Of a DNA stretch of 64,000 nucleotides, positions 1-64,000 are shown in pieces (position 1 is the stretch's first letter; the number at the start of each line of letters is the position of its first letter). This DNA is from Arthrobacter sp. ISL-30 (GTDB taxonomy: Bacteria > Actinomycetota > Actinomycetes > Actinomycetales > Micrococcaceae): the NCBI RefSeq assembly GCF_018613855.1, contig NZ_JAGGPK010000033.1:1-64000 (forward strand), read 5' to 3'. The translations under genes were made by a program, and so were the position numbers. The notes under the pieces were generated by a model, which saw only the letters and a program-made list of their open reading frames with translations, had not been told where the DNA came from and did not search any database.

Positions 1-237
1 CAGCACGGCCATATCGTCGATCGAATCGGCGCCGGCGATCATCCCGGCCACCAGCGACGCGACTTTTAGCCCCGCGTTTGCGCCCTTGTCCGTCGGGACC
101 GAGAGCCAGTCATCGGCCAGTTCCTGCAGGCCGGCGTCACGGGCCAGCGTCATCACCGGGAGCAGCCCGGCAGCCGACACGAGGTTCGGCTCATCAAAGG
201 AAACTGACACAGCGGACCGCTTATGCGAAACTTGCAC
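1..237 (-). CDS. IS1380-family transposase, N-terminal part, cut by window edge
   Basis: Reading leftwards from a GTG at 235-237, 79 codons stay open to the window edge. They encode the typical N-terminus of IS1380-family DDE transposases: VSFDEPNLVSAAGLLPVM, then DKGANAGLKVASLVAGMIAG and DSIDDM. The catalytic domain lies outside the window, so it cannot be said whether the gene is intact. A second, truncated copy of the same N-terminus lies at 11165-11349 in the same orientation. Confidence 0.8.
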   Translation of the reverse strand, partial: MQVSHKRSAVSVSFDEPNLVSAAGLLPVMTLARDAGLQELADDWLSVPTDKGANAGLKVASLVAGMIAGADSIDDMAVL

Positions 238-364
238 CTACGAGATGCCTCTCTTTTCGGTTGTCAATGGGTTCTAGACAAACTCCATTTTCCTTGAAAA
301 GACGGGCATTCTCGGTTTAACCCGCCGTCGGCGCCCCGATCAGCATCGGTGGATCAAGGCTAAG
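238..364 (-). mobile_element. IS1380-type element, left terminal region
   Basis: This non-coding leader lies between the transposase start and the element tip. It is almost the same as 11350-11476 (shared blocks GAGATGCCTCTCTTTTC, TTCTAGACAAAC, GGCATTCTCGGTTTAA and CAGCATCGGTGGATCAAGGC). Similarity ends around 361-366, where the truncated transporter reading frame begins, so the element tip is there. The insertion removed the C-terminal part of that transporter. Confidence 0.75.
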
Positions 365-365
365 G

Positions 366-1172
366 AATGAACCTTTCGCGGCACGACGGCGCCAACGACC
401 GCAAAGATCGCAGACATGTAGAAGTTCATTTGCCAGCCGAAAGCCAGGCTGGCTACCGCGCCGCCAATGATCGGGCCGCAGATCGCGCCGATCCTGCCGA
501 CGCCCAACGACCAGCTCAAAGCTGTTGCACTGGGTGACTGTGGTTGGGTTGCGCAGTAACCGCCCACCAGGATCTGGGTCCCCACCGAACCGAGGCCGGC
601 GAAAGCAACGATGACCAGCAGCATGGCCAGAGGCAGCTGCAGGGTCAACATCGGATGGCTACGAATGCGAGGAGGAATGAGGCCGTGACCACCTTTTTGA
701 TGCCTATCCGGTCCGCAATCATCGAGGCGCTGATGGAACCTAAAATTGCGCCTGCATTGAGCACAAGAAGGAATGTCGGTGAGTCGCCCAGATTAAATCC
801 CGCCTGTCGCATGATTTGCGGCAGCCACGTGTTCAGGCCGTACACGAGCAGCAAGCCGCAGAAGTTCGCCAAGGCGAAAAGGATGGTGGAAAGCAGGAAT
901 TTCCGCGTGAAGATGGTTCTAAGGCTGGAGTATCCGGCGGCGGGCGTCGCGCCCGTGTCCTCCGTGGAAACGATGTCCGAATAGATCAGGCCAAAACGTT
1001 CAGCCGTGGCCTCGGCTTCTGCAGGGCGTCCGGTACGGGCGAGATATGCCATAGGGAGGCTCCCACGCCGCCAACCGAGTATCCGCTGAAGATGAGGGCG
1101 CTAGCTATCTGACGCCTTTCCTTGCGGGCGTACTCGACGGTCAGGGCAATGCAGGTGGGGACCGGGTGCAGT
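366..1172 (-). pseudogene. MFS aromatic-acid/H+ symporter (AAHS type), pseudogene
   Basis: Three minus-strand segments match one major-facilitator transporter of the aromatic acid/H+ symport type. 1045-1172 has PTCIALTVEYARKERRQIA and SGYSVGG. 650-1045 has GLNTWLPQIMRQAGFNLG and AGAILGSISASMIADR. 366-650 has LVGGYCATQPQSPSATALSW and GPIIGGAVASLAFGWQMNFY. The segments lie in different frames with breaks near 1045 and 650. The stretch between helices 3 and 6 is missing, the N-terminus is lost beyond 1172, and the C-terminus is cut by the IS1380 end. The gene is certainly dead. Confidence 0.85.
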
Positions 1173-1259
1173 TTAAATGGGCATAATGCTGCCGAGTGTT
1201 AGCGCCCATGAAAAACTGCCCATAGGCGGCCACGAAAATGCCCAGCAATACTTTCAGGG

Positions 1260-1307
1260 CATTGAGGCATTGAGGCATTGAGGCATTGAGGCATTGAGAC
1301 ATTGAGA
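1260..1307. repeat. Six tandem copies of an 8-bp unit
   Basis: The unit CATTGAGG occurs four times, followed by two copies ending in A (CATTGAGA). It lies outside any gene, between the transporter remnant and the hydrolase gene. It looks like a simple slippage-prone repeat; no function is evident. Confidence 0.9.
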
Positions 1308-1366
1308 CCTTAACACCGCTAAGGTTAGGGTGGTCCTCTCCACCTTAGCGCTGATAAGGAGTGCCC

Positions 1367-2188
1367 GTGTTCACGGTCATATCGGCAGATGGCACCGAGG
1401 TTCAAGCGCAAGCGTGCGGAGCAGGGCCGACGATTCTGATTTTGCCGCCTGGCATGGATGACGGTGCTGGCTATCGAAAGGTTGCGGGTGCTCTCGCTGA
1501 GAGGCACAGAGTCATTGTTTTACACCGCCGCCAATATCGGTTGGATTTACCTGCCGGCTGCTCCTTCGCGGACGAAGTCGCGGATGTTAAGGCGGTCGTC
1601 GACTTGCTCGGTGAGAAAGTGCTGATCTTCGGGCACTCCTCCGGCGGGTACCTGGCTTCGGAGTGCTTAGCCGCCATGCCTTGGGCATTTCACGCGGGCG
1701 CAATTTATGAACCACCAGTACCATTGCACAGGCTCGTAGGCGGAGAGTTCCTTCCATCAGCGCAGCGCGCGGTGGCGGCTGGAAGGCCGGGCAGGGCCAT
1801 GCAAATATTCACTCGCGACATGGTGGAGCTACCAGCGTGGCACGCCCGGCTGATCGGAGTGTTCGTGAGTCTCGTGCCCAAGATGAGGAAGATGGCTGCA
1901 CGGCAGATAGCTGACGTTGCCGCCATGGACGCTCTTGGCTTTCGCCTGAGCAACTTCGACCGCGTGTCGGCGCCGGTTCTGCTGATCGGCGGAGATCGCA
2001 GCCCTGGACACCTGAATGCCCGATTGGACGCGCTCAGAAACGTTCTGCAGAAATCAGAGCAAGTCGTGCTGCGTGGCCAAGGCCACTCCGCGCAGATGAG
2101 GGCACCGCAGGAACTTGCGGCGCTGATCACCGAGTTCTACGCCCGCATCACTGCCGGCGTACCCCAGCAACGGAAGTTCCATGACTGA
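1367..2188 (+). CDS. alpha/beta hydrolase
   Basis: The product (about 273 residues) is a soluble alpha/beta-hydrolase-fold enzyme. It shows an oxyanion region after the first strand (ILPPGMDDG), a nucleophile elbow GHSSGG and a C-terminal catalytic histidine in GQGHSAQ, with a probable acid in LLIGGDRSPGH. The substrate cannot be told. AAGGAG at 1356-1361 touches an upstream GTG (1361) but sits five bases before the GTG at 1367, so I take 1367 as the start. The gene stands alone between decayed genes and looks intact. There is no signal peptide, so it acts in the cytoplasm. Confidence 0.8.
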   Translation: MFTVISADGTEVQAQACGAGPTILILPPGMDDGAGYRKVAGALAERHRVIVLHRRQYRLDLPAGCSFADEVADVKAVVDLLGEKVLIFGHSSGGYLASECLAAMPWAFHAGAIYEPPVPLHRLVGGEFLPSAQRAVAAGRPGRAMQIFTRDMVELPAWHARLIGVFVSLVPKMRKMAARQIADVAAMDALGFRLSNFDRVSAPVLLIGGDRSPGHLNARLDALRNVLQKSEQVVLRGQGHSAQMRAPQELAALITEFYARITAGVPQQRKFHD

Positions 2189-2484
2189 CATCCCTCTCCC
2201 GAAGGCGACCCGGTATGCGTCTCGAATATGACCAATTCTGCTGCAAGAGAAGTGTCTTAACGCTCATCGACTCCAAGCTTGTGACACGCCCCTTCCGCCC
2301 TCCCTCGATGGCGGCCGTCATCGGCCACGCTGCAGCCCAGACTGCAGTGCCTGGTGATCTTGAGTGGAACGACAGTGTGCACAGTAATGATGCTATTGGC
2401 CTCGGACTGGGCCGTACGTCCGTCGGACTGGCCCGGATTAGGTATGTTTTCTGGAGTTCCCAGTATTCGCAAGGGCGGAGATCT

Positions 2485-2508
2485 GGTTCGAGTCCCACCT
2501 CGGGCACG
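2485..2508 (+). other. tRNA 3'-end remnant (possible old attachment site)
   Basis: GGTTCGAGTCCCACC followed by TCGGGCAC has the form of a tRNA T-loop, T-stem and acceptor 3' strand. The 5' acceptor strand (GTGCCCG) and the D and anticodon arms are not found upstream, so this is not a gene. Such 3' ends are left behind when integrative elements recombine at tRNA genes. The rest of 2189-2550 holds no recognisable gene. Confidence 0.45.
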
Positions 2509-2550
2509 CGTTTTCCCTTAGGCTGGGGGCCTTTTAAGGGCCTCTAGCCC

Positions 2551-2567
2551 TGTGTACACTGTACACA
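2551..2567. promoter_or_regulatory. Perfect palindrome TGTGTAC-ACT-GTACACA
   Basis: Seven-base arms are separated by three bases. A close relative (TGTGTTCTCTGTACACA) lies at 43690-43706, and both are followed by CCCT. It looks like a binding site for a dimeric protein or a recombination site, but no intact gene follows here. Confidence 0.4.
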
Positions 2568-3025
2568 CCCTGCTTGGAGATGCTGTGTCGGCCGATACCT
2601 CCACAACAACTGGTTCCACCAGAGTCAGGGTCACCGGGGATGCGTCTGTTTTGAAGCGGTCGAGAGTGGTTCCTTTGACCGTTGTCGGCCATGGGTGTCC
2701 TGACTCTGCGGGACGTAGCTGGGCAAGCCGGCCACAATGTCCCTGGGCCGGTCGATCGGGCCGATGACGGCCGCGCCCACGATGTCCACGGCCGATCTTC
2801 GTTTCAACTTGAGCCAGGCTCTTTTGCCCGATTCCTACGGTTGTTCTGAGCCTTTAGTCTTCCCTGTCAAGTTCAGCGTGTTGAACCACCTAATACTACA
2901 GTCGCATTTAATTCCGGTCCCGGGAGCTGAATTACAACGGCAGAGCCATCGACTCAATGTAGCGGCGAGTTTCTGGCGGAAACACCCCTGGGGAGGGCGG
3001 TTTCCTTTCACAGCGTCGCAACGTC
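2568..3025. other. No recognisable gene
   Basis: No open frame here resembles a protein family I recognise. At 2890-2910 there is a sequence (CTAATACTACAGTCGCATTTA apart from its last base) that recurs with 17 of 21 matches at 4023-4043 in the same orientation. The pair may be old transposon ends flanking the membrane-protein gene between them. Confidence 0.4.
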
Positions 3026-3713
3026 TCACGCATTGCGTGAGGGTTCCGGGCCTTCGACCCACGCACGGTCGTCAAGCGCGAGCGTTTTCCAGCCCACATA
3101 CGACAGTCCCAGGGCATAGGGCAGTGTGCCGATGACGCTGAATGCCAGCGTGGACGGCAGGATTATGGACGCGATGATGAATGCAGCTACGGCCACTGCC
3201 GGCACACCATGGGATAAAGCCGTTCCGCCAGAGCGCCAGCAGGAACAGTGGAAGTCCGAAGTAGACGCCGATGAGCCCCTGAATCTGCCATGCGGCCATA
3301 TTTACCGGCGTCGCCGACCCCTCGAGGATCCCGACGGCTTCGTCAATGGGCAGCCCGGATTGGCCCAGGGCAAGGGCGAACCAGTCGACCAGGAGCATCC
3401 CGCTCAGGTTGACCAGGCCGACAAATGCTAGCAGCCCCGCGGCTCGGCCCCAGATGACTGCCCGGTGGCGAACCATCGTCAGCAGTCCCAGCACTGAGAT
3501 CGACAGGAAGACCCAGCCGTAATGAAGGAACAGCGGCGCCACCTCGCCCTGAAGGGAATTGGCGCTGATCGTTTGGATGAAACTTGCAGATGTGTCTTCA
3601 GGCTCCCATGGTGTGAGAGCCATTCCGGCGAGCATACCCAAGGCGCCGACGAAGAGTCCTGCTGCCGTCGTTATGCGGCTGAACCGTGCTGTCTGAAGGA
3701 TCATCGTGACCAC
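3026..3713 (-). pseudogene. Integral membrane protein with one frameshift
   Basis: From ATG 3713 the frame encodes a multi-helix membrane protein of unknown function (GLFVGALGMLAGMAL, WVFLSISVLGLLTMV, GLLAFVGLVNLSGMLLV, IGVYFGLPLFLLALW). Near 3205-3215 the hydrophobic sequence moves to another frame, which gives VAVAAFIIASIILPSTLAF and LPYALGLSYVGWKTLALDD and stops at 3026. The restored protein would have about 228 residues and five or six helices. Both halves read well, so the lesion is recent or a sequencing error. Confidence 0.65.
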
Positions 3714-4257
3714 TCGCCTCGGAGGACCATGGTATGTCCGGCCATTGTCCTCCTGCAGCCTGCGGCGGACAAGCAGAATGGGCTTGACAGCCGGACGCCA
3801 TCAGCGTGTCTGTCCTGTCTCAGTGAATCTGAAGCATGAAGTGCTGAGTTTACGGGCGCTCCGGCGCTGGAAGCCGGCACCGGGGTCTGGAATCCCCGAG
3901 CCGCGAAGACCCGGTCGACGGGTTCCGCTGGTAACCCGGTGTTGGACCGGACACACGGAGGAGATCACGAGCGAGACTCCTGAATCAGCTGGACTGTTGG
4001 GCAGACTTTCCCGGCAACGAACCTAGTACTACAGCCCCGTTTAGGGGGTGTGTCCGCGGGTTTTGTAATGACAATATTGAGCGGCGGGTGTTGGTGTCTT
4101 CGCCAGATTGAGTGTTCCAAGACTTGTACCGGGCCGGTGGTAAGGTGCTTCATGGTGTGGGCCCGGTGGGAGTCACATGACCGGCGCTGCTTAGGCCACA
4201 GCTCGACGTAGCGATCTACGTCCTGTCGGAATGGGCTGATTCCAGCGCAGCCGCCAA
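3714..4257. other. No recognisable gene; contains repeat copy at 4023-4043
   Basis: Short frames occur, but none has a ribosome site or family resemblance. 4023-4043 is the second copy of the imperfect direct repeat first seen at 2890-2910. Confidence 0.4.
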
Positions 4258-4806
4258 TCAGGCTGCAACATCGTGATGGTCAATCGTCATCTCTCTATCA
4301 TCCCGGTCCGCCTTCGTAGGAATCCACGGGAGCCCGGAACTGATCGTTTCCGCGCCAGTGCCGGCGGAGGGCGTCGAGTTCGACGACACTGCTTCATTCA
4401 GACTCTGGCACTGAGCCCACAGCTTTTTTTGCAGAAGAATGGTCTGGTCGATGTGAGCCAGGCCGGCGTCGTACTTCCTGAGGGTGTCGTAGGTCTTCCT
4501 CACCTCGCTGCGATCCTTGATCAGACCCCGCTCGACTGTGCTGCTAAGAATCCACGCCGTGTCGATGACCTTGATCCCGAATTTACTGGCGAACTTCTGG
4601 CCCCTGTGCTCGTCGATGACGACGTATACGTCCTCGCCCCGGTCTTTGCGCACCATGGCATGGGCGATGACCATGACTTCACCGAGATCTCGGCTCTGTA
4701 TGAGCCGTTCGGCAAGAGGAGTACCGGTGAGCTTTTTCACTGCAGCAGACAGCGCTTCAGCGTCTTCTGACGAAACCGACGAGTCGAAAAACTCCGATGC
4801 AGTCAT
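4258..4806 (-). CDS. PIN-domain-like protein
   Basis: The product has 182 residues. Residues 30-125 resemble the second half of PIN/DUF3368-type ribonucleases: a run like LGEVMVIAHAMV, then VYVVIDEHRGQKFASKFGI, then VIDTAWILSSTVERGLI. The acidic N-terminal strand expected of a full PIN domain is weak or missing, so the gene may be shortened at its 5' end. No clear ribosome site precedes ATG 4806 and no antitoxin gene is visible beside it. 4807-5133 holds no other gene. Toxin function is not shown. Confidence 0.45.
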   Translation of the reverse strand: MTASEFFDSSVSSEDAEALSAAVKKLTGTPLAERLIQSRDLGEVMVIAHAMVRKDRGEDVYVVIDEHRGQKFASKFGIKVIDTAWILSSTVERGLIKDRSEVRKTYDTLRKYDAGLAHIDQTILLQKKLWAQCQSLNEAVSSNSTPSAGTGAETISSGLPWIPTKADRDDREMTIDHHDVAA

Positions 4807-5133
4807 GATCGCTCAGCCATTGCCAGTTGGGGGACCATCGTCGGCGGAAAATCCCGGCGGTTCGACCCGCGCTTTCCAACCTGATCGTCAACGACATCCG
4901 AACATGGAGTTGATTGGATCCCGCTGACTTCGATCAGCAGGCTCTGTTCAACCTCTGAGGCGAGGCTCTTATTTCCAAGGCCGGCCCTCGAGTGGAGCAA
5001 AAGTCGCGCTGGGAACAGCCCGGGGACAGCGCACGAAACCACGGTGAAGGCCGTGACACTTGCGGACAAGCCCAAGGTTCACGGTCTTCACTGTCACCTC
5101 CTGCTGTGCGGAGGCATTACGTCAGGCAGGGAC

Positions 5134-6345
5134 TCAGCTGAGGTAACCGTTCGGGTCAAGAACGTATTTGGTGGCGGCACCGGCGTCAAACTCCGCATAG
5201 CCTTTGGGCGCCTCCTCCAAGGGGATGGCCTTGGCATTGACGTTCTTGGCAATGCTCACCTTGTCATGCAGGATGGCCATCATCAGCGGCCGGTTGTACC
5301 TCATCACCGGGCACTGCCCCGTGGTGAAGCTCAGGGACTTGGCCCAGCCCGTGCCCAGACTCAGGCTCAGGGACCCCTTCTTCGCGGCCTCATCCACGCC
5401 GCCGGGGTCGCCTGTGACATACAAGCCCGGAATGCCCAGCGCGCCGCCTGCCGCCGTGATGTCCATTAGCGAGTTCAGCACCGTCGCCGGCGCTTCCTTG
5501 GCATCAGGCCCGTGGCTGCGCGCTTCGAAGCCCACCGCATCAACACCGCAGTCCACCTCCGGTACGCCCAGGATCTGTTCAATCTGCTCCGCCGGCCCGC
5601 CTTGGGTGAGGTCCACCGTCTCGCACCCGAAGCTGCGTGCCTTCTCCAGCCGCTCCTTGTTGAGGTCGCCCACAATCACGACGGCGGCACCCAGCAGCTG
5701 GGCGCTGGTAGCCGCTGCCAGGCCAACAGGTCCGGCACCGGCAATGTATACAGTGGACCCCACGCCCACGCCTGCACTCACAGCGCCGTGAAAACCAGTG
5801 GGGAAGATGTCCGAGAGCATGGCCAGGTCCAGGATCTTTTCCATCGCCTGGTCCTTGTCCGGAAACTTCAGCAGGTTCCAGTCCGCGTACGGGACAAGCA
5901 CATAGTTGGCCTGGCCTCCCACCCAGCCGCCCATGTCCACATAGCCATAGGCGCTGCCGGGGCGGTCCGGATTGACATTCTGGCAAATGCCCGTCTTGCG
6001 TTCCTTACAGTTCCGGCAACGGCCGCACGAAATGTTGAAGGGGACCGAGCACAGGTCTCCCACCTTGATGAATTCGACGCCGGGACCCACCTCCACAACT
6101 TCGCCGGTAATTTCGTGCCCCAGCACCAGGTTGGTTGGGGCCGTTGTGCGTCCGCGGACCATGTGCTGGTCCGAACCGCAGATGTTGGTAGCCACAGTTT
6201 TGAGGATGACCCCGTGGGGTACCTGACGCCCCACATTCGCCGGGTTGACGCCCGGTCCGTCCTTGAGTTCGAAGGTAGGGTAGTCGACGTCGATCACCTC
6301 GACCTTGCCTGGTTCTTTGTAAGCGACGGCTTTGTTCCCGGTCAT
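5134..6345 (-). CDS. fdhA: Formaldehyde dehydrogenase, glutathione-independent
   Basis: This is a zinc-dependent medium-chain dehydrogenase of 403 residues that oxidises formaldehyde to formate with NAD+, without added glutathione (Pseudomonas putida FdhA type). Catalytic zinc ligands are visible as C56 (NICGSDQH) and H77 (LGHE). The structural zinc cysteines are C107, C110, C113 and C121. The NAD fold begins at AGAGPVGLAAA. ATG 6345 follows GAGGGAGA at a good distance and gives the family's usual N-terminus (MTGNKAVAYKEPGKVEVIDV), so longer frames are not needed. The gene is intact and monocistronic. It probably detoxifies formaldehyde from demethylation. Confidence 0.93.
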   Translation of the reverse strand: MTGNKAVAYKEPGKVEVIDVDYPTFELKDGPGVNPANVGRQVPHGVILKTVATNICGSDQHMVRGRTTAPTNLVLGHEITGEVVEVGPGVEFIKVGDLCSVPFNISCGRCRNCKERKTGICQNVNPDRPGSAYGYVDMGGWVGGQANYVLVPYADWNLLKFPDKDQAMEKILDLAMLSDIFPTGFHGAVSAGVGVGSTVYIAGAGPVGLAAATSAQLLGAAVVIVGDLNKERLEKARSFGCETVDLTQGGPAEQIEQILGVPEVDCGVDAVGFEARSHGPDAKEAPATVLNSLMDITAAGGALGIPGLYVTGDPGGVDEAAKKGSLSLSLGTGWAKSLSFTTGQCPVMRYNRPLMMAILHDKVSIAKNVNAKAIPLEEAPKGYAEFDAGAATKYVLDPNGYLS

Positions 6346-6660
6346 TTCAATCTCCCTCTTGTCCTCATGGTCGTGCAGTGTGCCGCCATGATTTTCGAAA
6401 TATCCGATGGACCTCAACTGGTGGGCATTTCCGGCGCAATCACTCGCCGGCGGCTTTCAGGAGTTGGGGGTTAAACCAGTTTAAGCAAGCCGGTTCCGTG
6501 CGGTCTACGGCCAGCGGTACGTGCTTTTGGCGAAAGCGTTTCACCCGCGAAAGCGTCCACTGGCCAGGCGGGGACTTACTCCGGAAAGCCTTGTAGTGTC
6601 GTGGGCACCGGGCGAGGTGGCCGCCACGCCCCGCTTCAGTGGATGCCGCCAACGAGGAAT
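6346..6660. other. No recognisable gene
   Basis: This is the spacer between the fdhA promoter side and the gene remnants that follow. I see no family resemblance, operator or clear terminator. Confidence 0.35.
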
Positions 6661-6835
6661 CATGGCTATGGACGATGACGAAGCACAGGTCTGGGGCAGT
6701 GCAGCAACCGGCTTGCGCAGGCTCTGCAGCTCCTGGACCTCGAAGTGGACCAGGAGCTGCTCCTCGATCTGGCCAGGAAATCCGCAGGCTCGGGGATCCA
6801 CGCGGCCCCACCGGTCACCAGCCGAAGGGCAGCAA
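6661..6835 (+). pseudogene. DUF6457-like protein remnant
   Basis: The stretch starts MAMDDDEAQVWGSAA. After a one-base frame change it continues as LAQALQLLDLEVDQELLLDL and ARKSAGSGIHAAPPVT. This resembles the small DUF6457 proteins often found near molybdenum-cofactor genes. It is broken and runs straight into the next remnant. Confidence 0.45.
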
Positions 6836-6864
6836 CTTGGTTCCTCGAAGGGGCGCCTGCCTTC

Positions 6865-7307
6865 CCGGACACGATGACTTCCCTGGACCCGGAGGCGCCG
6901 TGCTGGAACCTTGGACCGCCCCCGCTTTAGGCTGGTTTCTGGCTTCGTCGCCAGGTACATGAACATGCCATCCACCTCGTTGACGCTCGTCAGGCATCTG
7001 GCCTGGCGGACCCAGTGTTCCCCGAGGATTTCCTGCTCGACGGCATTGACGAGGCCCTGGCATGTTCGCCCCGCGACAGCTTCGGCTGAAGAGAGAATGG
7101 CCGATCGAGGAAAGGCCGTTACCTTCCGCCTGCCCAACAGCTCCACCTGGGCTGTCGGCAGCGGGTGTGTTGCGGCATCGGGCACGGCACCGCCGCACGA
7201 AATGTACCTGGGCTTCTGGGGTCGTTTGCAGCCTTTCAGCCGCCGCAGCGCTTGACGGCGACGTCTACCTCGCATTGCGCGTCCTTCGTGGTCCGCTCAC
7301 GCCGTGA
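6865..7307 (+). pseudogene. Maleylpyruvate-isomerase-type (TIGR03083/MDMPI) protein remnant
   Basis: Pieces in more than one frame match a mycothiol-dependent maleylpyruvate-isomerase-like protein. They are SLDPEAPCWNLGPPP, a stop at about 6928, then AGFWLRRQVHEHAIHLVDA and PVFPEDFLLDGIDEALA, then PPHEMYLGFWGRL and the C-terminal DGDVYLALRVLRGPLTP. The stop and at least two frameshifts make it a pseudogene. Confidence 0.6.
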
Positions 7308-7817
7308 AGTCCGCTGAAGTGCACGAGCTCCCTCTTAACGATGAGACCCGGCCGGGCAAACTTAAGAGGCATCCGCCACATGCCGGTGGACACGTTGGTC
7401 CGGCTACACGTCTTCGTATCGGGTAGTCGGACCATGCCGACTCGCTTGGCCGCGCTACCACACCCATCACCGAACGGCCTGAACGGCCGAATGAAAAAGG
7501 CTTCCCTTCTTCCAGCAGTGCACTGTCCAGTGCACCACTCCGAAGGGCAACCTCGTTGGCCACCCTCCAAGGTCAGCCGTCCAAAACGGGCCGGGCTACG
7601 GCCTGCGCGCTGGCATAGACTTCCGGGAGATCTTCAACCCTGATCCGTAAAGGATGGCCCAAGCCCGCTCTCGATCCCGAATACCTGACTCTCCGGTAGA
7701 GCTGCGAATATCGGGGGTTCCCCGGACCGGAGCACGACCCGTCCGACTTTCCGATGAAACTGGACCGTCTCGGTCAACGGGAGCGAGTGGGACGAGGAGG
7801 AAGGCGACGACGGCGAA
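7308..7817. other. No recognisable gene
   Basis: Short frames are present on both strands, but none resembles a known family or has a ribosome site. It is probably degraded sequence between two remnants. Confidence 0.35.
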
Positions 7818-8108
7818 TGATGGAAGCAGGCATGGGTCTCGGCGGCGACCTGCTTGTCCTGTCCTCGATGACGGTTGAGCCCAAGCTCCGGGGCAACCAC
7901 ACCGGCCATGCCACCCTCAAAGCCATCCTGGGGACCGTGGCGCGCAACACTGCGCTGGTCATCCTGGAGGCGGCGCCGTTGCTGACCGACAATGCACCGG
8001 AAGAAAGGAGCACAGGAACATGCAGCCGCAAGGGAAGCGCTGCGCCGGCACTGGATGGCCTTTGGCTTCCGGGAGGCGGCTTGCGACTACCTCTTTCTTA
8101 GAGCCTGA
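7818..8108 (+). pseudogene. GNAT-like acetyltransferase C-terminal remnant
   Basis: LVLSSMTVEPKLRGNHTGHA resembles the acetyl-CoA binding loop region of GNAT-type proteins. It is followed by LKAILGTVARNTALVILEA. Near 8010 the frame changes and continues as HAAAREALRRHWMAFGFREA and ACDYLFLRA before a stop at 8106-8108. The N-terminal half is missing. Confidence 0.5.
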
Positions 8109-8689
8109 TTGGACGACTCAGCGGACCTGCCCCCATGCCGTCGCCGGCCGCCACTAGACTGCACGTCTACACCACTGTCTTCGCCGCACTCACGCCAGAC
8201 TCAAATAACTCTCTCGATGCGGACGAAGACGATGTCGACCTGCCTAACGGCAATGAACCCGAACTCTTCCACCACGACCTGCTTCAATCGGAGCAGGAAG
8301 CCCTTCAGCCGCCGGCTAAAAGATCCCTCAAACCGTGCCCTCAAGCAGGCCTGCCCCCAACCCGCAATTCAAGCCAACGGGCTCGATCGCCAAGCTGCCA
8401 CCGGGACAGCCTGCGCCGCTGGAGGGGTATAGCTTGTCCCATCGCGGAGCATGGACCAGAGGACATTGAAGCGGCGCCTGGCAAGGGAGAGCAGCGCCCG
8501 GATGTGAGTTTTCCCTTCCACGCGTTTTCGGTCGGACCCATATCGCTTGTCGTCACCATGCCGAACCGGACATCTGTCCCTCATGAGGTGCATGGGCGCT
8601 CAGGCCACTCCCCCACCCCGCCACAGCGGCCAGTTCCAGCGCCTCGAACGATCCTGTCCTCACATGCGTCCAGATGGCAGTCGTTCGTC
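8109..8689. other. No recognisable gene
   Basis: Long frames on the plus strand have low-complexity composition and no family resemblance. I treat the stretch as non-coding debris. Confidence 0.35.
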
Positions 8690-9300
8690 GTTACAGGTGG
8701 CAGTGGAGGCATTGGGCGGATAATCGCAGAGCATCTAGCCACGATCGGACACGTGGTCACCCTCGACCCCACTCTCGCCGGTAGCAGCACGCCTCGCATC
8801 ACCCCTTCCAGGGTGATGCCGGCGACGCAACTGCCGCGATCGCAGCCGCGCATCTCGCAGAGGAACACGGCCCGTTGACCGGCTGGGTGAACAATGCAGC
8901 AGTCTTCCGAGACGCGAGTCTCGCGACGGCAGCCGCCGATGAGATCACAGCACTGATAAACCTAAATCTCAACCTCGCCTAGTCGGCTGCCACACAGCCG
9001 TCCGGCACTTTCTCGACCACGATCGAGCTGGCTCGATCGTCAATGTGTCTTCGCATCAAGCTCAGCGCCCCGTCCGCGGAGCGCTGCCCTACGCAACCGC
9101 CAAGGCAGCCATCGAGGGCCTCACCCGTGCCGCCGCCGTCGACCACGGCCCGCACGGCATCCGTGTCAACGCTCTCACACTAGGCGGCACGTGCGGCTGT
9201 AGCCTTCGGCAGGTTGGAGTCCGCGGATAGGTTAGCGAGAAACTGACCGGCAATGACGCTGTCTTGATGGCCGCCCGGAATTACCTGAACCCGATGAGGT
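8690..9300 (+). pseudogene. Short-chain dehydrogenase/reductase, pseudogene
   Basis: SDR landmarks appear in order but in different frames. They are the glycine-rich cofactor loop VTGGSGGIGR (about 8695), GPLTGWVNNAAVF (about 8870), GSIVNVSSHQAQRP with the active-site serine region (about 9030), and YATAKAAIEGLTRAAAVDHG with the catalytic Y-x3-K (about 9090). Several frameshifts and a stop near 8981 disrupt it. The C-terminal end meets the CHAD remnant coming from the other strand. Confidence 0.75.
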
Positions 9301-9302
9301 GA

Positions 9303-9690
9303 CTAGTCCATCCGGCGGGCGAGCTTCCCGTGGATGGCGGTGACTGATTCGGCTGCGTGCGGGAGCCGTTTTGCGTCCGTGCGTACTTGGTGAAGGGTCG
9401 CGTCGTAGCTGGGGCGCTGTTTACTGCGGGCTGCGTCCTTCTGGGAACGCAGAAAGCGTTTGGCTGTTCTGTTGACCAGCTTGCGCGTTGGTTTACGGGC
9501 GGGGCGGGATGCCCGGGATTTGACGGGCGGGTGATCCCGGAATCCTTCGAGCTCATCCAGGAGCTGGTAGTAGCGGGCGCTGCCGAGCGTGTGAAGGACC
9601 TTCTGGTAGCCGGCGTTGTAGGCAGTGTTCAGTTCATGTTCGATCGGGCTAGGGACCGGGGCGGTGGAGTGCTCCCGTGCCAGCTACCAC
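9303..9690 (-). pseudogene. CHAD-domain protein, C-terminal remnant
   Basis: The frame reads NTAYNAGYQKVLHTLGSARY, then YQLLDELEGFRDHPP, KLVNRTAKRFLRSQKDA and the end VTAIHGKLARRMD, stopping at 9303. This is the histidine- and basic-rich helical CHAD domain often linked to CYTH/polyphosphate proteins. A stop around 9690 and the absence of the N-terminal part show truncation. Confidence 0.65.
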
Positions 9691-9835
9691 CAAACTTTCA
9701 GACCGGCACCGCAGCTGTTTCGGGATTTTCCACAACGGGCCCACGGCTATCGCCGGCCCACACACCGCACCACTTGACGGCGGCTCGGGTCGATGTTCGT
9801 TGGGACTATCGCCTTGTGGAGATACGGCAGAGGCT

Positions 9836-10462
9836 TCAGTCGATGGCAGCCAGAATGGTATTCAAGGCGTCATCCTTGGTGGATCCCGGGACGTCCGACA
9901 GCGAAGCGCTGAAGTAGTGATCGTCCGTGCAGAGTATTGCCTGCTGGGAAGTGTCGATTGTCGTAGTCCATCCGGACCAGCCGCGGGACTGCGCCCAGTC
10001 AGCATCGATTCTGGTGGCGGCCGGCCCGAGCTGGCTGTCGTCATCGCACGTTCGTTTGATGTTGGCGAGCTCGTCGCTGGCGCCGGACAAGTTCAGGGAG
10101 CTGAGAGTGGCAACGGGGACAGTAATGTCGCCGATGACTGCCGTGTAAGCACAGATGCTCGCCCCCCGCCCTTCGGGTGATCCCGCCGGGGGCTGCACCC
10201 GAGGCAGGCCAGCGAACTTTGCGAGGTACGTCTCGCCGGCGTCACAGAACTGAGCCGACGGCAGCCCTGTTGTCGGTATCCGCTGTCGCGGTGGGAGTGA
10301 GGGGCTTGCTGTAGCCGAGGCCGATGGGGAAGTTCCTGCCGAGGGTTGGTGATCTGCTGATGGGGCGCTGGATGTCTCCGCCTTCGGTTGTTGAGCCCCG
10401 CACCCTGTCAAGGCAAGTGTTGCGAGGGCCGCGGTGAGAACCTTGACCAAGGATTGCTGCAT
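9836..10462 (-). CDS. DUF3558-like secreted lipoprotein
   Basis: The product has 208 residues. Its signal peptide ends in the lipobox LALTGC (Cys about 21), followed by a long Ser/Pro/Ala linker and a C-terminal domain with cysteines in FCDAGE, SICAYT, RTCDDDS and ILCTDDHY. This matches DUF3558-type actinobacterial lipoproteins anchored on the outer face of the membrane; their function is unknown. The gene is open and intact, unlike its neighbours. A GGGGGA stretch precedes ATG 10462. No operon partner is visible. Confidence 0.65.
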   Translation of the reverse strand: MQQSLVKVLTAALATLALTGCGAQQPKAETSSAPSADHQPSAGTSPSASATASPSLPPRQRIPTTGLPSAQFCDAGETYLAKFAGLPRVQPPAGSPEGRGASICAYTAVIGDITVPVATLSSLNLSGASDELANIKRTCDDDSQLGPAATRIDADWAQSRGWSGWTTTIDTSQQAILCTDDHYFSASLSDVPGSTKDDALNTILAAID

Positions 10463-10535
10463 GATGTCCCCCCATAGATCAGCGATGGTTCACAGTACCA
10501 GCATGGCTGTCTGCGGTTCGGACCGGCTTGAGACT

Positions 10536-10735
10536 TCAGTCGGCGGTAAATCCCATTGGTTCAAGTGATGGCCGATTATCGATGATGGCGCCGACGATCA
10601 CTTCTCGGAGCGCGGTCTTGCTGTGGGTGCTCAGCACGTTGGCAGTGACGCCCTCGTCCTGGCGCGCAAGAGCCAGCAGGAAGTGTTCGGCGCTGATCTG
10701 GAGATCCCGTCCCGGGACCACCGGGCTGTACATCG
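10536..10735 (-). pseudogene. Clp N-terminal (Clp_N) domain remnant
   Basis: The reading ISAEHFLLALARQDEGVTA, then NVLSTHSKTALREVIVGAI, resembles half of a Clp N-terminal repeat (normally EHLLLALL..GVA..L). No start or upstream part of such a gene is present. The frame merges into unrelated sequence, so this is a fragment. Confidence 0.4.
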
Positions 10736-10984
10736 CGATCCAGGCGGTGCTATTTTGCCGGTGCTGCGTATGTTCCGATCGACGCCGAAGATCCAGAAGA
10801 GCGGGCACGGCTGGGCTTGGGGAAGCCAGCGCTGCCGGAGTGCTGACCGCAGGGCGTATTGCGGTATCCCGGGAGCGGTCCGTGCCTCTGCCGGCATGGA
10901 CGGGGATGAGCCGCTTGGTTCCGGCGACAGGGTGCTGGCCGAGGCGACCGAGGTGAGTGCGGCACGGATGTACGGATCGCATCT

Positions 10985-11160
10985 TTTTGAGGGACGGGCT
11001 TCCGGCCGCTTTGGTCCCGATGCTCACGGTAGTCGATGTGCTTCCGGTGAAGACCAGCGGCAAGGTTGACCGGGCTGCGTTGCCGTGGCCCTTTCGGCCC
11101 GGCCCTCGGACCAACAGCCTGCGGCAGTTTTGGTTGAGGAAAAAGCCTCGATCGCGGAGC
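10985..11160 (+). pseudogene. NRPS adenylation-domain C-terminal remnant
   Basis: LPAALVPMLTVVDVLPVKTS followed by GKVDRAALPWPF is the end of an adenylation domain of the large Pls-like peptide synthetases. It includes the conserved lysine in TSGKVDR. Only about 45 residues survive, ending where the truncated IS1380 copy starts. Confidence 0.6.
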
Positions 11161-11164
11161 AGTC

Positions 11165-11476
11165 AGCGACGCCACCTTAAGTCCGGCGTTGGCGCCCTTG
11201 TCGGTCGGCACGCTCAGCCACTCGTCGGCCAGGTCACCGAGTCCGGCCGCGAGGGCCAGTCCCATGACCGGGACCAGGCCGGCGGCCGACACAAGGTTGG
11301 GCTCGTCGAAGGAAACTGACAAGGACGCGCCGGTATGGGAAAGTTGCATCTACGAGATGCCTCTCTTTTCAGTGAAAAGGTGTTCTAGACAAACCCCATT
11401 TTCCGCGAAAAGACAGGCATTCTCGGTTTAAACCGCCGACGGCACCCAGATCAGCATCGGTGGATCAAGGCTTAGG
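11165..11476 (-). mobile_element. Truncated IS1380-type left end with transposase N-terminus
   Basis: 11165-11349 encodes MQLSHTGASLSVSFDEPNLV and on through GANAGLKVASL, then breaks off into NRPS debris. 11350-11476 is the same leader and tip as at 238-364. Both copies point the same way, so a long direct repeat of about 300 bp borders the 0.36-11.16 kb debris field. The element cannot move by itself. Confidence 0.8.
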
Positions 11477-11609
11477 CCACAAACCCTGCTTGCGCCACAG
11501 GCCAGTAATTCGGTGGCACGGCGCGTTGGGTCCGGCGTTGACCAACCACCACGGGGTGCTGCAGATCTCAGTCGCGGCAGCCGTACACTGTCTGTGAGGG
11601 GAGATGGTT

Positions 11610-14345
11610 ATGGCCGGTACACTTCTCGAGACCAAGCTCCGCGTCCCCAGGCTGCGACGCGGTTTGACAGCGCGTCCGAGGTTGAGCGAGCGCCTGAACC
11701 GTGGAGCGGAGTCGACATTGACGCTCGTGTCGGCTCCGGCCGGGTTCGGTAAGACGACGCTGATGACTGAGTGGCTGGCATCCGTTTGCGGTGATGGAAG
11801 GTCGGCGGCGTGGCTCTCGCTGGATAAGCGTGACAACGATCCTGCGCTGTTCTGGACATACTTCGTCACGGCGCTGAAAAGGGTGTCCGGCGGGGTTGGT
11901 GCCGCTGCGCTCTCGCTCCTGCAGTCGGCTCAGCCGCCCATCGATGCAGTACTGGCTACTTTGCTCAATGACCTCCACACCGTCTCGAATGATGTCGTTC
12001 TGGTTCTCGATGACTTCCACGTCATCGATGCACGTGAAATACAGGAGGGGATTGTCTTTCTGCTGGAGCATCTGCCACCGCAGGTTCATCTGGTGATTGC
12101 TTGCCGGGCTGACCCAATGTTGCCGCTGGCACGGTTGAGGGCACGGGGCGAGCTCGTCGAGATCCGCGCCGCCGATCTGCGATTCACTGCGGACGAGGCA
12201 GCGGATTACCTCAACGGCGTCATGGGAATGGCGTTGACGGCCGGGGATGTGGCAATCCTGGAGGGTCGCACCGAGGGATGGATCGCGGCGCTCCAGCTCG
12301 CGGCGCTTTCGATGCAGGGTCGGGAAGACGTCGCTGGGTTCATCGCGGGCTTTGCCGGACACGACCGATACATCGTTGACTATTTGGTCGAGGAGGTCCT
12401 GCAGCGCCAACCGGAGAATGTCCAACAGTTCTTGCTCCAAACTTCCGTCCTGGACCGGCTTACCGGCCCACTGTGCGATGCCGTCACGGGACAGGACAGC
12501 GGCAAGGTCAGTCTGGTGGCATTGGAGCGAGGGAACCTGTTTCTAGTCCCACTTGATGAACGCCGTCAGTGGTATCGCTATCACCAGCTCTTTGTCGACG
12601 TTCTGCAGGCGCGCCTGTTGGACGAGCACGGCGAAGAGGTCCAGGGTCTGCACCGGCGGGCAAGCGCGTGGTACGAACAGAATGGCGAGGGGCACGACGC
12701 AATTCGCCATGCCTTGGCTGCGAAGGATTTCGGGAGGGCGGCGGACCTCGTGGAGCTGGCGATTCCCGCGATTCGGAGGAACCGGCAGGAGGCTGTGCTG
12801 CGCTCCTGGTTGACGTTGCTCCCCGACGACGTCGTCCGTGTCAGGCCCGTCCTCGGGGTGGGGCTCGTTGGCGCGTTGGTTGTGAGCGGAGATGTCGAGG
12901 GAGTCGAGAGCCGGCTGCGGGAAGCCGAACGATGGCTGAAGTCGTCGACGGATGTGAGTGACATCCAGGCCGGATCAACGGAGATGGTCGTAGTTGACGA
13001 CGAGGAATTTCGCCGTCTTCCCGAGACGATCGAAGTTTACCGGGCCGCGCTGGCGCTTGGCCGGGGCGACGGTCCCGGGACGGTTAGCCATGCCCGGCGT
13101 GCGCTTGATCTTGCACCTGAGGAGGACCACCTCAGCCGTGCCGCCGCATCCGGTTTGCTGGGGCTCGCCTACTGGGGTCGTGGGGAGCTCCAGGCAGCCC
13201 ATCGGGCGTATGCCGAGTGTATGGCAGGTCTGCAACGGGCCGGGCATCTCGCGGACACTTTCGGATGCGCGATCGCATTAGGGGACATACGGATTGCGCA
13301 GGGGCATCTCAACGATGCCATGCGCACCTACGAACGTGCCCTGGGGCTGGTGCCCGGACAGCGCGGATCGGTTCTGCGGGGGACAGCGGACATGCATGTG
13401 GGGATGAGCGGGGTCTGCCGGGAGCGCGGCGACCTGCAGGGAGCTACCCGACTCCTGCTGCGCAGCCAGGAGTTGGGTCCCCTTAGCGAGCTGCCGCAAA
13501 ACCTGTATCGCTGGCGGGTCGCCATGGCACGGATCCTTGAGGCGGAAGGTGACTTGGCCGGCGCACTCGATCTCCTGGCTGAGGCGGAGCGACTTTATGT
13601 GGGCGATTACTTCCCGAATATCCGTCCGGTGCCGGCTTTTAGGGCACGGATCCAGGTCGCGCAAGGGCGGTTGGGTGAAGCGCTCGGCTGGGTGCGGGAA
13701 CGAGGCCTGTCGGCCGAAGATGACCTCAGCTACCTTCGGGAGTTCGAGCACATCACTCTTGCCAGGGTGCTTCTGGCCCGGTACACGAAAGAGCGCTCAG
13801 CGCCCTCCCTACAGGAGGCAATCCGGCTGCTGGGTCGACTGCTGCGAGCGGCGGAGGATGGAGGGAGAACGGGGAGTGCCATCGAGATCCTCGTGCTTCA
13901 GGCGCTTGCCGACCAGATGCGAGGGGACATCCCCGCGGCGCTTGTATCACTGCATCGAGCAGTAGCGATGTCGGAGCCGGAGGGCTACGTTCGCATTTTC
14001 GCTGAAGAGGGCGAACCGATGGTTTCCCTGCTGAAAGCGGCTGTAAAACAACGGGTAGCCCCAAGCTACCTCCGCCGGCTCATCGCGGACATGAACAACG
14101 CCGAAGACAGCGCACCCGTTAATCGGGGCATGATCGAGCCACTGAGTGAACGTGAACTGGACGTTCTCCGGCTGCTCGGAACGGACCTCGACGGCCCGGA
14201 CATAGCTCGCGTGCTCATGGTGTCCCTGAACACGGTGCGCACTCACACCAGTCACATCTACGCGAAGCTCGGCGTGAACAACCGTCGGGCAGCGGTCCGT
14301 CAGGCCCAGGAACTCGATCTGTTCTCCCGTGCCAGCGACGGGTAG
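11610..14345 (+). CDS. MalT/LuxR-family ATP-dependent transcriptional regulator
   Basis: This 911-residue STAND-type regulator has the MalT/LAL layout. Residues 42-50 form the Walker A loop (APAGFGKTT), VVLVLDDFHVID is Walker B, and a long TPR-like helical middle follows. The C-terminal LuxR helix-turn-helix runs LSERELDVLRLLGTDLDG, then TVRTHTSHIYAKLGVNNR. Such proteins bind ATP and an inducer, oligomerise and activate promoters. AGGGGAG at 11597-11603 abuts ATG 11604 but is six bases before ATG 11610, so 11610 is the better start. The gene downstream may be a target; the inducer is unknown. Confidence 0.88.
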   Translation: MAGTLLETKLRVPRLRRGLTARPRLSERLNRGAESTLTLVSAPAGFGKTTLMTEWLASVCGDGRSAAWLSLDKRDNDPALFWTYFVTALKRVSGGVGAAALSLLQSAQPPIDAVLATLLNDLHTVSNDVVLVLDDFHVIDAREIQEGIVFLLEHLPPQVHLVIACRADPMLPLARLRARGELVEIRAADLRFTADEAADYLNGVMGMALTAGDVAILEGRTEGWIAALQLAALSMQGREDVAGFIAGFAGHDRYIVDYLVEEVLQRQPENVQQFLLQTSVLDRLTGPLCDAVTGQDSGKVSLVALERGNLFLVPLDERRQWYRYHQLFVDVLQARLLDEHGEEVQGLHRRASAWYEQNGEGHDAIRHALAAKDFGRAADLVELAIPAIRRNRQEAVLRSWLTLLPDDVVRVRPVLGVGLVGALVVSGDVEGVESRLREAERWLKSSTDVSDIQAGSTEMVVVDDEEFRRLPETIEVYRAALALGRGDGPGTVSHARRALDLAPEEDHLSRAAASGLLGLAYWGRGELQAAHRAYAECMAGLQRAGHLADTFGCAIALGDIRIAQGHLNDAMRTYERALGLVPGQRGSVLRGTADMHVGMSGVCRERGDLQGATRLLLRSQELGPLSELPQNLYRWRVAMARILEAEGDLAGALDLLAEAERLYVGDYFPNIRPVPAFRARIQVAQGRLGEALGWVRERGLSAEDDLSYLREFEHITLARVLLARYTKERSAPSLQEAIRLLGRLLRAAEDGGRTGSAIEILVLQALADQMRGDIPAALVSLHRAVAMSEPEGYVRIFAEEGEPMVSLLKAAVKQRVAPSYLRRLIADMNNAEDSAPVNRGMIEPLSERELDVLRLLGTDLDGPDIARVLMVSLNTVRTHTSHIYAKLGVNNRRAAVRQAQELDLFSRASDG

Positions 14346-14524
14346 CCCGGCCGATGCCGCGGACAGCCGGGAAACGCTGCCAAGGCCGGTGAATGAATCA
14401 CCACGCTAATCACCACATGTGATGAGGCGCGATCATTAGGTCTCCTTCTACTGTTCCATCAGGACAACGAACAGCGCAACGCCGGCTGAGGTTCATCCAG
14501 TCGGACAAAGTGAAGGACAGGCCA

Positions 14525-14833
14525 GTGAGCGAAATACCGATCGGCCATCACCACACCTCCGGATGGTACGAGATCCGCCTCGAAGGCCACCTGGATTCCC
14601 GGTGGGCTTCCTGGTTCAACGCACTGGGCCTGACGAACGAGAGCGACGGCACCACAGTCATCCAGAGTCAGGCGGCCGACCAGGCCGCTCTGCATGGTCT
14701 GCTCCAGAAAGTGCGCGATATCGGCCTGCCCCTGATATCTGTAACTCAGGTTGAACCCGATAAGCCCGAGTCCACCACAGAGCCCCGAAGCTCATCATCC
14801 ACCAGCATCCCACGAAGGAGAACGACATCGTGA
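14525..14833 (+). CDS. Conserved small actinobacterial protein
   Basis: The product has 102 residues. Its core (GWYEIRLEGHLDSRWASWF, then GTTVIQSQAADQAALHGLLQ and DIGLPLISVTQVE) is a compact conserved domain seen in many actinobacteria next to regulators or DUF4386 genes; its function is unknown. AAGGAC six bases before GTG 14525 supports this start. The stop overlaps the start of the next gene (GTGA), so the two are cotranscribed and probably translationally coupled. Confidence 0.7.
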   Translation: MSEIPIGHHHTSGWYEIRLEGHLDSRWASWFNALGLTNESDGTTVIQSQAADQAALHGLLQKVRDIGLPLISVTQVEPDKPESTTEPRSSSSTSIPRRRTTS

Positions 14834-15582
14834 CCAGCATCCGACCCGGAGCAGCAACGAAACGCATCCCGATGGACTCGCTAAGAAAGACCGCGCTGGC
14901 CGCGGGCGTGCTCTACCTGATCACCTTTATCTCAATCCCGACACTCGCTCTTTACGGTCCGGTGCGAACGGACCCCAACTACATCGCCGGCCCCGGCCCG
15001 GACACCGGCACGCTCTGGGGCGGCGCCCTGGAGATGATCGTAGCCCTTGCCTGCATCGGGACCGCGGTCGCACTGTACCCGGTAGTCAAGAGGCAGAACG
15101 AAGCGGTCGCGCTCGGTTTCGTCGGTTCACGCGTCCTGGAAGCGGCCGCAATTGTCACCGGCGTAGTTTGCCTGCTATCGGTCGTGACCCTGCGGCAGGC
15201 CGGAGCCGGAGCAAATGCGTTGCCCACCGGCCAGGCGCTGGTTGCCATGTACGACTGGACATTCCTCCTTGGACAGACCCTCATGCCGGCCGTGAACGCC
15301 CTGCTTTTGGGCTCCCTGCTGTACAGATCCCGTCTCGTGCCGCGAATTCTTCCGCTGCTGGGGCTCATCGGTGCCCCGCTGCTCCTCGCTTCCACCACCG
15401 CAACCTACTTCGGCATCAACGACAGGCTTTCTGTGTGGTCGGTGATCGCGACGGCCCCGATCGCGCTCTGGGAGTTTTCGCTGGGCATTTGGCTGGTCTC
15501 AAAAGGCTTCAGCCCCAGTCCCATCACAAAAGGAATGGCGGCCACGGTCATAGCGCCTGCCCGCAGTGACGTCCCCGCCTAG
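14830..15582 (+). CDS. DUF4386 family membrane protein
   Basis: The product has 250 residues and about six transmembrane helices in DUF4386 style (TALAAGVLYLITFISIPTL, MIVALACIGTAVALYPVV, FLLGQTLMPAVNALLLGSLL, ILPLLGLIGAPLLLAS). It starts at GTG 14830 behind GAAGGAG and overlaps the preceding gene by four bases. The function of the family is unknown. The pairing with a large LuxR regulator upstream is common, which suggests but does not prove regulation by it. Confidence 0.82.
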   Translation: MTSIRPGAATKRIPMDSLRKTALAAGVLYLITFISIPTLALYGPVRTDPNYIAGPGPDTGTLWGGALEMIVALACIGTAVALYPVVKRQNEAVALGFVGSRVLEAAAIVTGVVCLLSVVTLRQAGAGANALPTGQALVAMYDWTFLLGQTLMPAVNALLLGSLLYRSRLVPRILPLLGLIGAPLLLASTTATYFGINDRLSVWSVIATAPIALWEFSLGIWLVSKGFSPSPITKGMAATVIAPARSDVPA

Positions 15583-15736
15583 CGATCGAAACACCCGCAT
15601 CCTCAACTGATCAGATCCAAAATATGTACTTGTGCATCCAATAAGGGACCTGACCTGCCCTGATAACGGATGCTCCGGGCCGTTCCGCCAGCCCTGATTC
15701 ACACCAACCCGCTACACCTCACGAAAGCAGAAAGCC

Positions 15737-16407
15737 ATGCCAACCACAGCCAACCCATCCCTGGAAAGACGCACCCTTATCCTATTTACGGTCCGTCTAG
15801 CCGCGGTTGCGGGCCTGGTCGCGGCCGTCGTCTTGTTCGTAAATGCTGCCAAGCGTGCCGGACTGATTCCCCTCAGCCCGGCAACGCAGCCGCCGCACCA
15901 CTGGCACAGACACTCGCGATCATTCTGGTCATCGGCCTAGCCGCCGTTGCGATGCGCCAATCATCAAGATTCTCCTCCATTGCCCTCGCGCTGAACATTC
16001 TCGGGCTCGCCGCCGTGACTGGCGTGGAATGGGTGATCAACCTGGTTTTTGTCCGACTGGACCCCTCACAGATCGCTGACCTACGGACCGGTCCGCTCGG
16101 AACAGCCTTTGTGGCAGCCTCGATGATCTTCCTACTCGGATCTATCCTGTATTGCCTGGCACTGCTGCGGGACGGTAACGCACCCAGGACCCCGACAATC
16201 GCTTACGCCATCGCAACCATTCCAATCGCGCTGCGCAACTTCATCCCTGAACTGGCACTCGATCTGGCCCTTGCACTGCTAGGTGCCTCGGTCATATGGC
16301 TAGGCAAGTGGATGCTGCGAAGCCGTCCAGTTGCGGCACCTGACACGGCGCTGCCAAACGGTTCTCAGCCGCAGGCTATGTCGCCAGCAGGGAGGGAGTC
16401 CAATTAG
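15737..16407 (+). pseudogene. DUF4386-like membrane protein, frameshifted
   Basis: ATG 15737 opens MPTTANPSLERRTLILF and a first helix (LAAVAGLVAAVVLFV). Near 15880 the coding sequence changes frame and goes on as QTLAIILVIGLAAVAM, ALALNILGLAAVTGVEW, IFLLGSILYCLALL and more helices, stopping at 16407. A single-base change near the CCGGCAACG stretch separates the halves. The restored product would have about 223 residues. It is either a recent pseudogene or a sequencing error. Confidence 0.6.
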
Positions 16408-16772
16408 ATGTAACAGCTGCTCAAAGCAGGGACCGGTTCTGCCCGGATCCCTGCTTCGTTCGGTGTGGGCGGACTTCCTGGAAACCAGCCACCTGCGGGA
16501 TCAGTCGGCCAGGGCTGACGATCCTGCATGTACAGCGACCTTCCCATGGCAAAGCTCCTCAATCGGGGAACGTTGCACTGACCATATGATTCCGCCAGTG
16601 TCTGTCCCAAAGGGGGATGATGCACTGCCGAAACCAACCACCTGGCGGAGACGGGCTTCAATGGCTTCCTCGCTTCGGGCGGGGTAGCCATACGCGGTGG
16701 GGAAACGCCGGTGCTTGAGATCCCTTGAGGGGATCCCAAGCGCCGGCGTCGATTGTGCCCCTGTGGAGGGGT
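16408..16772. other. No recognisable gene
   Basis: I see no family resemblance. GATCCCTTGAGGGGATC near 16718 is a short inverted repeat. The sequence lies between a membrane pseudogene and a transporter remnant. Confidence 0.35.
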
Positions 16773-17015
16773 TTACTGGATCTTGGCCAGGTCGCGGGTG
16801 CGGCCTTCTTTGGTGAGCAGGATCGCTGCTGCGGCGGCTACGAAGGCTAGGATCCACACAGAGCCGAGCAGGGTGCGACTGCCGCCGCCGAGGACCAGCA
16901 GGCCTGCGGCGATGGCGGGGGTGAAGCCTGCGCCGAACGTGGAGGCGCTCTGGTATGCCAGTGACGCGCCGGTGTAGCGCATGCGGGTTGGGAAGAGCTC
17001 GGCGGTAGAGGCCCT
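16773..17015 (-). pseudogene. MHS-type MFS transporter, C-terminal remnant
   Basis: The last 80 or so residues of a metabolite:H+ symporter are readable: TAELFPTRMRYTGASLAYQ, then ASTFGAGFTPAIAAGLLVL and a last helix SVWILAFVAAAAAILL, ending at 16773. The motif FPTRMRYTGAS is diagnostic for the ProP/ShiA-like group. Everything upstream of about 17015 is missing. Confidence 0.7.
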
Positions 17016-17038
17016 CTACATAGGCGGGAGATTGGAGT

Positions 17039-17061
17039 GTGTACATGATGCGTGAATACAC
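17039..17061. promoter_or_regulatory. Inverted repeat GTGTA-N13-TACAC before the metal sensor
   Basis: The arms lie at 17039-17043 and 17057-17061, 22 bases before the start of the CmtR-like gene. The position fits an autoregulatory operator of an ArsR/SmtB-family repressor. The assignment rests on position and symmetry only. Confidence 0.4.
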
Positions 17062-17082
17062 CATGGAATGTAACGTCAGCGT

Positions 17083-17409
17083 ATGGAAACTCTCACGCAT
17101 GCTCCTGTGCTGGCGAGGTTCGGCTATGCAGTGTCGGACCCGCCGAGGGCCAAGATCCTGCTGGCATTATCCGAATCGCCTGCTTACCCGTCCGACCTTG
17201 CCGATTCCCTGGGAGTGTCTCGGCAGAGCATGTCTAATCATCTGACGTGCCTTCGCGGGTGCGGCCTCGTGGTGGCCGTCCCCGACGGCCGACGTACCCG
17301 CTATGAGCTCGCGGACGCGAAGCTGGGCCATGCCGTCAGGGATTTCATCGATGTCGTTCTCGCCGTGGATCCCGCCTGCTGCGCCCCGGACGGGCAGTGC
17401 ATCGCATGA
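17083..17409 (+). CDS. cmtR: CmtR-like Cd(II)/Pb(II)-sensing ArsR-family repressor
   Basis: The product is a 108-residue winged-helix repressor. C56 and C60 (NHLTCLRGCGLV) lie in the recognition-helix region, and C99, C100 and C106 at the C-terminus. This is the ligand pattern of Mycobacterium CmtR, which binds Cd or Pb through Cys57, Cys61 and Cys102 and then leaves DNA. The stop overlaps the next start (ATGA), so sensor and efflux protein are made together. The inverted repeat upstream is a likely operator. The metal is inferred from the family. Confidence 0.8.
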   Translation: METLTHAPVLARFGYAVSDPPRAKILLALSESPAYPSDLADSLGVSRQSMSNHLTCLRGCGLVVAVPDGRRTRYELADAKLGHAVRDFIDVVLAVDPACCAPDGQCIA

Positions 17410-18314
17410 CGGCTCTACAGCTTGGAATTAACGCTGCACGACGGGCCGTCCTGAGCCGTCGGGTCCGGTTGTTCGCTGCCGCGACCATCACCTACAACGT
17501 CGTCGAAGCCATCGTGGCGCTCTGGGCCGGTGCAGTCGCCGATTCCTCAGCGCTGATCGGATTCGGACTGGACTCCGTGATTGAGGTTGCCTCCGCTGTG
17601 GCCTTGTCCTGGCAGTTCTCGGTCAAGGACCCCGAACGGCGCGAACACCTGACCTTGCGGATCATCGCCGTGTCCTTTTTCGCGCTGGCCGTGTTCGTCG
17701 CATTGGACGCCATCCGGTCCCTGACCGGCGGCCGTGAAGCCCAGCACTCGGGCGCCGGCATTGTCATCGCGGCGCTGAGCCTGGTGATCATGCCGATACT
17801 GTCCTGGCAGCAGCGACGCGCCGGGCGGGAGCTGGGATCCAGGACGGCCGTGGCTGATTCCAAGCAGACGCTCCTGTGCACTTACCTATCTGCTGTGCTG
17901 CTGGCCGGCCTGACCCTGAACAGCACGTTGGGTTGGCGGTGGGCCGATGCAGGGGCTGCGCTGGTAATCGCGGTTATTGCCGTCCGTGAGGGCATCAACG
18001 CGTGGCGCGGTGACGTGTGCTGCACCGTGCCCCATACGGGGCAGGCCTCGGAGCAGGCAGAAGCAGATGGGTGCGGTGCTGCCCACAACACCAGAATGGT
18101 TGCTTATCACGCGGAAACTGATGGTTGCTGTACCAGACCGGCATTGGTCGCCCCGGCAGCCGTGGAAGGAAGCGGCGGGGCGTCCGGAATTGTGCTCTTG
18201 GCGTTGGGTGGCACAAAGAAACCCGGTGTCGCCGCTGATGTTTGCTGCGATGGCTGTGGCGCGGACGCAGGGCGGCAGGCCGCCGGGCCCTGTCGCAGGA
18301 AAGAGCAGGCGTGA
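17406..18314 (+). CDS. Cation diffusion facilitator-like efflux protein with Cys-rich tail
   Basis: The product has 302 residues. The first 200 form a cation-efflux (CDF-like) membrane domain (TYNVVEAIVALWAGAVADSS, GFGLDSVIEVASAVALSWQ, ADSKQTLLCTYLSAVLL). The last 100 are cytosolic and unusual: paired cysteines recur (DVCCTV, DGCGA, DGCCTRP, DVCCDGCGAD, GPCRR), well beyond the usual CDF tail. The family exports divalent metals in exchange for protons. Coupling to the CmtR-like sensor suggests Cd, Pb or Zn. The tail may gather metal for export. ATG 17406 overlaps the sensor stop. Confidence 0.8.
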   Translation: MTALQLGINAARRAVLSRRVRLFAAATITYNVVEAIVALWAGAVADSSALIGFGLDSVIEVASAVALSWQFSVKDPERREHLTLRIIAVSFFALAVFVALDAIRSLTGGREAQHSGAGIVIAALSLVIMPILSWQQRRAGRELGSRTAVADSKQTLLCTYLSAVLLAGLTLNSTLGWRWADAGAALVIAVIAVREGINAWRGDVCCTVPHTGQASEQAEADGCGAAHNTRMVAYHAETDGCCTRPALVAPAAVEGSGGASGIVLLALGGTKKPGVAADVCCDGCGADAGRQAAGPCRRKEQA

Positions 18315-18631
18315 CGGAGTACGAACTGCGCATCATTCCTGACTGCCCAAACAGTGACGCGGCCATTCACTTGTTCCGCCAAAGCCTCGAAGCCGAAGGC
18401 GTACCCGCCGCACAGCTGGGCGTCCGGGTCGTCCGCACCGAGGACGAAGCAACAAAACTCGGCTTCCATGGCTCTCCATCGTTTGTGGTCGATGGCCAGG
18501 ACCTCTTTCCCTCGGAGACTGCCCCGGCAATCACCTGCCGCGTCTACCGGTCTGCACAAGGACTGGCAGGACTCCCAGCCCCCGAGTCCCTGCGCACAGC
18601 CGTGCGAAACGCCCGCACCAGCCTGCGATGA
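18311..18631 (+). CDS. Thioredoxin-fold small protein of metal operon
   Basis: The product has 106 residues. It has a thioredoxin-like start ([14 protein letters not shown], a CPNS motif with a single cysteine) and a cis-proline-like element GSPSFVVDG. Proteins of this kind are often found beside mercury and other metal resistance genes; their biochemical role is unproven. GTG 18311 overlaps the stop of the efflux gene (GTGA), which marks the third gene of the operon. Confidence 0.6.
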
Positions 18632-18638
18632 TTGCCCC

Positions 18639-18980
18639 GTGACGATTGCTAAGACTGTTGTGTTGTTTGTCCTGGCCGCAGTGGCTGAAATCGGCGGAGC
18701 GTGGCTCGTCTGGCAGTCGGTCCGGGAGGGCAAGGACTGGTGGTGGGCCGGTCTTGGTGTTCTGGCATTGGGCTTTTACGGGTTTGCCGCAACCTTGCAG
18801 CCGGACGCCCATTTCGGCCGGATTCTTGCCGCATACGGCGGGGTGTTCGTGGCCGGTTCCTTGGCATGGGGCATGATTTTTGATGGGTTCAGGCCAGACC
18901 GTTGGGATGTCATCGGGTCAGTGATCTGCCTCTTGGGAGTGGCCGTAATCATGTTCGCCCCACGCAGCCAGGGCGGCTAG
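18639..18980 (+). CDS. ynfA: YnfA family (UPF0060) membrane protein
   Basis: The product has 113 residues and four transmembrane helices ([75 protein letters not shown]). This matches YnfA/UPF0060, an SMR-like family. GTG 18639 lies seven bases after the thioredoxin-fold gene, so it closes the metal operon. Its substrate is unknown; YnfA proteins have been linked to small-molecule efflux. Confidence 0.85.
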
Positions 18981-19110
18981 GCCCTGGCCGACGACACAGA
19001 GGGCGGCTGGCTCAGGCGACGCGGCGAGTGCCGCCTGTGAAAATGGACTGTACTCGACAATTTTTTGGCCCGGGCGATCTAACCACGGTGGCCATATCTT
19101 TCCCTTTTAC

Positions 19111-19494
19111 TCAGAGGAACGGATCGATCTGGAGCTGGCGGAAGCGTTCGAGGTTGTCTTCAAGGCCCCAGGCCTTGGCTATCAGGCCGTCTTCAAAGGT
19201 GAAGAAGTACACCTCATCGATATTCTCAAAGCGCAGCCCGGTAGGGGGATGCCCCAACCAAGGGCCTATATGTGTTCCTGAACAGCGGAATCTGACCGCG
19301 ATTGCGTCCTGGCTGGCAACCACTTGCACGATCTGCATCCGGGCGTCGGGGAACGAGGCACGGAAAGGTTCGATCCATCGCCGGGCAACCGGAGCCATTC
19401 GTGGCACGTAGAGTTCGTCCACCACACCAAGGTCACCCCCGGCCAGGACTTCCTCGACGAGGCGGGTTATCACTGTGATCTGCGCCTGACTCAT
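19111..19494 (-). CDS. SnoaL-like / ester cyclase family protein
   Basis: The product is a 127-residue single-domain NTF2-fold protein (VEEVLAGGDLGVVDELYVP, FPDARMQIVQVVASQD, AVRFRCSGTHIGPWLGHPPT). It resembles SnoaL-type polyketide cyclases and ester cyclases. Members bind small hydrophobic ligands; the substrate is unknown. AGGAGG before ATG 19494 is a strong ribosome site. The gene is monocistronic. Confidence 0.75.
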   Translation of the reverse strand: MSQAQITVITRLVEEVLAGGDLGVVDELYVPRMAPVARRWIEPFRASFPDARMQIVQVVASQDAIAVRFRCSGTHIGPWLGHPPTGLRFENIDEVYFFTFEDGLIAKAWGLEDNLERFRQLQIDPFL

Positions 19495-19699
19495 GTTGCC
19501 GCCTCCTAATGGCTTCTCAGTCCTTGGGAATATGCCCGTGCGTGGAGCTGGTGTACAACCGGCAGCGGATGCTGAAAAAGCTCCAACGCGTCACCGCCGC
19601 CCTGGGACGAGGACTAACCCGGGAATCAGAAGAGTCCCTATCCTTTGAAGATGGCCTTCCCTGACCGCTGGGATCCCTTCTTCCAGCCCGTGATGACCG

Positions 19700-20467
19700 T
19701 GGCGGAGGCTTACGCCTGAGGGCGGCCGCGGTGTAGTCGATGCCGCGGGCCAGCAGCAGGGCGATGATGTTGAACGTGACGGCGTAGAGCGTGAAGGCCG
19801 CGAGGGCCAGCGTGGCCTGGAGCATCAGGAACCGCCGGTCCCGAGTGACCGCGCGGATGCCTGCATGGCGCTGGTGATGTCCTTGCGCGGGGAGTGGGAC
19901 CAGCGGGCGTTGAAGAAGAACCAGTGCAACGGGACTGTGACGGCGACCATGATCCCGGCGAGTACAAGGTAGGTCCCGCGCCAGCCGAGCGGTTCGTTGA
20001 GGTAGGCGGTCAGCGGCGCGAACACCGTGGAGGCGAAGCCTGCGACCAGGGTCAGGACGGTCAGCGGACGGACCCGCGCGGGGCCGTACCAGCCGGTGAT
20101 CCCGGCGAAGGACGGCTGGTACAGCACGGCCGCCTGGGCGGTCCCGGCGACCAGGCAGGCCGCGATGAACCAGGGCAGGGCCGGTGCGGTGCCGACCAGG
20201 ACGAGGGCCGCTGTGCCGAGCACGGCGCCGGCGGTCATGACTATGCGCGGCCGTGGCGGTCCAATCCAGCATCCGCCCGACCCGGATTCCGGGCAGGGCC
20301 GAGACGATTAGCCCGGCGGAAAACGCTGCCGTGATGGCGGTGTCGGACTAGCCGGTGTCTGCGGTGATCGGGCGGATGGAGACGGGAAGTGAGTAGTACA
20401 GCAGGCCCCAGCTGGTGGTCTGTGCGGTGCACAGGGCGGCCAGGCCGCCGGCGGGCGGGTCGCTCAT
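19700..20467 (-). pseudogene. MFS transporter of the arsenic island, pseudogene
   Basis: ATG 20467 opens MSDPPAGGLAALCTAQTTSW. A TAG interrupts at the position of a tryptophan (TADTG-stop-SDTAI). The frame changes after GIRVGRMLD into TAGAVLGTAALVLVGTAPAL and AYLNEPLGWRGTYLVLAGIM, and changes again before RFLMLQATLALAAFTLYAV. The end is lost before 19700. Its start overlaps the stop of the GNAT gene (ATGA), so it was once the third gene of an arsR-GNAT-MFS operon. Confidence 0.8.
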
Positions 20468-21014
20468 TGGGTGCCGGTGAGCGTGCTGCGCCGTTCAAGG
20501 AGCAGTGTGTCCTGCCAGTGCCCGGCGTTCGGGCCGTGGCCCATGCGGGCGATCTTCTCCCGGATGCCGACGACGCGGAACCCCAGCCGCTCGTGCAAGG
20601 AGAGGCTGGCGGTGTTTCGGGAAAGATGCTGGACTGGATGGTCCAGATCCCGCCGGCCTCGGTCGAGTCAATCAGCGCCCCGAGCAGGATGCGCCCCACG
20701 CCGCGTCCGCGGGCCTGGGGTGCGATGTAGATGGAGTGCTCCACGACGCCCCGGTACACCTCCCGGGCGGAAACGGGGGAAACCGCGGCCCAGCCCAGAA
20801 CCCGGGCCCGGTCGTCGGCGACGAGCCGGTGGCCGCAGAGCCGGCCGGCGTCAAAGGCCTCCCATGTTCGCGGTTCGCTTTCGAACGTCGCCTGCCCGGT
20901 GGCGATACCGGCAGCGTAGATGGAATGGACAGCCTCCCAGTCCGCGGCGCGCATCTGTCGGACAGCCACAGGGGTATCGGGTCCGGCTGCCCCTTGGAGG
21001 GCCGGGGTGGTCAC
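20464..21014 (-). pseudogene. arsN1: ArsN1-like GNAT acetyltransferase, frameshifted
   Basis: The product resembles phosphinothricin/ArsN-type N-acetyltransferases (VRQMRAADWEAVHSIYAAGI, GQATFESEPRTWEAFD, LGWAAVSPVSAREVYRGVVE, APQARGRGVGRILLGALI). ArsN1 enzymes acetylate and inactivate organoarsenical or glufosinate-like toxins. Near 20614 one base is missing from a run of A. Past it the other frame restores NTASLSLHERLGFRVVGIRE and stops at 20464. GTG 21014 overlaps the ArsR stop. A single-base sequencing error would make it functional. Confidence 0.75.
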
Positions 21015-21358
21015 AGGCCGGTGAGGAGCCCGGCGGTCCGCTCCAGCGCACCCGGGACCAGGGAATAGTAGGCCCAGGTGCCGCGCTTTTCGCGGTGCAG
21101 CAGACCGGCATCGACCAGGATCTTCAGATGGTGGGAGACGGTGGGCTGGCCAAGATCCAGCGGCGCCGTCAGGTCGCACACGCACGACTCGCCGGATTCA
21201 TCCGCCTTGACGATGGAGAGCAGCCGCAAACGGTTCGGATCGGACAGTGCCTTGAAGACGAGGGCTTTCTGCCTCGCATCCTCCTCGCTCAACCCGGCAG
21301 CCGAAGGTGCGCAGCAGGAGGCATCGGCCGCCGGTGCAGCTGTTTGCAGAGAGCTCAT
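21011..21358 (-). CDS. arsR: ArsR arsenite-responsive repressor
   Basis: The product is a 115-residue winged-helix repressor. C15 and C16 (ADASCCAPS) and the pair C59/C61 (ESCVCDL) match the As(III) site of Corynebacterium glutamicum ArsR, where Cys15, Cys16 and Cys55 bind arsenite. The recognition helix is QPTVSHHLKIL. I start at ATG 21358; an in-frame ATG at 21385 lies inside the palindromic operator and is less likely. It heads an operon with the GNAT and MFS genes. Confidence 0.85.
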   Translation of the reverse strand: MSSLQTAAPAADASCCAPSAAGLSEEDARQKALVFKALSDPNRLRLLSIVKADESGESCVCDLTAPLDLGQPTVSHHLKILVDAGLLHREKRGTWAYYSLVPGALERTAGLLTGL

Positions 21359-21375
21359 GTCCCCATTATGCCTCC

Positions 21376-21395
21376 ATATTGACATTCATCAATAT
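21376..21395. promoter_or_regulatory. ArsR operator, perfect palindrome ATATTGA-N6-TCAATAT
   Basis: Seven-base arms with a six-base spacer lie just before arsR, in front of its start codon. Related sites precede the plus-strand arsC gene (23319-23336 and 23355-23374). Similarity to known ArsR/SmtB operators and the position support autoregulation. Confidence 0.7.
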
Positions 21396-21421
21396 TCAGG
21401 TGAGTGGGGCGGCGGGCTCCT

Positions 21422-21829
21422 TCAAAGTTCGCTGGCCAGTTCCTGGACTGCGGCATCGATCTGGTTCCGCAGCGGCCGGATGCCCTCAATGTCCCAGCCA
21501 AGGGGATCGGGGAAGGACCAGCCCACGAGCCTTCCGGCGGGCGGGGCGGGGAGTTTGAGGCCGGGCTTCATTGTGACCACAACGTCCGCTTCACGCAGAT
21601 CCGCTTCGGTGACCCGCCGCGGGATGCGGCCGCTGATGTCGATGCCGAGTTCGCCCAGTGATGTGGCCACGGCTTCGCTGACGTGTTCGGACGGGTCGGT
21701 TCCCGCGGAGCGGACTTCGAACCGGTCTTTGGTCCGGTGTGCCATGAGGGCTGAGGCGAGCTGGGAGCGGCCCGCGTTGTGCTCGCATAGGAACAGGATG
21801 ACTTGTTTGCTCACAGGCCCGCCCGTCAT
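21422..21829 (-). CDS. arsC: Arsenate reductase, LMW-phosphatase type
   Basis: The product has 135 residues. The P-loop CEHNAGRS is C-x5-R-S, and a DP loop lies in WSFPDPLGWDIEG. It reduces arsenate to arsenite in the cytoplasm. It lacks the extra C-terminal cysteines of the thioredoxin-coupled type, so it may use mycothiol/mycoredoxin like Corynebacterium ArsC1/2; this is inference. ATG 21829 overlaps the aquaporin stop. Coupling reductase with channel recalls the AqpS-ArsC pair of Sinorhizobium. Confidence 0.85.
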   Translation of the reverse strand: MTGGPVSKQVILFLCEHNAGRSQLASALMAHRTKDRFEVRSAGTDPSEHVSEAVATSLGELGIDISGRIPRRVTEADLREADVVVTMKPGLKLPAPPAGRLVGWSFPDPLGWDIEGIRPLRNQIDAAVQELASEL

Positions 21830-22566
21830 GAGCCGGACTTCTCGGCGTTGTGGGGGATGACAACATCGTCGGCGGATTGGCCCACAGACGGGAACAGGAC
21901 AAGCAGCAGACCCATGCCGGCTGCCGCGCCGAGCAGCTGTGCGAGGACGAAGCCGGGAACGGAGCCAGGTGCGATGCCGGCGAAGGTGTCGCTGAACATG
22001 CGGCCGACCGTCACGGCCGGGTTCGCGAACGAGGTCGAGGACGTGAACCAGTAGGCGGCTCCGATATAGGCGCCGACAGCCGGGGCGGCGAGGACGCCGC
22101 GGGAGGTACGGGCCAGGGCGAAGATCAAAAGGATCAGCCCGGCGGTAGCGACGACCTCGCCGAGAAGATGCCCGCCGGTCACCCGCTCCTTGCTGGACAT
22201 GGAGGTTCCCACGTCGAACATGGCGTTCGCGAGCACGCTTCCGCTGACCGCACCGACGGTCTGGGCGGCCACGTAGGTGCCCAGCTCCGGCAGGGTCAGC
22301 CCCGCACCGCTGCGCCGGCCGAGGATCCAGTCTGCCAGTGAGACCACGGGGTTGAAGTGGGCGCCGCTGACCGGCCCGAGCATCAGAATCAGCACGGTCA
22401 GGCCGAACACGGTGGCGGTGCTGTTTTCGAGCAGCTGCAGGCCGACGTCGCCCGGGGAGAGCTGTTCGGCTGCGATCCCGGAGCCGACGACGATGGTCAC
22501 GAGAAGGCTGGTGCCGAGCAGTTCGGCGATGGCACGGCGCCACAGCGGCGGCTGGGAGAGATTCAT
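21826..22566 (-). CDS. aqpS: MIP-family aquaporin, likely arsenite channel
   Basis: The product is a 246-residue six-helix MIP channel. The two half-helix motifs are NPV (72-74, AHFNPVVS) and NPA (182-184, FANPAVTVGR). Sinorhizobium AqpS in an ars operon lets arsenite leave the cell down its gradient after ArsC reduction. The overlap with arsC and the absence of ArsB/Acr3 genes in this island suggest the same job here. It is transcribed away from the ArsR-ArsC fusion gene, with a shared 45-bp control region. The symbol is by analogy. Confidence 0.82.
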   Translation of the reverse strand: MNLSQPPLWRRAIAELLGTSLLVTIVVGSGIAAEQLSPGDVGLQLLENSTATVFGLTVLILMLGPVSGAHFNPVVSLADWILGRRSGAGLTLPELGTYVAAQTVGAVSGSVLANAMFDVGTSMSSKERVTGGHLLGEVVATAGLILLIFALARTSRGVLAAPAVGAYIGAAYWFTSSTSFANPAVTVGRMFSDTFAGIAPGSVPGFVLAQLLGAAAGMGLLLVLFPSVGQSADDVVIPHNAEKSGS

Positions 22567-22590
22567 GGCACCAGCTTGACCTAAAGAAGT

Positions 22591-22619
22591 ACCTCAGTCA
22601 AACTTGAGACAATGAGTAC
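22591..22619. promoter_or_regulatory. Divergent control region with nested inverted repeats
   Basis: TCAA-AC-TTGA (22598-22607) lies inside wider symmetric arms (AGTACCTCA and TGAGTACT) between the divergent aquaporin and ArsR-ArsC fusion genes. It differs from the ATTGA-N6-TCAAT sites, so it may belong to the fusion regulator. This is inferred from symmetry. Confidence 0.45.
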
Positions 22620-23283
22620 TGAGCGAATTGACCTCGGGATGCGCGTCGCCAAACATGCTGCCCTGGCCGACGCAGCGCGCTTGCGCATCGTAGACCTCCT
22701 GACTCTGGGGGACCTGTCCCCGACGGAGCTTCAGGCCGAGCTGGGAATGGCTTCGAACCTGCTCTCCCACCATCTGCGCACTCTGGAAGACGCGCAGCTG
22801 GTGACCCGGCACCGCTCGGAGGCGGACAGGCGCCGAAGCTACATCCGGCTCGCCGCCGGCGCCCTGGACGGGCTTGCCCCGGGGGCTGAATATGGCACTC
22901 GCCGCATTGTTTTCGTCTGCACCCGAAACAGCGCCCGGTCGCAGCTGGCTGCCGCGCTCTGGCAGCAGGTCAGCGAAATCCCCTCCGCCTCCGCGGGAAC
23001 ACATCCCGCAGACCGGATCGCCCGGGGCGCCATCGACGTCGCCAGCCGCCACGGCCTCAACCTGCCGGACGCGGCTCCGCGCCGCCTCGACCAGGTCCTG
23101 GGGGAAGGGGACTTCATCGTGACCGTGTGCGACAACGCCCACGAGGAACTGACAGGCCTCGGGGGCGTGCATTGGTCCGTCCCCGATCCCGTTCGGCTGG
23201 GAACCTCCGAGGCGTTCGAGCGCGCCTACGAGGATATCTCCCGCCGCATCGATGACTTCGTGCCGCGCCTTACCGCGGCCTGA
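22612..23283 (+). CDS. ArsR-ArsC fusion: HTH regulator joined to LMW phosphatase domain
   Basis: The product has 223 residues. Residues 1-90 form an ArsR-type winged helix (MRVAKHAALADAARLRIVDL, LGMASNLLSHHLRTLEDAQL). Residues 95-223 form a low-molecular-weight phosphatase/ArsC domain with P-loop CTRNSARS and the loop SVPDPVRLG. No clustered As(III)-binding cysteines are seen in the DNA-binding part. Such fusions occur in actinobacteria; whether they reduce arsenate, sense it, or both is not settled. It is transcribed divergently from the aquaporin. Confidence 0.85.
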   Translation: MSTERIDLGMRVAKHAALADAARLRIVDLLTLGDLSPTELQAELGMASNLLSHHLRTLEDAQLVTRHRSEADRRRSYIRLAAGALDGLAPGAEYGTRRIVFVCTRNSARSQLAAALWQQVSEIPSASAGTHPADRIARGAIDVASRHGLNLPDAAPRRLDQVLGEGDFIVTVCDNAHEELTGLGGVHWSVPDPVRLGTSEAFERAYEDISRRIDDFVPRLTAA

Positions 23284-23318
23284 CCTCCGTTCATCGCAGG
23301 CGAAGCGGCATGAAACCA

Positions 23319-23336
23319 CATTGACATCCATCAATG
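23319..23336. promoter_or_regulatory. ArsR-type operator CATTGA-N6-TCAATG
   Basis: The palindrome has perfect six-base arms and lies about 125 bases before the arsC start at 23460. The core ATTGAC-AT-CATCAAT is shared with the arsR operator at 21376-21395. Confidence 0.65.
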
Positions 23337-23354
23337 TTCGCGGTGATACTCCAT

Positions 23355-23374
23355 ATATCGACCCTCATCAATAT
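23355..23374. promoter_or_regulatory. Second ArsR-type operator ATATCGA-N6-TCAATAT
   Basis: It has the same architecture as the arsR site with one mismatch in the left arm. With the site at 23319 it gives two tandem operators ahead of the arsC-trxB operon. Confidence 0.6.
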
Positions 23375-23459
23375 TTCCTATGGTCGACGGCGAGCACGGA
23401 GACATCAACGAGGCCAGCACTACCCGACCGTTATCAACATCAACACCAGGAGAATCCCC

Positions 23460-23882
23460 GTGAGTACCGAAACCGCCAAGAAGCCCTCCGTCCTGTTCGT
23501 CTGTGTCCACAACGCCGGCCGTTCCCAGATGGCCGCCGCGTTCCTGACCACCCTGGGCAAGGGCGAGATCGAGGTCCGCTCCGCGGGCTCCCAGCCCGCT
23601 GACAAGATCAACCCCGCAGCGGTCGAGGCCATGGCAGAGCTGGGCATCGACATGTCTGCCGAGGTCCCCAAGGTCCTCACCACCGAAGCCGTTAAGGAAT
23701 CCGACGTCGTGATCACCATGGGCTGCGGCGACGAATGCCCGTACTTCCCCGGCAAGCGCTACGAGGACTGGGTCCTGGAGGATCCCGCGGGCAAGGGCGT
23801 TCAGTCCGTCCGACCGATCCGCGACGAGATCAAGACCCGCATCCAGGACCTGATTGCCTCCCTGGCCCCCGCCGCCAAGTAA
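23460..23882 (+). CDS. arsC: Arsenate reductase, LMW-phosphatase type with extra Cys pair
   Basis: The product has 140 residues. The P-loop is CVHNAGRSQ and the second motif GCGDECPYFPGKRYEDW brings two more cysteines, as in reductases that pass the disulfide through a cysteine relay to thioredoxin or mycothiol systems. GTG 23460 follows AGGAG. The trxB gene comes 29 bases later, which fits thioredoxin-linked turnover. Two ArsR-type operators lie upstream. Confidence 0.9.
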   Translation: MSTETAKKPSVLFVCVHNAGRSQMAAAFLTTLGKGEIEVRSAGSQPADKINPAAVEAMAELGIDMSAEVPKVLTTEAVKESDVVITMGCGDECPYFPGKRYEDWVLEDPAGKGVQSVRPIRDEIKTRIQDLIASLAPAAK

Positions 23883-23911
23883 ACGACCCTCCCAACTTCC
23901 AGGAGCACCAC

Positions 23912-24925
23912 GTGAGCACCAAAGACAGCGCCCAGAGCCCCAAGGCAGTGAACGCCGAACAGCTGATCATCATCGGCTCCGGCCCCGCCGGCTACACCGC
24001 GGCGGTCTACGCCGCCCGGGCCGGCCTGAAACCGCTGGTGCTGGCCGGCTCGGTCACTGCCGGCGGCGCGCTGATGAACACCACCGAGGTGGAGAACTTC
24101 CCCGGTTTCCCGGGCGGCGTTCAGGGCCCGGAGCTGATGGACGGCCTGCAGCAGCAGGCCGAGAAGTTCGGCGCCCAGGTGGTGTTCGACGACGCCATCG
24201 AGGTCCAGCTGAAGGGTCACCTCAAGCGCGTTGTCACCGGCGGCGGCGAGACCTACGAGGCCCCGGCCGTCATTCTGGCCACCGGCTCCGCGTACAAGGA
24301 ACTCGGCCTGGCCGAGGAAAAGAAGTTCAGCGGCCACGGGGTCTCCTGGTGCGCCACCTGCGACGGGTTCTTCTTCCGCGACCAGGACATCATCGTGGTG
24401 GGCGGCGGTGATTCCGCGATGGAAGAAGCCACCTTCCTGACCAGGTTCGGCAAGACGGTGACCGTCGTCGTGCGCAAGGACGAGCTGCGCGCCTCCCGCA
24501 TCATGGCCCAGCGGGCCAAGGACAACCCGAAGATCAGCTTCGCCTGGAATTCTGCCGTCACGGCGATTCACGGCGATGGCAAGGTCAGCGGCGTCACCCT
24601 GACGGACACCCGCACCGGCGACACCCGGCAGCAGCCCGCCACCGGGCTGTTCGTGGCGATCGGGCACGTGCCGCGGACCGAGCTGGTGGCGGGGCAGGTG
24701 GAGCTGGACGCCGAGGGCTACATCAAGGTGGATTCGCCCACCACGTGCACCAACCTCTCCGGCGTGTTCGCGTGCGGGGACGCAGTGGACCACCGCTACC
24801 GCCAGGCCATCACCGCCGCCGGCACCGGCTGCGCTGCTGCCCTTGACGCCGAGCGCTACCTCGCAGCGTTAGAGGACGCGGACAGCATCGCTACGGCGCT
24901 GGTCGAGGAACCCACCCACGCCTGA
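23912..24925 (+). CDS. trxB: Thioredoxin reductase
   Basis: The product is a 337-residue FAD/NADPH flavoprotein. The FAD-binding motif IIGSGPAGYTAAVYAA is at the N-terminus, redox-active CATC occurs in SWCATCDGFFF, the NADPH motif is VVGGGDSAMEEA, and the C-terminal FAD motif is GVFACGDAVDH. It keeps thioredoxin reduced and so can drive the neighbouring arsenate reductase. The start is GTG 23912 behind CAGGAG. It is probably cotranscribed with arsC and the Cys-rich peptide gene downstream. Confidence 0.93.
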   Translation: MSTKDSAQSPKAVNAEQLIIIGSGPAGYTAAVYAARAGLKPLVLAGSVTAGGALMNTTEVENFPGFPGGVQGPELMDGLQQQAEKFGAQVVFDDAIEVQLKGHLKRVVTGGGETYEAPAVILATGSAYKELGLAEEKKFSGHGVSWCATCDGFFFRDQDIIVVGGGDSAMEEATFLTRFGKTVTVVVRKDELRASRIMAQRAKDNPKISFAWNSAVTAIHGDGKVSGVTLTDTRTGDTRQQPATGLFVAIGHVPRTELVAGQVELDAEGYIKVDSPTTCTNLSGVFACGDAVDHRYRQAITAAGTGCAAALDAERYLAALEDADSIATALVEEPTHA

Positions 24926-24954
24926 ATCCCTGAGCAGGGGAGGGGGTGAGCTGA

Positions 24955-25017
24955 ATGAACAGAGGATGCTGCGGCGACTCAGGCTGCTGCGACGAGGATC
25001 AGAACTGCTGCTGCTAG
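24955..25017 (+). CDS. 20-residue cysteine-rich peptide of arsenic operon
   Basis: An ATG at 24955, about ten bases after a strong GGGGAGGGGG ribosome site, opens a 20-codon frame that stops with TAG. The peptide has seven cysteines in three clusters (CC at 5-6, CC at 11-12, CCC at 18-20) with acidic residues between (CCDEDQN). It lies between trxB and the ArsO-like gene on the same strand. I know of no family for it. It could be an arsenite-binding microprotein or a Cys-codon leader for attenuation; the hairpin just downstream allows either. Confidence 0.55.
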   Translation: MNRGCCGDSGCCDEDQNCCC

Positions 25018-25032
25018 GCACCACCCCCGAGG

Positions 25033-25070
25033 CCTGCCGGCCCCGCTCCACCACGAACAGGGCCGGCAGG
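25033..25070 (+). promoter_or_regulatory. Strong hairpin after the Cys-rich peptide
   Basis: A perfect 11-bp stem (CCTGCCGGCCC at 25033-25043, GGGCCGGCAGG at 25060-25070) encloses a 16-base loop. No T-run follows, so it is not a classic terminator. It begins 16 bases after the peptide stop and ends 41 bases before the ArsO-like gene, a place where it could attenuate or stabilise the transcript. Confidence 0.6.
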
Positions 25071-25110
25071 CCCGGCCCCACACACCACTGACCGATAAGA
25101 GAGGAACACC

Positions 25111-26292
25111 ATGGATGGACAGACCAGCCTTCCCGTCGCCATCATCGGCGCCGGCCCCGTCGGGCTCGCCGCCGCCGCGCACCTGCTCGAACGCGGCCTG
25201 GAACCGCTCATCCTGGAAGCCGGCCCCACCGCCGGTGCGGCCATCGAACAATGGCGCCACATCCGCCTCTTCTCCCCGTGGCGATACAACCTCGACGCCG
25301 CCACCGTCCGCCTCCTCGAGGCCTCCGGCTGGGAAACACCGCGCCTGACTGCGCTGCCCTACGGCGGCGAGCTGGTCGACGACTACCTGGCACCGCTGGC
25401 AGCGCTGCCCGCGCTCAGCTGCCGGCTGCAGACCGGCGCCCGGGTCGTCTCCGTGACACGGCAGGGCATTGACAAGACCCACTCCCGCAACCGAGAGAAC
25501 ACCCCCTTCACCGTCCGCGTCCAAGACACCGATGGCGCCGTCCGGGAGATCACCGCAGCGGGGGTCATCGACGCCTCCGGCACTTGGTCCACACGCAACC
25601 CGCTGGGCACCTCCGGCCTCCCGGCCAAAGGTGAGAGTGCCGCCGACGGGCGGATCTCTTCACCGCTTCCCGACGTCCTTGGCCGGGACCGGGACTCCTT
25701 CGCCGGATGCCGCGTGCTCGTCGTCGGCGCCGGCCACTCCGCGGCCAACACCCTGATCAACCTCGCCGACCTGACCAAAGCCGAACCCGGCACCACCATC
25801 CTGTGGGCCATCCGGGGCGCCTCCGCCGCGAAGGTCTACGGCGGCGGCGACCTTGACGGGCTGCCCGCCCGCGGCCAGCTCGGCTCCCGGCTCCGCCGCC
25901 TCGTCGAAGCCGGCACTATCGAACTGCACACCGGATTCGGCATCAGCTCCTTCAAATCCCTCGACTCCCACGTCACCATCGAGGCCGTCGACGGCCGCAC
26001 CCTGGACGCGGACATCATCGTCCCCTGCACCGGGTTCCGGCCTGACCTGGACATCCTGCGCGAACTCCGGCTCGAACTGGACCCGGCCGTGGAAGCACCC
26101 CGGGAACTCGGCCCGAACCTCGGGCTCCCAGAGACCGGGGTGTGCTCCACCGACGCCGGCAGCAGCTGCGACGTCCCCGCCGCCGCCACCGCCAGCGCAG
26201 GCTCCGAAGCCGACGGGTGCTGCACAGTCCCGGAACCCGTGCTCATCGGATTCCAGACCGGCCTGGCTCACGGCCGCTCCGGCAACAACTGA
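25111..26292 (+). CDS. arsO: ArsO-like FAD/NAD(P) flavoprotein monooxygenase
   Basis: The product has 393 residues. FAD motif VAIIGAGPVGLAAAAHLLE is at the start, RHIRLFSPWRYNLD follows, and the NAD(P) motif VLVVGAGHSAANTLINL is near residue 200. This matches the flavin monooxygenases encoded in ars operons (ArsO), whose exact reaction is unclear. Members usually run on after RELGP with a conserved stretch before the LPETGVCS tail. Here RELGPN passes directly to LGLPETGVCST, so some 50-70 residues seem deleted in frame. The tail is Cys-rich (CSTD, SSCD, GCC). Confidence 0.75.
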   Translation: MDGQTSLPVAIIGAGPVGLAAAAHLLERGLEPLILEAGPTAGAAIEQWRHIRLFSPWRYNLDAATVRLLEASGWETPRLTALPYGGELVDDYLAPLAALPALSCRLQTGARVVSVTRQGIDKTHSRNRENTPFTVRVQDTDGAVREITAAGVIDASGTWSTRNPLGTSGLPAKGESAADGRISSPLPDVLGRDRDSFAGCRVLVVGAGHSAANTLINLADLTKAEPGTTILWAIRGASAAKVYGGGDLDGLPARGQLGSRLRRLVEAGTIELHTGFGISSFKSLDSHVTIEAVDGRTLDADIIVPCTGFRPDLDILRELRLELDPAVEAPRELGPNLGLPETGVCSTDAGSSCDVPAAATASAGSEADGCCTVPEPVLIGFQTGLAHGRSGNN

Positions 26293-26328
26293 CACCCTCC
26301 GTCGGCCCAAGTAGAACGGACACATGCG

Positions 26329-27003
26329 ATGACTGAACAGCCCAACACGCTGGGCCTGAAGGACAACACCGTGCTCCTGCACCGGATCAGTGACCGCCTC
26401 GCTGAACGGTTCTCGGGCATCTTCACCGCCGAAACCGTCGAACGCTACGTCTTCGAGTCCTACACCGCCCTGGCCCGAACCGCGAAAATCAGCACCTACC
26501 TGCCGGCCACCACCGAACACTTCGCCAACGACCGCCTCAACGCCCTGGCCGAACCCAAAGGCGCCTTCGCCTCCGAGGTCCCCGAAGTGCTCTTCGTCTG
26601 CGTCCAGAACGCCGGCCGCTCCCAGATGGCCGCGGCCCTGCTGAAGGTCGAAGCCAAAGGCCGCATCAGGGTCCGGTCCGCGGGATCCCTGCCAGCTGCA
26701 GAACTGGACCCCGCGGTGGTGACGGCCATGGCCGAAAAGGGGCTGGATCTCTCCAGGGATTACCCGAAACCCCTCACCGACGATGTCGTGCGCGCCTCTG
26801 ACATCGTGATCACCATGGGCTGCGGCGACTCCTGCCCGATCTACCCCGGCAAACGCTACGAAGACTGGGACCTTACCGACACGGCCAACCAGTCCCTGGA
26901 CACCGTCAGGGACGTCCGCGACAAAATCCACGACCGCGTTAAGGCGCTGGTCGCCTCGCTGTTGAGAAACTCCGACCTGCGCAAGGGAGAAGCCCCCTCA
27001 TGA
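26329..27003 (+). CDS. arsC: Arsenate reductase with N-terminal helical domain
   Basis: The product has 224 residues. The first 85 form a helical domain (HRISDRLAERFSGIFTAETV, ERYVFESYTALAR) known from longer actinobacterial ArsC proteins, where it serves dimerisation. The rest is an LMW-phosphatase ArsC with P-loop CVQNAGRSQ and GCGDSCPIYPGKRYEDW. The stop overlaps the start of the next arsC-like gene (ATGA). It resembles Corynebacterium ArsC1-prime, which works with thioredoxin. Confidence 0.88.
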   Translation: MTEQPNTLGLKDNTVLLHRISDRLAERFSGIFTAETVERYVFESYTALARTAKISTYLPATTEHFANDRLNALAEPKGAFASEVPEVLFVCVQNAGRSQMAAALLKVEAKGRIRVRSAGSLPAAELDPAVVTAMAEKGLDLSRDYPKPLTDDVVRASDIVITMGCGDSCPIYPGKRYEDWDLTDTANQSLDTVRDVRDKIHDRVKALVASLLRNSDLRKGEAPS

Positions 27004-27452
27004 CCGATTCCGCAACCGCGACGTCCGAAACCGGAAAGAAGCCGGCAGTCCTGTTCGTCTGCAGCAAGAACGGCGGCAAGTCCCAGCTCGCCGCAGGCCT
27101 CATGCGGCAACTGGCGGCCGGCAGCGTCGACGTGTACTCCGCCGGCACCAGACCCGGCAAAGACCTCAACCCCCTCGCCGTCGAATCCCTCACCGAACTC
27201 GGCATCGACGTCGGCGGGGAACACCCCAAACCCGTTAGCGACGAGGTCATCGACGCCGTTGACGTCGTAGTCGTGCTCGGAACCGAAGCCAGGCTCGACC
27301 CGCGCGAAGACACCAGGTTCGAACTCTGGGAAACCGACGAACCCTCAGAACGCGGCATCGAAGGCATGGAACGCATGCGGCTCGTCCGCGACGACATCAA
27401 AAACCGCGTCCAACAGCTCTACGCCACCCTCACCGGCACGCATGGGGCATAG
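27000..27452 (+). CDS. LMW-phosphatase-like ArsC homologue with Lys in the P-loop
   Basis: The product has 150 residues. The P-loop reads CSKNGGKSQ, so the invariant arginine of C-x5-R is a lysine. The last part (ARLDPREDTRFELWETDEPS, IEGMERMRLVRDDIKNRV) has an acidic DP-loop region but no extra cysteines. It may be a subgroup with altered or lost arsenate reduction, perhaps a partner or regulator of the preceding enzyme, to which it is coupled by overlap. Confidence 0.8.
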   Translation: MTDSATATSETGKKPAVLFVCSKNGGKSQLAAGLMRQLAAGSVDVYSAGTRPGKDLNPLAVESLTELGIDVGGEHPKPVSDEVIDAVDVVVVLGTEARLDPREDTRFELWETDEPSERGIEGMERMRLVRDDIKNRVQQLYATLTGTHGA

Positions 27453-27527
27453 AAACCGCAGCACCAGAGAAAACGGCCCGCGCTGAGGGTGCATCTGATG
27501 GTTCCGCTGGCCAGCGGGACGGGTACG

Positions 27528-27568
27528 GATCAGGCCCCTTCCCTGGCTTACCGGACAGGGGCCTGATC
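27528..27568 (+). terminator. Hairpin ending the arsenic operon
   Basis: A perfect 11-bp stem (GATCAGGCCCC and GGGGCCTGATC) with a 19-base loop lies 75 bases after the last arsenic gene. It has no T-run. It separates the operon from the convergent SulP remnant. Confidence 0.6.
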
Positions 27569-27581
27569 GGGATGGCGTGCG

Positions 27582-27880
27582 TCAGTGACCGGCGCTAAGC
27601 TTTCCCGCGAGCCGTTCGCGCATGAGGACGCTGGCGTCGTTCAGCCCGATAATTTTCACGTTCTTGCCGTGGTGGTGGTACTTCTCGGTGATCGCATCGA
27701 GGGCCGCGATGGTGGAGGCGTCCCAGAGGTGGGAGGCGTGCCTGTCGATTACCACGTGCTCCGGGTCCCAAGGCGTACTCGAACTGCGTGTAGAGGTCGT
27801 TGGACGAGGCGAAGAAGAGCTCACCGTCCACAACGTACGTGGCCGTTTCGTGCCCGTTGATCACCTTCACGCTGCGGGAG
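27582..27880 (-). pseudogene. SulP transporter STAS-domain remnant
   Basis: Two frames together give VKVINGHETATYVVDGELFF, ASSNDLYTQFEYAL, then HVVIDRHASHLWDASTIAAL and NVKIIGLNDASVLM, ending at 27582. This is the C-terminal STAS domain of a SulP anion transporter. The membrane part is missing and a frameshift lies near 27765. Confidence 0.75.
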
Positions 27881-27917
27881 GAGGCCCTTGATGACAGCAA
27901 GAACAAGCAACTCCACC

Positions 27918-28269
27918 ATGCATATAGGTGAGCTGGCGGGAACGGACGGGCTTGTCGCTGAGGACTATCCGGCACTATGACGAGGTGGGCCTGCTCCCGG
28001 CCTCTGCCCGCACCGACGGCGGCTTTCGTGTGTATTCAGAGAAGGACTTTGAACGACTCACGGTTATCAAGCAGATGAAGCCCCTTGGATTCTCGCTGGA
28101 GGAAATGGCGGAGATCCTCGGTATCTTGTCTTCGAGCGACGGTGGGTCGGACGAGGAGGCGGGGCGCCTTGCCGAGTTCCTGGAGAAGGCAGTCCATCAG
28201 CGGGCCAAGATGGCACGGAACCTGGCCCAGGCAGACGATTTCATTCAAAGGCTCGGCGGCCAAGCTTAA
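27918..28269 (+). pseudogene. MerR-family regulator, frameshifted near its start
   Basis: ATG 27918 opens MHIGELA, the normal MerR start, but an extra G in the GGG at about 27938 shifts the frame. The other frame continues RTGLSLRTIRHYDEVGLLPA, GFRVYSEKDFERL, KPLGFSLEEMAEIL to a stop at 28269. A GTG at 27928 is in this frame and could start a shortened protein that lacks only the first few residues. Effector unknown; no cysteine cluster typical for metal sensing is seen. Confidence 0.65.
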
Positions 28270-28284
28270 TCAATCGTGGGTGCC

Positions 28285-28640
28285 CTGGCCGTGAATGGGT
28301 TAGGGGTGGCCCGCGCGCAGCGCTCCGTGCGTGCGTGCCAGCCGCTCCCGCAGGCGCGTGTTTTCTTCGGTGAGCTTCCTAATGCGTTGGTGGGCAAGTT
28401 CAAGCCGCCGATGCATGATGCTTCCGACGCCCGAACAGATGATCCAGTGGGTGAAGTCTTGCTCGGCTGGCTCCGCTGCTGCTGCTGTTCCAGCAGGTCC
28501 GGTTGCATGTAAAGCAAGGAACGTGAGACCTCGGCCGTTCTGGCCAGCCCGCTGACGGTCGCGGCTTGGCTGGTCTGATCCAGCTGCGCCAGCGTACTTG
28601 TGCCACGAGTCCTACTGCAACCGGTACCGCGTCGCGGCCC
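28285..28640 (-). pseudogene. DUF6262 (Tn554-type transposon protein) remnant
   Basis: [20 protein letters not shown] followed, in another frame, by HRRLELAHQRIRKLTEENTR and LRERLARTHGALRAGHP has the form of DUF6262 proteins. They combine a short HTH with a C-terminal coiled coil and accompany the tyrosine recombinases of Tn554-like elements. No recombinase genes remain here. Confidence 0.5.
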
Positions 28641-28979
28641 GTACCTCCAACACACCGGATTCCTCCAGCGGCAACTCTGGTTTTCGCACTATCGCCCTAG
28701 GCAACTAAGCGGCATTGAACGTTTTCGCGAGAGCTTGGTAGGAACGGTCGGAATCACAGTGCTCGCGAGACAAAGCTGCCGCACCCCCGCAGGGCGCTCA
28801 TTGACCGCCATGGCTCTGAGCTTCATCCAGTCTTGGGGAAAGGAGCCGAATTCCGTGTTTGCTCTGTGGAGAGCTTGTCGAACCAAGTCTTGAGCCTCGT
28901 CGTGAGGTGCGCCTTCGACCTTGTCGGGCCGCGCCGTGGTGGACGATGACGAACTGCTGCGGTCAGGTGAACGCATGCT
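28641..28979. other. No certain gene
   Basis: A minus-strand frame at 28689-28976 reads like a small soluble protein (EAQDLVRQALHRANTEFGSF, DWMKLRAMAVNERPAGVRQL), but its N-terminus is low-complexity and I cannot assign it. It may be a remnant of a mobile-element gene. Confidence 0.3.
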
Positions 28980-29171
28980 TCAGGCGGAAGGAAAGTGGTC
29001 CCGGTCCGTGTAGGAGCCGGGTCGGGTTGCTGCACCGGCCTCGCATGTGCAGTTGCTGTCCACTTCCAACTGGAGAGTCACGGATCCACCGCCTTCAAAC
29101 TGGAGGACGACGGGCTCGCGATCGGTGGTTGAAACGCGAAGGACGGTTCCTTTGGGGGAGATTGCAGACAT
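28980..29171 (-). CDS. Small hypothetical protein
   Basis: The product has 63 residues and starts MSAISPKGTVLRVSTTDREP. It has a beta-rich body (VVLQFEGGGSVTLQLEVD) and two close cysteines (NCTCEAG). AAGGAC before ATG 29171 is a fair ribosome site. I do not recognise the family. It lies just downstream of the TauE/SafE gene on the same strand. Confidence 0.4.
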   Translation of the reverse strand: MSAISPKGTVLRVSTTDREPVVLQFEGGGSVTLQLEVDSNCTCEAGAATRPGSYTDRDHFPSA

Positions 29172-29251
29172 GGCTGTCCTTTCGTGAGCTTCTTGGGCTC
29201 AATAGGGTGGGGTTTGTTACTGGGTGGGATCTGTTGGAGTGGGTTCAAGGC

Positions 29252-29995
29252 TCAGGTCAGGGAGTCCAGCACTCCACGCACAATCGTGGCTGCGGCACCG
29301 AGGTAAGCGAGGACGATCAGCAGGATCTGAGCCGCCCTGGTGGGAACGTATTTTGCAGCGATGTCACCGAGCACTAGTCCGGCGAGGCAGGCCACGGCAA
29401 CGGCGAGCCACATGGTCCAGGGGAGCACCGGAAATGTATTCGGGGCTGAAACTGCCTTGGAAGCCAGGGAGAAGGTTCCGATAGTAAGAAAGTACGGCTG
29501 CATCGTGGCGGCGAAGGACTTGTGGTGCCACCGGGTGGCGATGGAATATATGCTGACCGCTGGTCCCCCCACACCGGCCGCCGTATTCATGAAGCCGCTC
29601 AAGCCGCCGGCAGTGAAGAGGTAGCGGCGGCGTGCAGGCAGCGTGGCGGACTTCAGGACGAGCAGGACGGTCAGCCCCGCTGCGAGGATGACGCCGATGG
29701 AGATTTCCAGCACCGCCGGCGGGACCAGCCTGATGAGGATCGCGGCTGGGATGATCCCTAGCAAGGCCGAGGCTGCCAGGGCTGCGTACCGTTTCCAGTC
29801 GATGTCCCGCACCACCCGGAAAATGATGGCCCCGGCCGTGACGGCGCCGCACAGGTTGACCAGGACCACCCCTTCGACCGGGCCCAGGAGCAGGACCAGG
29901 AAGGGTGCGGCCACCAGGGCGAAGCCCATTCCGGTGATGCGCTGCATCCCGGCACCCATGACGACGGCGGCCAGCACCAGCCCGGTGGTCAGCAT
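29252..29995 (-). CDS. TauE/SafE (TSUP) family exporter, probably of sulfolactate
   Basis: The product has 247 residues with eight or so helices of the TSUP fold (GMGFALVAAPFLVLLLGPVE, GGLSGFMNTAAGVGGPAVSI, VACLAGLVLGDIAAKYVP). TSUP proteins export sulfite or small organosulfonates. It is the last gene of the sulfoquinovose operon and starts right after the aldehyde dehydrogenase stop. This suggests export of sulfolactate, the expected end product, since no sulfolactate-desulfonating gene is present. Confidence 0.82.
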   Translation of the reverse strand: MLTTGLVLAAVVMGAGMQRITGMGFALVAAPFLVLLLGPVEGVVLVNLCGAVTAGAIIFRVVRDIDWKRYAALAASALLGIIPAAILIRLVPPAVLEISIGVILAAGLTVLLVLKSATLPARRRYLFTAGGLSGFMNTAAGVGGPAVSIYSIATRWHHKSFAATMQPYFLTIGTFSLASKAVSAPNTFPVLPWTMWLAVAVACLAGLVLGDIAAKYVPTRAAQILLIVLAYLGAAATIVRGVLDSLT

Positions 29996-31435
29996 TTACG
30001 GCCTCCAGGCCACGTACTGGACCTCCTCGAATTCCTCCAGTCCCAGGCTGGATCCCTCGCGGCCGAGGCCGGACTGCTTGGCGCCGCCCATGGGGGCGAA
30101 GGCCACGGAGGGAAGGGGATCGTTGACGCCGACGATGCCGGCTTCGAGGCGTTCGGGGACGTCCCAGCCGCGCCTGGGGCTGCCGCTCCAGATGTAGGCG
30201 GCGAGGCCCATTTCCGTGGCATTCGCCTTCCTGACCGCGTCCTCCTCGGAGGAGAACGTGACCACGCCGGCCGCCGGGCCGAACACCTCCTCAGTCACCA
30301 GCGGCGCATCGTCTGGAACATCCATCAGGAGTGTCGGGGCCAGAAACGTGCCCCGCCCGGGAACGTCGGTCCGCTGCGTGACGCGGCGGGCGCCGCGGTT
30401 CAGGGCGTCATCCACGAGTTTCTGCACGGCGGACACACGCTCGGCGTCGATTACGGGACCAAGGTCCGGCATCGGTGCGTCGCCGTCGGGAACGCCGTGG
30501 CCGATGCTCATCGCGTCGAAGCGCGCGCCCAGCTTCCGGGCGAACTCTTCGGCGATGCTGTCCTGGACCAGGAAGCGGTTGGCGGCTACGCAGGACTGGC
30601 CGGTGTTGCGGAGCCGCCCCAGGACCGCGCCCTCGACGGCAGCGCCCAGGTCGGCGTCCTCGAAGACGATGAAGGGCGCGTTGCCGCCGAGTTCAAGCAG
30701 GGGGCGGACCACGCGTTCCGAAGCGGCGGCCATGATCTGGCGGCCCACGCCGGTGGAGCCGGTGAAGCTGACGGCCCGCACGGCCCGGTGCCGGAGCAGA
30801 GCGGCGGTGATGTTCCGGGAGGGGCCGTGTACCAGGTTGACGACGCCGGCGGGGAACCCGGCGTCGTGCAGGACCTCGAACAGGCCGGTGGCGGCGAGCG
30901 GCGCCTTTTCGGAAACCCGGCCCACCACGGTGCAGCCGGCTGCCAGCATGGCGGCGAGCTTGCGCGCCTGGATGGATACCGGGAAGTTCCACGGGGTGAG
31001 GCTGAGCGTGACGCCTATGGGTTTGCGGAGGCTGAGGTGGCGGCGGCCCTGCAGTTCGGGTGGGCTGATAGTGCCGGTGGCGCGGCGCGCTTCCTCGGCG
31101 AACCAGCGGAAGTACTCCACCGAGAAGTCCACTTCGCCCTGGGCTTCGGGGAGCCGCTTTCCGGCTTCCAGCGCCAGGGTGTGAGCCAGCTCGTCGCGGC
31201 GTTCGGCCAGCAGGTCGGCCGCATTATGGAGCAGGTCGGCCCGGCTGCGGGCGGTCGTCCGGGACCAGGTGCTGAAGGCTTCGGCAGCAGCATCAGCGGC
31301 CCTTGTCGCATCCTCCGCAGTTCCCCATGCCACCTCACCCACGGTGCTACCGTTTCCGGGATCCGTAACGTCCTTGGACGTTCCGGCGGAGTGCCAGGTG
31401 CCGTTCACCAGGTGTCGGGCTGATTTCAGGTTCAC
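29996..31435 (-). CDS. Aldehyde dehydrogenase, probable sulfolactaldehyde dehydrogenase
   Basis: The product has 479 residues and belongs to the succinate-semialdehyde (GabD) group of NAD(P)-dependent aldehyde dehydrogenases. It shows SLTPWNFPVSIQARKLA, the general-base glutamate in LELGGNAPF, the catalytic cysteine in NTGQSCVAANR and the C-terminal GLGREGSSLGLEEF. In sulfoglycolysis such enzymes oxidise sulfolactaldehyde, made by the aldolase, to sulfolactate. Position between the ABC genes and the exporter supports this. Substrate specificity is inferred from context. Confidence 0.85.
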   Translation of the reverse strand: MNLKSARHLVNGTWHSAGTSKDVTDPGNGSTVGEVAWGTAEDATRAADAAAEAFSTWSRTTARSRADLLHNAADLLAERRDELAHTLALEAGKRLPEAQGEVDFSVEYFRWFAEEARRATGTISPPELQGRRHLSLRKPIGVTLSLTPWNFPVSIQARKLAAMLAAGCTVVGRVSEKAPLAATGLFEVLHDAGFPAGVVNLVHGPSRNITAALLRHRAVRAVSFTGSTGVGRQIMAAASERVVRPLLELGGNAPFIVFEDADLGAAVEGAVLGRLRNTGQSCVAANRFLVQDSIAEEFARKLGARFDAMSIGHGVPDGDAPMPDLGPVIDAERVSAVQKLVDDALNRGARRVTQRTDVPGRGTFLAPTLLMDVPDDAPLVTEEVFGPAAGVVTFSSEEDAVRKANATEMGLAAYIWSGSPRRGWDVPERLEAGIVGVNDPLPSVAFAPMGGAKQSGLGREGSSLGLEEFEEVQYVAWRP

Positions 31436-31455
31436 GTTGTGTTGCCTTTCGTTGG

Positions 31456-32601
31456 CTAGGAGAAATCCATCACTGCGGGGCGGGCGCGGCCGCCCACGCT
31501 CAGCATGGGCCAGTCAGGATCGGTTGTCAGGATGCGCGGGCCGTTGTCGGTGACCAGGAGGGTGTCTTCCACCTTGAATCCGGCCCCGGACGGGTTCCAG
31601 CCCAGCGCCATGGCGGCGGAGAGTTCAACGTCGGTGCCGGGGTTTGCGATCAGCTCGCGGGGGTTGAAACCGGTCAGGCCGCCTTGGTGGTGCCGCCGCC
31701 ACTCCTGGGGGTCGAAACCGTTCAGGCCGTATGCTTCCGCGCCGCGGCGGAAGACCTCGCCTAGGACGGCGCCTGGCTTGCTGGCGTCCAGGAATTCCTG
31801 TTCCACCCGCAACAGCGCCTGGTACTCTTGTGCGTCTCCGCCCAGCGGACGGAAGGACGCCATCCGGGTGATGGTCCCCACCATGCCGTTGCGGCGGCCG
31901 CAGCATGCCACCATCACCCTGTCCGTGACGGGCAGGGCGGTGGCCAACGGGTGGCGGTGGGCGCCGATCCGCTCGTCGCCGCCTACGAAGAGGGCCACCG
32001 TTTCGATGCCCTCGTCCAGCAGCGCCGCCACCAGGGAACCGGCGATGTGCTGTTCGGCGTCGCCGGGGCGGATGGCAGAAACCACGCGGCCGGTGATCCG
32101 AGCCAGGTCCGTGCAGACCTCGGCGAGGGCTTCCTGCTGGCCGGCAGTCAGCACCCGGCGGATGGCGGCAAGCTCGGCCGCGGCGTCGGTGCTGTCGGAC
32201 AGACCCGGCAGATCGGTCAGGACGCCAGCTCCGGAAGGGAGCCGGGCGGACCGGTCCTCCATCCAATCGACTGCGTCGAAATCCACCACCCGCCCGGCGA
32301 ACTCGACGTCCCGCAGCCGCGGCGCCTCAATTACGTTCGTGATGATCCGCACGTCACCTCCCGAACCGGAACCGGGCCCGCCCCCTGGCACATTGGGGCC
32401 AAGGCCCGAGACTACGACATCAAAACAGGACATGTTGAGAGTCTGCGGCACGTGCCACCTGGCTCCGGTAAACCATGAGAGGTTCAACGGGTCCCGCAAA
32501 ACCACGGTGTGGGCGTCGTGCCTCGCTGCCAGCTGACGAAGGGAATCAAGCTGGGCTTCCCAGCCGCTGCGGACACTGTCGTCCGTCGTGCTTGTGCTCA
32601 T
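31456..32601 (-). CDS. M24 (creatinase/aminopeptidase P)-like protein, probably inactive
   Basis: The product has 381 residues with the two-part creatinase/aminopeptidase-P layout: an N-terminal domain to about 160, then a pita-bread domain (RVLTAGQQEALAEVCTDLAR, ALFVGGDERIGAHRHP, HHQGGLTGFNPRE, FKVEDTLLVTDNGPRILTTD). The two metal-binding aspartates of the family (VDLGG and SDITR type) are replaced: VMVACCGRRN and GTITRM stand in their place. So it is unlikely to be a metallopeptidase. It overlaps the ABC permease gene (ATGA) and is part of the sulfosugar operon; its role there is unknown. Confidence 0.75.
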   Translation of the reverse strand: MSTSTTDDSVRSGWEAQLDSLRQLAARHDAHTVVLRDPLNLSWFTGARWHVPQTLNMSCFDVVVSGLGPNVPGGGPGSGSGGDVRIITNVIEAPRLRDVEFAGRVVDFDAVDWMEDRSARLPSGAGVLTDLPGLSDSTDAAAELAAIRRVLTAGQQEALAEVCTDLARITGRVVSAIRPGDAEQHIAGSLVAALLDEGIETVALFVGGDERIGAHRHPLATALPVTDRVMVACCGRRNGMVGTITRMASFRPLGGDAQEYQALLRVEQEFLDASKPGAVLGEVFRRGAEAYGLNGFDPQEWRRHHQGGLTGFNPRELIANPGTDVELSAAMALGWNPSGAGFKVEDTLLVTDNGPRILTTDPDWPMLSVGGRARPAVMDFS

Positions 32602-33413
32602 CCCTTGCTGGCTCCGGCGGTGATCCCGGCAACGAAGTAGCGCTGGAGGAAGACGTAGGCCACCACCACGGGCAGGGAGGCCAGGATGACGCCGGCGAAC
32701 AGCAGCGGGTAATTGGTCTGGAACTCGCCTTGGAAGCTCAGCAGCGCCAGCGGCAGGGTCCGGTTGCCCGGGGACTGGATGAACAGCAGCGGGTACAGCA
32801 GTTCGTTCCAGTGGATCACGAACAGGAAGATCGCGGCTGCCGCTACGGACGGTGCAGACAATGGCAGGGCGATGGATGTATACGTCCGCCAGGGTCCGGT
32901 GCCGTCGATGGAGGATGCTTCATAGAGTTCCTTGGGCAGGGTCCGCATGAAGCCGCCCAGGATGAACACGGCGATGGGCAGGGTGGACACCACATTCGCC
33001 ACCACCAGGCCAGCCAGGTTGTCCAACAGACCCAGCCGCCCGAACAGAACATACAGCGGCACCATATTGGCCTGGGCCGGGATGGCCATGCCCAGGACCA
33101 GGAAGCCAAAGATGGCCCAGGATATGAAGCCTTTGAGCCGGGACACGGCGTAACCGGCGAGGCTGGCCAGGAACAGGGTGAGCGGCACGGAGATGGCGGT
33201 GACGATGACGCTGTTCATGAACGACGAACCAAGGTTCTGGCCGGCGATCACCTCCGCATAGTTGGCGGGGGAGAGGGACTGCGGCAGGCTGAACGGTCCG
33301 GCGAAGAGTTCCTGGGTGGACTTGAAGCTGCCGAACCCGACAACGGTCAGCGGAACGATGATGATGACCGCGTAGATCCCAAGAATCGCGCGGCGGCTTA
33401 CGGAGGCAAGCAT
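32598..33413 (-). CDS. Carbohydrate ABC transporter permease (MalG type)
   Basis: The product has 271 residues and six helices. The cytoplasmic EAA loop reads KELYEASSIDGTGPWRTYTS and contacts the ATPase. CUT1-family inner-membrane subunit. It follows the MalF-type permease by four bases. No ATPase gene is in the operon, so a shared MsmK/UgpC-type ATPase must serve it. The substrate is probably sulfoquinovose or its glycerol glycoside, from the operon's context. Confidence 0.9.
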   Translation of the reverse strand: MLASVSRRAILGIYAVIIIVPLTVVGFGSFKSTQELFAGPFSLPQSLSPANYAEVIAGQNLGSSFMNSVIVTAISVPLTLFLASLAGYAVSRLKGFISWAIFGFLVLGMAIPAQANMVPLYVLFGRLGLLDNLAGLVVANVVSTLPIAVFILGGFMRTLPKELYEASSIDGTGPWRTYTSIALPLSAPSVAAAAIFLFVIHWNELLYPLLFIQSPGNRTLPLALLSFQGEFQTNYPLLFAGVILASLPVVVAYVFLQRYFVAGITAGASKG

Positions 33414-33417
33414 GCTG

Positions 33418-34380
33418 TCATTCCCCCTTCGGGGTCAGCCGGAGCAACCGGCGCTGGAGCCAGGTCACCAAGGCGATCATCCCCATGAAAATGATCGACT
33501 GGGCAGCGGCGTAGCCGAACTCCGAGTTGGCAAAGGTGCTGTAGATACGGGTGGAGAGAATGTCCAGGGAACCCTTGGGCGGGTTGCCCGCGATGCCTAG
33601 GATCAGGTCAAAGGCCTTGAACGACTGGACCGTGGTGTAGGCCACCACGATCGACGTCGCCGGGGCCACGAACGGCCAGGTGATGGACTTGAACTGCTGC
33701 CACCTGTTGGCGCCGTCCATCTCCGCAGCTTCATAGAGTTCCCGCGGGATGGATTGCAGGCCCGCGATGTACACCACCATCATCTGCCCGGCGTGGAACC
33801 ATACTTGGGTCACGGCTACCCAATACAGGGCCTGGGCGTTGTTGCCGAGGTAGGAACCCTGGAGGGATTCCAGGCCTACAGCGCCCAGGACCGAGTTGGC
33901 CAGGCCGAAGTTGGGATCGTAGATGAACTTCCAGATGAAGGCCACGGACACGGAGGACAGGATGGTGGGGAAGAAGAACAGGGCACGGAGCAGGATGCTG
34001 CCGCGGGAGTTCTTCGTCAGGAGCAGGGCGAGCACCAGGGAGAACGCCGTCTGTGCGATCACCACCAGCAGCACAAACTTCAAGTTGTTCGTCAGTGCGT
34101 TGGTGAACAGCGAGTCCCCGGTGAAGGCGCGGATGAAATTGTCCAGCCCCACATAATTGAAGGCCGCGGAGAAGCCGTTCCAGTCCGTGATGGCGTACTG
34201 GAAGGCCTGCAAGGTGGGCATCAGCAGGAAGAAGGCAATGACGGCGACCGCGGGGAGCGGGAAGAGGTACAGCGCGGGATTCACCCGAGTGGGTGAGCGG
34301 CGGCGCACCTTGGTGGCGCTCGGTTCTGGATGGCTGTGCGGCGCCTTCCGCTTCGCAGCCGTCCCGATGTGGGTGCTCAT
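33418..34380 (-). CDS. Carbohydrate ABC transporter permease (MalF type)
   Basis: The product has 320 residues: a basic N-terminal tail, then six helices beginning ALYLFPLPAVAVIAFFLLMP. The EAA loop is RELYEAAEMDGANRWQQFKS. It pairs with the MalG-type subunit. ATG 34380 overlaps the stop of the binding-protein gene (ATGA), which marks translational coupling. Confidence 0.9.
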   Translation of the reverse strand: MSTHIGTAAKRKAPHSHPEPSATKVRRRSPTRVNPALYLFPLPAVAVIAFFLLMPTLQAFQYAITDWNGFSAAFNYVGLDNFIRAFTGDSLFTNALTNNLKFVLLVVIAQTAFSLVLALLLTKNSRGSILLRALFFFPTILSSVSVAFIWKFIYDPNFGLANSVLGAVGLESLQGSYLGNNAQALYWVAVTQVWFHAGQMMVVYIAGLQSIPRELYEAAEMDGANRWQQFKSITWPFVAPATSIVVAYTTVQSFKAFDLILGIAGNPPKGSLDILSTRIYSTFANSEFGYAAAQSIIFMGMIALVTWLQRRLLRLTPKGE

Positions 34381-35663
34381 ATCCGTTCGTCAACAATCTT
34401 CTGGGCGGCTTCGGCTGCCTGCTCCGGGCTGGCGCCGGAGATGACGGCGGTGGCGCTGGCCTCGACGGCGTTGCGGACGTCCAGGTTCAGGAACTGGAAC
34501 CTCGCCGCGAGTGCGGTCTTCTTCTCCAGCCAGGGGCTCAGGCGCTTCAGGTCCGTGTTGGTGTACTCCACGTTGTTAACGGACACATGCTGCGCCGTCT
34601 GGTTGGCGTAGTAACCGGCGTTCTCGGGCTCGGAGAGGAAATCGATCCACGCTGCCGCGGCGGCCTGGTTCTTGCTGGCGGAGTTGACGCCCAGGATAAA
34701 CGTGGCGTTGTAGACGCCCTCGTACTTGGCGTTGCCGTCCGAGGTGTTGGGGAACACCAGCTCCATGGGGAACTGGGCGCCCAGGCCCCGGACTGCGGCG
34801 ATGTGGTACGAGCCGGTGGCCAGCATGGCCGCCTTGCCCTGCGAGAACAGGTTCTGCGCCGGCTCCACCGCCGTGCCGGTGGCGTTGGGCTGCAGGTACG
34901 GGACAAGGTCCTTGTACTGTCCGAGCATCTTCAGGAACCAGTCGTCCGTAACCTTCAGTTTGCCCTGTTCGATCTGGGCGCACATGTCGTCCACCGGAGC
35001 GTTGTTGGCGATCATGCAGTTAAACAGCTGGCCGCCGTTTCCAACGTCGCCGCCTGGCCAGGAGATGGGGACGACGCCGGAGGCCGCCAGCTTTTCACAC
35101 ATGCCCAGGAAGGCGTCCCAGTTTTTGGGCGCGATCTCGGCTCCGGCCTTGTCGAAGAGGTCCACGTTGGCCAGGGGCATGGGGAACACCACCTGGTAGG
35201 GCAGGCCCAGCTGGCTCTCGCCGGACTGCCCCGCGGAAAGCAGACCCGGCTGGTAGTTGGCCACGGCCTTGCTGTCCTTGAGTTCGGTGTAGATCCCCGC
35301 CTCGGTGAAGTTCTTGAACTGGGCGCCGCGGAAGGTGGCAAACGCGTCGCCGATGGAGCCCCCGCGCAGCTTCTGCAGGGCTTGGGCGTTGTAGTCGTTG
35401 GAGGTGGAGATGTCCTGGGCCACCTCAACGCCGTCGTGCAGTGCCTCGAAACGCTTGATGAGCTCGTCGAACACCGCCTTGTCCTCACCGCGCCAGTGCG
35501 CGAAGGACACCTTGCCGGTGATGTTGCCGGTGGCGGGAGCGGCCGGCCCGGTGGCGCCGCCAGGTGCCGTGGAACCGCCGGGTCCAGCGCACGCTGCCGC
35601 GGTGGCGCCGAAGCCCAGGGCTCCGAGAAGGGCAATGGCCTGCCTGCGTGAAATCTGACTCAC
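34377..35663 (-). CDS. ABC transporter sugar-binding lipoprotein (family 1)
   Basis: The product has 428 residues. The signal has a twin-arginine-like SRRQAIALLG and a lipobox ending in Cys (ATAAACAG), so it is anchored outside the membrane. The fold is of extracellular solute-binding family 1 (GKVSFAHWRGEDKAVFDELI, GQSGESQLGLPYQVVFPMPL, QAAAAAWIDFLSEPENAGYY). It delivers the sugar to the two permeases encoded just downstream. A sulfoquinovose ligand is inferred from the neighbours. Confidence 0.88.
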   Translation of the reverse strand: MSQISRRQAIALLGALGFGATAAACAGPGGSTAPGGATGPAAPATGNITGKVSFAHWRGEDKAVFDELIKRFEALHDGVEVAQDISTSNDYNAQALQKLRGGSIGDAFATFRGAQFKNFTEAGIYTELKDSKAVANYQPGLLSAGQSGESQLGLPYQVVFPMPLANVDLFDKAGAEIAPKNWDAFLGMCEKLAASGVVPISWPGGDVGNGGQLFNCMIANNAPVDDMCAQIEQGKLKVTDDWFLKMLGQYKDLVPYLQPNATGTAVEPAQNLFSQGKAAMLATGSYHIAAVRGLGAQFPMELVFPNTSDGNAKYEGVYNATFILGVNSASKNQAAAAAWIDFLSEPENAGYYANQTAQHVSVNNVEYTNTDLKRLSPWLEKKTALAARFQFLNLDVRNAVEASATAVISGASPEQAAEAAQKIVDERI

Positions 35664-35716
35664 AATAATCTCCTCGTTGAGTGTTTGCTTTGCCTATGTG
35701 CCGGCTGCGCAGGGCG

Positions 35717-37141
35717 TCACCACTCGGTGACGGGAATCCCCAGGAGGTCGGCCGCGGTGCGGAGCTGGGGACGGATGTCCTTCCAGGCCAGCACCGTGTG
35801 ATGGGGGAACCCGCCGACTACCAGCGAGTTCACGAATGCGCTTGCATCCACGTCCAGCTGCACCTCTGCAGTGTTGCCCTGAAAGTGGTTGGGCGCGGGG
35901 ATCGATTCGCCAGCGCCAAGAAGGAGCCGGAGTCCGCCACCGCCGTCGTTGTTCTCGGTGAGGCGGGCCATAACCACGGGGCCGGTCTTGAGCGGGAAGT
36001 TCCCTGCCACGCCGATCTTGCGGTTGCAGTGGGTGAACTGGGTGGCGTCACCCGGGTCGGCGGCCAAAGCTGTGGCTGCCGAGCCGCAGTGCCAGAGCCG
36101 CACGCTGTTGTTGTCCGTGTTCAGGTCCACAGTGTCCACCAGGTAGGTGGGTCCGGAGCCCAGCGACTGCATCAGCAGCATGGTCACGGCGCCGTAGACG
36201 TCGCGCTCGCAGGCGGTGGGCGTGCCTTCGTCAGCGATGCGGGACAGGGAGGAACAGGGGCACACGCCGCGCTGGGTGGGGAATTCGGGCCAGCAGCGGA
36301 CGGCGATGGCGGAAAGGTCCTCGGCGGATCCCCATTCGCGCATGGCCACTGTAGTGGCTGCGGAGCGTGTAACCTCCTCGGCGTTCACCGAGTTGAGGCT
36401 GGGCTGCGCGGCGCGGGCGGCCTTTTCCTCGGCGTCGCACTGGGACGGGGAAACGTCGTCGATCTTGCTGAACATCTCGTCGATGCTCAACTGTTCCACC
36501 TGCAGGCCGAAGAGCTTCTCCAGTAGTTCGGGATCGAACTGGCTGGGGGTGAAGCCGGGGGGTGCTTCGGACACAAGGCCCAGGCGCTGGCCCTTCATGC
36601 CTAGCAGCGATGCTCCCACGGCTTCCTTGTCCTTGGCCCGTTCACGCTGGACCGGTTCCAACGTGGTGCCCGAGGGTAGGGTGCCGCTCAGGGCGTCGCG
36701 CAGCACAGCGGCCACGTTGTCCTCGTCGGGGTTGCCGTACATTAGCCGGACGGTGCCGCCAGCGCGGACCAGGGCGTGGGCGTAGAGGTTGGAGCCGCAC
36801 AGCGAGTTGAGCCAGAGCCTGTCACCCACGGGGCCCGGTTCGCGGAAGGACCACAAGAGGACGGGCCCGTTCAGGTCCGCGTAGAGTGCAAGGGCGGGGG
36901 AGGCGTCGGAGAAACTGGCGCAGACGTTGACCACCAAGTCGAACTCCTCCTGCAGGTACGGCAGGGCCGCCTCGATGTCTTCGGGGGTCATCACCAGCTC
37001 GCGGGGGCCGATGACTTCGGCTCCCAGTTCTTCTATCAGGGTGCGGGCGGCTTCGGCGTAGCGGCGGGCGACGTCCACTACAAAGGTGGGCCGCGCCGTC
37101 GCGATCATCAGGACGCGTTTGGGCGCGCCGGTGGTGCTCAT
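35717..37141 (-). CDS. sqvD: FucI/AraA-like sugar isomerase, probable sulfoquinovose isomerase
   Basis: The product has 474 residues and resembles L-fucose/L-arabinose isomerases (VLMIATARPTFVVDVARRYA, LVVNVCASFSDASPALALYA, LWSFREPGPVGDRLWLNSLC, SDEDN-type loop NPDEDNVAAV). In the sulfo-EMP2 route a FucI-like isomerase (SqvD) converts sulfoquinovose to sulfofructose. ATG 37141 overlaps the aldolase stop (ATGA), so a longer upstream frame is not used. A sulfosugar substrate is inferred from coupling to a clear YihT/SqiA-type aldolase. Confidence 0.78.
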   Translation of the reverse strand: MSTTGAPKRVLMIATARPTFVVDVARRYAEAARTLIEELGAEVIGPRELVMTPEDIEAALPYLQEEFDLVVNVCASFSDASPALALYADLNGPVLLWSFREPGPVGDRLWLNSLCGSNLYAHALVRAGGTVRLMYGNPDEDNVAAVLRDALSGTLPSGTTLEPVQRERAKDKEAVGASLLGMKGQRLGLVSEAPPGFTPSQFDPELLEKLFGLQVEQLSIDEMFSKIDDVSPSQCDAEEKAARAAQPSLNSVNAEEVTRSAATTVAMREWGSAEDLSAIAVRCWPEFPTQRGVCPCSSLSRIADEGTPTACERDVYGAVTMLLMQSLGSGPTYLVDTVDLNTDNNSVRLWHCGSAATALAADPGDATQFTHCNRKIGVAGNFPLKTGPVVMARLTENNDGGGGLRLLLGAGESIPAPNHFQGNTAEVQLDVDASAFVNSLVVGGFPHHTVLAWKDIRPQLRTAADLLGIPVTEW

Positions 37142-38022
37142 GCATGGGTCCTTTGGGTGGAGACGACGTCGTCCACCACGGCGCAGAGGCGCTGCAGCCG
37201 CCGGACGGCGTCGGTGGAAAGGGATTCGACGACGTCGGGGGTACCGATGCAGGACGCCCAGACGGCGCGTCCGGAGAGGAAGCCGCTGGCGCCTTCCATG
37301 CAGGCCCACCGCACGGCCTCGGGGAAGACGTCCTCGGGGACACCGGAGGAGAGGACAACCCAGGGCCCGTCGATAGCCCGGGTGAGTTCGGCGCAGGCTG
37401 CCCGGACGTCAGCTTCGGGGGCCCGGCCATGGAAGGGGACCTCGGCCTTGTACAGGTCCGCGCCCAGGCTGCCGAGTTCCTTGGCGGCTGCCAGGATGCC
37501 GGCGTTCCAGTCGAAGTCGCCGCCTGCCAGGGGCTTGCGGGAGACGGGTTCGATGATGCTGATGAGCCCTGCGGACTGACACCGCTCAACGAATTCGCGG
37601 ACCATCTCCACCCGGCCCTCGGCGGGCTCATCCGGGCGGTACAGCACTAGCAGCTTGAGGGCCTTCACGCCCAGGGCCGCGTACTTGTGCGGATCTACCA
37701 GCCGGTCGATGGTTACCTCACCCACCAGTTCGCCGTGGGCGGATTCAAAGTGGTCGGCGGAAGCGATGAGTCCACAGCCGGGGTCCACCACGCCGGCCTC
37801 GATGGCCTGGTCCAGGGCGAACTGGCGGTCGATGAGGATGCCGGAGGCGTATGGGGTAAGGATCTGGGCGGCCTTGAGCTTGAATTCGCGCAGATCCTCG
37901 TCGGTGACGGGCTGGTCCGTGTGCTCGGCAAACATGTTGCGCATGGCTTCGCGCTGGTCCACGGCGAGCATGGCGAAGGCACCGGACGGGCGTTGTAGCG
38001 GGGAAAGGTCGGTGGGGCTCAT
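37138..38022 (-). CDS. sqiA: Sulfofructose-1-phosphate aldolase (YihT/SqiA family, class I)
   Basis: The product has 294 residues. It follows E. coli YihT closely as I recall that sequence: SGAFAMLAVDQREAMRNMF at the start, KALKLLVLYRPDE, SIIEPVSRK, AKELGSLGADLYKAE, then VVLSSGVPEDVFPEAVRWA and GASGFLSGRAVWAS. K192 in LYKAE is the expected Schiff-base lysine. It splits sulfofructose 1-phosphate into dihydroxyacetone phosphate and sulfolactaldehyde. This gene is the strongest sign that the operon degrades sulfoquinovose. Confidence 0.88.
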   Translation of the reverse strand: MSPTDLSPLQRPSGAFAMLAVDQREAMRNMFAEHTDQPVTDEDLREFKLKAAQILTPYASGILIDRQFALDQAIEAGVVDPGCGLIASADHFESAHGELVGEVTIDRLVDPHKYAALGVKALKLLVLYRPDEPAEGRVEMVREFVERCQSAGLISIIEPVSRKPLAGGDFDWNAGILAAAKELGSLGADLYKAEVPFHGRAPEADVRAACAELTRAIDGPWVVLSSGVPEDVFPEAVRWACMEGASGFLSGRAVWASCIGTPDVVESLSTDAVRRLQRLCAVVDDVVSTQRTHA

Positions 38023-38038
38023 GGGCTGCTTCTTTCAG

Positions 38039-38938
38039 TCAGGCGGGGTTGTTTGAGGCAAGGACAGGGGTAATGGTCTGGTGCGGGATCATGGAGCGGC
38101 CGTCCAGTCCCGCGCAGGAGGCTGCGGCGGTGCGGCCGGCGAAGGCCGCGGCTTCTCCAAGGGGGAGTCCGGCCGCCACGGCTGCGAGGAGGGCGCCGTG
38201 GTACACGTCGCCGGCGCCTAAGGTGGACACGATGTTGGCCGGCGTTGCTGGCACGTGGACCGCCTCACCGTCGTCGGCCAGAACCCAGGCACCTTCGGAC
38301 CCGGCGGTGGCGACGACGGCGGAGGCACCGTCGTCGACCGCTTTCCGGAGGAGGGCCTCGACGGCGAGGTCCTCGCCGTATTCCGCCCGGAGCCGTTCGA
38401 CGGTGGGGACGTACAGCGTTACACCGCGGGGACTGAAGGAGGGGATGGGGTTGCCTGCATCGACGCTGAGGGTGAGGCCGGGGACGCCGGCCACCGCGTT
38501 CCAGCCCAGATGGTCCGCGTGGACCCAGGCCGCAGTGTCCAGCAGTTCGTGAAAGCGGCTGCCGGAAGGGAAACTGACCGGCGGCACCGGGCGTGTGACG
38601 ATGGCCCGGCTTTCGGTTGCCTTGCTGACCACAATAACGCTGGCGCCGGTTTTGACGCTCGCGTCGCGGATAACTGCTGAGGTGTCTACGCCTTCTGCTT
38701 CCAGTCCGCTGATGATGCGGTCGCCTTCCTCGTCCGTGCCCAGGACTCCGGCGAAGGCCGTCCGGGCACCGGCGCGGGCTGCTGCTACAGCAGCGGTTGC
38801 GGCAGGGCCGCCTCCCGCCGTCACGAAGTCTGCAGCAACGGTGCGGCTGTCCGCAGCCGGGTAATCCTGGACCAGGGCAATGGAGTCAAAAGTGGCACAG
38901 CCTACGAAGAGCAGGGTTCCTGTTGACGGTTGGGGCAC
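38039..38938 (-). CDS. sqiK: PfkB-family kinase, probable sulfofructose kinase
   Basis: The product is a 299-residue ribokinase-fold kinase (FVGCATFDSIALVQDYPAAD, TAGGGPAATAAVAAARAGAR, and the ATP/anion-hole signature STLGAGDVYHGALL with the catalytic Asp). It would phosphorylate sulfofructose at C1, as YihV does. GTG 38938 is preceded by a GAGG ribosome site. An in-frame ATG at 38983 is nearer the operator and less likely. It is the first gene of the eight-gene minus-strand operon. Confidence 0.82.
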   Translation of the reverse strand: MPQPSTGTLLFVGCATFDSIALVQDYPAADSRTVAADFVTAGGGPAATAAVAAARAGARTAFAGVLGTDEEGDRIISGLEAEGVDTSAVIRDASVKTGASVIVVSKATESRAIVTRPVPPVSFPSGSRFHELLDTAAWVHADHLGWNAVAGVPGLTLSVDAGNPIPSFSPRGVTLYVPTVERLRAEYGEDLAVEALLRKAVDDGASAVVATAGSEGAWVLADDGEAVHVPATPANIVSTLGAGDVYHGALLAAVAAGLPLGEAAAFAGRTAAASCAGLDGRSMIPHQTITPVLASNNPA

Positions 38939-38989
38939 GATCCACCTCGTTGTAGTTGCGGCTGGTACTGAAGAAATATACACACGCTA

Positions 38990-39005
38990 TGTTGGAATAA
39001 CAACA
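38990..39005. promoter_or_regulatory. DeoR-type operator TGTTG-N6-CAACA
   Basis: Palindrome TGTTGgaataaCAACA lies between the divergent kinase operon and the Gfo/Idh/MocA gene. Identical arms occur at 40230-40245 before the regulator and at 43529-43544 before the phosphohexomutase gene. Spacing and conservation suggest one repressor binds all three. Confidence 0.75.
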
Positions 39006-39017
39006 CTTTCTGTATAG

Positions 39018-40220
<1,203 letters not shown>

Positions 40221-40229
40221 GTACATTTA

Positions 40230-40245
40230 TGTTGGAATTGCAACA
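40230..40245. promoter_or_regulatory. DeoR-type operator TGTTG-N6-CAACA
   Basis: TGTTGgaattgCAACA lies 48 bases before the DeoR-type gene, which points to autoregulation. The same 16-base layout is found at 38990 and 43529. Confidence 0.75.
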
Positions 40246-40292
40246 CCCCGCCCGGCGCTAACGTCCGGTAAGGGAAGCAGGGAGAAGGGGAT

Positions 40293-41075
40293 ATGAGCAT
40301 CTCACAGGACGAGGCGCCGCTTACGCCCCGACAGCGCACAATACTGGACGAGCTGGAGCGTCGGGGGTTCATCTCCACCGCTGACCTGGCCGAAACGTTT
40401 GCAGTCTCGGATATGACGGTTCGGCGCGATACCCGATTGCTGTCCCAACGGGGCCTTGTCCGCGTGGTTCACGGCGGCGTGAGCGCCGTCAATGCGGGCG
40501 GCCAGAACGCGGACTTCGCGGCCAGAGTTCGTGAGGACTCCGACGCCAAGCTAAGGGTGGCACGGGCATGTATCTCCCTGATCAAGGAGCGCGATGCGAT
40601 CATCCTGGACGCCGGCACCACCACATACCAGATAGCGCACGAGCTGCCCACCTCTTTCACGGGGACGATCATCACCCACTCGGCCCCCGCCATCCAGCGG
40701 TGCCTGCAGCTGACGGCCGCGCGCACCATCTGCCTCGGGGGTGAATTACTGCTGGACAGCCAGGCCTTTAATGGGCCCATGACGGTCTCGGCCGTCGCCG
40801 GGCTTCGTGCCAAGACGGCTTTCATCGGCGTGAGCGGGATCCATGACGAGGCGTTCTACATTGAGCGTGATGTGGAGCGTGCCACCAAGATCGCACTGAT
40901 GAATTCGGCTGAGCAGGTGGTGGTGGTCGCAACGCATCAGAAAATGCTGAGGTATGCATTGGCGCGGCTTGCAGCTTTTGAGGCGGTCGACATCCTGGTC
41001 ACGGATGCGCCGCCCCCGCGAGAGATCGAATCCGCGCTGCGTGCAGCTAACGTCAAACTGATTGTGGCACGGTGA
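40293..41075 (+). CDS. DeoR/GlpR-family repressor of the sulfosugar genes
   Basis: The product has 260 residues. The N-terminal HTH is ILDELERRGFISTADLAETF, VSDMTVRRDTRLLSQRGLVR, HGGVS. The C-terminal DeoR sensor domain (DAIILDAGTTTYQIAHEL, ICLGGELLLDSQAFNGP, FIGVSGI) normally binds a phosphorylated sugar. Three identical palindromes around the cluster are its likely operators. The effector may be sulfofructose 1-phosphate or sulfofructose; this is inference. ATG 40293 follows GGGAGAAGGGG. Confidence 0.88.
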   Translation: MSISQDEAPLTPRQRTILDELERRGFISTADLAETFAVSDMTVRRDTRLLSQRGLVRVVHGGVSAVNAGGQNADFAARVREDSDAKLRVARACISLIKERDAIILDAGTTTYQIAHELPTSFTGTIITHSAPAIQRCLQLTAARTICLGGELLLDSQAFNGPMTVSAVAGLRAKTAFIGVSGIHDEAFYIERDVERATKIALMNSAEQVVVVATHQKMLRYALARLAAFEAVDILVTDAPPPREIESALRAANVKLIVAR

Positions 41076-42007
41076 CTGCCCGGCTTCGGGTGAGCCTGCC
41101 AGACCAAAAGCTGCTGCAGGCTATGGAGCCGTCATCCGATGTCGACTTCCTGCTCTGGGACCTGGCCGGACCTGCGCCGGCGGAGCAGTTCGATATTGTG
41201 GTTCCGCCCTATATGGGCAAGCCGGACGCACTGGCAGCGCTGAGTGGACTGGCGGTCGGGCTGGTCCAGAGCCAGTCCATTGGGTACGACGGCGTGGCGA
41301 CAGTTCTACCCGCCGGTTGCCTTTTCGCCAACGCAGCCGGTGTGCACGAGGCTTCTACAGCTGAGCTTGCATTGGGGATGATGATAGCCAGCCAGCGGGG
41401 AATTCCGGAGTTTGTCCGGAACCAGGCTACGGGAACCTGGCATAACAGCCAGCGCCCCAGCCTGGCAGACCGCCGGGTGCTCCTGGTGGGCTATGGGGGA
41501 GTGGGGAAGGCTATCGAAGCCAGGCTTCTGCCGTTTGAAGCGCAGGTGACACGGATGGCCAGCCGTGACCGCGACGATGAGCAGGGCCGGATCCATGGGA
41601 TTGATTCGCTGCACGAGCAGTTGCCGCTGCATGACATCGTGGTGGTCAGTGTTCCGCTAAACGAGTGCACCCGTCGACTGGTGGATCAACGGTTCCTGGC
41701 GGCAATGCCTGATGGAGCGCTTCTTGTAAACGTGGCCCGGGGACCGGTGGCGGATACCGATGCGTTGCTGCGCGAGACGGCGTCCGGAAGGTTGCGGGCC
41801 GCACTTGACGTGACCGACCCCGAACCGCTGCCCAGCGACCATCCCTTGTGGAATATCCCCGGTGTATTGATCACACCGCACGTCGGCGGCGCGAGTTCGG
41901 CCATGTTTCCGCGCATGGTCCGGCTGATCCGCAAACAGGTCGCGCTGTTGCTGGAAGGCAAGAATCCTGTGAATGTGGTTCTGGGTGTGCCTGCTGCTAG
42001 CAATTAG
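41072..42007 (+). CDS. D-isomer-specific 2-hydroxyacid dehydrogenase
   Basis: The product has 311 residues with the family's NAD motif (VLLVGYGGVGKAIEARLLPF), the arginine in NVARGPVADTDAL, the acid in LDVTDPEPLPSDHPLW and the histidine in ITPHVGGAS. It reduces 2-keto acids or oxidises D-2-hydroxyacids. GTG 41072 overlaps the DeoR stop, so it is coregulated with the sulfosugar genes. Oxidation or reduction at the sulfolactate/sulfopyruvate level is an attractive but unproven role. Confidence 0.82.
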   Translation: MTARLRVSLPDQKLLQAMEPSSDVDFLLWDLAGPAPAEQFDIVVPPYMGKPDALAALSGLAVGLVQSQSIGYDGVATVLPAGCLFANAAGVHEASTAELALGMMIASQRGIPEFVRNQATGTWHNSQRPSLADRRVLLVGYGGVGKAIEARLLPFEAQVTRMASRDRDDEQGRIHGIDSLHEQLPLHDIVVVSVPLNECTRRLVDQRFLAAMPDGALLVNVARGPVADTDALLRETASGRLRAALDVTDPEPLPSDHPLWNIPGVLITPHVGGASSAMFPRMVRLIRKQVALLLEGKNPVNVVLGVPAASN

Positions 42008-42096
42008 TGATTGGTGGATTGGGGCTCGGGCCGTTGCGGTGCAGATGCAGCCGCAACGGCCTTGTCAGTCTCGCGGTATTTGGCAGGGCTGGCGCC

Positions 42097-43491
42097 TTAG
42101 CGGCGGATCCGGTCCAGGACGCCGTCACGGACACGCCGCATTGTTTCCGCATCCTTGGCTTCGACGTTCAGGCGAAGCAGCTCCTCCGTGTTGGAGGCGC
42201 GCAGGTTGAACCACCAATCTCCCGTATCATCAGTGATGCTCAGGCCGTCAAGGTCCTCTACGGTGACACCGCTGAGGCTTTCGAAGGCGGCGCGTACCCG
42301 GGCTACAGTGCTTGAAACGCCATCGACGGAGGTATTGATTTCCCCGCTGGCGCTGTACGGCTCGAACTCGCGGACCAGCTCAGACAGCGGTAGCCGCTGC
42401 CCCCCAAGTGCGGCGACAACGTGCATGGCCGCCAGCATCCCGGTATCAGCGTTGTAGAAGTCGCGGAAATAGTAGTGGGCCGAGTGCTCCCCTCCGAACA
42501 CCGCTCCTTCTTCTGCCATCCGGGCTTTGATGAAGGAGTGCCCCACCCGGGTGCGGACAGGCCGCCCACCTGCCGCGGCCACGAATTCAGGTACCGCCTT
42601 GGACGTGATCAGGTTGTGGATGATTGCGGGTTCCGACTCTCCGGCGGCCTTGGCGCGGAGGATCTCGCGGACGGCGATCAACGAGGTTATGGCCGACGGG
42701 GTCACGAGCTGACCCTTTTCGTCCACCACAAAGCAGCGGTCAGCATCGCCGTCGAACGCCAGTCCGAGGTCAGCTCCATGGGCGATGACCGCGGACTGGA
42801 GGTCGCGAAGGTTGGCCGATTCCAGCGGGTTGGCGGGGTGGTTAGGGAACGTCCCGTCCAGTTCGAAGTACAGGGGCACAATCGTCAGCGGCAAAGCCGG
42901 CAGCAGCCGGTCTCCGAGGACGGCAGGGACCGTCAGGCCCGCCATGCCATTGCCTGCGTCTACCACTACCTTGAGTGGACGTATGGTGTTCAGATCCACG
43001 AGGGAGCGCAGTCTTTCCGCGTACCCGGGCAACACGTCCAGTTCCGCCACGGCTCCTCGTCTCTGAGCCCCAGGGATCCCCTCATTGAGGTAGTGCTGGG
43101 CGAGGTCCCTGATCTCATTCAGTCCGGAGTCAGAGGAGACGGAAAGGGCGCCCGCCTTAGCCATCTTGATGCCATTGTATTCGGCCGGGTTGTGGCTTGC
43201 GGTGAAAATCACCCCCGCCGCATCAAGGGCGCCGCAAGCGTAATAGAGCTCGTCCGTGGAGATGAGGCCCAGGTCCTTCACAAGGGCCCCGCGCTTGCCG
43301 GCGCCCTTCGAGAACGCCCTGGTAAAGATAGGAGACGACGGCCTCATGTCCCCACCGCAGAAGATCGTCTGTCCGGAAAGCCCCAGCACGTCCACAAAGG
43401 CGGCTCCAACGGCCTCTACGTTCTCAGCGGTAATGGTCACGCCGACGATGCCCCGCACGTCGTACGCCTTGAATGACGCTGATAGGTCCAT
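42097..43491 (-). CDS. manB: Phosphomannomutase/phosphoglucomutase
   Basis: The product has 464 residues. The phosphoserine loop is TASHNPAEYNG, the metal loop DGDADRCF, the sugar loop GGEHSAHYYF and the C-terminal phosphate loop RASNTEELLRLNVEAKD. It interconverts hexose 1- and 6-phosphates. I start at ATG 43491 (MDLSASFKAYDVRG) behind GGGGG. The same DeoR-type operator found in the sulfosugar genes lies 38 bases upstream, so it seems to belong to that regulon, perhaps to rebalance hexose phosphates when only a triose enters metabolism. Confidence 0.88.
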   Translation of the reverse strand: MDLSASFKAYDVRGIVGVTITAENVEAVGAAFVDVLGLSGQTIFCGGDMRPSSPIFTRAFSKGAGKRGALVKDLGLISTDELYYACGALDAAGVIFTASHNPAEYNGIKMAKAGALSVSSDSGLNEIRDLAQHYLNEGIPGAQRRGAVAELDVLPGYAERLRSLVDLNTIRPLKVVVDAGNGMAGLTVPAVLGDRLLPALPLTIVPLYFELDGTFPNHPANPLESANLRDLQSAVIAHGADLGLAFDGDADRCFVVDEKGQLVTPSAITSLIAVREILRAKAAGESEPAIIHNLITSKAVPEFVAAAGGRPVRTRVGHSFIKARMAEEGAVFGGEHSAHYYFRDFYNADTGMLAAMHVVAALGGQRLPLSELVREFEPYSASGEINTSVDGVSSTVARVRAAFESLSGVTVEDLDGLSITDDTGDWWFNLRASNTEELLRLNVEAKDAETMRRVRDGVLDRIRR

Positions 43492-43528
43492 GGTGCCCCC
43501 AAAGGGTTGATTGCTGGCGAACAACTTC

Positions 43529-43544
43529 TGTTGGAAATTCAACA
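43529..43544. promoter_or_regulatory. DeoR-type operator TGTTG-N6-CAACA
   Basis: TGTTGgaaattCAACA, flanked by CTG/CAG that extend the symmetry, lies 38 bases before the phosphohexomutase start. It is the third copy in the window. Confidence 0.75.
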
Positions 43545-43689
43545 TCAGCATATCCGGAGCGGACGTAATGGGACGAATTGAGTGCACGCTCGGGTGAGAT
43601 GGAATGGTGTCGGGCTGGTAGGCCCTAACAAGGCAGTAGCAACCCCAAGTTGCACTCCTTGCCCCCAGTCAACCCGCGGGCGGACTCCC

Positions 43690-43706
43690 TGTGTTCTCTG
43701 TACACA
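43690..43706. promoter_or_regulatory. Relative of the palindrome at 2551
   Basis: TGTGTTCTCTGTACACA followed by CCCT shares the right arm and flank with 2551-2567 but has a damaged left arm. It overlaps the terminator-like hairpin that follows. Function unknown. Confidence 0.3.
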
Positions 43707-43726
43707 CCCTTTTCGGGTGTCCTTTT
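43704..43726 (+). terminator. Rho-independent terminator
   Basis: ACACCC, loop TTTTC and GGGTGT are followed by CCTTTT. It faces the plus direction but no intact plus-strand gene ends nearby; it may insulate the locus that begins downstream. Confidence 0.55.
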
Positions 43727-43748
43727 GACGGCGTGTTACGCCACTGGA

Positions 43749-43796
43749 TGTTTCCGGTAACAGAAACATAGAAGAATCCTCTTGTTACCGGAAACA
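43749..43796. promoter_or_regulatory. Two LacI-type operators
   Basis: TGTTTCCGGTAACA (43749-43762) and its reverse complement TGTTACCGGAAACA (43783-43796) lie 34 bases apart, start to start. The same sequence stands between the LacI-type gene and the GH42 gene at 48837-48881. This links the secreted glycosidase gene downstream to the beta-galactoside regulon. Confidence 0.75.
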
Positions 43797-44257
43797 AGTT
43801 AGGCTAGCGTTCATTTCCGGCAGGGTCATTCCTTTACAAAGGAGGTGCTTGCCTCACCGGTTTGTGCTGCACCCTCAATGTCATGCCGTGCTTCTGCCAA
43901 TCCAACATGGCCAGACCGTTCCTTGTCTGGTTGGAGGGAGAGGCCGACTGCCTCGCCGCTTCCCTGAACAGCCTTCCCACACTGTCGAAGCCGCGGACGG
44001 CAGCTCCATGATCACGCACCGTTTCGAGACCCCGTCGCAGAGCATTCAAAGGCAATGCACCGCTGATTGTCGCTTCACACTCGCAGCACCATGATCAGGC
44101 GCGCCTACCGACAGGAGGCTGTCGTCCCGAAGTGATAGACCGCGCCCAGCCGGCAAGGATCACAGATCCGGGTGCTTGCCTGCAGTCAGATTCACCAGCG
44201 CTTTCTTTGCGCACTTGCCCCCATCGCAATCTCACTACAATCCCCAAAGGAAGGGCC
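43797..44257. other. Long leader without a certain gene
   Basis: A good AAAGGAGGT occurs at about 43838, followed by a short TTG-initiated frame of about 81 codons without family resemblance. It could be a decayed gene or a leader of the glycosidase transcript. Nothing else is recognisable. Confidence 0.35.
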
Positions 44258-46937
44258 ATGAACAAATCAAGGACATGGAGAACGCTCGGAGCCGTCGTCG
44301 CCGCGGCTGCAATGCTTGCAGGAGTTGCAGCTCAGGCCTAGGCCGCAAGGCTCGATCCTGTACGAGCTGCCGAACAACGAACAATGCCTCAAGGGTCGGG
44401 GCAACTGTGCGGTCTACCCAAAATCCGCCCAGCTGCCCAGCGGCCGTCTGGTGGCGGCCTTCGAAAAGTCCACGGTCGTGGCCTCATCCGGGGCAGCCAC
44501 AGGCCAGACGTTGCCCATCTACAAGAGCGACGATGACGGAACGTCATGGCAGCCGCTTGCTGAAGTTAAGGCTCCCGCTTACCTCTCCAGCGACCCGCAA
44601 TATGCCAAGTACACGAGCAACTGGACGAGCTCTTATCTCTACACGCTCCCGGAGAATGTGGGCAACTTGACCGCCGGCACGCTGCTGCTGGCAAGCGTCG
44701 TCTCCGGCGAGGACTACTACTACACGGAGCGTAAGGCCGCCGACCCGAACTGGGTCCCCACGAACGACGGGGACCGGAAGGACATGGCAATTGCCCTTTA
44801 CTCCAGCACTGACGAAGGCACCACATGGAAGGTCGTCAACGTCATTGCGACCGGTGGCTGGCAGGGCGGCAGTGCCGGCGCTACCGGGGTGAATGTCGCC
44901 AAAGCCAACACCTACCGGCAGGTGGATCCCGTATGGGAGCCGTACCTGATGGTCCATGACGGAAAGCTCGTTGCCTACTACTCGGATGAAAACGAATACA
45001 TCGGCTACGACCCGGCGACCGGTGTGGCTGTCCTGGACCCAAACAACGACACGGCTGCGGACCCCCAGACGCAGATCCTCGCCCACAAGACGTGGGACGG
45101 AACCGGTACGGCATGGAGCGCTCCCGTCGTCGACATCGCCGGTAAGAATGTGACCTCCGGCGGCAAGACCTATATTGGCGGCGGGCGTCCGGGGATGACG
45201 AATGCTGTTCCCACGACCGATGGCAAGTGGTTCATCACCTATGAGTATTGGGGCGGCGGCGCTAACGTCAGGTTCAAGATGGCCGCTGATCCGCTGAAAT
45301 TCTACGCCGACGGCGATGCTGACGGCGAAGAGATCAGCCGGGCAGACGGCAAGCAGGGCCTCCTGCCCTTCGCGAGTGGTTCAGGCGGACTGTCCTGGGG
45401 CGGCAGTCCAGTCGTCATCAATCTCCCCGACGGACGCTTGGTGTACAACGCCGCCGGAAGCGGAGCCGTATGGGTGAACGAGAGCGGACGCAGCGACGGC
45501 GTCTGGACGAAGTACCAGACCTCGCTGGGAAGCGGCTACAGCCGCACCCTGCAGTATGTCGCTGGCACCGGGCGAGTCCATATCCTGCAGGGAACCTGGG
45601 ACGGAGCCACCGCCACAGCCATCATCCGCCACGCCGACGTCGACCTCGGACATACCGAAGGCGTGTACTACCGGTTGGTAAACCGCAAGAACGGCCAGGT
45701 CATCGGCACGGGCGGGAATACCACCGACGCAAACATCGGCAACGCCGACGTACCCGATGTTAAGCTCGAAGACCTTGGGGCAACGTCCAAGCCTGACACC
45801 CAGTACTGGCACCTGGTTACCAAGGCTGATGGAAAGTCGACCCTGCTGAACAAGGCCGGCGGCCGCGAAGCGGCTATCTGGACTGGGAACGCCACCATCG
45901 GCCAGCGAATCGGGCAGTGGGTCGACCACTTGGCCGGCTGACTTTGGAATGTCACTCAAACATCGGACGGCTACTACACCTTCCAGGCTGCAAAGAACCC
46001 GAACGCGTACCTGACAGGCCCATCAGCCGGTGCGCCGCTCACGTTGCAGAACGCGACCACGGACGGCTCCCAGGAATGGCAGCTCGTCAAAGACCCTGCA
46101 ACGGCTCCCGAGCCAAAAGTGTCGTTGACGGTTTCCGGTGCTGATCCGAACGCTGCAGGTTGGCGCCCCGGGCCGGCGAGCGTCGCGCTGGCGTTGAATG
46201 AGGGTGTGCAGGCCGATATCGAGTACCGTCTTGGTGTGGGAGAGTGGCAGCCCTACAGCGCACCCGTCCAGGTGTCCGGCGACGGCGAGACGGTCCTGTC
46301 CTACCGCGCAGTGGTTAACGGGGTCCCCGTGGAGAACTCCGGCGGTGCAGAAACTATCCGCATCGACGCGACCGCCCCGACGGTGGCCTTGGTCGGGGGC
46401 CCGACCGGTGACTACACCTTTGGCCATGACGCGGCAGCACCGACCTGCGAAACCGCGGACGCGGTCTCGGGCCTGGCCTCGTGCACTGTCACCGGGGGAG
46501 GGGCCACGGTAGGGGGACACACCTACACCGCAACGGCCACTGACAACGCCGGTAACGTCAGCACCGCTGAGCTGAAGTACACCGTTCTGCCTTGGACCGT
46601 TAGTGGTTTCATGGCACCGGTGGACATGGCAGGGGCCTGGAACACGGTCAAGGGCGGAAGCACTGTTCCGTTCAGGTTTGAGTTGTTCGACGGCGCGACC
46701 GAGCTCACCGACTTAAGCAAGGTCAAGTCCTTCAGCACCGCGAGCGTGGCCTGCCCCGGCCCGGGAGCGGTGACCGATGAGATCGAAACCGTCACGACCG
46801 ACGTGACGGGCCTGGTGTACCAGGACGGGCACTTCCAGCAGAACTGGAAGACGCCCAAGAAGGCAGGATCTTGCCTCCAGGTGACCATGACCGCTCAGGA
46901 TGAAACCAAGCTCACCGCAAACTTCATCATCAAATAA
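44258..46937 (+). pseudogene. Secreted Asp-box (sialidase-fold) protein with ricin-type and PxKD-like domains, broken
   Basis: ATG 44258, after AAAGGAAGGG, opens a signal peptide (RTLGAVVAAAAMLAGVAAQA) that ends at a TAG at 44339. The mature part continues in another frame: a sialidase-like propeller (YKSDDDGTSW Asp-box, NLPDGRLVYNAAGSGAVWVN), then a ricin-B-type lectin domain. The lectin part is cut by TGA at 45939, at a likely tryptophan site, but the same frame resumes (LWNVTQTSDGYYTF). At the end comes a PxKD-like domain (WNTVKGGSTVPFRFELFDGA). The intact form would act outside the cell on glycans. Two LacI-type operators lie upstream. Two lesions make it non-functional as read. Confidence 0.72.
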
Positions 46938-46952
46938 TCAACCACACATCCG

Positions 46953-46994
46953 GCGAGAGGGCCAGAACGGCGAAAACGCATCTGGCCCTCTCGC
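46953..46994 (+). terminator. Strong hairpin terminator
   Basis: A perfect 14-bp stem (GCGAGAGGGCCAGA and TCTGGCCCTCTCGC) with a 14-base loop stands 15 bases after the glycosidase gene. There is no T-run, as is usual in this group. Confidence 0.75.
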
Positions 46995-47040
46995 TGCATC
47001 AGCATTGACAACAGCTGAAAACCGAACAAGGAGTATGGCC

Positions 47041-47643
47041 ATGACCCCCGAAGCAGCAGGACTCCCACCTCTGACGTGGACGGCAACCGAAAGCGAAGCG
47101 GAATACAACCACGCCGATTCCACTCTGACCCTGACAGCCGCGCCAGGAGTTGATTGGAGTAACGATTCCCTCGGCGGAGAGCAGCAGCACCGTGCATCGG
47201 CACTTGGCTTCACCGCGCCGACATCCTTTTCGCTGTCTGCCAGGGTCAGGGTTGAGTCGCCTCGGACGACCTTCGACGCCGGGGAGCTGAGTCTGTGGGC
47301 GGATCAGGATCACTGGGCCAAGCTCTGTTTCGAATACTCTGCCCACGGCGAGGCCATGGTGGTCAGCGTGGTGACCAACGACTACTCGAACGACTGCAAC
47401 TCGGCTGTTGTTGCAGATCCATGGGCCTACCTGCGTGTATGCCGCGTGGGCCCTGCATGGGCCTTCCATTCGTCTTTTGACGGCAAGAAATGGAGCTTCG
47501 TCCGCCTGTTCCGGTTGGATACGCACAATCCAGTCCACGTCGGTTTCCTGTCGCAAGCGCCGTTGGGTGAGAGCTGCGTGGCGAGGTTCGACGAGATCCA
47601 TTTCACGAGCAAAACACCCTCCGATGTGCGAGACGGTAGCTAG
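47041..47643 (+). CDS. DUF1349 concanavalin-like protein
   Basis: The product is a 200-residue single-domain jelly-roll protein (LTAAPGVDWSNDSLGG, ELSLWADQDHWAKLCFEYSA, SSFDGKKWSFVRLFRLD) of the DUF1349 type. These proteins resemble laminarinase-like lectin folds and often accompany glycoside hydrolases; their activity is unknown. AAGGAG at 47028-47033 suits ATG 47041 (spacing seven) better than the ATG at 47035. There is no signal peptide, so it is cytoplasmic. Confidence 0.82.
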   Translation: MTPEAAGLPPLTWTATESEAEYNHADSTLTLTAAPGVDWSNDSLGGEQQHRASALGFTAPTSFSLSARVRVESPRTTFDAGELSLWADQDHWAKLCFEYSAHGEAMVVSVVTNDYSNDCNSAVVADPWAYLRVCRVGPAWAFHSSFDGKKWSFVRLFRLDTHNPVHVGFLSQAPLGESCVARFDEIHFTSKTPSDVRDGS

Positions 47644-47684
47644 CGCCGCGACTCTTACTCCTGTCAGTGCTGACGTGAAGGGAG

Positions 47685-48767
47685 CTACTTGTGCCCCGCG
47701 GTGCCTGGTGCCGGGCCAGTGGACCTGCGCGTGATGAGCTGCGATGTCAACCCCGTTGACGATGGCGGGGTGAAGCCCTCGATCTGCCCCAGCAGTTGTT
47801 GGACCGCGTTCCTGCCCTGCGCGGCGAAGTTCACCCGTAAGGTGGTGAGCGGCGGCGAGAAGTACCCGGCCTCGGGGATATCGTCGATGCCGGCGACACT
47901 GATGTCTTCGGGGATGCGGTAGCCCTGCTCGGTCAAGGCCAGCATGGCGCCCAGGGCCATCTGGTCGTTGGCAGCGACGACGGCGGTTGCCTCCAGTTTT
48001 CCGCGAAGGCCCGTTATTGCCTCGTAACCGGATCTGGCCGACCAGTCACCGTACACCACACCTTGGGAGTGAAGGGAAAGATCGGCGACGGCGGCTTCAT
48101 AGGCCCTCCTCCGGTTCCGCGCTGCGGAATACGTGGTGGAACCCGCGATGTGGAGCAGGGTGCGGTGCCCGAGCCCGGCGAGGTGAGCGATGAGTGCCGG
48201 CAGGCCCACACTGGTCAGCTCGGAGCGGCGGTTGCTGAAGGCATCGTCCTCCTCGGCGGCAATATAGGCCGGCACCCGGAAATCGGCCGCTTCGAAGGCC
48301 TGGGTCATTTCATCCGTTGAGGCCAAAGCCAGCACCCCGGCCAGGTCGTGCTGCATGATTAGTTCCAGCGCGTCGTTGATGGCGTCCGCGTTGCTCATGT
48401 CCAGCGTCACGATGTCCAGCAGGTAGCCGGCCTGGCGTGCCGCGACGCTCGCTCCCTGCGCGATCTTGCTGGGTCCCACCTGGTCAATCTCATGTGTCAG
48501 TGCACCAATGCGCTGCGAGCGCCCGGTGGTCAGCGACCTCGCCGCCAGGTTGGGGCGGTAGCCGAGCTCCTGCAGGGCATCCATCACCCGGGTCTTGGTT
48601 TGGGGGCGGATGCCCTCGTAACCCCTCAGCAACCGGCTCACCGTCTGATGGGACACGCCTGCTACGCGGGCAACGTCATAGATAGTGGGGGGCTTGGCAG
48701 GAGCGCCCTCGGCAGCAGGATCGGTGGATCCGGCCTTGGCTGTCTCTCCCGGCGTCTCCCGAACCAT
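47685..48767 (-). CDS. LacI-family repressor of beta-galactoside genes
   Basis: The product has 360 residues. The HTH is TIYDVARVAGVSHQTVSRLL with hinge helix PNLAARSLTTGRS, and a periplasmic-binding-like sensor domain follows (IPEDISVAGIDDIPEAGYFS). ATG 48767 follows GGGGAGG at five bases. It is transcribed divergently from the GH42 gene, with two operators between them. The effector is probably a galactoside. Confidence 0.88.
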   Translation of the reverse strand: MVRETPGETAKAGSTDPAAEGAPAKPPTIYDVARVAGVSHQTVSRLLRGYEGIRPQTKTRVMDALQELGYRPNLAARSLTTGRSQRIGALTHEIDQVGPSKIAQGASVAARQAGYLLDIVTLDMSNADAINDALELIMQHDLAGVLALASTDEMTQAFEAADFRVPAYIAAEEDDAFSNRRSELTSVGLPALIAHLAGLGHRTLLHIAGSTTYSAARNRRRAYEAAVADLSLHSQGVVYGDWSARSGYEAITGLRGKLEATAVVAANDQMALGAMLALTEQGYRIPEDISVAGIDDIPEAGYFSPPLTTLRVNFAAQGRNAVQQLLGQIEGFTPPSSTGLTSQLITRRSTGPAPGTAGHK

Positions 48768-48836
48768 CCGGCCTCCCCTCGGCGCATCCTGCAGTGTCAT
48801 CCGACGCAGGCAGTGGATCCCTTCCACTGCAGCGAG

Positions 48837-48881
48837 TTTACCGGAAACATTTCTTCTTGGCATCTATTGTTTCCGGTAACA
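48837..48881. promoter_or_regulatory. Two LacI-type operators between lacI-type and GH42 genes
   Basis: TTTACCGGAAACA (48837-48849) and TGTTTCCGGTAACA (48868-48881) lie in the divergent promoter region. The second is identical to the site at 43749. Confidence 0.75.
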
Positions 48882-48939
48882 TCCTGCCGTAACGTATCTC
48901 ACACAACACTTTCGAGCACGACGACGGAGTACACGTTCC

Positions 48940-51045
48940 ATGACTCTTTCCCAGCCCTTGCACCATCCCAGCGGACTCCTATTTGGTGTGGCGTACTACC
49001 CCGAATACCACCTGACCCACCGCCTTACCGAAGATCTGGACCTGATGCACAGTGCCGGGATCAATGTGATCCGGGTGGGGGAATCCGTATGGTCCACCTG
49101 GGAGCCCCGGGACGGGGAATTTGATCTCGCCTGGCTGGCTCCCGTCCTGGATGCTGCCCATGAGCGGGGCATCCAGGTGATCCTCGGTACGCCAACCTAC
49201 GCCATCCCGCCTTGGCTGCAGACGGCGCATCCGGAGATCGCTGCTGAGCGGCGTCCCGGTGAAAAAATCCCGTGGGGCGCACGCCAGGAAGTGGACTACA
49301 CGAATCCGGCTTTCCTGTTCCACGCCGAGCGGGTCATCCGAGCCGTGCTGGGCCGCTATGCCGGGCATCCGGCAATCATCGGCTACCAGGTGGACAACGA
49401 GCCAGGCCTTGAACTGTTCCACAACCATGGTGTTTTTGTGCGCTTTGTCCGGTCCCTGAAGGCGCAGTACGGCGACGTCGAAACGCTGAACCGCGAATGG
49501 GGCCTTACCTACTGGTCACACCGCATCGGCGACTGGTCCGAGCTGTGGCGCCCCCACGGCAACACGTTTCCCCAATATGACCTGGCCTGGCGGCGCTTTC
49601 AGGCCGAACTGACCACGAACTTCATTTCTTGGCAGGCAGGACTCGTGGCCGAGTACAGCAGGCCGGACCAGTTCGTCACCACCTGCCTGCAGTACCCACG
49701 GCGGGCCCTGGATGACCAGAAACTGTTTGAGAACCTCAACATCGGAGCCGGCAACCCGTACTACGGGATGCAGGAGCATCTCAACGCAGCCCGGAAGCTT
49801 GACCAGCCCAACTACTGGACCACCACAGGCGTCGCACGACTGTTCCGGCAGGCGGACCGGATGTATTCCTCCAAGCAGTCCCGCTACCTGGTCACCGAAA
49901 CCAACGCCCAGTCCATCGGTACGGGTGACCAGAACTTCCCGCCGTATCCGGGCCAGCTCAAGCAGTCCGCCTACGCGCTGGTCTCACGCGGTGCCGCGAT
50001 GATCGAGTACTGGCACTGGCACACCCTCCCCTACGGAGCTGAAACCTACTGGGGCGGTGTGCTGCCGCACAGCCTGAAACCAGGAAGGGTGTACGCCGAA
50101 GTGGCAGACATCGGAGCCGAATTCAAGCAGCTGGGGAAGACGCTGGACGGGTACGAACCGGATGCTGACGTGGCAATCCTGTGGTCCAATCCCAGCCGGT
50201 TCGCCATGCAGTTCATGCCGCCGCTGCACAGCAAAGGAAAGGGCGACGACGAATCATACGAACGCATCGTGGACGCCTTCCATCGCGGGGTCATCGGCGG
50301 GGGAGGCCAGGCGCGGATCCTCCACGTCAGCCAGGCGCACGAATCCGGCGCGGCGGAGCTGGCCCGGGCGTTTCCCATCCTGGTGGGCGCCGGCCTCTAC
50401 ATCACCTCGGACCAGGACCTCCAGCTCCTGCGGGACTACGTCCGGCTGGGCGGGCACCTCATCGTCGGACCGCGCACGGCCTATGCCGACGACGAAGCCC
50501 GGGCCAGGGTGGCCGTCGCCCCGGACACCCTGAGCGGACTGGCCGGCAGCTGGTACGAGGAGTATTCCAACCTTGAAGCCCCCGTGCGGGTCATCAGTGC
50601 ACCCGGCGGGCTGGACCTGGACGAGACAGCCTACGCGGAAGCCTGGATCGACGGACTCCAGCTGGACGGCGCAGACGTCCTGGCCCAGTACGACCACCCC
50701 CGGTTCGGGGACTTTCCCGCCGTCACCACCCAACAGCATGGCCACGGCCGGATAACCATGGTGGGCTGCGTCCCCACCACCGGACTGGCCCGCGGAATCT
50801 TCAGGTGGGCGGCCCCGACCGCCGTCGCTGAAGAACTGGCCGGGGACCTCCACCTGCCGCTGTATGCGTCCTCGGGACAGGTATCCGACGGCCGGCGCGC
50901 CTGGTTCATCTTCAACTGGGGATGGGACAAGCAGGAAATCACCCTTTCGCTCCCCGTCCTCGACGCAGTCTCCGGCACCAGCTACGAGGCAGGAACCAAT
51001 CTCTCACTGGGCGCGTGGTCAACGCGTACATTCCTCAGCCGGTGA
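48940..51045 (+). CDS. GH42 beta-galactosidase
   Basis: The product has 701 residues with the three-domain GH42 layout. It starts GLLFGVAYYPEYHLTHRLTE. The acid/base E154 is in YQVDNEPG and the nucleophile E320 in RYLVTETNAQS; a trimerisation domain and a beta C-domain follow. It hydrolyses short beta-galactosides in the cytoplasm (no signal peptide). ATG 48940 is 58 bases after the nearer operator. It leads an operon with the ABC transporter genes. Confidence 0.93.
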   Translation: MTLSQPLHHPSGLLFGVAYYPEYHLTHRLTEDLDLMHSAGINVIRVGESVWSTWEPRDGEFDLAWLAPVLDAAHERGIQVILGTPTYAIPPWLQTAHPEIAAERRPGEKIPWGARQEVDYTNPAFLFHAERVIRAVLGRYAGHPAIIGYQVDNEPGLELFHNHGVFVRFVRSLKAQYGDVETLNREWGLTYWSHRIGDWSELWRPHGNTFPQYDLAWRRFQAELTTNFISWQAGLVAEYSRPDQFVTTCLQYPRRALDDQKLFENLNIGAGNPYYGMQEHLNAARKLDQPNYWTTTGVARLFRQADRMYSSKQSRYLVTETNAQSIGTGDQNFPPYPGQLKQSAYALVSRGAAMIEYWHWHTLPYGAETYWGGVLPHSLKPGRVYAEVADIGAEFKQLGKTLDGYEPDADVAILWSNPSRFAMQFMPPLHSKGKGDDESYERIVDAFHRGVIGGGGQARILHVSQAHESGAAELARAFPILVGAGLYITSDQDLQLLRDYVRLGGHLIVGPRTAYADDEARARVAVAPDTLSGLAGSWYEEYSNLEAPVRVISAPGGLDLDETAYAEAWIDGLQLDGADVLAQYDHPRFGDFPAVTTQQHGHGRITMVGCVPTTGLARGIFRWAAPTAVAEELAGDLHLPLYASSGQVSDGRRAWFIFNWGWDKQEITLSLPVLDAVSGTSYEAGTNLSLGAWSTRTFLSR

Positions 51046-51101
51046 GCACTACCGGATCGACTGATCCAACTTCACACAAAAAAAGCACAGAAAGAGCCAC
51101 G

Positions 51102-52457
51102 ATGAAGAAGGCCTCAACAACAGCGGCGGCCATGGCCGTCCTCGCCGGCATCACCGGATATATGATCACCGGCTGCTCGCCCGCGGGCAGCACCACGCCG
51201 GCCAAGGACGCCGCACCGGTGGCCAGGGAAGAATTCGACAAGGCCATGCAGACGCCCACCAAGCTTACGTTCTGGACCTGGCTCCCGGACGTGGACCAGG
51301 AAGTGGCCCTGTTTGAGAAGAAGTACCCGCAGATCGACGTCACCGTTGAGAACGTAGGCCAGGGCGGGGAGCACTACCAGAAGGTCCGCACCGCCCTTAA
51401 GTCCGGCGAGGGCGCCCCGGACGTCATCCAGGTGGAGTACCAGTACATCTCCTCGTTCAACCTCACGGATTCACTGCTGGACCTCCGCAGGTATGGCGCG
51501 GATGACATCAAGGATGACTACGTGGGCTGGGCCTGGAACCAGGTGTCGGACGACAAGGGCGTCTGGGCCATCCCGCAGGACGTGGGACCCATGGGCAACC
51601 TGTACCGCAAGGACCTCATGGAGAAAGCCGGCCTCACCAAGGCCCCCGCAACGTACCAGGAGTACGCTGACGCGGCCAAGGCCGTGAAGGAAAAGACCGG
51701 CGCGTACATCTCCAACCTGCCCACCAATGATCCCGCCCAGGTGGTGGGGCTGTTGTGGCAGGCCGGCGTGAAGCCCTTCGGGTACGACGGCGACAAGACC
51801 GTCAGCATCGACGTCAACAGTGCGAAAGCCAAGGAAGTCCTGGGTTACTGGCAGGACCTCATCCAGAAGGACCTGGTGTCCGTGGACGCCGACTTCAACG
51901 ACCAGTACTACCAGGGCCTGGCCAGCGACAAATACGCCGGCTGGCTCACGGCAGCCTGGGCGCCCATCTTCCTCCAAGGCACCGCGGCGGACACCGCCGG
52001 CAAATGGAATGCAGCCCCGCTGCCGCAGTGGGAAGCAGGCCAGAACGTCTCCGGCAACTGGGGCGGTTCCTCGGACGCCGTCCTGAAGACCACCAAGAAC
52101 CCCATCGCCGCTGCTGAACTGGCCAAGTTCATCAACCACGACGACGAGTCCACCGCCATGTTCGCCAACAAGCAGTTCCTCTTCCCGGCCGCCAAGAGCG
52201 TCCTGGAAGACCCGGCGTTCACCGGCAAGAAGGTGGACTTCTTCGGCGGCCAGGAGGTCAATAAGCTCTTCGCCGGCATCGCCGACACCGTGGACACCGA
52301 CTTCCAGTGGCTGCCGTTCACCGACTTCGCCTACTCCTCCTTCAACGAAAAAGTGGGCACTGTGATCGGTGCCAAGGGCGATCTGGGCGCGGCCCTGGAC
52401 GCCTGGCAGGCGGACCTTGAGGGTTACGCCAAGGACCAGGGCTTCACCGTCAAGTAG
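51102..52457 (+). CDS. ABC transporter sugar-binding lipoprotein (family 1)
   Basis: The product has 451 residues. The lipobox is MITGCS. The body (KLTFWTWLPDVDQEVALFEK, GAPDVIQVEYQYISSF, YAGWLTAAWAPIFLQGTAAD) is a family 1 solute-binding protein. It captures oligosaccharides, probably galactosides, for the permeases that follow. The start is ATG 51102; the ribosome site (AAAGAG) is modest. It lies 56 bases after the GH42 stop. Confidence 0.9.
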   Translation: MKKASTTAAAMAVLAGITGYMITGCSPAGSTTPAKDAAPVAREEFDKAMQTPTKLTFWTWLPDVDQEVALFEKKYPQIDVTVENVGQGGEHYQKVRTALKSGEGAPDVIQVEYQYISSFNLTDSLLDLRRYGADDIKDDYVGWAWNQVSDDKGVWAIPQDVGPMGNLYRKDLMEKAGLTKAPATYQEYADAAKAVKEKTGAYISNLPTNDPAQVVGLLWQAGVKPFGYDGDKTVSIDVNSAKAKEVLGYWQDLIQKDLVSVDADFNDQYYQGLASDKYAGWLTAAWAPIFLQGTAADTAGKWNAAPLPQWEAGQNVSGNWGGSSDAVLKTTKNPIAAAELAKFINHDDESTAMFANKQFLFPAAKSVLEDPAFTGKKVDFFGGQEVNKLFAGIADTVDTDFQWLPFTDFAYSSFNEKVGTVIGAKGDLGAALDAWQADLEGYAKDQGFTVK

Positions 52458-52530
52458 CCCGCACCCGGCGGGAGGCAGCACCCACGCCAGCCTCCCGCCG
52501 TCGGGCCTTTTCAAACCTAAGGAATTACCA

Positions 52531-53484
52531 GTGGCCAGCAACACCCTTCCGGCGGCCAAAGCCGCCGGCCCCCGCAGGCGGCGCGCCTCAGCGTCGCGCC
52601 GCACCCAAACCAGGGCGGCATACCTTTTTGTACTCCCGTTCTTCCTCGTCTTCGCCGCGATGCTCATCGTCCCCCTGGGCTACGCCGGCTACCTCAGCCT
52701 CTTCAAGAGCCAGCTCATCGGAGGCCTCTCCTTCGCCGGCCTCGCCAACTACGCCGAAGCCCTCAGCGATCCCGATTTCCTGGGCGGGGTGGGCCGGATG
52801 AGCCTCTTCCTGCTGGTCCAGGTCCCCATAATGCTGGGCGTTGCCCTGTTCCTGGCCCTCGCACTGGACAGCGGCAGAGTCCGCGGCGGCAAGGCCCTGC
52901 GCCTGCTGTACTTCATGCCGTACGCCGTGCCCGGCGTCGTGGCCACGCTCATGTGGGGCTACCTCTACGGCCGGGATTTCGGGCCCTTCGCCCAGATCTT
53001 CCAGTCGCTGGGCATGGGCGCGCCGGACTTCCTCAGCCCGCAATCCGTCCTGGGCTCCATGATGAACATCGTCACGTGGGAGTTCGTGGGCTACAACATG
53101 ATCATCATGTACGCGGCGCTGCGCGGCATCCCCAGCGAGCTCTACGAAGCAGCGGAGATCGACGGCGCCAGCCAGTTCCGGATCGCCTGGAACATCAAGA
53201 TCCCCGCCATCCGCCCAGCGATCATCCTCACGGTCATCTTCTCCATCATCGGCACGTTCCAGCTCTTCAACGAGCCCAGCCTCCTGGATTCGATTGCCCC
53301 CGACGCCATCACCAACGGCTTCACGCCCAACTTCTACGCCTACAACCTCGCGTTCGTGAACCAGGACGTCAACTATGCGGCGGCCATCGCGTTCCTGCTG
53401 GGCGGCGTCATCGCCGTGATCTCCTACGTGGTGCAGCTGCAGACCCAGCGCGCCGAACGCAAGCAGCGAAAGAGCATGCCATGA
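52531..53484 (+). CDS. Carbohydrate ABC transporter permease (MalF type)
   Basis: The product has 317 residues: a basic N-terminus, six helices (AAYLFVLPFFLVFAAMLIVP first) and EAA loop SELYEAAEIDGASQFRIAWN. GTG 52531 follows AAGGAATTACCA. It is coupled to the next gene by an ATGA overlap. Confidence 0.9.
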   Translation: MASNTLPAAKAAGPRRRRASASRRTQTRAAYLFVLPFFLVFAAMLIVPLGYAGYLSLFKSQLIGGLSFAGLANYAEALSDPDFLGGVGRMSLFLLVQVPIMLGVALFLALALDSGRVRGGKALRLLYFMPYAVPGVVATLMWGYLYGRDFGPFAQIFQSLGMGAPDFLSPQSVLGSMMNIVTWEFVGYNMIIMYAALRGIPSELYEAAEIDGASQFRIAWNIKIPAIRPAIILTVIFSIIGTFQLFNEPSLLDSIAPDAITNGFTPNFYAYNLAFVNQDVNYAAAIAFLLGGVIAVISYVVQLQTQRAERKQRKSMP

Positions 53485-54407
53485 CAACCAGCACCGCACC
53501 CCTCGCGGCCCCCACGGCCGTTCCCGGCACAGAGAAGCCACGCACCTCGAAGCGCCAGCGCGGGATGGAACGCAGCACGCTGCTGACGGTCCTGCTTTGG
53601 CTGTGCGCCGGATACTTCGTCCTCCCGCTGTTCTGGCTGCTGATCGCCAGCACCAAGGACAACGCGGACCTGTTCTCCACGTTCGGCCTGTGGTTCGGGA
53701 ACCGGTTTGCCCTGTGGGAGAACCTGGTGTCCGTGTTCACGGTCCGCAACGGATTGTTCCTTCAGTGGGTGCTGAACACCGTGCTTTATGCTGGCCTCAG
53801 CGCTGTGGGGGCCTCGGTACTGGCCACCACCGCCGGGTACGCCTTCGCCAAGTACAGGTTCCCCGGCGACAAGCTCCTGTTCAGCATCAACCTCGGCGCC
53901 ATCATGATCCCCCTGACCGCCCTGGCCCTGCCCACGTATCTCCTCTTCAACAGTGCAGGCCTGACCAATACCCCCTGGGCGGTGATCCTGCCCTCCCTGG
54001 TCAGCCCGTTCGGCGTGTACCTGATGCGCGTCTACGCAGCAGACGCGATCTCAGATTCACTCATCCAAGCCGCCCGGGTGGACGGCGCTGGTGAATTCCG
54101 GATCTTCTGGCAGGTGGGATTCAGACTCCTGGGCCCCGGCGTCGTAACTGTTTTCCTCTTCGCACTCGTGGCCACGTGGAACAACTATTTCCTGCCACTC
54201 ATCATGCTGAACAGCTCGTCCCTGTATCCGCTCACGGTGGGACTGGCCCAGCAGCAGGCGGCCAGCGCGGCCGGAGGCGGCGCGCAGGCCCTGTTTTCCA
54301 CCGTCATCACAGGCTCCCTGGTGAGTATCGTTCCGCTGATCATCGCCTTCCTGGTGCTGCAGCGGTACTGGCAGGCCGGGCTAACCACTGGTGGCGTCAA
54401 GGAATAG
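53481..54407 (+). CDS. Carbohydrate ABC transporter permease (MalG type)
   Basis: The product has 308 residues and six helices, with EAA-type loop DSLIQAARVDGAGEFRIFWQ. It forms the pore with the preceding MalF-type subunit. No ATPase gene follows, so a shared ATPase is needed, as for the sulfosugar importer. Confidence 0.9.
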   Translation: MTTSTAPLAAPTAVPGTEKPRTSKRQRGMERSTLLTVLLWLCAGYFVLPLFWLLIASTKDNADLFSTFGLWFGNRFALWENLVSVFTVRNGLFLQWVLNTVLYAGLSAVGASVLATTAGYAFAKYRFPGDKLLFSINLGAIMIPLTALALPTYLLFNSAGLTNTPWAVILPSLVSPFGVYLMRVYAADAISDSLIQAARVDGAGEFRIFWQVGFRLLGPGVVTVFLFALVATWNNYFLPLIMLNSSSLYPLTVGLAQQQAASAAGGGAQALFSTVITGSLVSIVPLIIAFLVLQRYWQAGLTTGGVKE

Positions 54408-54495
54408 CAGCACCCGCAGGAAGCCAGGGAGAGGCGTCGAAGGGGCCTCGGCCGGATTCTTTCCAGAAAGGGGTGGCATATTCAAAAATCGCCAA

Positions 54496-54536
54496 GGCGG
54501 GACAGGTAGGTTGCGCAAGTTGCCCCCTGTCCCGCC
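54496..54536 (+). terminator. Hairpin after the galactoside operon
   Basis: A perfect 11-bp stem (GGCGGGACAGG and CCTGTCCCGCC) with a 19-base loop lies 89 bases after the last permease stop. No T-run follows. Confidence 0.6.
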
Positions 54537-54840
54537 AGGTAGCATCCGCCATGGTGTGCCATCTACGACCGTTACTACGACGGCATAGCCGCACGCAACG
54601 CACTTAAGGATTCAGCTGACATCTGCCGTACGCTGACAGCAACGAGGCCCTGATCGGTGTCACTAGCTTCCTTGGTTGTGAGTGGGAGCCAAACTTTCAA
54701 GGACCGCTTGCCATTATCAGAGTTAGTCATCGAATCGGTCAGCCTAATGGTTCGCCCGTTGTCTCATCTACATTGTCAGTGTCAGCCGGCGGTGCCTCGT
54801 AGTGTCGCTTTCAACAATGGTCTGGAAGGCAGGTGCTCTC
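54537..54840. other. No recognisable gene
   Basis: The stretch is less GC-rich than the surroundings around 54650-54780 and shows no coding frame of note. It separates the galactoside operon from the pseudogene cluster. Confidence 0.35.
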
Positions 54841-55480
54841 GTGAATGATCCCTCGTTCGTTAACTACGTAGCCACTCAGCTGGCTGCTCTTCCCGGGGGT
54901 GCTTGCGGTGTCGCTGGGAGGATCTCGAGCATCCGGCACACATGGGCCCGCAAGTGACTGGGACTTCGCACTCTGCTACCGGGAGGGTTTCGAGCCTGCT
55001 GATCTGCGGGCGCTCGGCTGGGAAGGAAGCGTGTCGGAAATCGGCGGTTGGGGCGGCGCCGTCTTCAACGGCGGCGCCTGGCTGGAAATCGAAGACCGGC
55101 GCGCAGATGTCCACTACCGAGACTTGAACGTCGTCGAACATGAGCTGGCCGAAGCGCGGCATGGCCGCATCCGGAATACCCGCAGCTTCGGCGCGAAGCT
55201 GCACCGCCTGTTTGGCGCGATCGGGCCGACCTCACCTTGACGTAAGCGCGCACCGCCTACGCCGACGCCGGGAAGCTTACGGAGCTGGCAGGTGCGCTGC
55301 CACATCAGCGGTGATGACCGCCCACGCTGTGATGGCCGCCCGCGGTGAGTGCTCACCAAGAGAAACGGCTCCTCGAACGCGCGGGGTTATGCGACTTAGA
55401 CGACCTCATCACGGGCCTGCGGGCCGACCCCTCCGTTCCCACGGACAACAGCATCGAGCAGGTTCCCAATGTTGTGCGAG
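54841..55480 (+). pseudogene. Nucleotidyltransferase-family protein, multiply frameshifted
   Basis: GTG 54841 opens VNDPSFVNYVATQLAALPG. An extra base in the G run near 54896 shifts the frame to VLAVSLGGSRASGTHGPASD and WDFALCYR, the GGSRA...G-S-D-x-D-like nucleotidyltransferase motif. Later frames give RADLTL, VMTAHAVMAARGE and RLLERAGLCDLDDLITGL, the expected C-terminal helices. At least three frameshifts or stops make it a pseudogene. Confidence 0.7.
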
Positions 55481-55732
55481 TATTTGCGGAGTTTGGGGAA
55501 CTTTCGGCTGGCCACGTACCGTTGCAGGCGATAGCCAGCTTGCACAGGCGCTCCAGGCCGGACGAGTATGGGCAGCAGGGACCTGAACTACGCACTTCAC
55601 GTCGGGATGTACTCGTATGCTCCGATGAGGTCCTTTCTCTGCGCGACCACTGGCGCGGGGGATGTGCTATCGACGCCCGGTTCAGGCTATCGGCTAACTG
55701 GTATCGCTACTCGGGCGGGGAATCCGGGGTTA

Positions 55733-56290
55733 TCAGTCGTGGTCCGGCGTGAGCGGTGGCGGTGGGCGGTCCCTGCCACATCGTGATGAAACGTGGGAGG
55801 TCTTTGCTCGCTCTGATGCGGAGGACAGGACGGACACCGGTGATGGCGGTTCCTTCCAGAACTGGACCAGGTGGCGCTCGACCGGCGATTCCACGACCTC
55901 GTCAAAGGCTGTGTCCCGGCCGGTGGCATGAAGCCGGGCACGGTAGCTGCCCTTCTCATCGCCCATAACCGTGCCAATAATCTTCATCTCCCAGCCTGTG
56001 GGCTCATTGAAGTAGGCCCGCCCCTCGGGGAACATCAGGGACACTTCGTGGATGTCTTCCCATCCGGACGCGGGTACCTCCGGTCTCGCACCGAGGATCT
56101 CCACCGTCAAGTCGACCGGCCCCGAATGCACTCCGGTGGAAACCAACGGAACCCTCAGCGGAATCTCCTGCCTCTCGCCACGCATCGACGCCTGTAGGGC
56201 AGCTACAGGATCTGCCGGACGAAAAGGCTCCACCACGAAATCCATGACATGCTGCCATGCCCTGATCATGAAAGCTGCCGATTCGATCAC
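55733..56290 (-). CDS. Hypothetical protein
   Basis: The product has 185 residues. The body reads like a soluble beta-rich protein (VSTGVHSGPVDLTVEILGAR, GWEDIHEVSLMFPEGRAYF, GWEMKIIGTVMGDEKGSYRA), with a Pro/Arg-rich end. GTG 56290 follows GAGAGGCAGG. I do not recognise the family. It is one of the few unbroken frames in this part and may be genuine. Confidence 0.5.
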   Translation of the reverse strand: MIESAAFMIRAWQHVMDFVVEPFRPADPVAALQASMRGERQEIPLRVPLVSTGVHSGPVDLTVEILGARPEVPASGWEDIHEVSLMFPEGRAYFNEPTGWEMKIIGTVMGDEKGSYRARLHATGRDTAFDEVVESPVERHLVQFWKEPPSPVSVLSSASERAKTSHVSSRCGRDRPPPPLTPDHD

Positions 56291-56717
56291 AGGCCTGCCT
56301 CTCAAGCAATGTGGACACGGAACGTGCCTGCTTCAATTACCTGCATTGGAACATAAAGGACGCTGGCCAATACAGAGCAAGTTCCGAGCGTCTCAGGTTC
56401 CAAGAAGGTGACAAGACTGGACCTAGCGTTGCATTGAGGGCCGTGAAAGGTCGAATCAGGATGCACCCAGGAGATGGCGGCAGCCAAAACCGACCCTTCG
56501 CGTTCCCCAAAAGGGACGTGCAGTATCGCGCGCAGTTTCTAGTCCCCGATAAAACGGTCGTTTTCGACACTCAGTGCGGTCAGTCAGGCGGCCAGATTCG
56601 GAACAGCATCATGAGCAATGGGGTTATCGGTCACCGGTACGCTTCGATGAAGATCCATTGGGCGTGAAGAAGGGCATGCTCCGTGAACCCTTTTGTGGCC
56701 AGCGTGCAATACACAGT

Positions 56718-56990
56718 GTGAGCACAGACAACGACATCATCAGGCGGTCCCGGGACAGCCCCGCAGTTTTCGGGGAGTTGTACGACAGACACGCGTCAAT
56801 CATCTACAGATACGCCGCCAGAAGGGCGGGCAACTTCGCAGCCGACGACGTCACGTCCGAAACCTTCCTGGTCGCCTGGGAACAACTCGAAACCTACGAC
56901 CTTGACCGGGAGGATGCCCGGCCCTGGCTTTCGGTGCCGCCACAAATCTGCTCCGACGGCAGTGCTACCGAGCTACGAAACCATAGTGCC
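56718..56990 (+). pseudogene. ECF sigma factor, N-terminal remnant
   Basis: From GTG 56718: SPAVFGELYDRHASIIYRYA, then DDVTSETFLVAWEQLETYDL and DREDARPWL, the sigma-70 region 2 of an ECF factor. Near 56930 the frame slips, and FGAATNLLRRQ continues in another frame. Then the sequence stops resembling a sigma factor. Region 4 is absent. The next sequence is an inverted piece of another gene. Confidence 0.75.
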
Positions 56991-57266
56991 ATCGGCCCTG
57001 GAAACCGAGCTGGCATGAACGGCCTTCGTCTCGACCCTCAGGTACTGGCCGGGTCCCACCACCGGGTCGGAGGTCTGGATCGTTGCTGCCGCTGCGTTGT
57101 TCAGGACCTCGGCTGCTTCGGCGGTTGCTGCCGGACCACTGAGCCTGACAACGTCTGCCACGACGATTCCCCCCCCCACGAGCAGTGCCGCAGCTGCCGA
57201 AGCGACCAGGACCCGGCGCCGGAGGCGGATCGGACTGTCAGTGCCTTTGGCCTGCGTCTCAGTCAT
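56973..57266 (-). pseudogene. CU044_5270-type membrane protein, N-terminal remnant, inverted
   Basis: ATG 57266 opens MTETQAKGTDSPIRLRRRVL, a membrane helix (VASAAAALLVGGGIVVADVV) and EVLNNAAAATIQTSDPVVGP, GQYLRVETKAV. This is the start of CU044_5270-type proteins, which normally lie directly downstream of an ECF sigma gene on the same strand. Here it faces the sigma remnant and both are cut at the junction near 56985. Confidence 0.7.
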
Positions 57267-57376
57267 TGCCACAGAGGTTGGAAGCCGGGGCGACCTTGGC
57301 CATGACTTTCTCGCGGCCACGTGCCAACGTGGCCAGCGGTAGCCAGGCGCCTCATTCTCGGACACAATTGATGCTC

Positions 57377-57916
57377 ATGAGCATCCGTGAGGCGCGGCCG
57401 AGCGATTTTGCAGCAGTCGACGAAGTGGAGCAGGAGGCCTTCGGCGATCATGGAACGCTCGTCGTGAACCTGATACACGCTCTTCGTCCGGTCGGGTCCG
57501 AGCGTGGCGGCTTGGAGCTGGTCGCCGAGGATGATGATGGCCGTGTCGTGGGCCATGTTTTGTTCTCGGCCGGACTGTTGGACGCCCCGTCACGCCTGGT
57601 CCCTGTCCAGGTCCTCAGTCCAATCGCTGTCAGTCCTGACCGTCAAGGGATGGGAATTGGAAAGCAGCTGATTACACATGGCGCCCAAATTCTCGGCGCG
57701 CGGAGGGTGCCGGCAATCTTCCTTGAGGGGGACCCTGGCTTTTACTCACGCGTCGGTTTCGTTCAAGCTGGCGACAGGGGCTTTCGCAAGCCATCGCTTC
57801 GTATTCCTGACGAGGCCTTTCAGCTGCTGCCCCTGCCCGCCTTTGAACCGTGGATGAGCGGCACCCTCGTGTACGCCGACCCGTTCTGGACGCTCGACGC
57901 AGTTGGTCTGCGGTGA
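57377..57916 (+). CDS. GNAT-family N-acetyltransferase (YhbS type)
   Basis: The product has 179 residues. MSIREARPSDFAAVDEVEQE, then VLSPIAVSPDRQGMGIGKQL with the acetyl-CoA loop (Q-G-M-G-I-G-K), then FLEGDPGFYSRVGFVQAGDR, as in YhbS-like acetyltransferases. An in-frame ATG at 57371 is an alternative start. The substrate is unknown. It looks intact. Confidence 0.85.
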   Translation: MSIREARPSDFAAVDEVEQEAFGDHGTLVVNLIHALRPVGSERGGLELVAEDDDGRVVGHVLFSAGLLDAPSRLVPVQVLSPIAVSPDRQGMGIGKQLITHGAQILGARRVPAIFLEGDPGFYSRVGFVQAGDRGFRKPSLRIPDEAFQLLPLPAFEPWMSGTLVYADPFWTLDAVGLR

Positions 57917-58466
57917 CGCCAACCGCGCTGCAGTCGCGCCCGGAACTGCCCCGATGCTCAGAGACGGCACGCCTCTACGAGGCGTACCACTCACCTGCCG
58001 CTTGACAGAAGGTAGAAGCCCCCAGGCCGGCCAGCCTCGCCAGTTTCTCGGCGAACGGAACTGCCCCGGCTTTTGTTGACTCGGGGTCTTAGGCCGCTCG
58101 GAGCGCGGTCCGGTTGATTGTTTCATATTCGATCGGGCGAGTTTCCCCAGCCGTCTCTGCCTGCGCCGGCGATGGTAGGTCCGTTCGATCCACGTCGTAA
58201 TTGCCAGGCGCAGCTCGTGTGGGCTGGGCCAACGGTCCAGTAACTGCGCACTTCTTCGCCCAATTTAAGTTTCATTGCATGGGGTCGGCGGAGGTCGACA
58301 CGGCGCGGTTTGATCGAGTAATCCGGTGGCACAGTTGCCTTCCTGTCGCGCCCACTTCCAGCATTGGTTGGCTCACCCATGGCCGCCTCCAGGTGAAGTC
58401 AAAGGACAAGCCCCCCGCATACCAAGGCACTGCCTGCACGGACGCCCGTGGCTGACGTGCCCGCCC
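57917..58466. other. No recognisable gene
   Basis: A minus-strand frame at 58123-58380 is open but has no ribosome site or family resemblance. The stretch separates the acetyltransferase from the multi-domain hydrolase locus. Confidence 0.35.
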
Positions 58467-61400
58467 TTAGTTGGCCCGTTCGATCAGCTTCATCACGCTG
58501 GTGAGCGTGGCCGCGTAGGAAGGATCGGTGGCGTAGCCCGCAGCGGCCACGGCACGTGCGAACGCGTACGGGTCGCCAGTGTTCTGGAAGGCATTCCGGT
58601 AGCGTGCATTGCTGCGCAGGAAGTTGCCGTGGTCCCCGAACGCCTCCTCGGCGGAGCTGTATGCCCTGAACCAGTCTCTGACCACGTAGTTGTATTTCCC
58701 GTCGGGCCTCGGCGTCACCGAGATGACGTCCGGGAACTGACCGTTGGGATGGTTGAGCACCTCCCGTGTCTGCAGCAGCTGCCGCTGTGATTCCGGAACC
58801 GAAGCCTTGGCCTTGATGCCGAAGAAGTTGAACCGAGGAGCCTTTTTGCCCCAGCCCGACTCCAGCGCAGCCTGCCCCAGCGTCACCAGCCACGGAACCC
58901 CGCTCTTTGGCTGGCCCCGCTGGGCCTCCGGGGCGTAGCGGCGGACAAAGTCGCGGACATGGGCCGGGGCCGGGCCGGCCGGCTTGGGTGGAGCGGGCGA
59001 CGGCGGAACAGGCGACGGCGGTTGAGGGGCGGGCGGTGCCGGGGCAGTACCGCCGCCGATCCCCGGCACGCCGCTCTGAAACAGCGGACTGGGGTTCCTG
59101 GCCCCTTCCCAGCTGAGGTCCACGTGGATGTGGTCGGTGTGTTTGTTGGCAAGAGTGTAGGGCCGCCAGCCCTCTGCCCGGCGCGCCCAGCTCCACTGGT
59201 TGTGGTTCCAGATGATGTAGGCCACCTGCAGTTCCACGGCGTTGCTCTGCATCCATGCCACATAGGCGTCCGCCTGGGCTTTTTCGGCCGGCCGATCAAC
59301 CCGTGCGTGCAGGTCGATGGAGCGGCCTTCGCCGTGTAGTGACGGGGTGCCCGCCTCGGTTTTCCGGCAGTTGAACGTCCCAGCCTGCCGGCCGGTCAGG
59401 CGCCGCCACTGATCGGCCATCGCCCGTGCCCCGGGCTGCTCGCCGGTGGCACAGCGGGTAAAGGTGCCGCGGACTACCCGTCCTGCGGCCCCGTCCGACG
59501 TCTGCGGTGCCGGTACGGGCGGCGGGCTGGCTTTCCGGCCGGCCCGGTGCGCGTTGATGGCAGCCAAGGCAGCGGCTCCGGCGGCGCCGGACAAGTACGT
59601 CCATGCCGTCCATTTGCCACGCACGTCGATGTGGGCAAAGCTGCTGCCAATGCCGACGCCGATGCCGTCACCGAGGGCATCCACTGCGGCTTTTGCGATG
59701 TCCAGCCCGGTCATGCCCGCCACGGTGATGTCGGCTGCCTGCCCGCTGCAGTGCCTGCTGAGCGTGGGCTTCTTTGGCGGCCGCGCGTTGCGGTAGACCG
59801 CCACGTTGCGTTCCCACGAACGGTAGCCCGAGGTGATCCGGACCGGCCGTCCCACCCGGTCGCGCAGCTTCTGCAGAGCTGCCACCAGCGCGGGGGAGAT
59901 ACGTGCCTTGTCGGCATACTGGTTGCCGCTGAACACGAGCTCACCCACCGTGAAGTTGGGTGAGAGTTTTTCGCTCCGGACAGCAGCGCCGGTTTCATAC
60001 AGCGGCAGGCCGGTGTTGTTCGGGTCCCAGTGTTCCTCGCCCTTGCCGGTCCTGCCTGAGGTGGGGCTGAGCGAGACTCCGGAGGGGAAGACCTCGTGCT
60101 CGCCGATGTCCTCGGACTCCGCTTCCGCGGCCGCGAGTTTCCATTCCGCATCCTCGGCCTCGCCGGCTTCAGCGTCCCGAGCATCGGCCTCACCGGTGTC
60201 TGTCTCGCCGGTGTCTGTCTCGCTGTCGTTGGTTTCGCCGAAATCTGCCGCTTCGCCCGGCGCCTCTTCCACAGCGGCTTCCCCTGAATCGTGAAAATCA
60301 GGCATAGTTCCACCAGTTTCCGCTTCATCAAAACGCCAGCCGGTATCCGCGAAAAACAGGTCTTCGTCGTCTGTCTCCGCCTCCCTGGCGATGGTGTATG
60401 GCAGCGCCGCACCTGAATCTGCCAGCAAGCGCCAGCCGAAACGTCGCGGAATGTCGTTATGCGGCACCCTTGTGGCCTCCACGCGGAAGGACGGCGGAGC
60501 AGCCAGGGACTTTAGCGCCTTAGCCACTCGCTCGCTGTGGCGGGCGGTGGGCTCACCCGGCCGGAAAATCACCCGCAGCGCACCGCTTCCGGTGCCGACC
60601 CGCCGTCGTGCCCACTCGATCAGCGCGGACGGGTCCGAGTACAGCGCATCGAAGGTGTGGACTTCGTCGGGGTCCGTTTGGCGCAGGATGGCCATCAGTG
60701 GGGCCCCGCCGCCGGAGTGAGCAGTGATGATGAGTTTTCCCTGGCCCGCACTGGAACCGGTCTCCTTGTTAAAGGCTGCCAGTGCATCCGCTACCAGCTT
60801 TTTCAGGGCGGACGGCTTGGTGAGCTCCGGGAAGGAGTAGCCCGAGCCGCTGTTGCCGCCAAAGTAATTCCCGCGGGGCAGGATCGCCAGGATGGGCGTG
60901 GTCCGGCCCGGCACCCCCGGCTGGTCCGGGTCCGCGAAGTCCAGCCCGCTGGCCGGCTCCTTGTCCCGGATGATGCTCATCCTGGCGCGTTTGCCCGAGT
61001 AGCCGTGCAGGTGGACCACCACATCAACTGTCTGCACGCCCTGGGGCATGCTGTTCCACTTCAGCAGCAGGTCCGGCGCCGTGCCCTTGTGCGCGCGAAG
61101 CTGCGGCAGCCGGTCCACCACCAGCTGCCCTGGGGGAATGGTCGCGGCTTGTTCCGCTTGGAAGGGCTGGCTTTCAGTGTCTCCTTCCAGGGTTCCCGCC
61201 TCCAGATCCTCCTGCACTTCCCAGGTGGTGGCGCCCGCGTCTTCCTGGAGGTCCGCCGCCTCCGACCACGACTGGAATGCCGAGTCTTCCTGTTCGCCCC
61301 AGGTGAGGCTGTCATAGTCCTCGGCCAGCCCGCCACGGCTTCCGTAGTCGCCGGACTCGTAGACGTCCGGCTGGTACTCGTCACTTGTGTACTCTTCGCC

Positions 61401-61547
61401 GGCGCGCATTTCCGCCAGCGCCTCGGTAGGCGCCGACGGGTCCTGCAAAGCGAAGACGTCCTGCTTCAACGGCCAGCCGGGCTGTTCCTGATGCGCCTCG
61501 CCGTCGCCGTTGAGCGCGAAGAGTTGCGCCACTGAATAGTCCTCCAT
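58467..61547 (-). CDS. 1026-residue multidomain hydrolase (alpha/beta hydrolase, two M15-like modules, glucosaminidase)
   Basis: Residues 1-140 are acidic and probably disordered. 140-390 form an alpha/beta-hydrolase-like domain (VVVHLHGYSG at 177-185; nucleophile S278 in TAHSGGG; H363). 400-510 is an acidic linker with GETD repeats. 515-655 is an M15/DUF882-like peptidase (SRHCSGQAAD with H599 and D606; H639). 690-815 is a second zinc-peptidase-like module (SLHGEGRSIDLH; DHIHVD at 805-810). A Pro-rich linker follows, then a glucosaminidase-like domain with E896 in ALESGWG. No signal peptide is visible, so release by an injection or lysis route is possible. AAGGAG suits ATG 61547. Confidence 0.8.
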   Translation of the reverse strand: MEDYSVAQLFALNGDGEAHQEQPGWPLKQDVFALQDPSAPTEALAEMRAGEEYTSDEYQPDVYESGDYGSRGGLAEDYDSLTWGEQEDSAFQSWSEAADLQEDAGATTWEVQEDLEAGTLEGDTESQPFQAEQAATIPPGQLVVDRLPQLRAHKGTAPDLLLKWNSMPQGVQTVDVVVHLHGYSGKRARMSIIRDKEPASGLDFADPDQPGVPGRTTPILAILPRGNYFGGNSGSGYSFPELTKPSALKKLVADALAAFNKETGSSAGQGKLIITAHSGGGAPLMAILRQTDPDEVHTFDALYSDPSALIEWARRRVGTGSGALRVIFRPGEPTARHSERVAKALKSLAAPPSFRVEATRVPHNDIPRRFGWRLLADSGAALPYTIAREAETDDEDLFFADTGWRFDEAETGGTMPDFHDSGEAAVEEAPGEAADFGETNDSETDTGETDTGEADARDAEAGEAEDAEWKLAAAEAESEDIGEHEVFPSGVSLSPTSGRTGKGEEHWDPNNTGLPLYETGAAVRSEKLSPNFTVGELVFSGNQYADKARISPALVAALQKLRDRVGRPVRITSGYRSWERNVAVYRNARPPKKPTLSRHCSGQAADITVAGMTGLDIAKAAVDALGDGIGVGIGSSFAHIDVRGKWTAWTYLSGAAGAAALAAINAHRAGRKASPPPVPAPQTSDGAAGRVVRGTFTRCATGEQPGARAMADQWRRLTGRQAGTFNCRKTEAGTPSLHGEGRSIDLHARVDRPAEKAQADAYVAWMQSNAVELQVAYIIWNHNQWSWARRAEGWRPYTLANKHTDHIHVDLSWEGARNPSPLFQSGVPGIGGGTAPAPPAPQPPSPVPPSPAPPKPAGPAPAHVRDFVRRYAPEAQRGQPKSGVPWLVTLGQAALESGWGKKAPRFNFFGIKAKASVPESQRQLLQTREVLNHPNGQFPDVISVTPRPDGKYNYVVRDWFRAYSSAEEAFGDHGNFLRSNARYRNAFQNTGDPYAFARAVAAAGYATDPSYAATLTSVMKLIERAN

Positions 61548-61565
61548 GACATGGCTCCTTGGGTC

Positions 61566-62861
61566 CTAGACCTTGGCCTTGGCGCCGTTGGATGACGGCG
61601 CGAAGACGGGCGCCGCCGCCGTCGGCGTGGGCTCGGGCAACCGCAACGGCTGGGCCGGCCGTTTGGCGTCCGGGCTGACGGACACCACAGTGGGGTCCTT
61701 GATGCGGGTGCCGGTGGCGGACTGCCAGAGGTCGATGATGCGGATCATCGCGTCAGCGATCACCGGGTTGGGCACGCCGTTGGAGTGGTACAGCATTTCT
61801 GCATCGGCTTCATCGTTGAAGGCGCCGTTCTCGATGAACCACATCAGGGGCGAGAGCAGCCCGGCGAGTTCAAAGAGCTCGCGGCTTTCGCGCGGCGGGT
61901 TGATGCCAACCCGGGCGCCGATGGCGGCCAAACGGTCGGCCGGGTTGCCGTTGACGCCGGCTTCGGCCTTGAGATCCTTGACCACCGGCGTTTCGTATTC
62001 CACTGTCAGATGGAACCAGTTGAGCATGGTGACGTAGGCGAACTCCTCCTGGGCCAGCATGCCGCCGCGGCGCCGCATGGTGAGCATCTCGGATAGGGAC
62101 TGGCACAGGTACGCAATGTAGCTGCGGTCAGTGGCGTTGGGGCCGCCGGAGTTCCGGTCGTTGAGGATGCCCTGCCAGACCTGGCGCAGCATTTCTTCCC
62201 AGATGTCGAAGAACCGGGCGTTGCTTCCGGCGCCGACGTCGCGCTTCCAGGGCTGGCCGTCCAGGGGTGCGCCCAGGGGGGAGTGGGACAGGTCGCGCCC
62301 GAACATCCGCCAGTAGGCGTTGCGCCGGTTCACGCGGGCGTCGGGACGGAGCTGACTGGAGACCCCCAGGATGTGGAACTGCGGCGGGTCGCGGAAGAAC
62401 AGTTCCTCCGTGTTCCTGGCCCACACCAAGGTCTGGACCGACGGTGGTGCCAGCGTTTCACCCACTTTGTAGCGCCGGACCACTTCACCCAGGATTTCCA
62501 CGATGCCGGTGTTCTCCAACAGAAACGCGTAGATGAGGTGGTCCCAGGGCAGTGCGGTGGTGGTCGCCAGCAGGGGGTTCACCTTGTAACCGGGTGGAAT
62601 GGTGGTGCCCTGGGTGATGGCGCTGGGAAGTTCGGTCAGGAGCCCCGCGGGCATGCGGAGGCCGTCGATGACGGCCTGGTTACCGGTTGGGGCTGTCAGC
62701 GGTGTAGGCAGGTATTTGACCAGCCCGTTGACCGCGAAGACCTCCTCCAGCCAGCGGCTGAGCTGGACGGGATTGTGGGCGAACACCACTTCCGGACTCG
62801 GTATTGCTGTGGGGTTCACCAGGGTCGGGTCAACGACCAGACGGGCGAGGGTACGGAACAT
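61566..62861 (-). CDS. Unknown 431-residue protein of the hydrolase locus
   Basis: I do not recognise this protein. It is soluble and without a signal peptide. The middle is helical with many aromatic residues (ALPWDHLIYAFLLENTGIVE, FFDIWEEMLRQVWQGILNDR, SYIAYLCQSLSEMLTMRRRG), and the C-terminal 50 residues are Pro/Ala-rich. GGAGG seven bases before ATG 62861 is a strong ribosome site. It lies 18 bases before the large hydrolase gene and 27 bases after the next upstream gene, so they form one operon. Confidence 0.7.
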   Translation of the reverse strand: MFRTLARLVVDPTLVNPTAIPSPEVVFAHNPVQLSRWLEEVFAVNGLVKYLPTPLTAPTGNQAVIDGLRMPAGLLTELPSAITQGTTIPPGYKVNPLLATTTALPWDHLIYAFLLENTGIVEILGEVVRRYKVGETLAPPSVQTLVWARNTEELFFRDPPQFHILGVSSQLRPDARVNRRNAYWRMFGRDLSHSPLGAPLDGQPWKRDVGAGSNARFFDIWEEMLRQVWQGILNDRNSGGPNATDRSYIAYLCQSLSEMLTMRRRGGMLAQEEFAYVTMLNWFHLTVEYETPVVKDLKAEAGVNGNPADRLAAIGARVGINPPRESRELFELAGLLSPLMWFIENGAFNDEADAEMLYHSNGVPNPVIADAMIRIIDLWQSATGTRIKDPTVVSVSPDAKRPAQPLRLPEPTPTAAAPVFAPSSNGAKAKV

Positions 62862-62888
62862 TGTGAGGCCTCCAAATGCTTCTGAATT

Positions 62889-63650
62889 TCAGCCCCGGTA
62901 GGGGAGTCCCAGCGCGATGGGAAGGTCGCGCCCGTCGAGCAGCTCAACGGTCTGCACCTGGTCCGACGTGATTTCCAGGCTGTTGTCCGCCAGCTTGTCC
63001 ACGCGGTCTCCGCCGGTGGAACCGTCGAGGAACCGCACCAGGACGGTCTCGGCCGTGGGCGGCAGCGCCGCAAGGAACCGCAGCAGGTACCGCGTTGTGC
63101 CGCCCATGACCACGCGCCGTATTTCCGGTGGCGGGATGAGCGAGCCATCACGCTCCGGTCCGGTGCGTTTCCGGCTCCCCAGCGCGTTGCTGAGGGCGTT
63201 GAACTGAATCCCTATCCGGAGCTGGCCGGGCCGGATGTTTCCGGGCTGGGGCTCGTAGTGCTCCCGGCGTTTTCCGCTGGCCTGTTTCTCGATCTTTTCG
63301 AGCAGCATGGCATCCGTTGCCTGCCGTTGGCGCTGCTCTTCCAGCATTTGCCGGACCAGGGTGTAATCCGCCTCGCGCAGCTGCGCCTGCTCGGCGAAGA
63401 TACTGCGCTGTTCGGTGAAGACATCCCGCATGACGCCGGCCATCTGCTCGGCGAACGCCTGCGCGGCGGCCAGCATCAGGGCTGCCGCTGCTGCCTGGTC
63501 GGCCGACTGGTCCTGGGTCTGGCGGTTGGACTGGCCCTTGCCCTCTTCCGGCTTGCCGCTTCCGCTGCTGCCTCCGCCTCCGCCGCTGGCTGCCTTGGCT
63601 GCGGAACTGCGGGCTGATGGGCGGGACACGCCCGTCTCTTCCTGTGCCAT
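62889..63650 (-). CDS. Unknown 253-residue protein with Gly/Ser linker and coiled coil
   Basis: I do not recognise this protein. Residues 1-50 are Gly/Ser/Lys-rich. About 50-125 is Ala/Gln-rich helix likely to form a coiled coil (QAAAAALMLAAAQAFAEQMA, READYTLVRQMLEEQRQRQA). The rest is a compact beta-type domain (LRIGIQFNALSNALGSRKRT, TVLVRFLDGSTGGDRVDKLA, QVQTVELLDGRDLPIALGLP). It has no signal peptide. The layout would suit a structural or adaptor subunit. AAGGAAAGGA precedes ATG 63650. Confidence 0.7.
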   Translation of the reverse strand: MAQEETGVSRPSARSSAAKAASGGGGGSSGSGKPEEGKGQSNRQTQDQSADQAAAAALMLAAAQAFAEQMAGVMRDVFTEQRSIFAEQAQLREADYTLVRQMLEEQRQRQATDAMLLEKIEKQASGKRREHYEPQPGNIRPGQLRIGIQFNALSNALGSRKRTGPERDGSLIPPPEIRRVVMGGTTRYLLRFLAALPPTAETVLVRFLDGSTGGDRVDKLADNSLEITSDQVQTVELLDGRDLPIALGLPYRG

Positions 63651-63687
63651 GACGATCGTCCTTTCCTTGCTGTTTGTCTGTAGTGGG

Positions 63688-64000
63688 TCAGGCTGCGGCG
63701 GCCGCAGCGCCGCCGATCCTTCGGAGCCAAAGTTCGACGCCGTCGTCGGAGCCTGTGGTTGACTGGCCGTTAAGCACCGTCCAGGCCAGCACGCGCATCG
63801 CCTCCAGGCGTTGCAGGTAACTGGAGGTGTAGAGGGAGGCGCCGGCCCGTTCCGCCAGGCGCGCCAGTTCCGCCGGGGCTACACAGTGCGGGTCAGCCAG
63901 TGATGAGAGCGGCACGCCGCCGAATGCTCGAAGGGGCATGCGGGTGCATATGTCCGCCAGCGCCGGCAACTGGGCCACGCTGGCCTTGCCGATGGCCTGG
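63688..64000 (-). CDS. Unknown protein, C-terminal part, cut by window edge
   Basis: The frame is open to the right edge; at least 104 residues are visible (SVAQLPALADICTRMPLRAF, VAPAELARLAERAGASLYTS, YLQRLEAMRVLAWTVLNGQS), ending in a poly-Ala tail. It is probably helical. It lies 37 bases upstream of the coiled-coil gene on the same strand and so belongs to the same operon. I do not recognise it. Confidence 0.6.
   Translation of the reverse strand, partial: QAIGKASVAQLPALADICTRMPLRAFGGVPLSSLADPHCVAPAELARLAERAGASLYTSSYLQRLEAMRVLAWTVLNGQSTTGSDDGVELWLRRIGGAAAAAA

Follow-up and report, generated by a model that had tools for sequence, protein, structure and literature searches.

A seventeen- to thirty-one-residue cysteine-pair peptide encoded among arsenic resistance genes of Arthrobacter and its relatives, a candidate carrier of arsenite

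Described arsenic-binding proteins and cysteine-codon leaders

ArsD, an As(III) metallochaperone serving the ArsA pump, is a protein of about 120-130 residues with a folded domain, and the bacterial metallothioneins SmtA and MymT are small, cysteine-dense proteins with CxC and CxxC motifs that hold metal ions in thiolate clusters. Vicinal cysteine pairs characterize ArsD in the accessible text of PMC2440759, and a free model peptide of AfArsR with cysteines at positions 2, 3 and 9 is stated, in the accessible part of PMC11212059, to bind As(III) with a logK of 6.35 at pH 7.5 and Hg(II) far more tightly than As(III). Polycysteine attenuators have been reported in M. smegmatis, and the mycobacterial ones are described as leaderless (Canestrari 2020, as cited in the excerpted review PMC9031893). 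The ars1 operon of Bacillus sp. CDB3 contains a hairpin between arsC and arsD that is described, in the portion of PMC4562236 at hand, as a read-through terminator that lowers downstream expression.

A 64,000-nucleotide stretch of Arthrobacter sp. ISL-30, analysed here as a whole and called the window, encodes a very short cysteine-rich peptide that shares features with each of these systems. As in ArsD (PF06953), its vicinal cysteine pairs lie within an ars operon, and its cysteine spacings resemble those of an ArsD from this genus (L066; PF06953, 8e-36), which has CC-x4-C near the N-terminus and the tail GGCCGGSTGCC; unlike ArsD, the peptide is only 17-31 residues long and lacks the folded domain. 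Of 204 genomes of the genus, 13 encode ArsD, with the peptide alongside in no fewer than two (G235, G238); ArsD is too scarce for the peptide to be judged as its replacement. The peptide is small and cysteine-dense like SmtA and MymT, with constrained cysteines, loose spacers and a number of cysteine units that changes by duplication, but it is about half their length or less, is built of CC pairs, is very acidic and belongs to an ars operon. By analogy it is most likely comparable to a minimal ArsD tail or to a metallothionein.

The polycysteine attenuators, as far as the excerpted review describes them, are likewise short cysteine-codon-rich reading frames upstream of a gene in an actinobacterium, whereas the peptide has a strong, conserved Shine-Dalgarno (SD) site in place of a leaderless start, follows trxB, arsC or an aquaporin gene (aqp) within ars loci, is selected for acidity and is kept where its usual downstream gene is absent. 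The CDB3 hairpin resembles the one found here in lying inside an ars operon; it differs in the U-rich stretch after its stem, the present locus having a GC stem without a U-tract, and the available portion of that paper mentions no peptide.

The interpretation that fits best among those weighed below is thiol binding. On the sequence evidence it is rather probable that cells do make this micropeptide, that selection maintains it in the ars operon, and that it catches As(III) made by ArsC on its vicinal cysteines and buffers it or passes it on.

The reading frame and its surroundings in the window

The window carries the following features around the peptide:

21011-21385, minus strand: arsR, ArsR/SmtB regulator (above the NF033788 cut-off)
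21826-22566, minus strand: aquaporin/aquaglyceroporin (MIP, PF00230), candidate As(III) channel
22612-23283, plus strand: ArsR-ArsC fusion protein (HTH_5 and LMWPc domain matches)
23321-23350, plus strand: sigma-70-like promoter match TTGACA-18-GATACT (consensus match only)
23463-23882, plus strand: arsC1, arsenate reductase (below NCBIfam cut-offs; relatives annotated ArsC; predicted start)
23912-24925, plus strand: trxB, thioredoxin-disulfide reductase (TIGR01292, above cut-off; arsT-like position)
24939-24949, plus strand: very strong SD site, GGAGGGGGTGA (-18.8 kcal/mol; family-wide identity)
24955-25017, plus strand: 20-residue cysteine peptide, MNRGCCGDSGCCDEDQNCCC, and stop (translation, conservation and coding test)
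25031-25072, plus strand: 13-bp hairpin of type T1 between peptide stop and arsO (folding, typing and covariation)
25111-26292, plus strand: arsO-like FAD/NAD(P) oxidoreductase (below the NF040505 cut-off)
26329-27003, plus strand: arsC2, with an N-terminal phosphatase-like helical domain
27000-27452, plus strand: arsC3, ArsC-like (below NCBIfam cut-offs)

The plus strand thus reads arsR-arsC fusion, arsC, trxB, peptide, arsO, arsC, arsC, and the opposite strand holds arsR, the aquaporin gene and another arsC-like frame. The promoter match is a candidate to drive arsC-trxB-peptide-arsO. Elsewhere in the genome a single SBF-family (PF01758) carrier was found. A cation-efflux family protein encoded at 17397-18314 ends in a cysteine-rich tail with several CC clusters.

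An earlier note, made from the letters of this DNA, had described a 20-residue peptide with seven cysteines grouped CC, CC and CCC behind a strong ribosome site, and both points are borne out. Translation of 24955-25017 gives exactly this grouping, and its CC-x4-CC places a third cysteine a few residues from a vicinal pair, as in ArsD. The 20 nt 5' of the ATG pair at -18.8 kcal/mol with the anti-SD sequence, a value reached by no other of the 1643 ATGs on both strands of the whole window, and the family median is likewise -18.8 kcal/mol (68 members) as against -8.1 for arsO (196 loci, best start chosen). Matches to Pfam at E up to 1, the ArsD domain PF06953 included, and to NCBIfam were absent for the window peptide, very short queries being hard to score in both.

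The gene that follows is ArsO-like only remotely, at 63.4 bits against an NF040505 cut-off of 425; its product has a tail with C..C..CC. Compared with the protein of a relative, L002, it lacks 67 residues, in frame at about residue 335, and the gap corresponds to the stretch around HSCGTV and KSYGRAPTFLLATGYEQVRS. The window's flavoprotein may be impaired while the peptide is intact.

Conservation, neighbours and distribution of the family

The peptide occurs in 72 distinct DNA versions (copies merged by DNA, a fused copy, L015/L207, standing outside them), all in one genus, the named copies being from Arthrobacter, Pseudarthrobacter and Paenarthrobacter. Because these versions share the same layout, the window peptide is confirmed as a real feature, beyond chance. 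The members have 17-31 residues and 5-10 cysteines, as small and cysteine-rich as would be asked of a metallothionein; three CC pairs are present in 64, two in six, and four (L241) and five (L167) in one each, by duplication of CC units. CC followed directly by the stop ends 71 of the 72, spacers between pairs are 3-6 residues long in 124 of 141 cases, and the net charge is -3 or lower in every member. The earlier note had staked the peptide on its cysteine pattern being kept in homologous spacers, and it is kept in the 72 versions. The usual end is CC and 53 of the 72 members have six cysteines; the CCC at the end of the window peptide is unusual.

The SD site and reading frame form a conserved island (0.73-0.91 mean pairwise DNA identity against 0.30-0.41 around it, 72 members). 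Upstream, identity is 0.34 at -60 to -31 and 0.35 at -30 to -21; it is 0.73 in the SD region (-20 to -1), 0.81 in codons 1-6 and 0.91 over the last three codons and stop, and it drops to 0.41 and then 0.30 in the two 20-nt blocks after the stop.

Synonymous and nonsynonymous changes, the comparison proposed in the earlier note, put the frame under coding constraint. They were counted by parsimony on an arsO tree of 58 tips, ten of the first 68 members being dropped for want of a near-full arsO; such counts on one gene tree are approximate because the loci may recombine. The late additions L241-L244 stand outside this test and outside the hairpin typing, SD, 5'-arm pairing and acidic-residue analyses. 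With Met set aside, the columns together show 60 synonymous and 80 nonsynonymous changes (140 in all), where the neutral synonymous share would be 0.242 (p 9e-7), and the bias is weaker when the stop column is left out (41 and 80 of 121, against 0.238; p 0.008). The stop codon itself changed 19 times, each time to another stop, and among the 72 members 32 use TGA, 29 TAA and 11 TAG. The six cysteine columns changed only 12 times in all, six synonymously and six nonsynonymously, which makes for a weak test (p 0.02) because synonymous changes are few there as well. Three conserved non-cysteine columns gave p 0.014 and five variable columns behaved neutrally (20 synonymous, 58 nonsynonymous; p 0.54); arsO itself, with 3001 synonymous and 1424 nonsynonymous changes, is more strongly biased than the peptide. 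Replacements of Asp or Glu at three columns stayed acidic in 10 of 20 cases against 17% expected (p 6e-4), while at the Asp column of the last spacer none of six did. By the codon and acidic tests, what is preserved is the cysteine pairs, the stop and acidity in general, and not the particular residues of the spacers. The Gly4 codon is GGA in 46 of the 58 members, whereas Gly10 is mostly GGC or GGT. A chance frame or degenerate coding remnant, which shortness and a patchy distribution might suggest, has next to no probability and is ruled out by the conserved island, the stop-codon switching and codon test, the SD strength and the acidic constraint.

The immediate neighbours are trxB and arsO in 40 of the 72, arsC1 and arsO in 24, and aqp and arsO in one; arsO is missing from the pairs aqp/arsC (two) and arsC1/arsC3 remnant (two), and three members have trxB upstream and no query gene within 300 nt downstream. 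Thus 43 copies lie directly 3' of trxB and 29 directly 3' of arsC or aqp, and arsO is downstream of 65 but not within the stretch examined in seven. The placement between trxB and an ArsO-like gene given in the earlier note is correct for the window (trxB stop at 24925, arsO start at 25111) and for the 40 copies, but fails as a family rule; the 29 copies without adjoining trxB and the seven without arsO indicate that the peptide belongs to the whole ars operon rather than to the trxB-arsO spacer. In L141 and L150 arsO has been lost (a fragment is left in L150) with the peptide intact, and L197 and L230 have the order arsR-aqp-peptide-arsC-trxB. L050 retains the SD site and ATG with the rest of the peptide gone.

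These neighbourhoods bear on two alternatives. A thiol peptide that mainly serves something other than arsenic, such as a TrxB-ArsC redox relay or a buffer for Hg, Cd, Cu or Zn, would suit the 43 copies behind trxB, the lack of specificity of CC thiols and the strong preference of the AfArsR model peptide for Hg(II) (PMC11212059, in its accessible part). Against it, every member read lies among ars genes apart from L203, in which a contig edge leaves trxB alone visible, and arsC or aqp rather than trxB is directly upstream in 29 of 72, so that this alternative appears unlikely. The 65 copies directly before a flavoprotein gene could also suggest a RiPP-like precursor modified by the adjoining enzyme, as could one natural in-frame fusion to it in Pseudarthrobacter sp. 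HLT1-5 (L015/L207), in which the stop has become a sense codon and the peptide continues through 30 residues into ArsO. However, a single lost stop codon was enough to create that fusion, which may be neutral, and seven of the 72 copies have no adjoining flavoprotein gene; a RiPP-like role is thus very improbable. An exchange of CC between peptide and ArsO tail was likewise considered and rejected, one CC being present in 56 of the 61 ArsO tails that accompany the peptide and in 44 of the 46 that do not, which gives no link.

ArsO-like matches at E<=0.001, some of them weak, are present in 162 of 199 related genomes. An ORF scan places the peptide just 5' of arsO in 42 of 130 arsO loci and finds it missing from 88 (22 of the 130 are from other genera, and L015 has the fused copy), which makes the peptide dispensable. 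Mapped on the ArsO tree, presence of the peptide takes 21 changes as compared with 47 for shuffled labels, the L118 row being mislabelled as a peptide locus. A profile of 24 peptides matched 61 of 206 genomes of the genus at E<=1; 55 of these are genuine by tally, lying among ars genes or (G073) behind trxB at a contig edge, and the ORF scan added 11 genomes missed by the profile, whose sensitivity is to that extent incomplete. This brings the genomes with the peptide to 66 or more of 206. When named genomes were scanned with a pattern that demanded a GGTGA SD site, 56 stretches came up; 39 carry the peptide, every one titled Arthrobacter, Pseudarthrobacter or Paenarthrobacter, and near the remaining 17 there is none of nine query proteins.

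Outside the genus no homologue was found, either with the one pattern in the named genomes or with the short profile, of limited sensitivity, in samples of 395 genomes of the family (own genus included), 396 of the order and 396 of the phylum. The best profile matches outside the genus were weak (E 0.18, 0.02 and 0.03, respectively) and were judged to be chance, having none of the nine query proteins in their ~3-kb stretches; three viral-contig matches were also judged to be chance.

Two annotated plasmid records carry the peptide without a CDS for it, the PLSDB gene tables being incomplete. Plasmid pTC2 of Paenarthrobacter aurescens TC1 carries MDTGCCTDTGCCDEDDLDCC. In a plasmid record of the same strain (CP000476.1; L238, 3255-3317) the annotated arsO CDS begins at 3266 and overlaps the peptide in a different frame, although similarity to the window ArsO starts only at 3407. 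A search by title or abstract start, with subscription journals mostly outside it, found no publication reporting the peptide. It would thus be a widespread ars component, unannotated in the records read, in a much-studied resistance system, and it suggests that a systematic search for cysteine-dense reading frames of fewer than 25 codons in metal operons is warranted.

The downstream hairpin and the candidate roles of the peptide

After the stop most of the 68 members typed have one of two elements: T1, a GC hairpin with the core CTGCCGG/CCGGCAG, or T2, a palindrome of greater length. Automatic typing assigned 37 to T1, 16 to T2 and 15 to neither; by eye ten of the 15 have a related inverted repeat and five have none (L011, L012, L016, L029, L139). 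T2, CCCAACTAGGTAGC...GCTACCTAGTTGGG, occurs in many of the spacers; of two closely similar loci one can have it and the other lack it (L002 vs L012; L156 vs L016), and it is probably a small mobile element. Among 32 T1 sequences 88% of the stem cells are paired and both sides have changed in 4 of 11 pairs; the covariation score was matched by none of 500 shuffles, and 32 of the 500 had at least as many double-change pairs. The T1 core is nearly invariant, so that it could also be a shared sequence element. In the window the hairpin lacks a U-tract and was not called by a terminator scan, and the 200-nt stretch as a whole folds unexceptionally (z -1.63; 11 of 200 shuffles fold as well). T1 is a possible partial terminator or mRNA stabilizer.

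The hairpin raises the alternative that the frame is a cysteine-codon leader, on which a ribosome slowed by short or arsenic-bound cysteine would change the hairpin or downstream expression; the earlier note had also offered sensing of cysteine or thiol supply by the Cys codons. The precedent of the M. smegmatis attenuators (as excerpted from PMC9031893) and the frequent, covarying stem speak for a leader, and few columns vary less than the Cys codons, at synonymous sites too, which would allow for a function of the RNA or of the codons themselves. However, the frame is led by an SD site behind other ars genes, seven of 72 copies have no arsO downstream (two of them lying between aqp and arsC), and the hairpin is swapped for an unrelated mobile palindrome or is absent by eye in five of 68. 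Antiterminator pairing was not found: pairing of the coding sequence with the 5' arm, the only alternative pairing tried, did not exceed that of random synonymous recodings (mean z +0.43 over 44 members chosen with a wider T1 pattern, 19 of which reach or exceed the mean). Moreover, acidity is selected overall and CC units duplicate along with their spacers. Sensing of cysteine or thiol supply is accordingly disfavoured by the losses of arsO, the hairpin exchange, the unexceptional 5'-arm pairing and the acidity, and a leader is a rather unlikely explanation.

The earlier note had put forward As(III) buffering or transfer by the peptide, and this is the idea that fits best. Its conservation, coding constraint, ars setting and SD strength are seen in the sequences; from them we infer its translation, abundance, binding, buffering, handover and relation to the hairpin as follows. 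The near-ideal ribosome site would probably yield large amounts of peptide, and the hairpin after the stop may raise this output relative to the downstream genes. As(III) from the ArsC reductases would be caught by the vicinal cysteines, each CC being able to supply three thiols together with a cysteine from the following pair, usually at a distance of 3-6 residues; As(III) binding is suggested because a CC with a nearby third cysteine is the chemistry of AfArsR and ArsD. The acidic, glycine-containing spacers would keep the peptide soluble and unfolded, and TrxB may hold its thiols reduced. The peptide would thereby buffer As(III) and may, more speculatively, pass it to the arsO-like flavoprotein or to an exit such as the aquaporin; the PF01758 carrier, like the aquaporin, could let arsenite out. 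Such thiols would take up Hg, Cd, Zn or Cu as well.

More tentatively, and short of what we would expect, the peptide could be a gene-encoded, ribosomally made bacterial counterpart of phytochelatin, an unfolded As(III) carrier of 17-31 residues, sized by duplication of CC units, that takes arsenite from ArsC to the exit channel or flavoprotein, and that would have been overlooked because gene finders skip frames this short. If so, it would rank with the smallest metalloid chaperones. As a model of how an unfolded peptide may handle a metalloid, the family is simple and open to test, and its natural variants with two to five CC pairs make a ready series.

Cysteine-pair sequences were also seen elsewhere. 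A locus from another family of the order (L118) encodes a 63-residue protein with three CC pairs and a CCG end before arsO and divergent from arsR; strong matches to it occur in two of 13 genomes of its family, and it looks like an independent stand-alone CC protein. A relative of it in L256 is accompanied by arsR but by no arsO in the short stretch examined. In Thermocrispum agreste (L219, ~4460-4535) MTCACCDGCCDCGAECGCC stands behind AGGAGGTGA right after a MerR-family gene and is a candidate for another metal micropeptide; it was kept out of the codon test, hairpin typing, SD, 5'-arm pairing and census of 72. The ArsO tails listed from other genera each contain at least one CC, and that of L103 has three ACCGTPEPA-like repeats.
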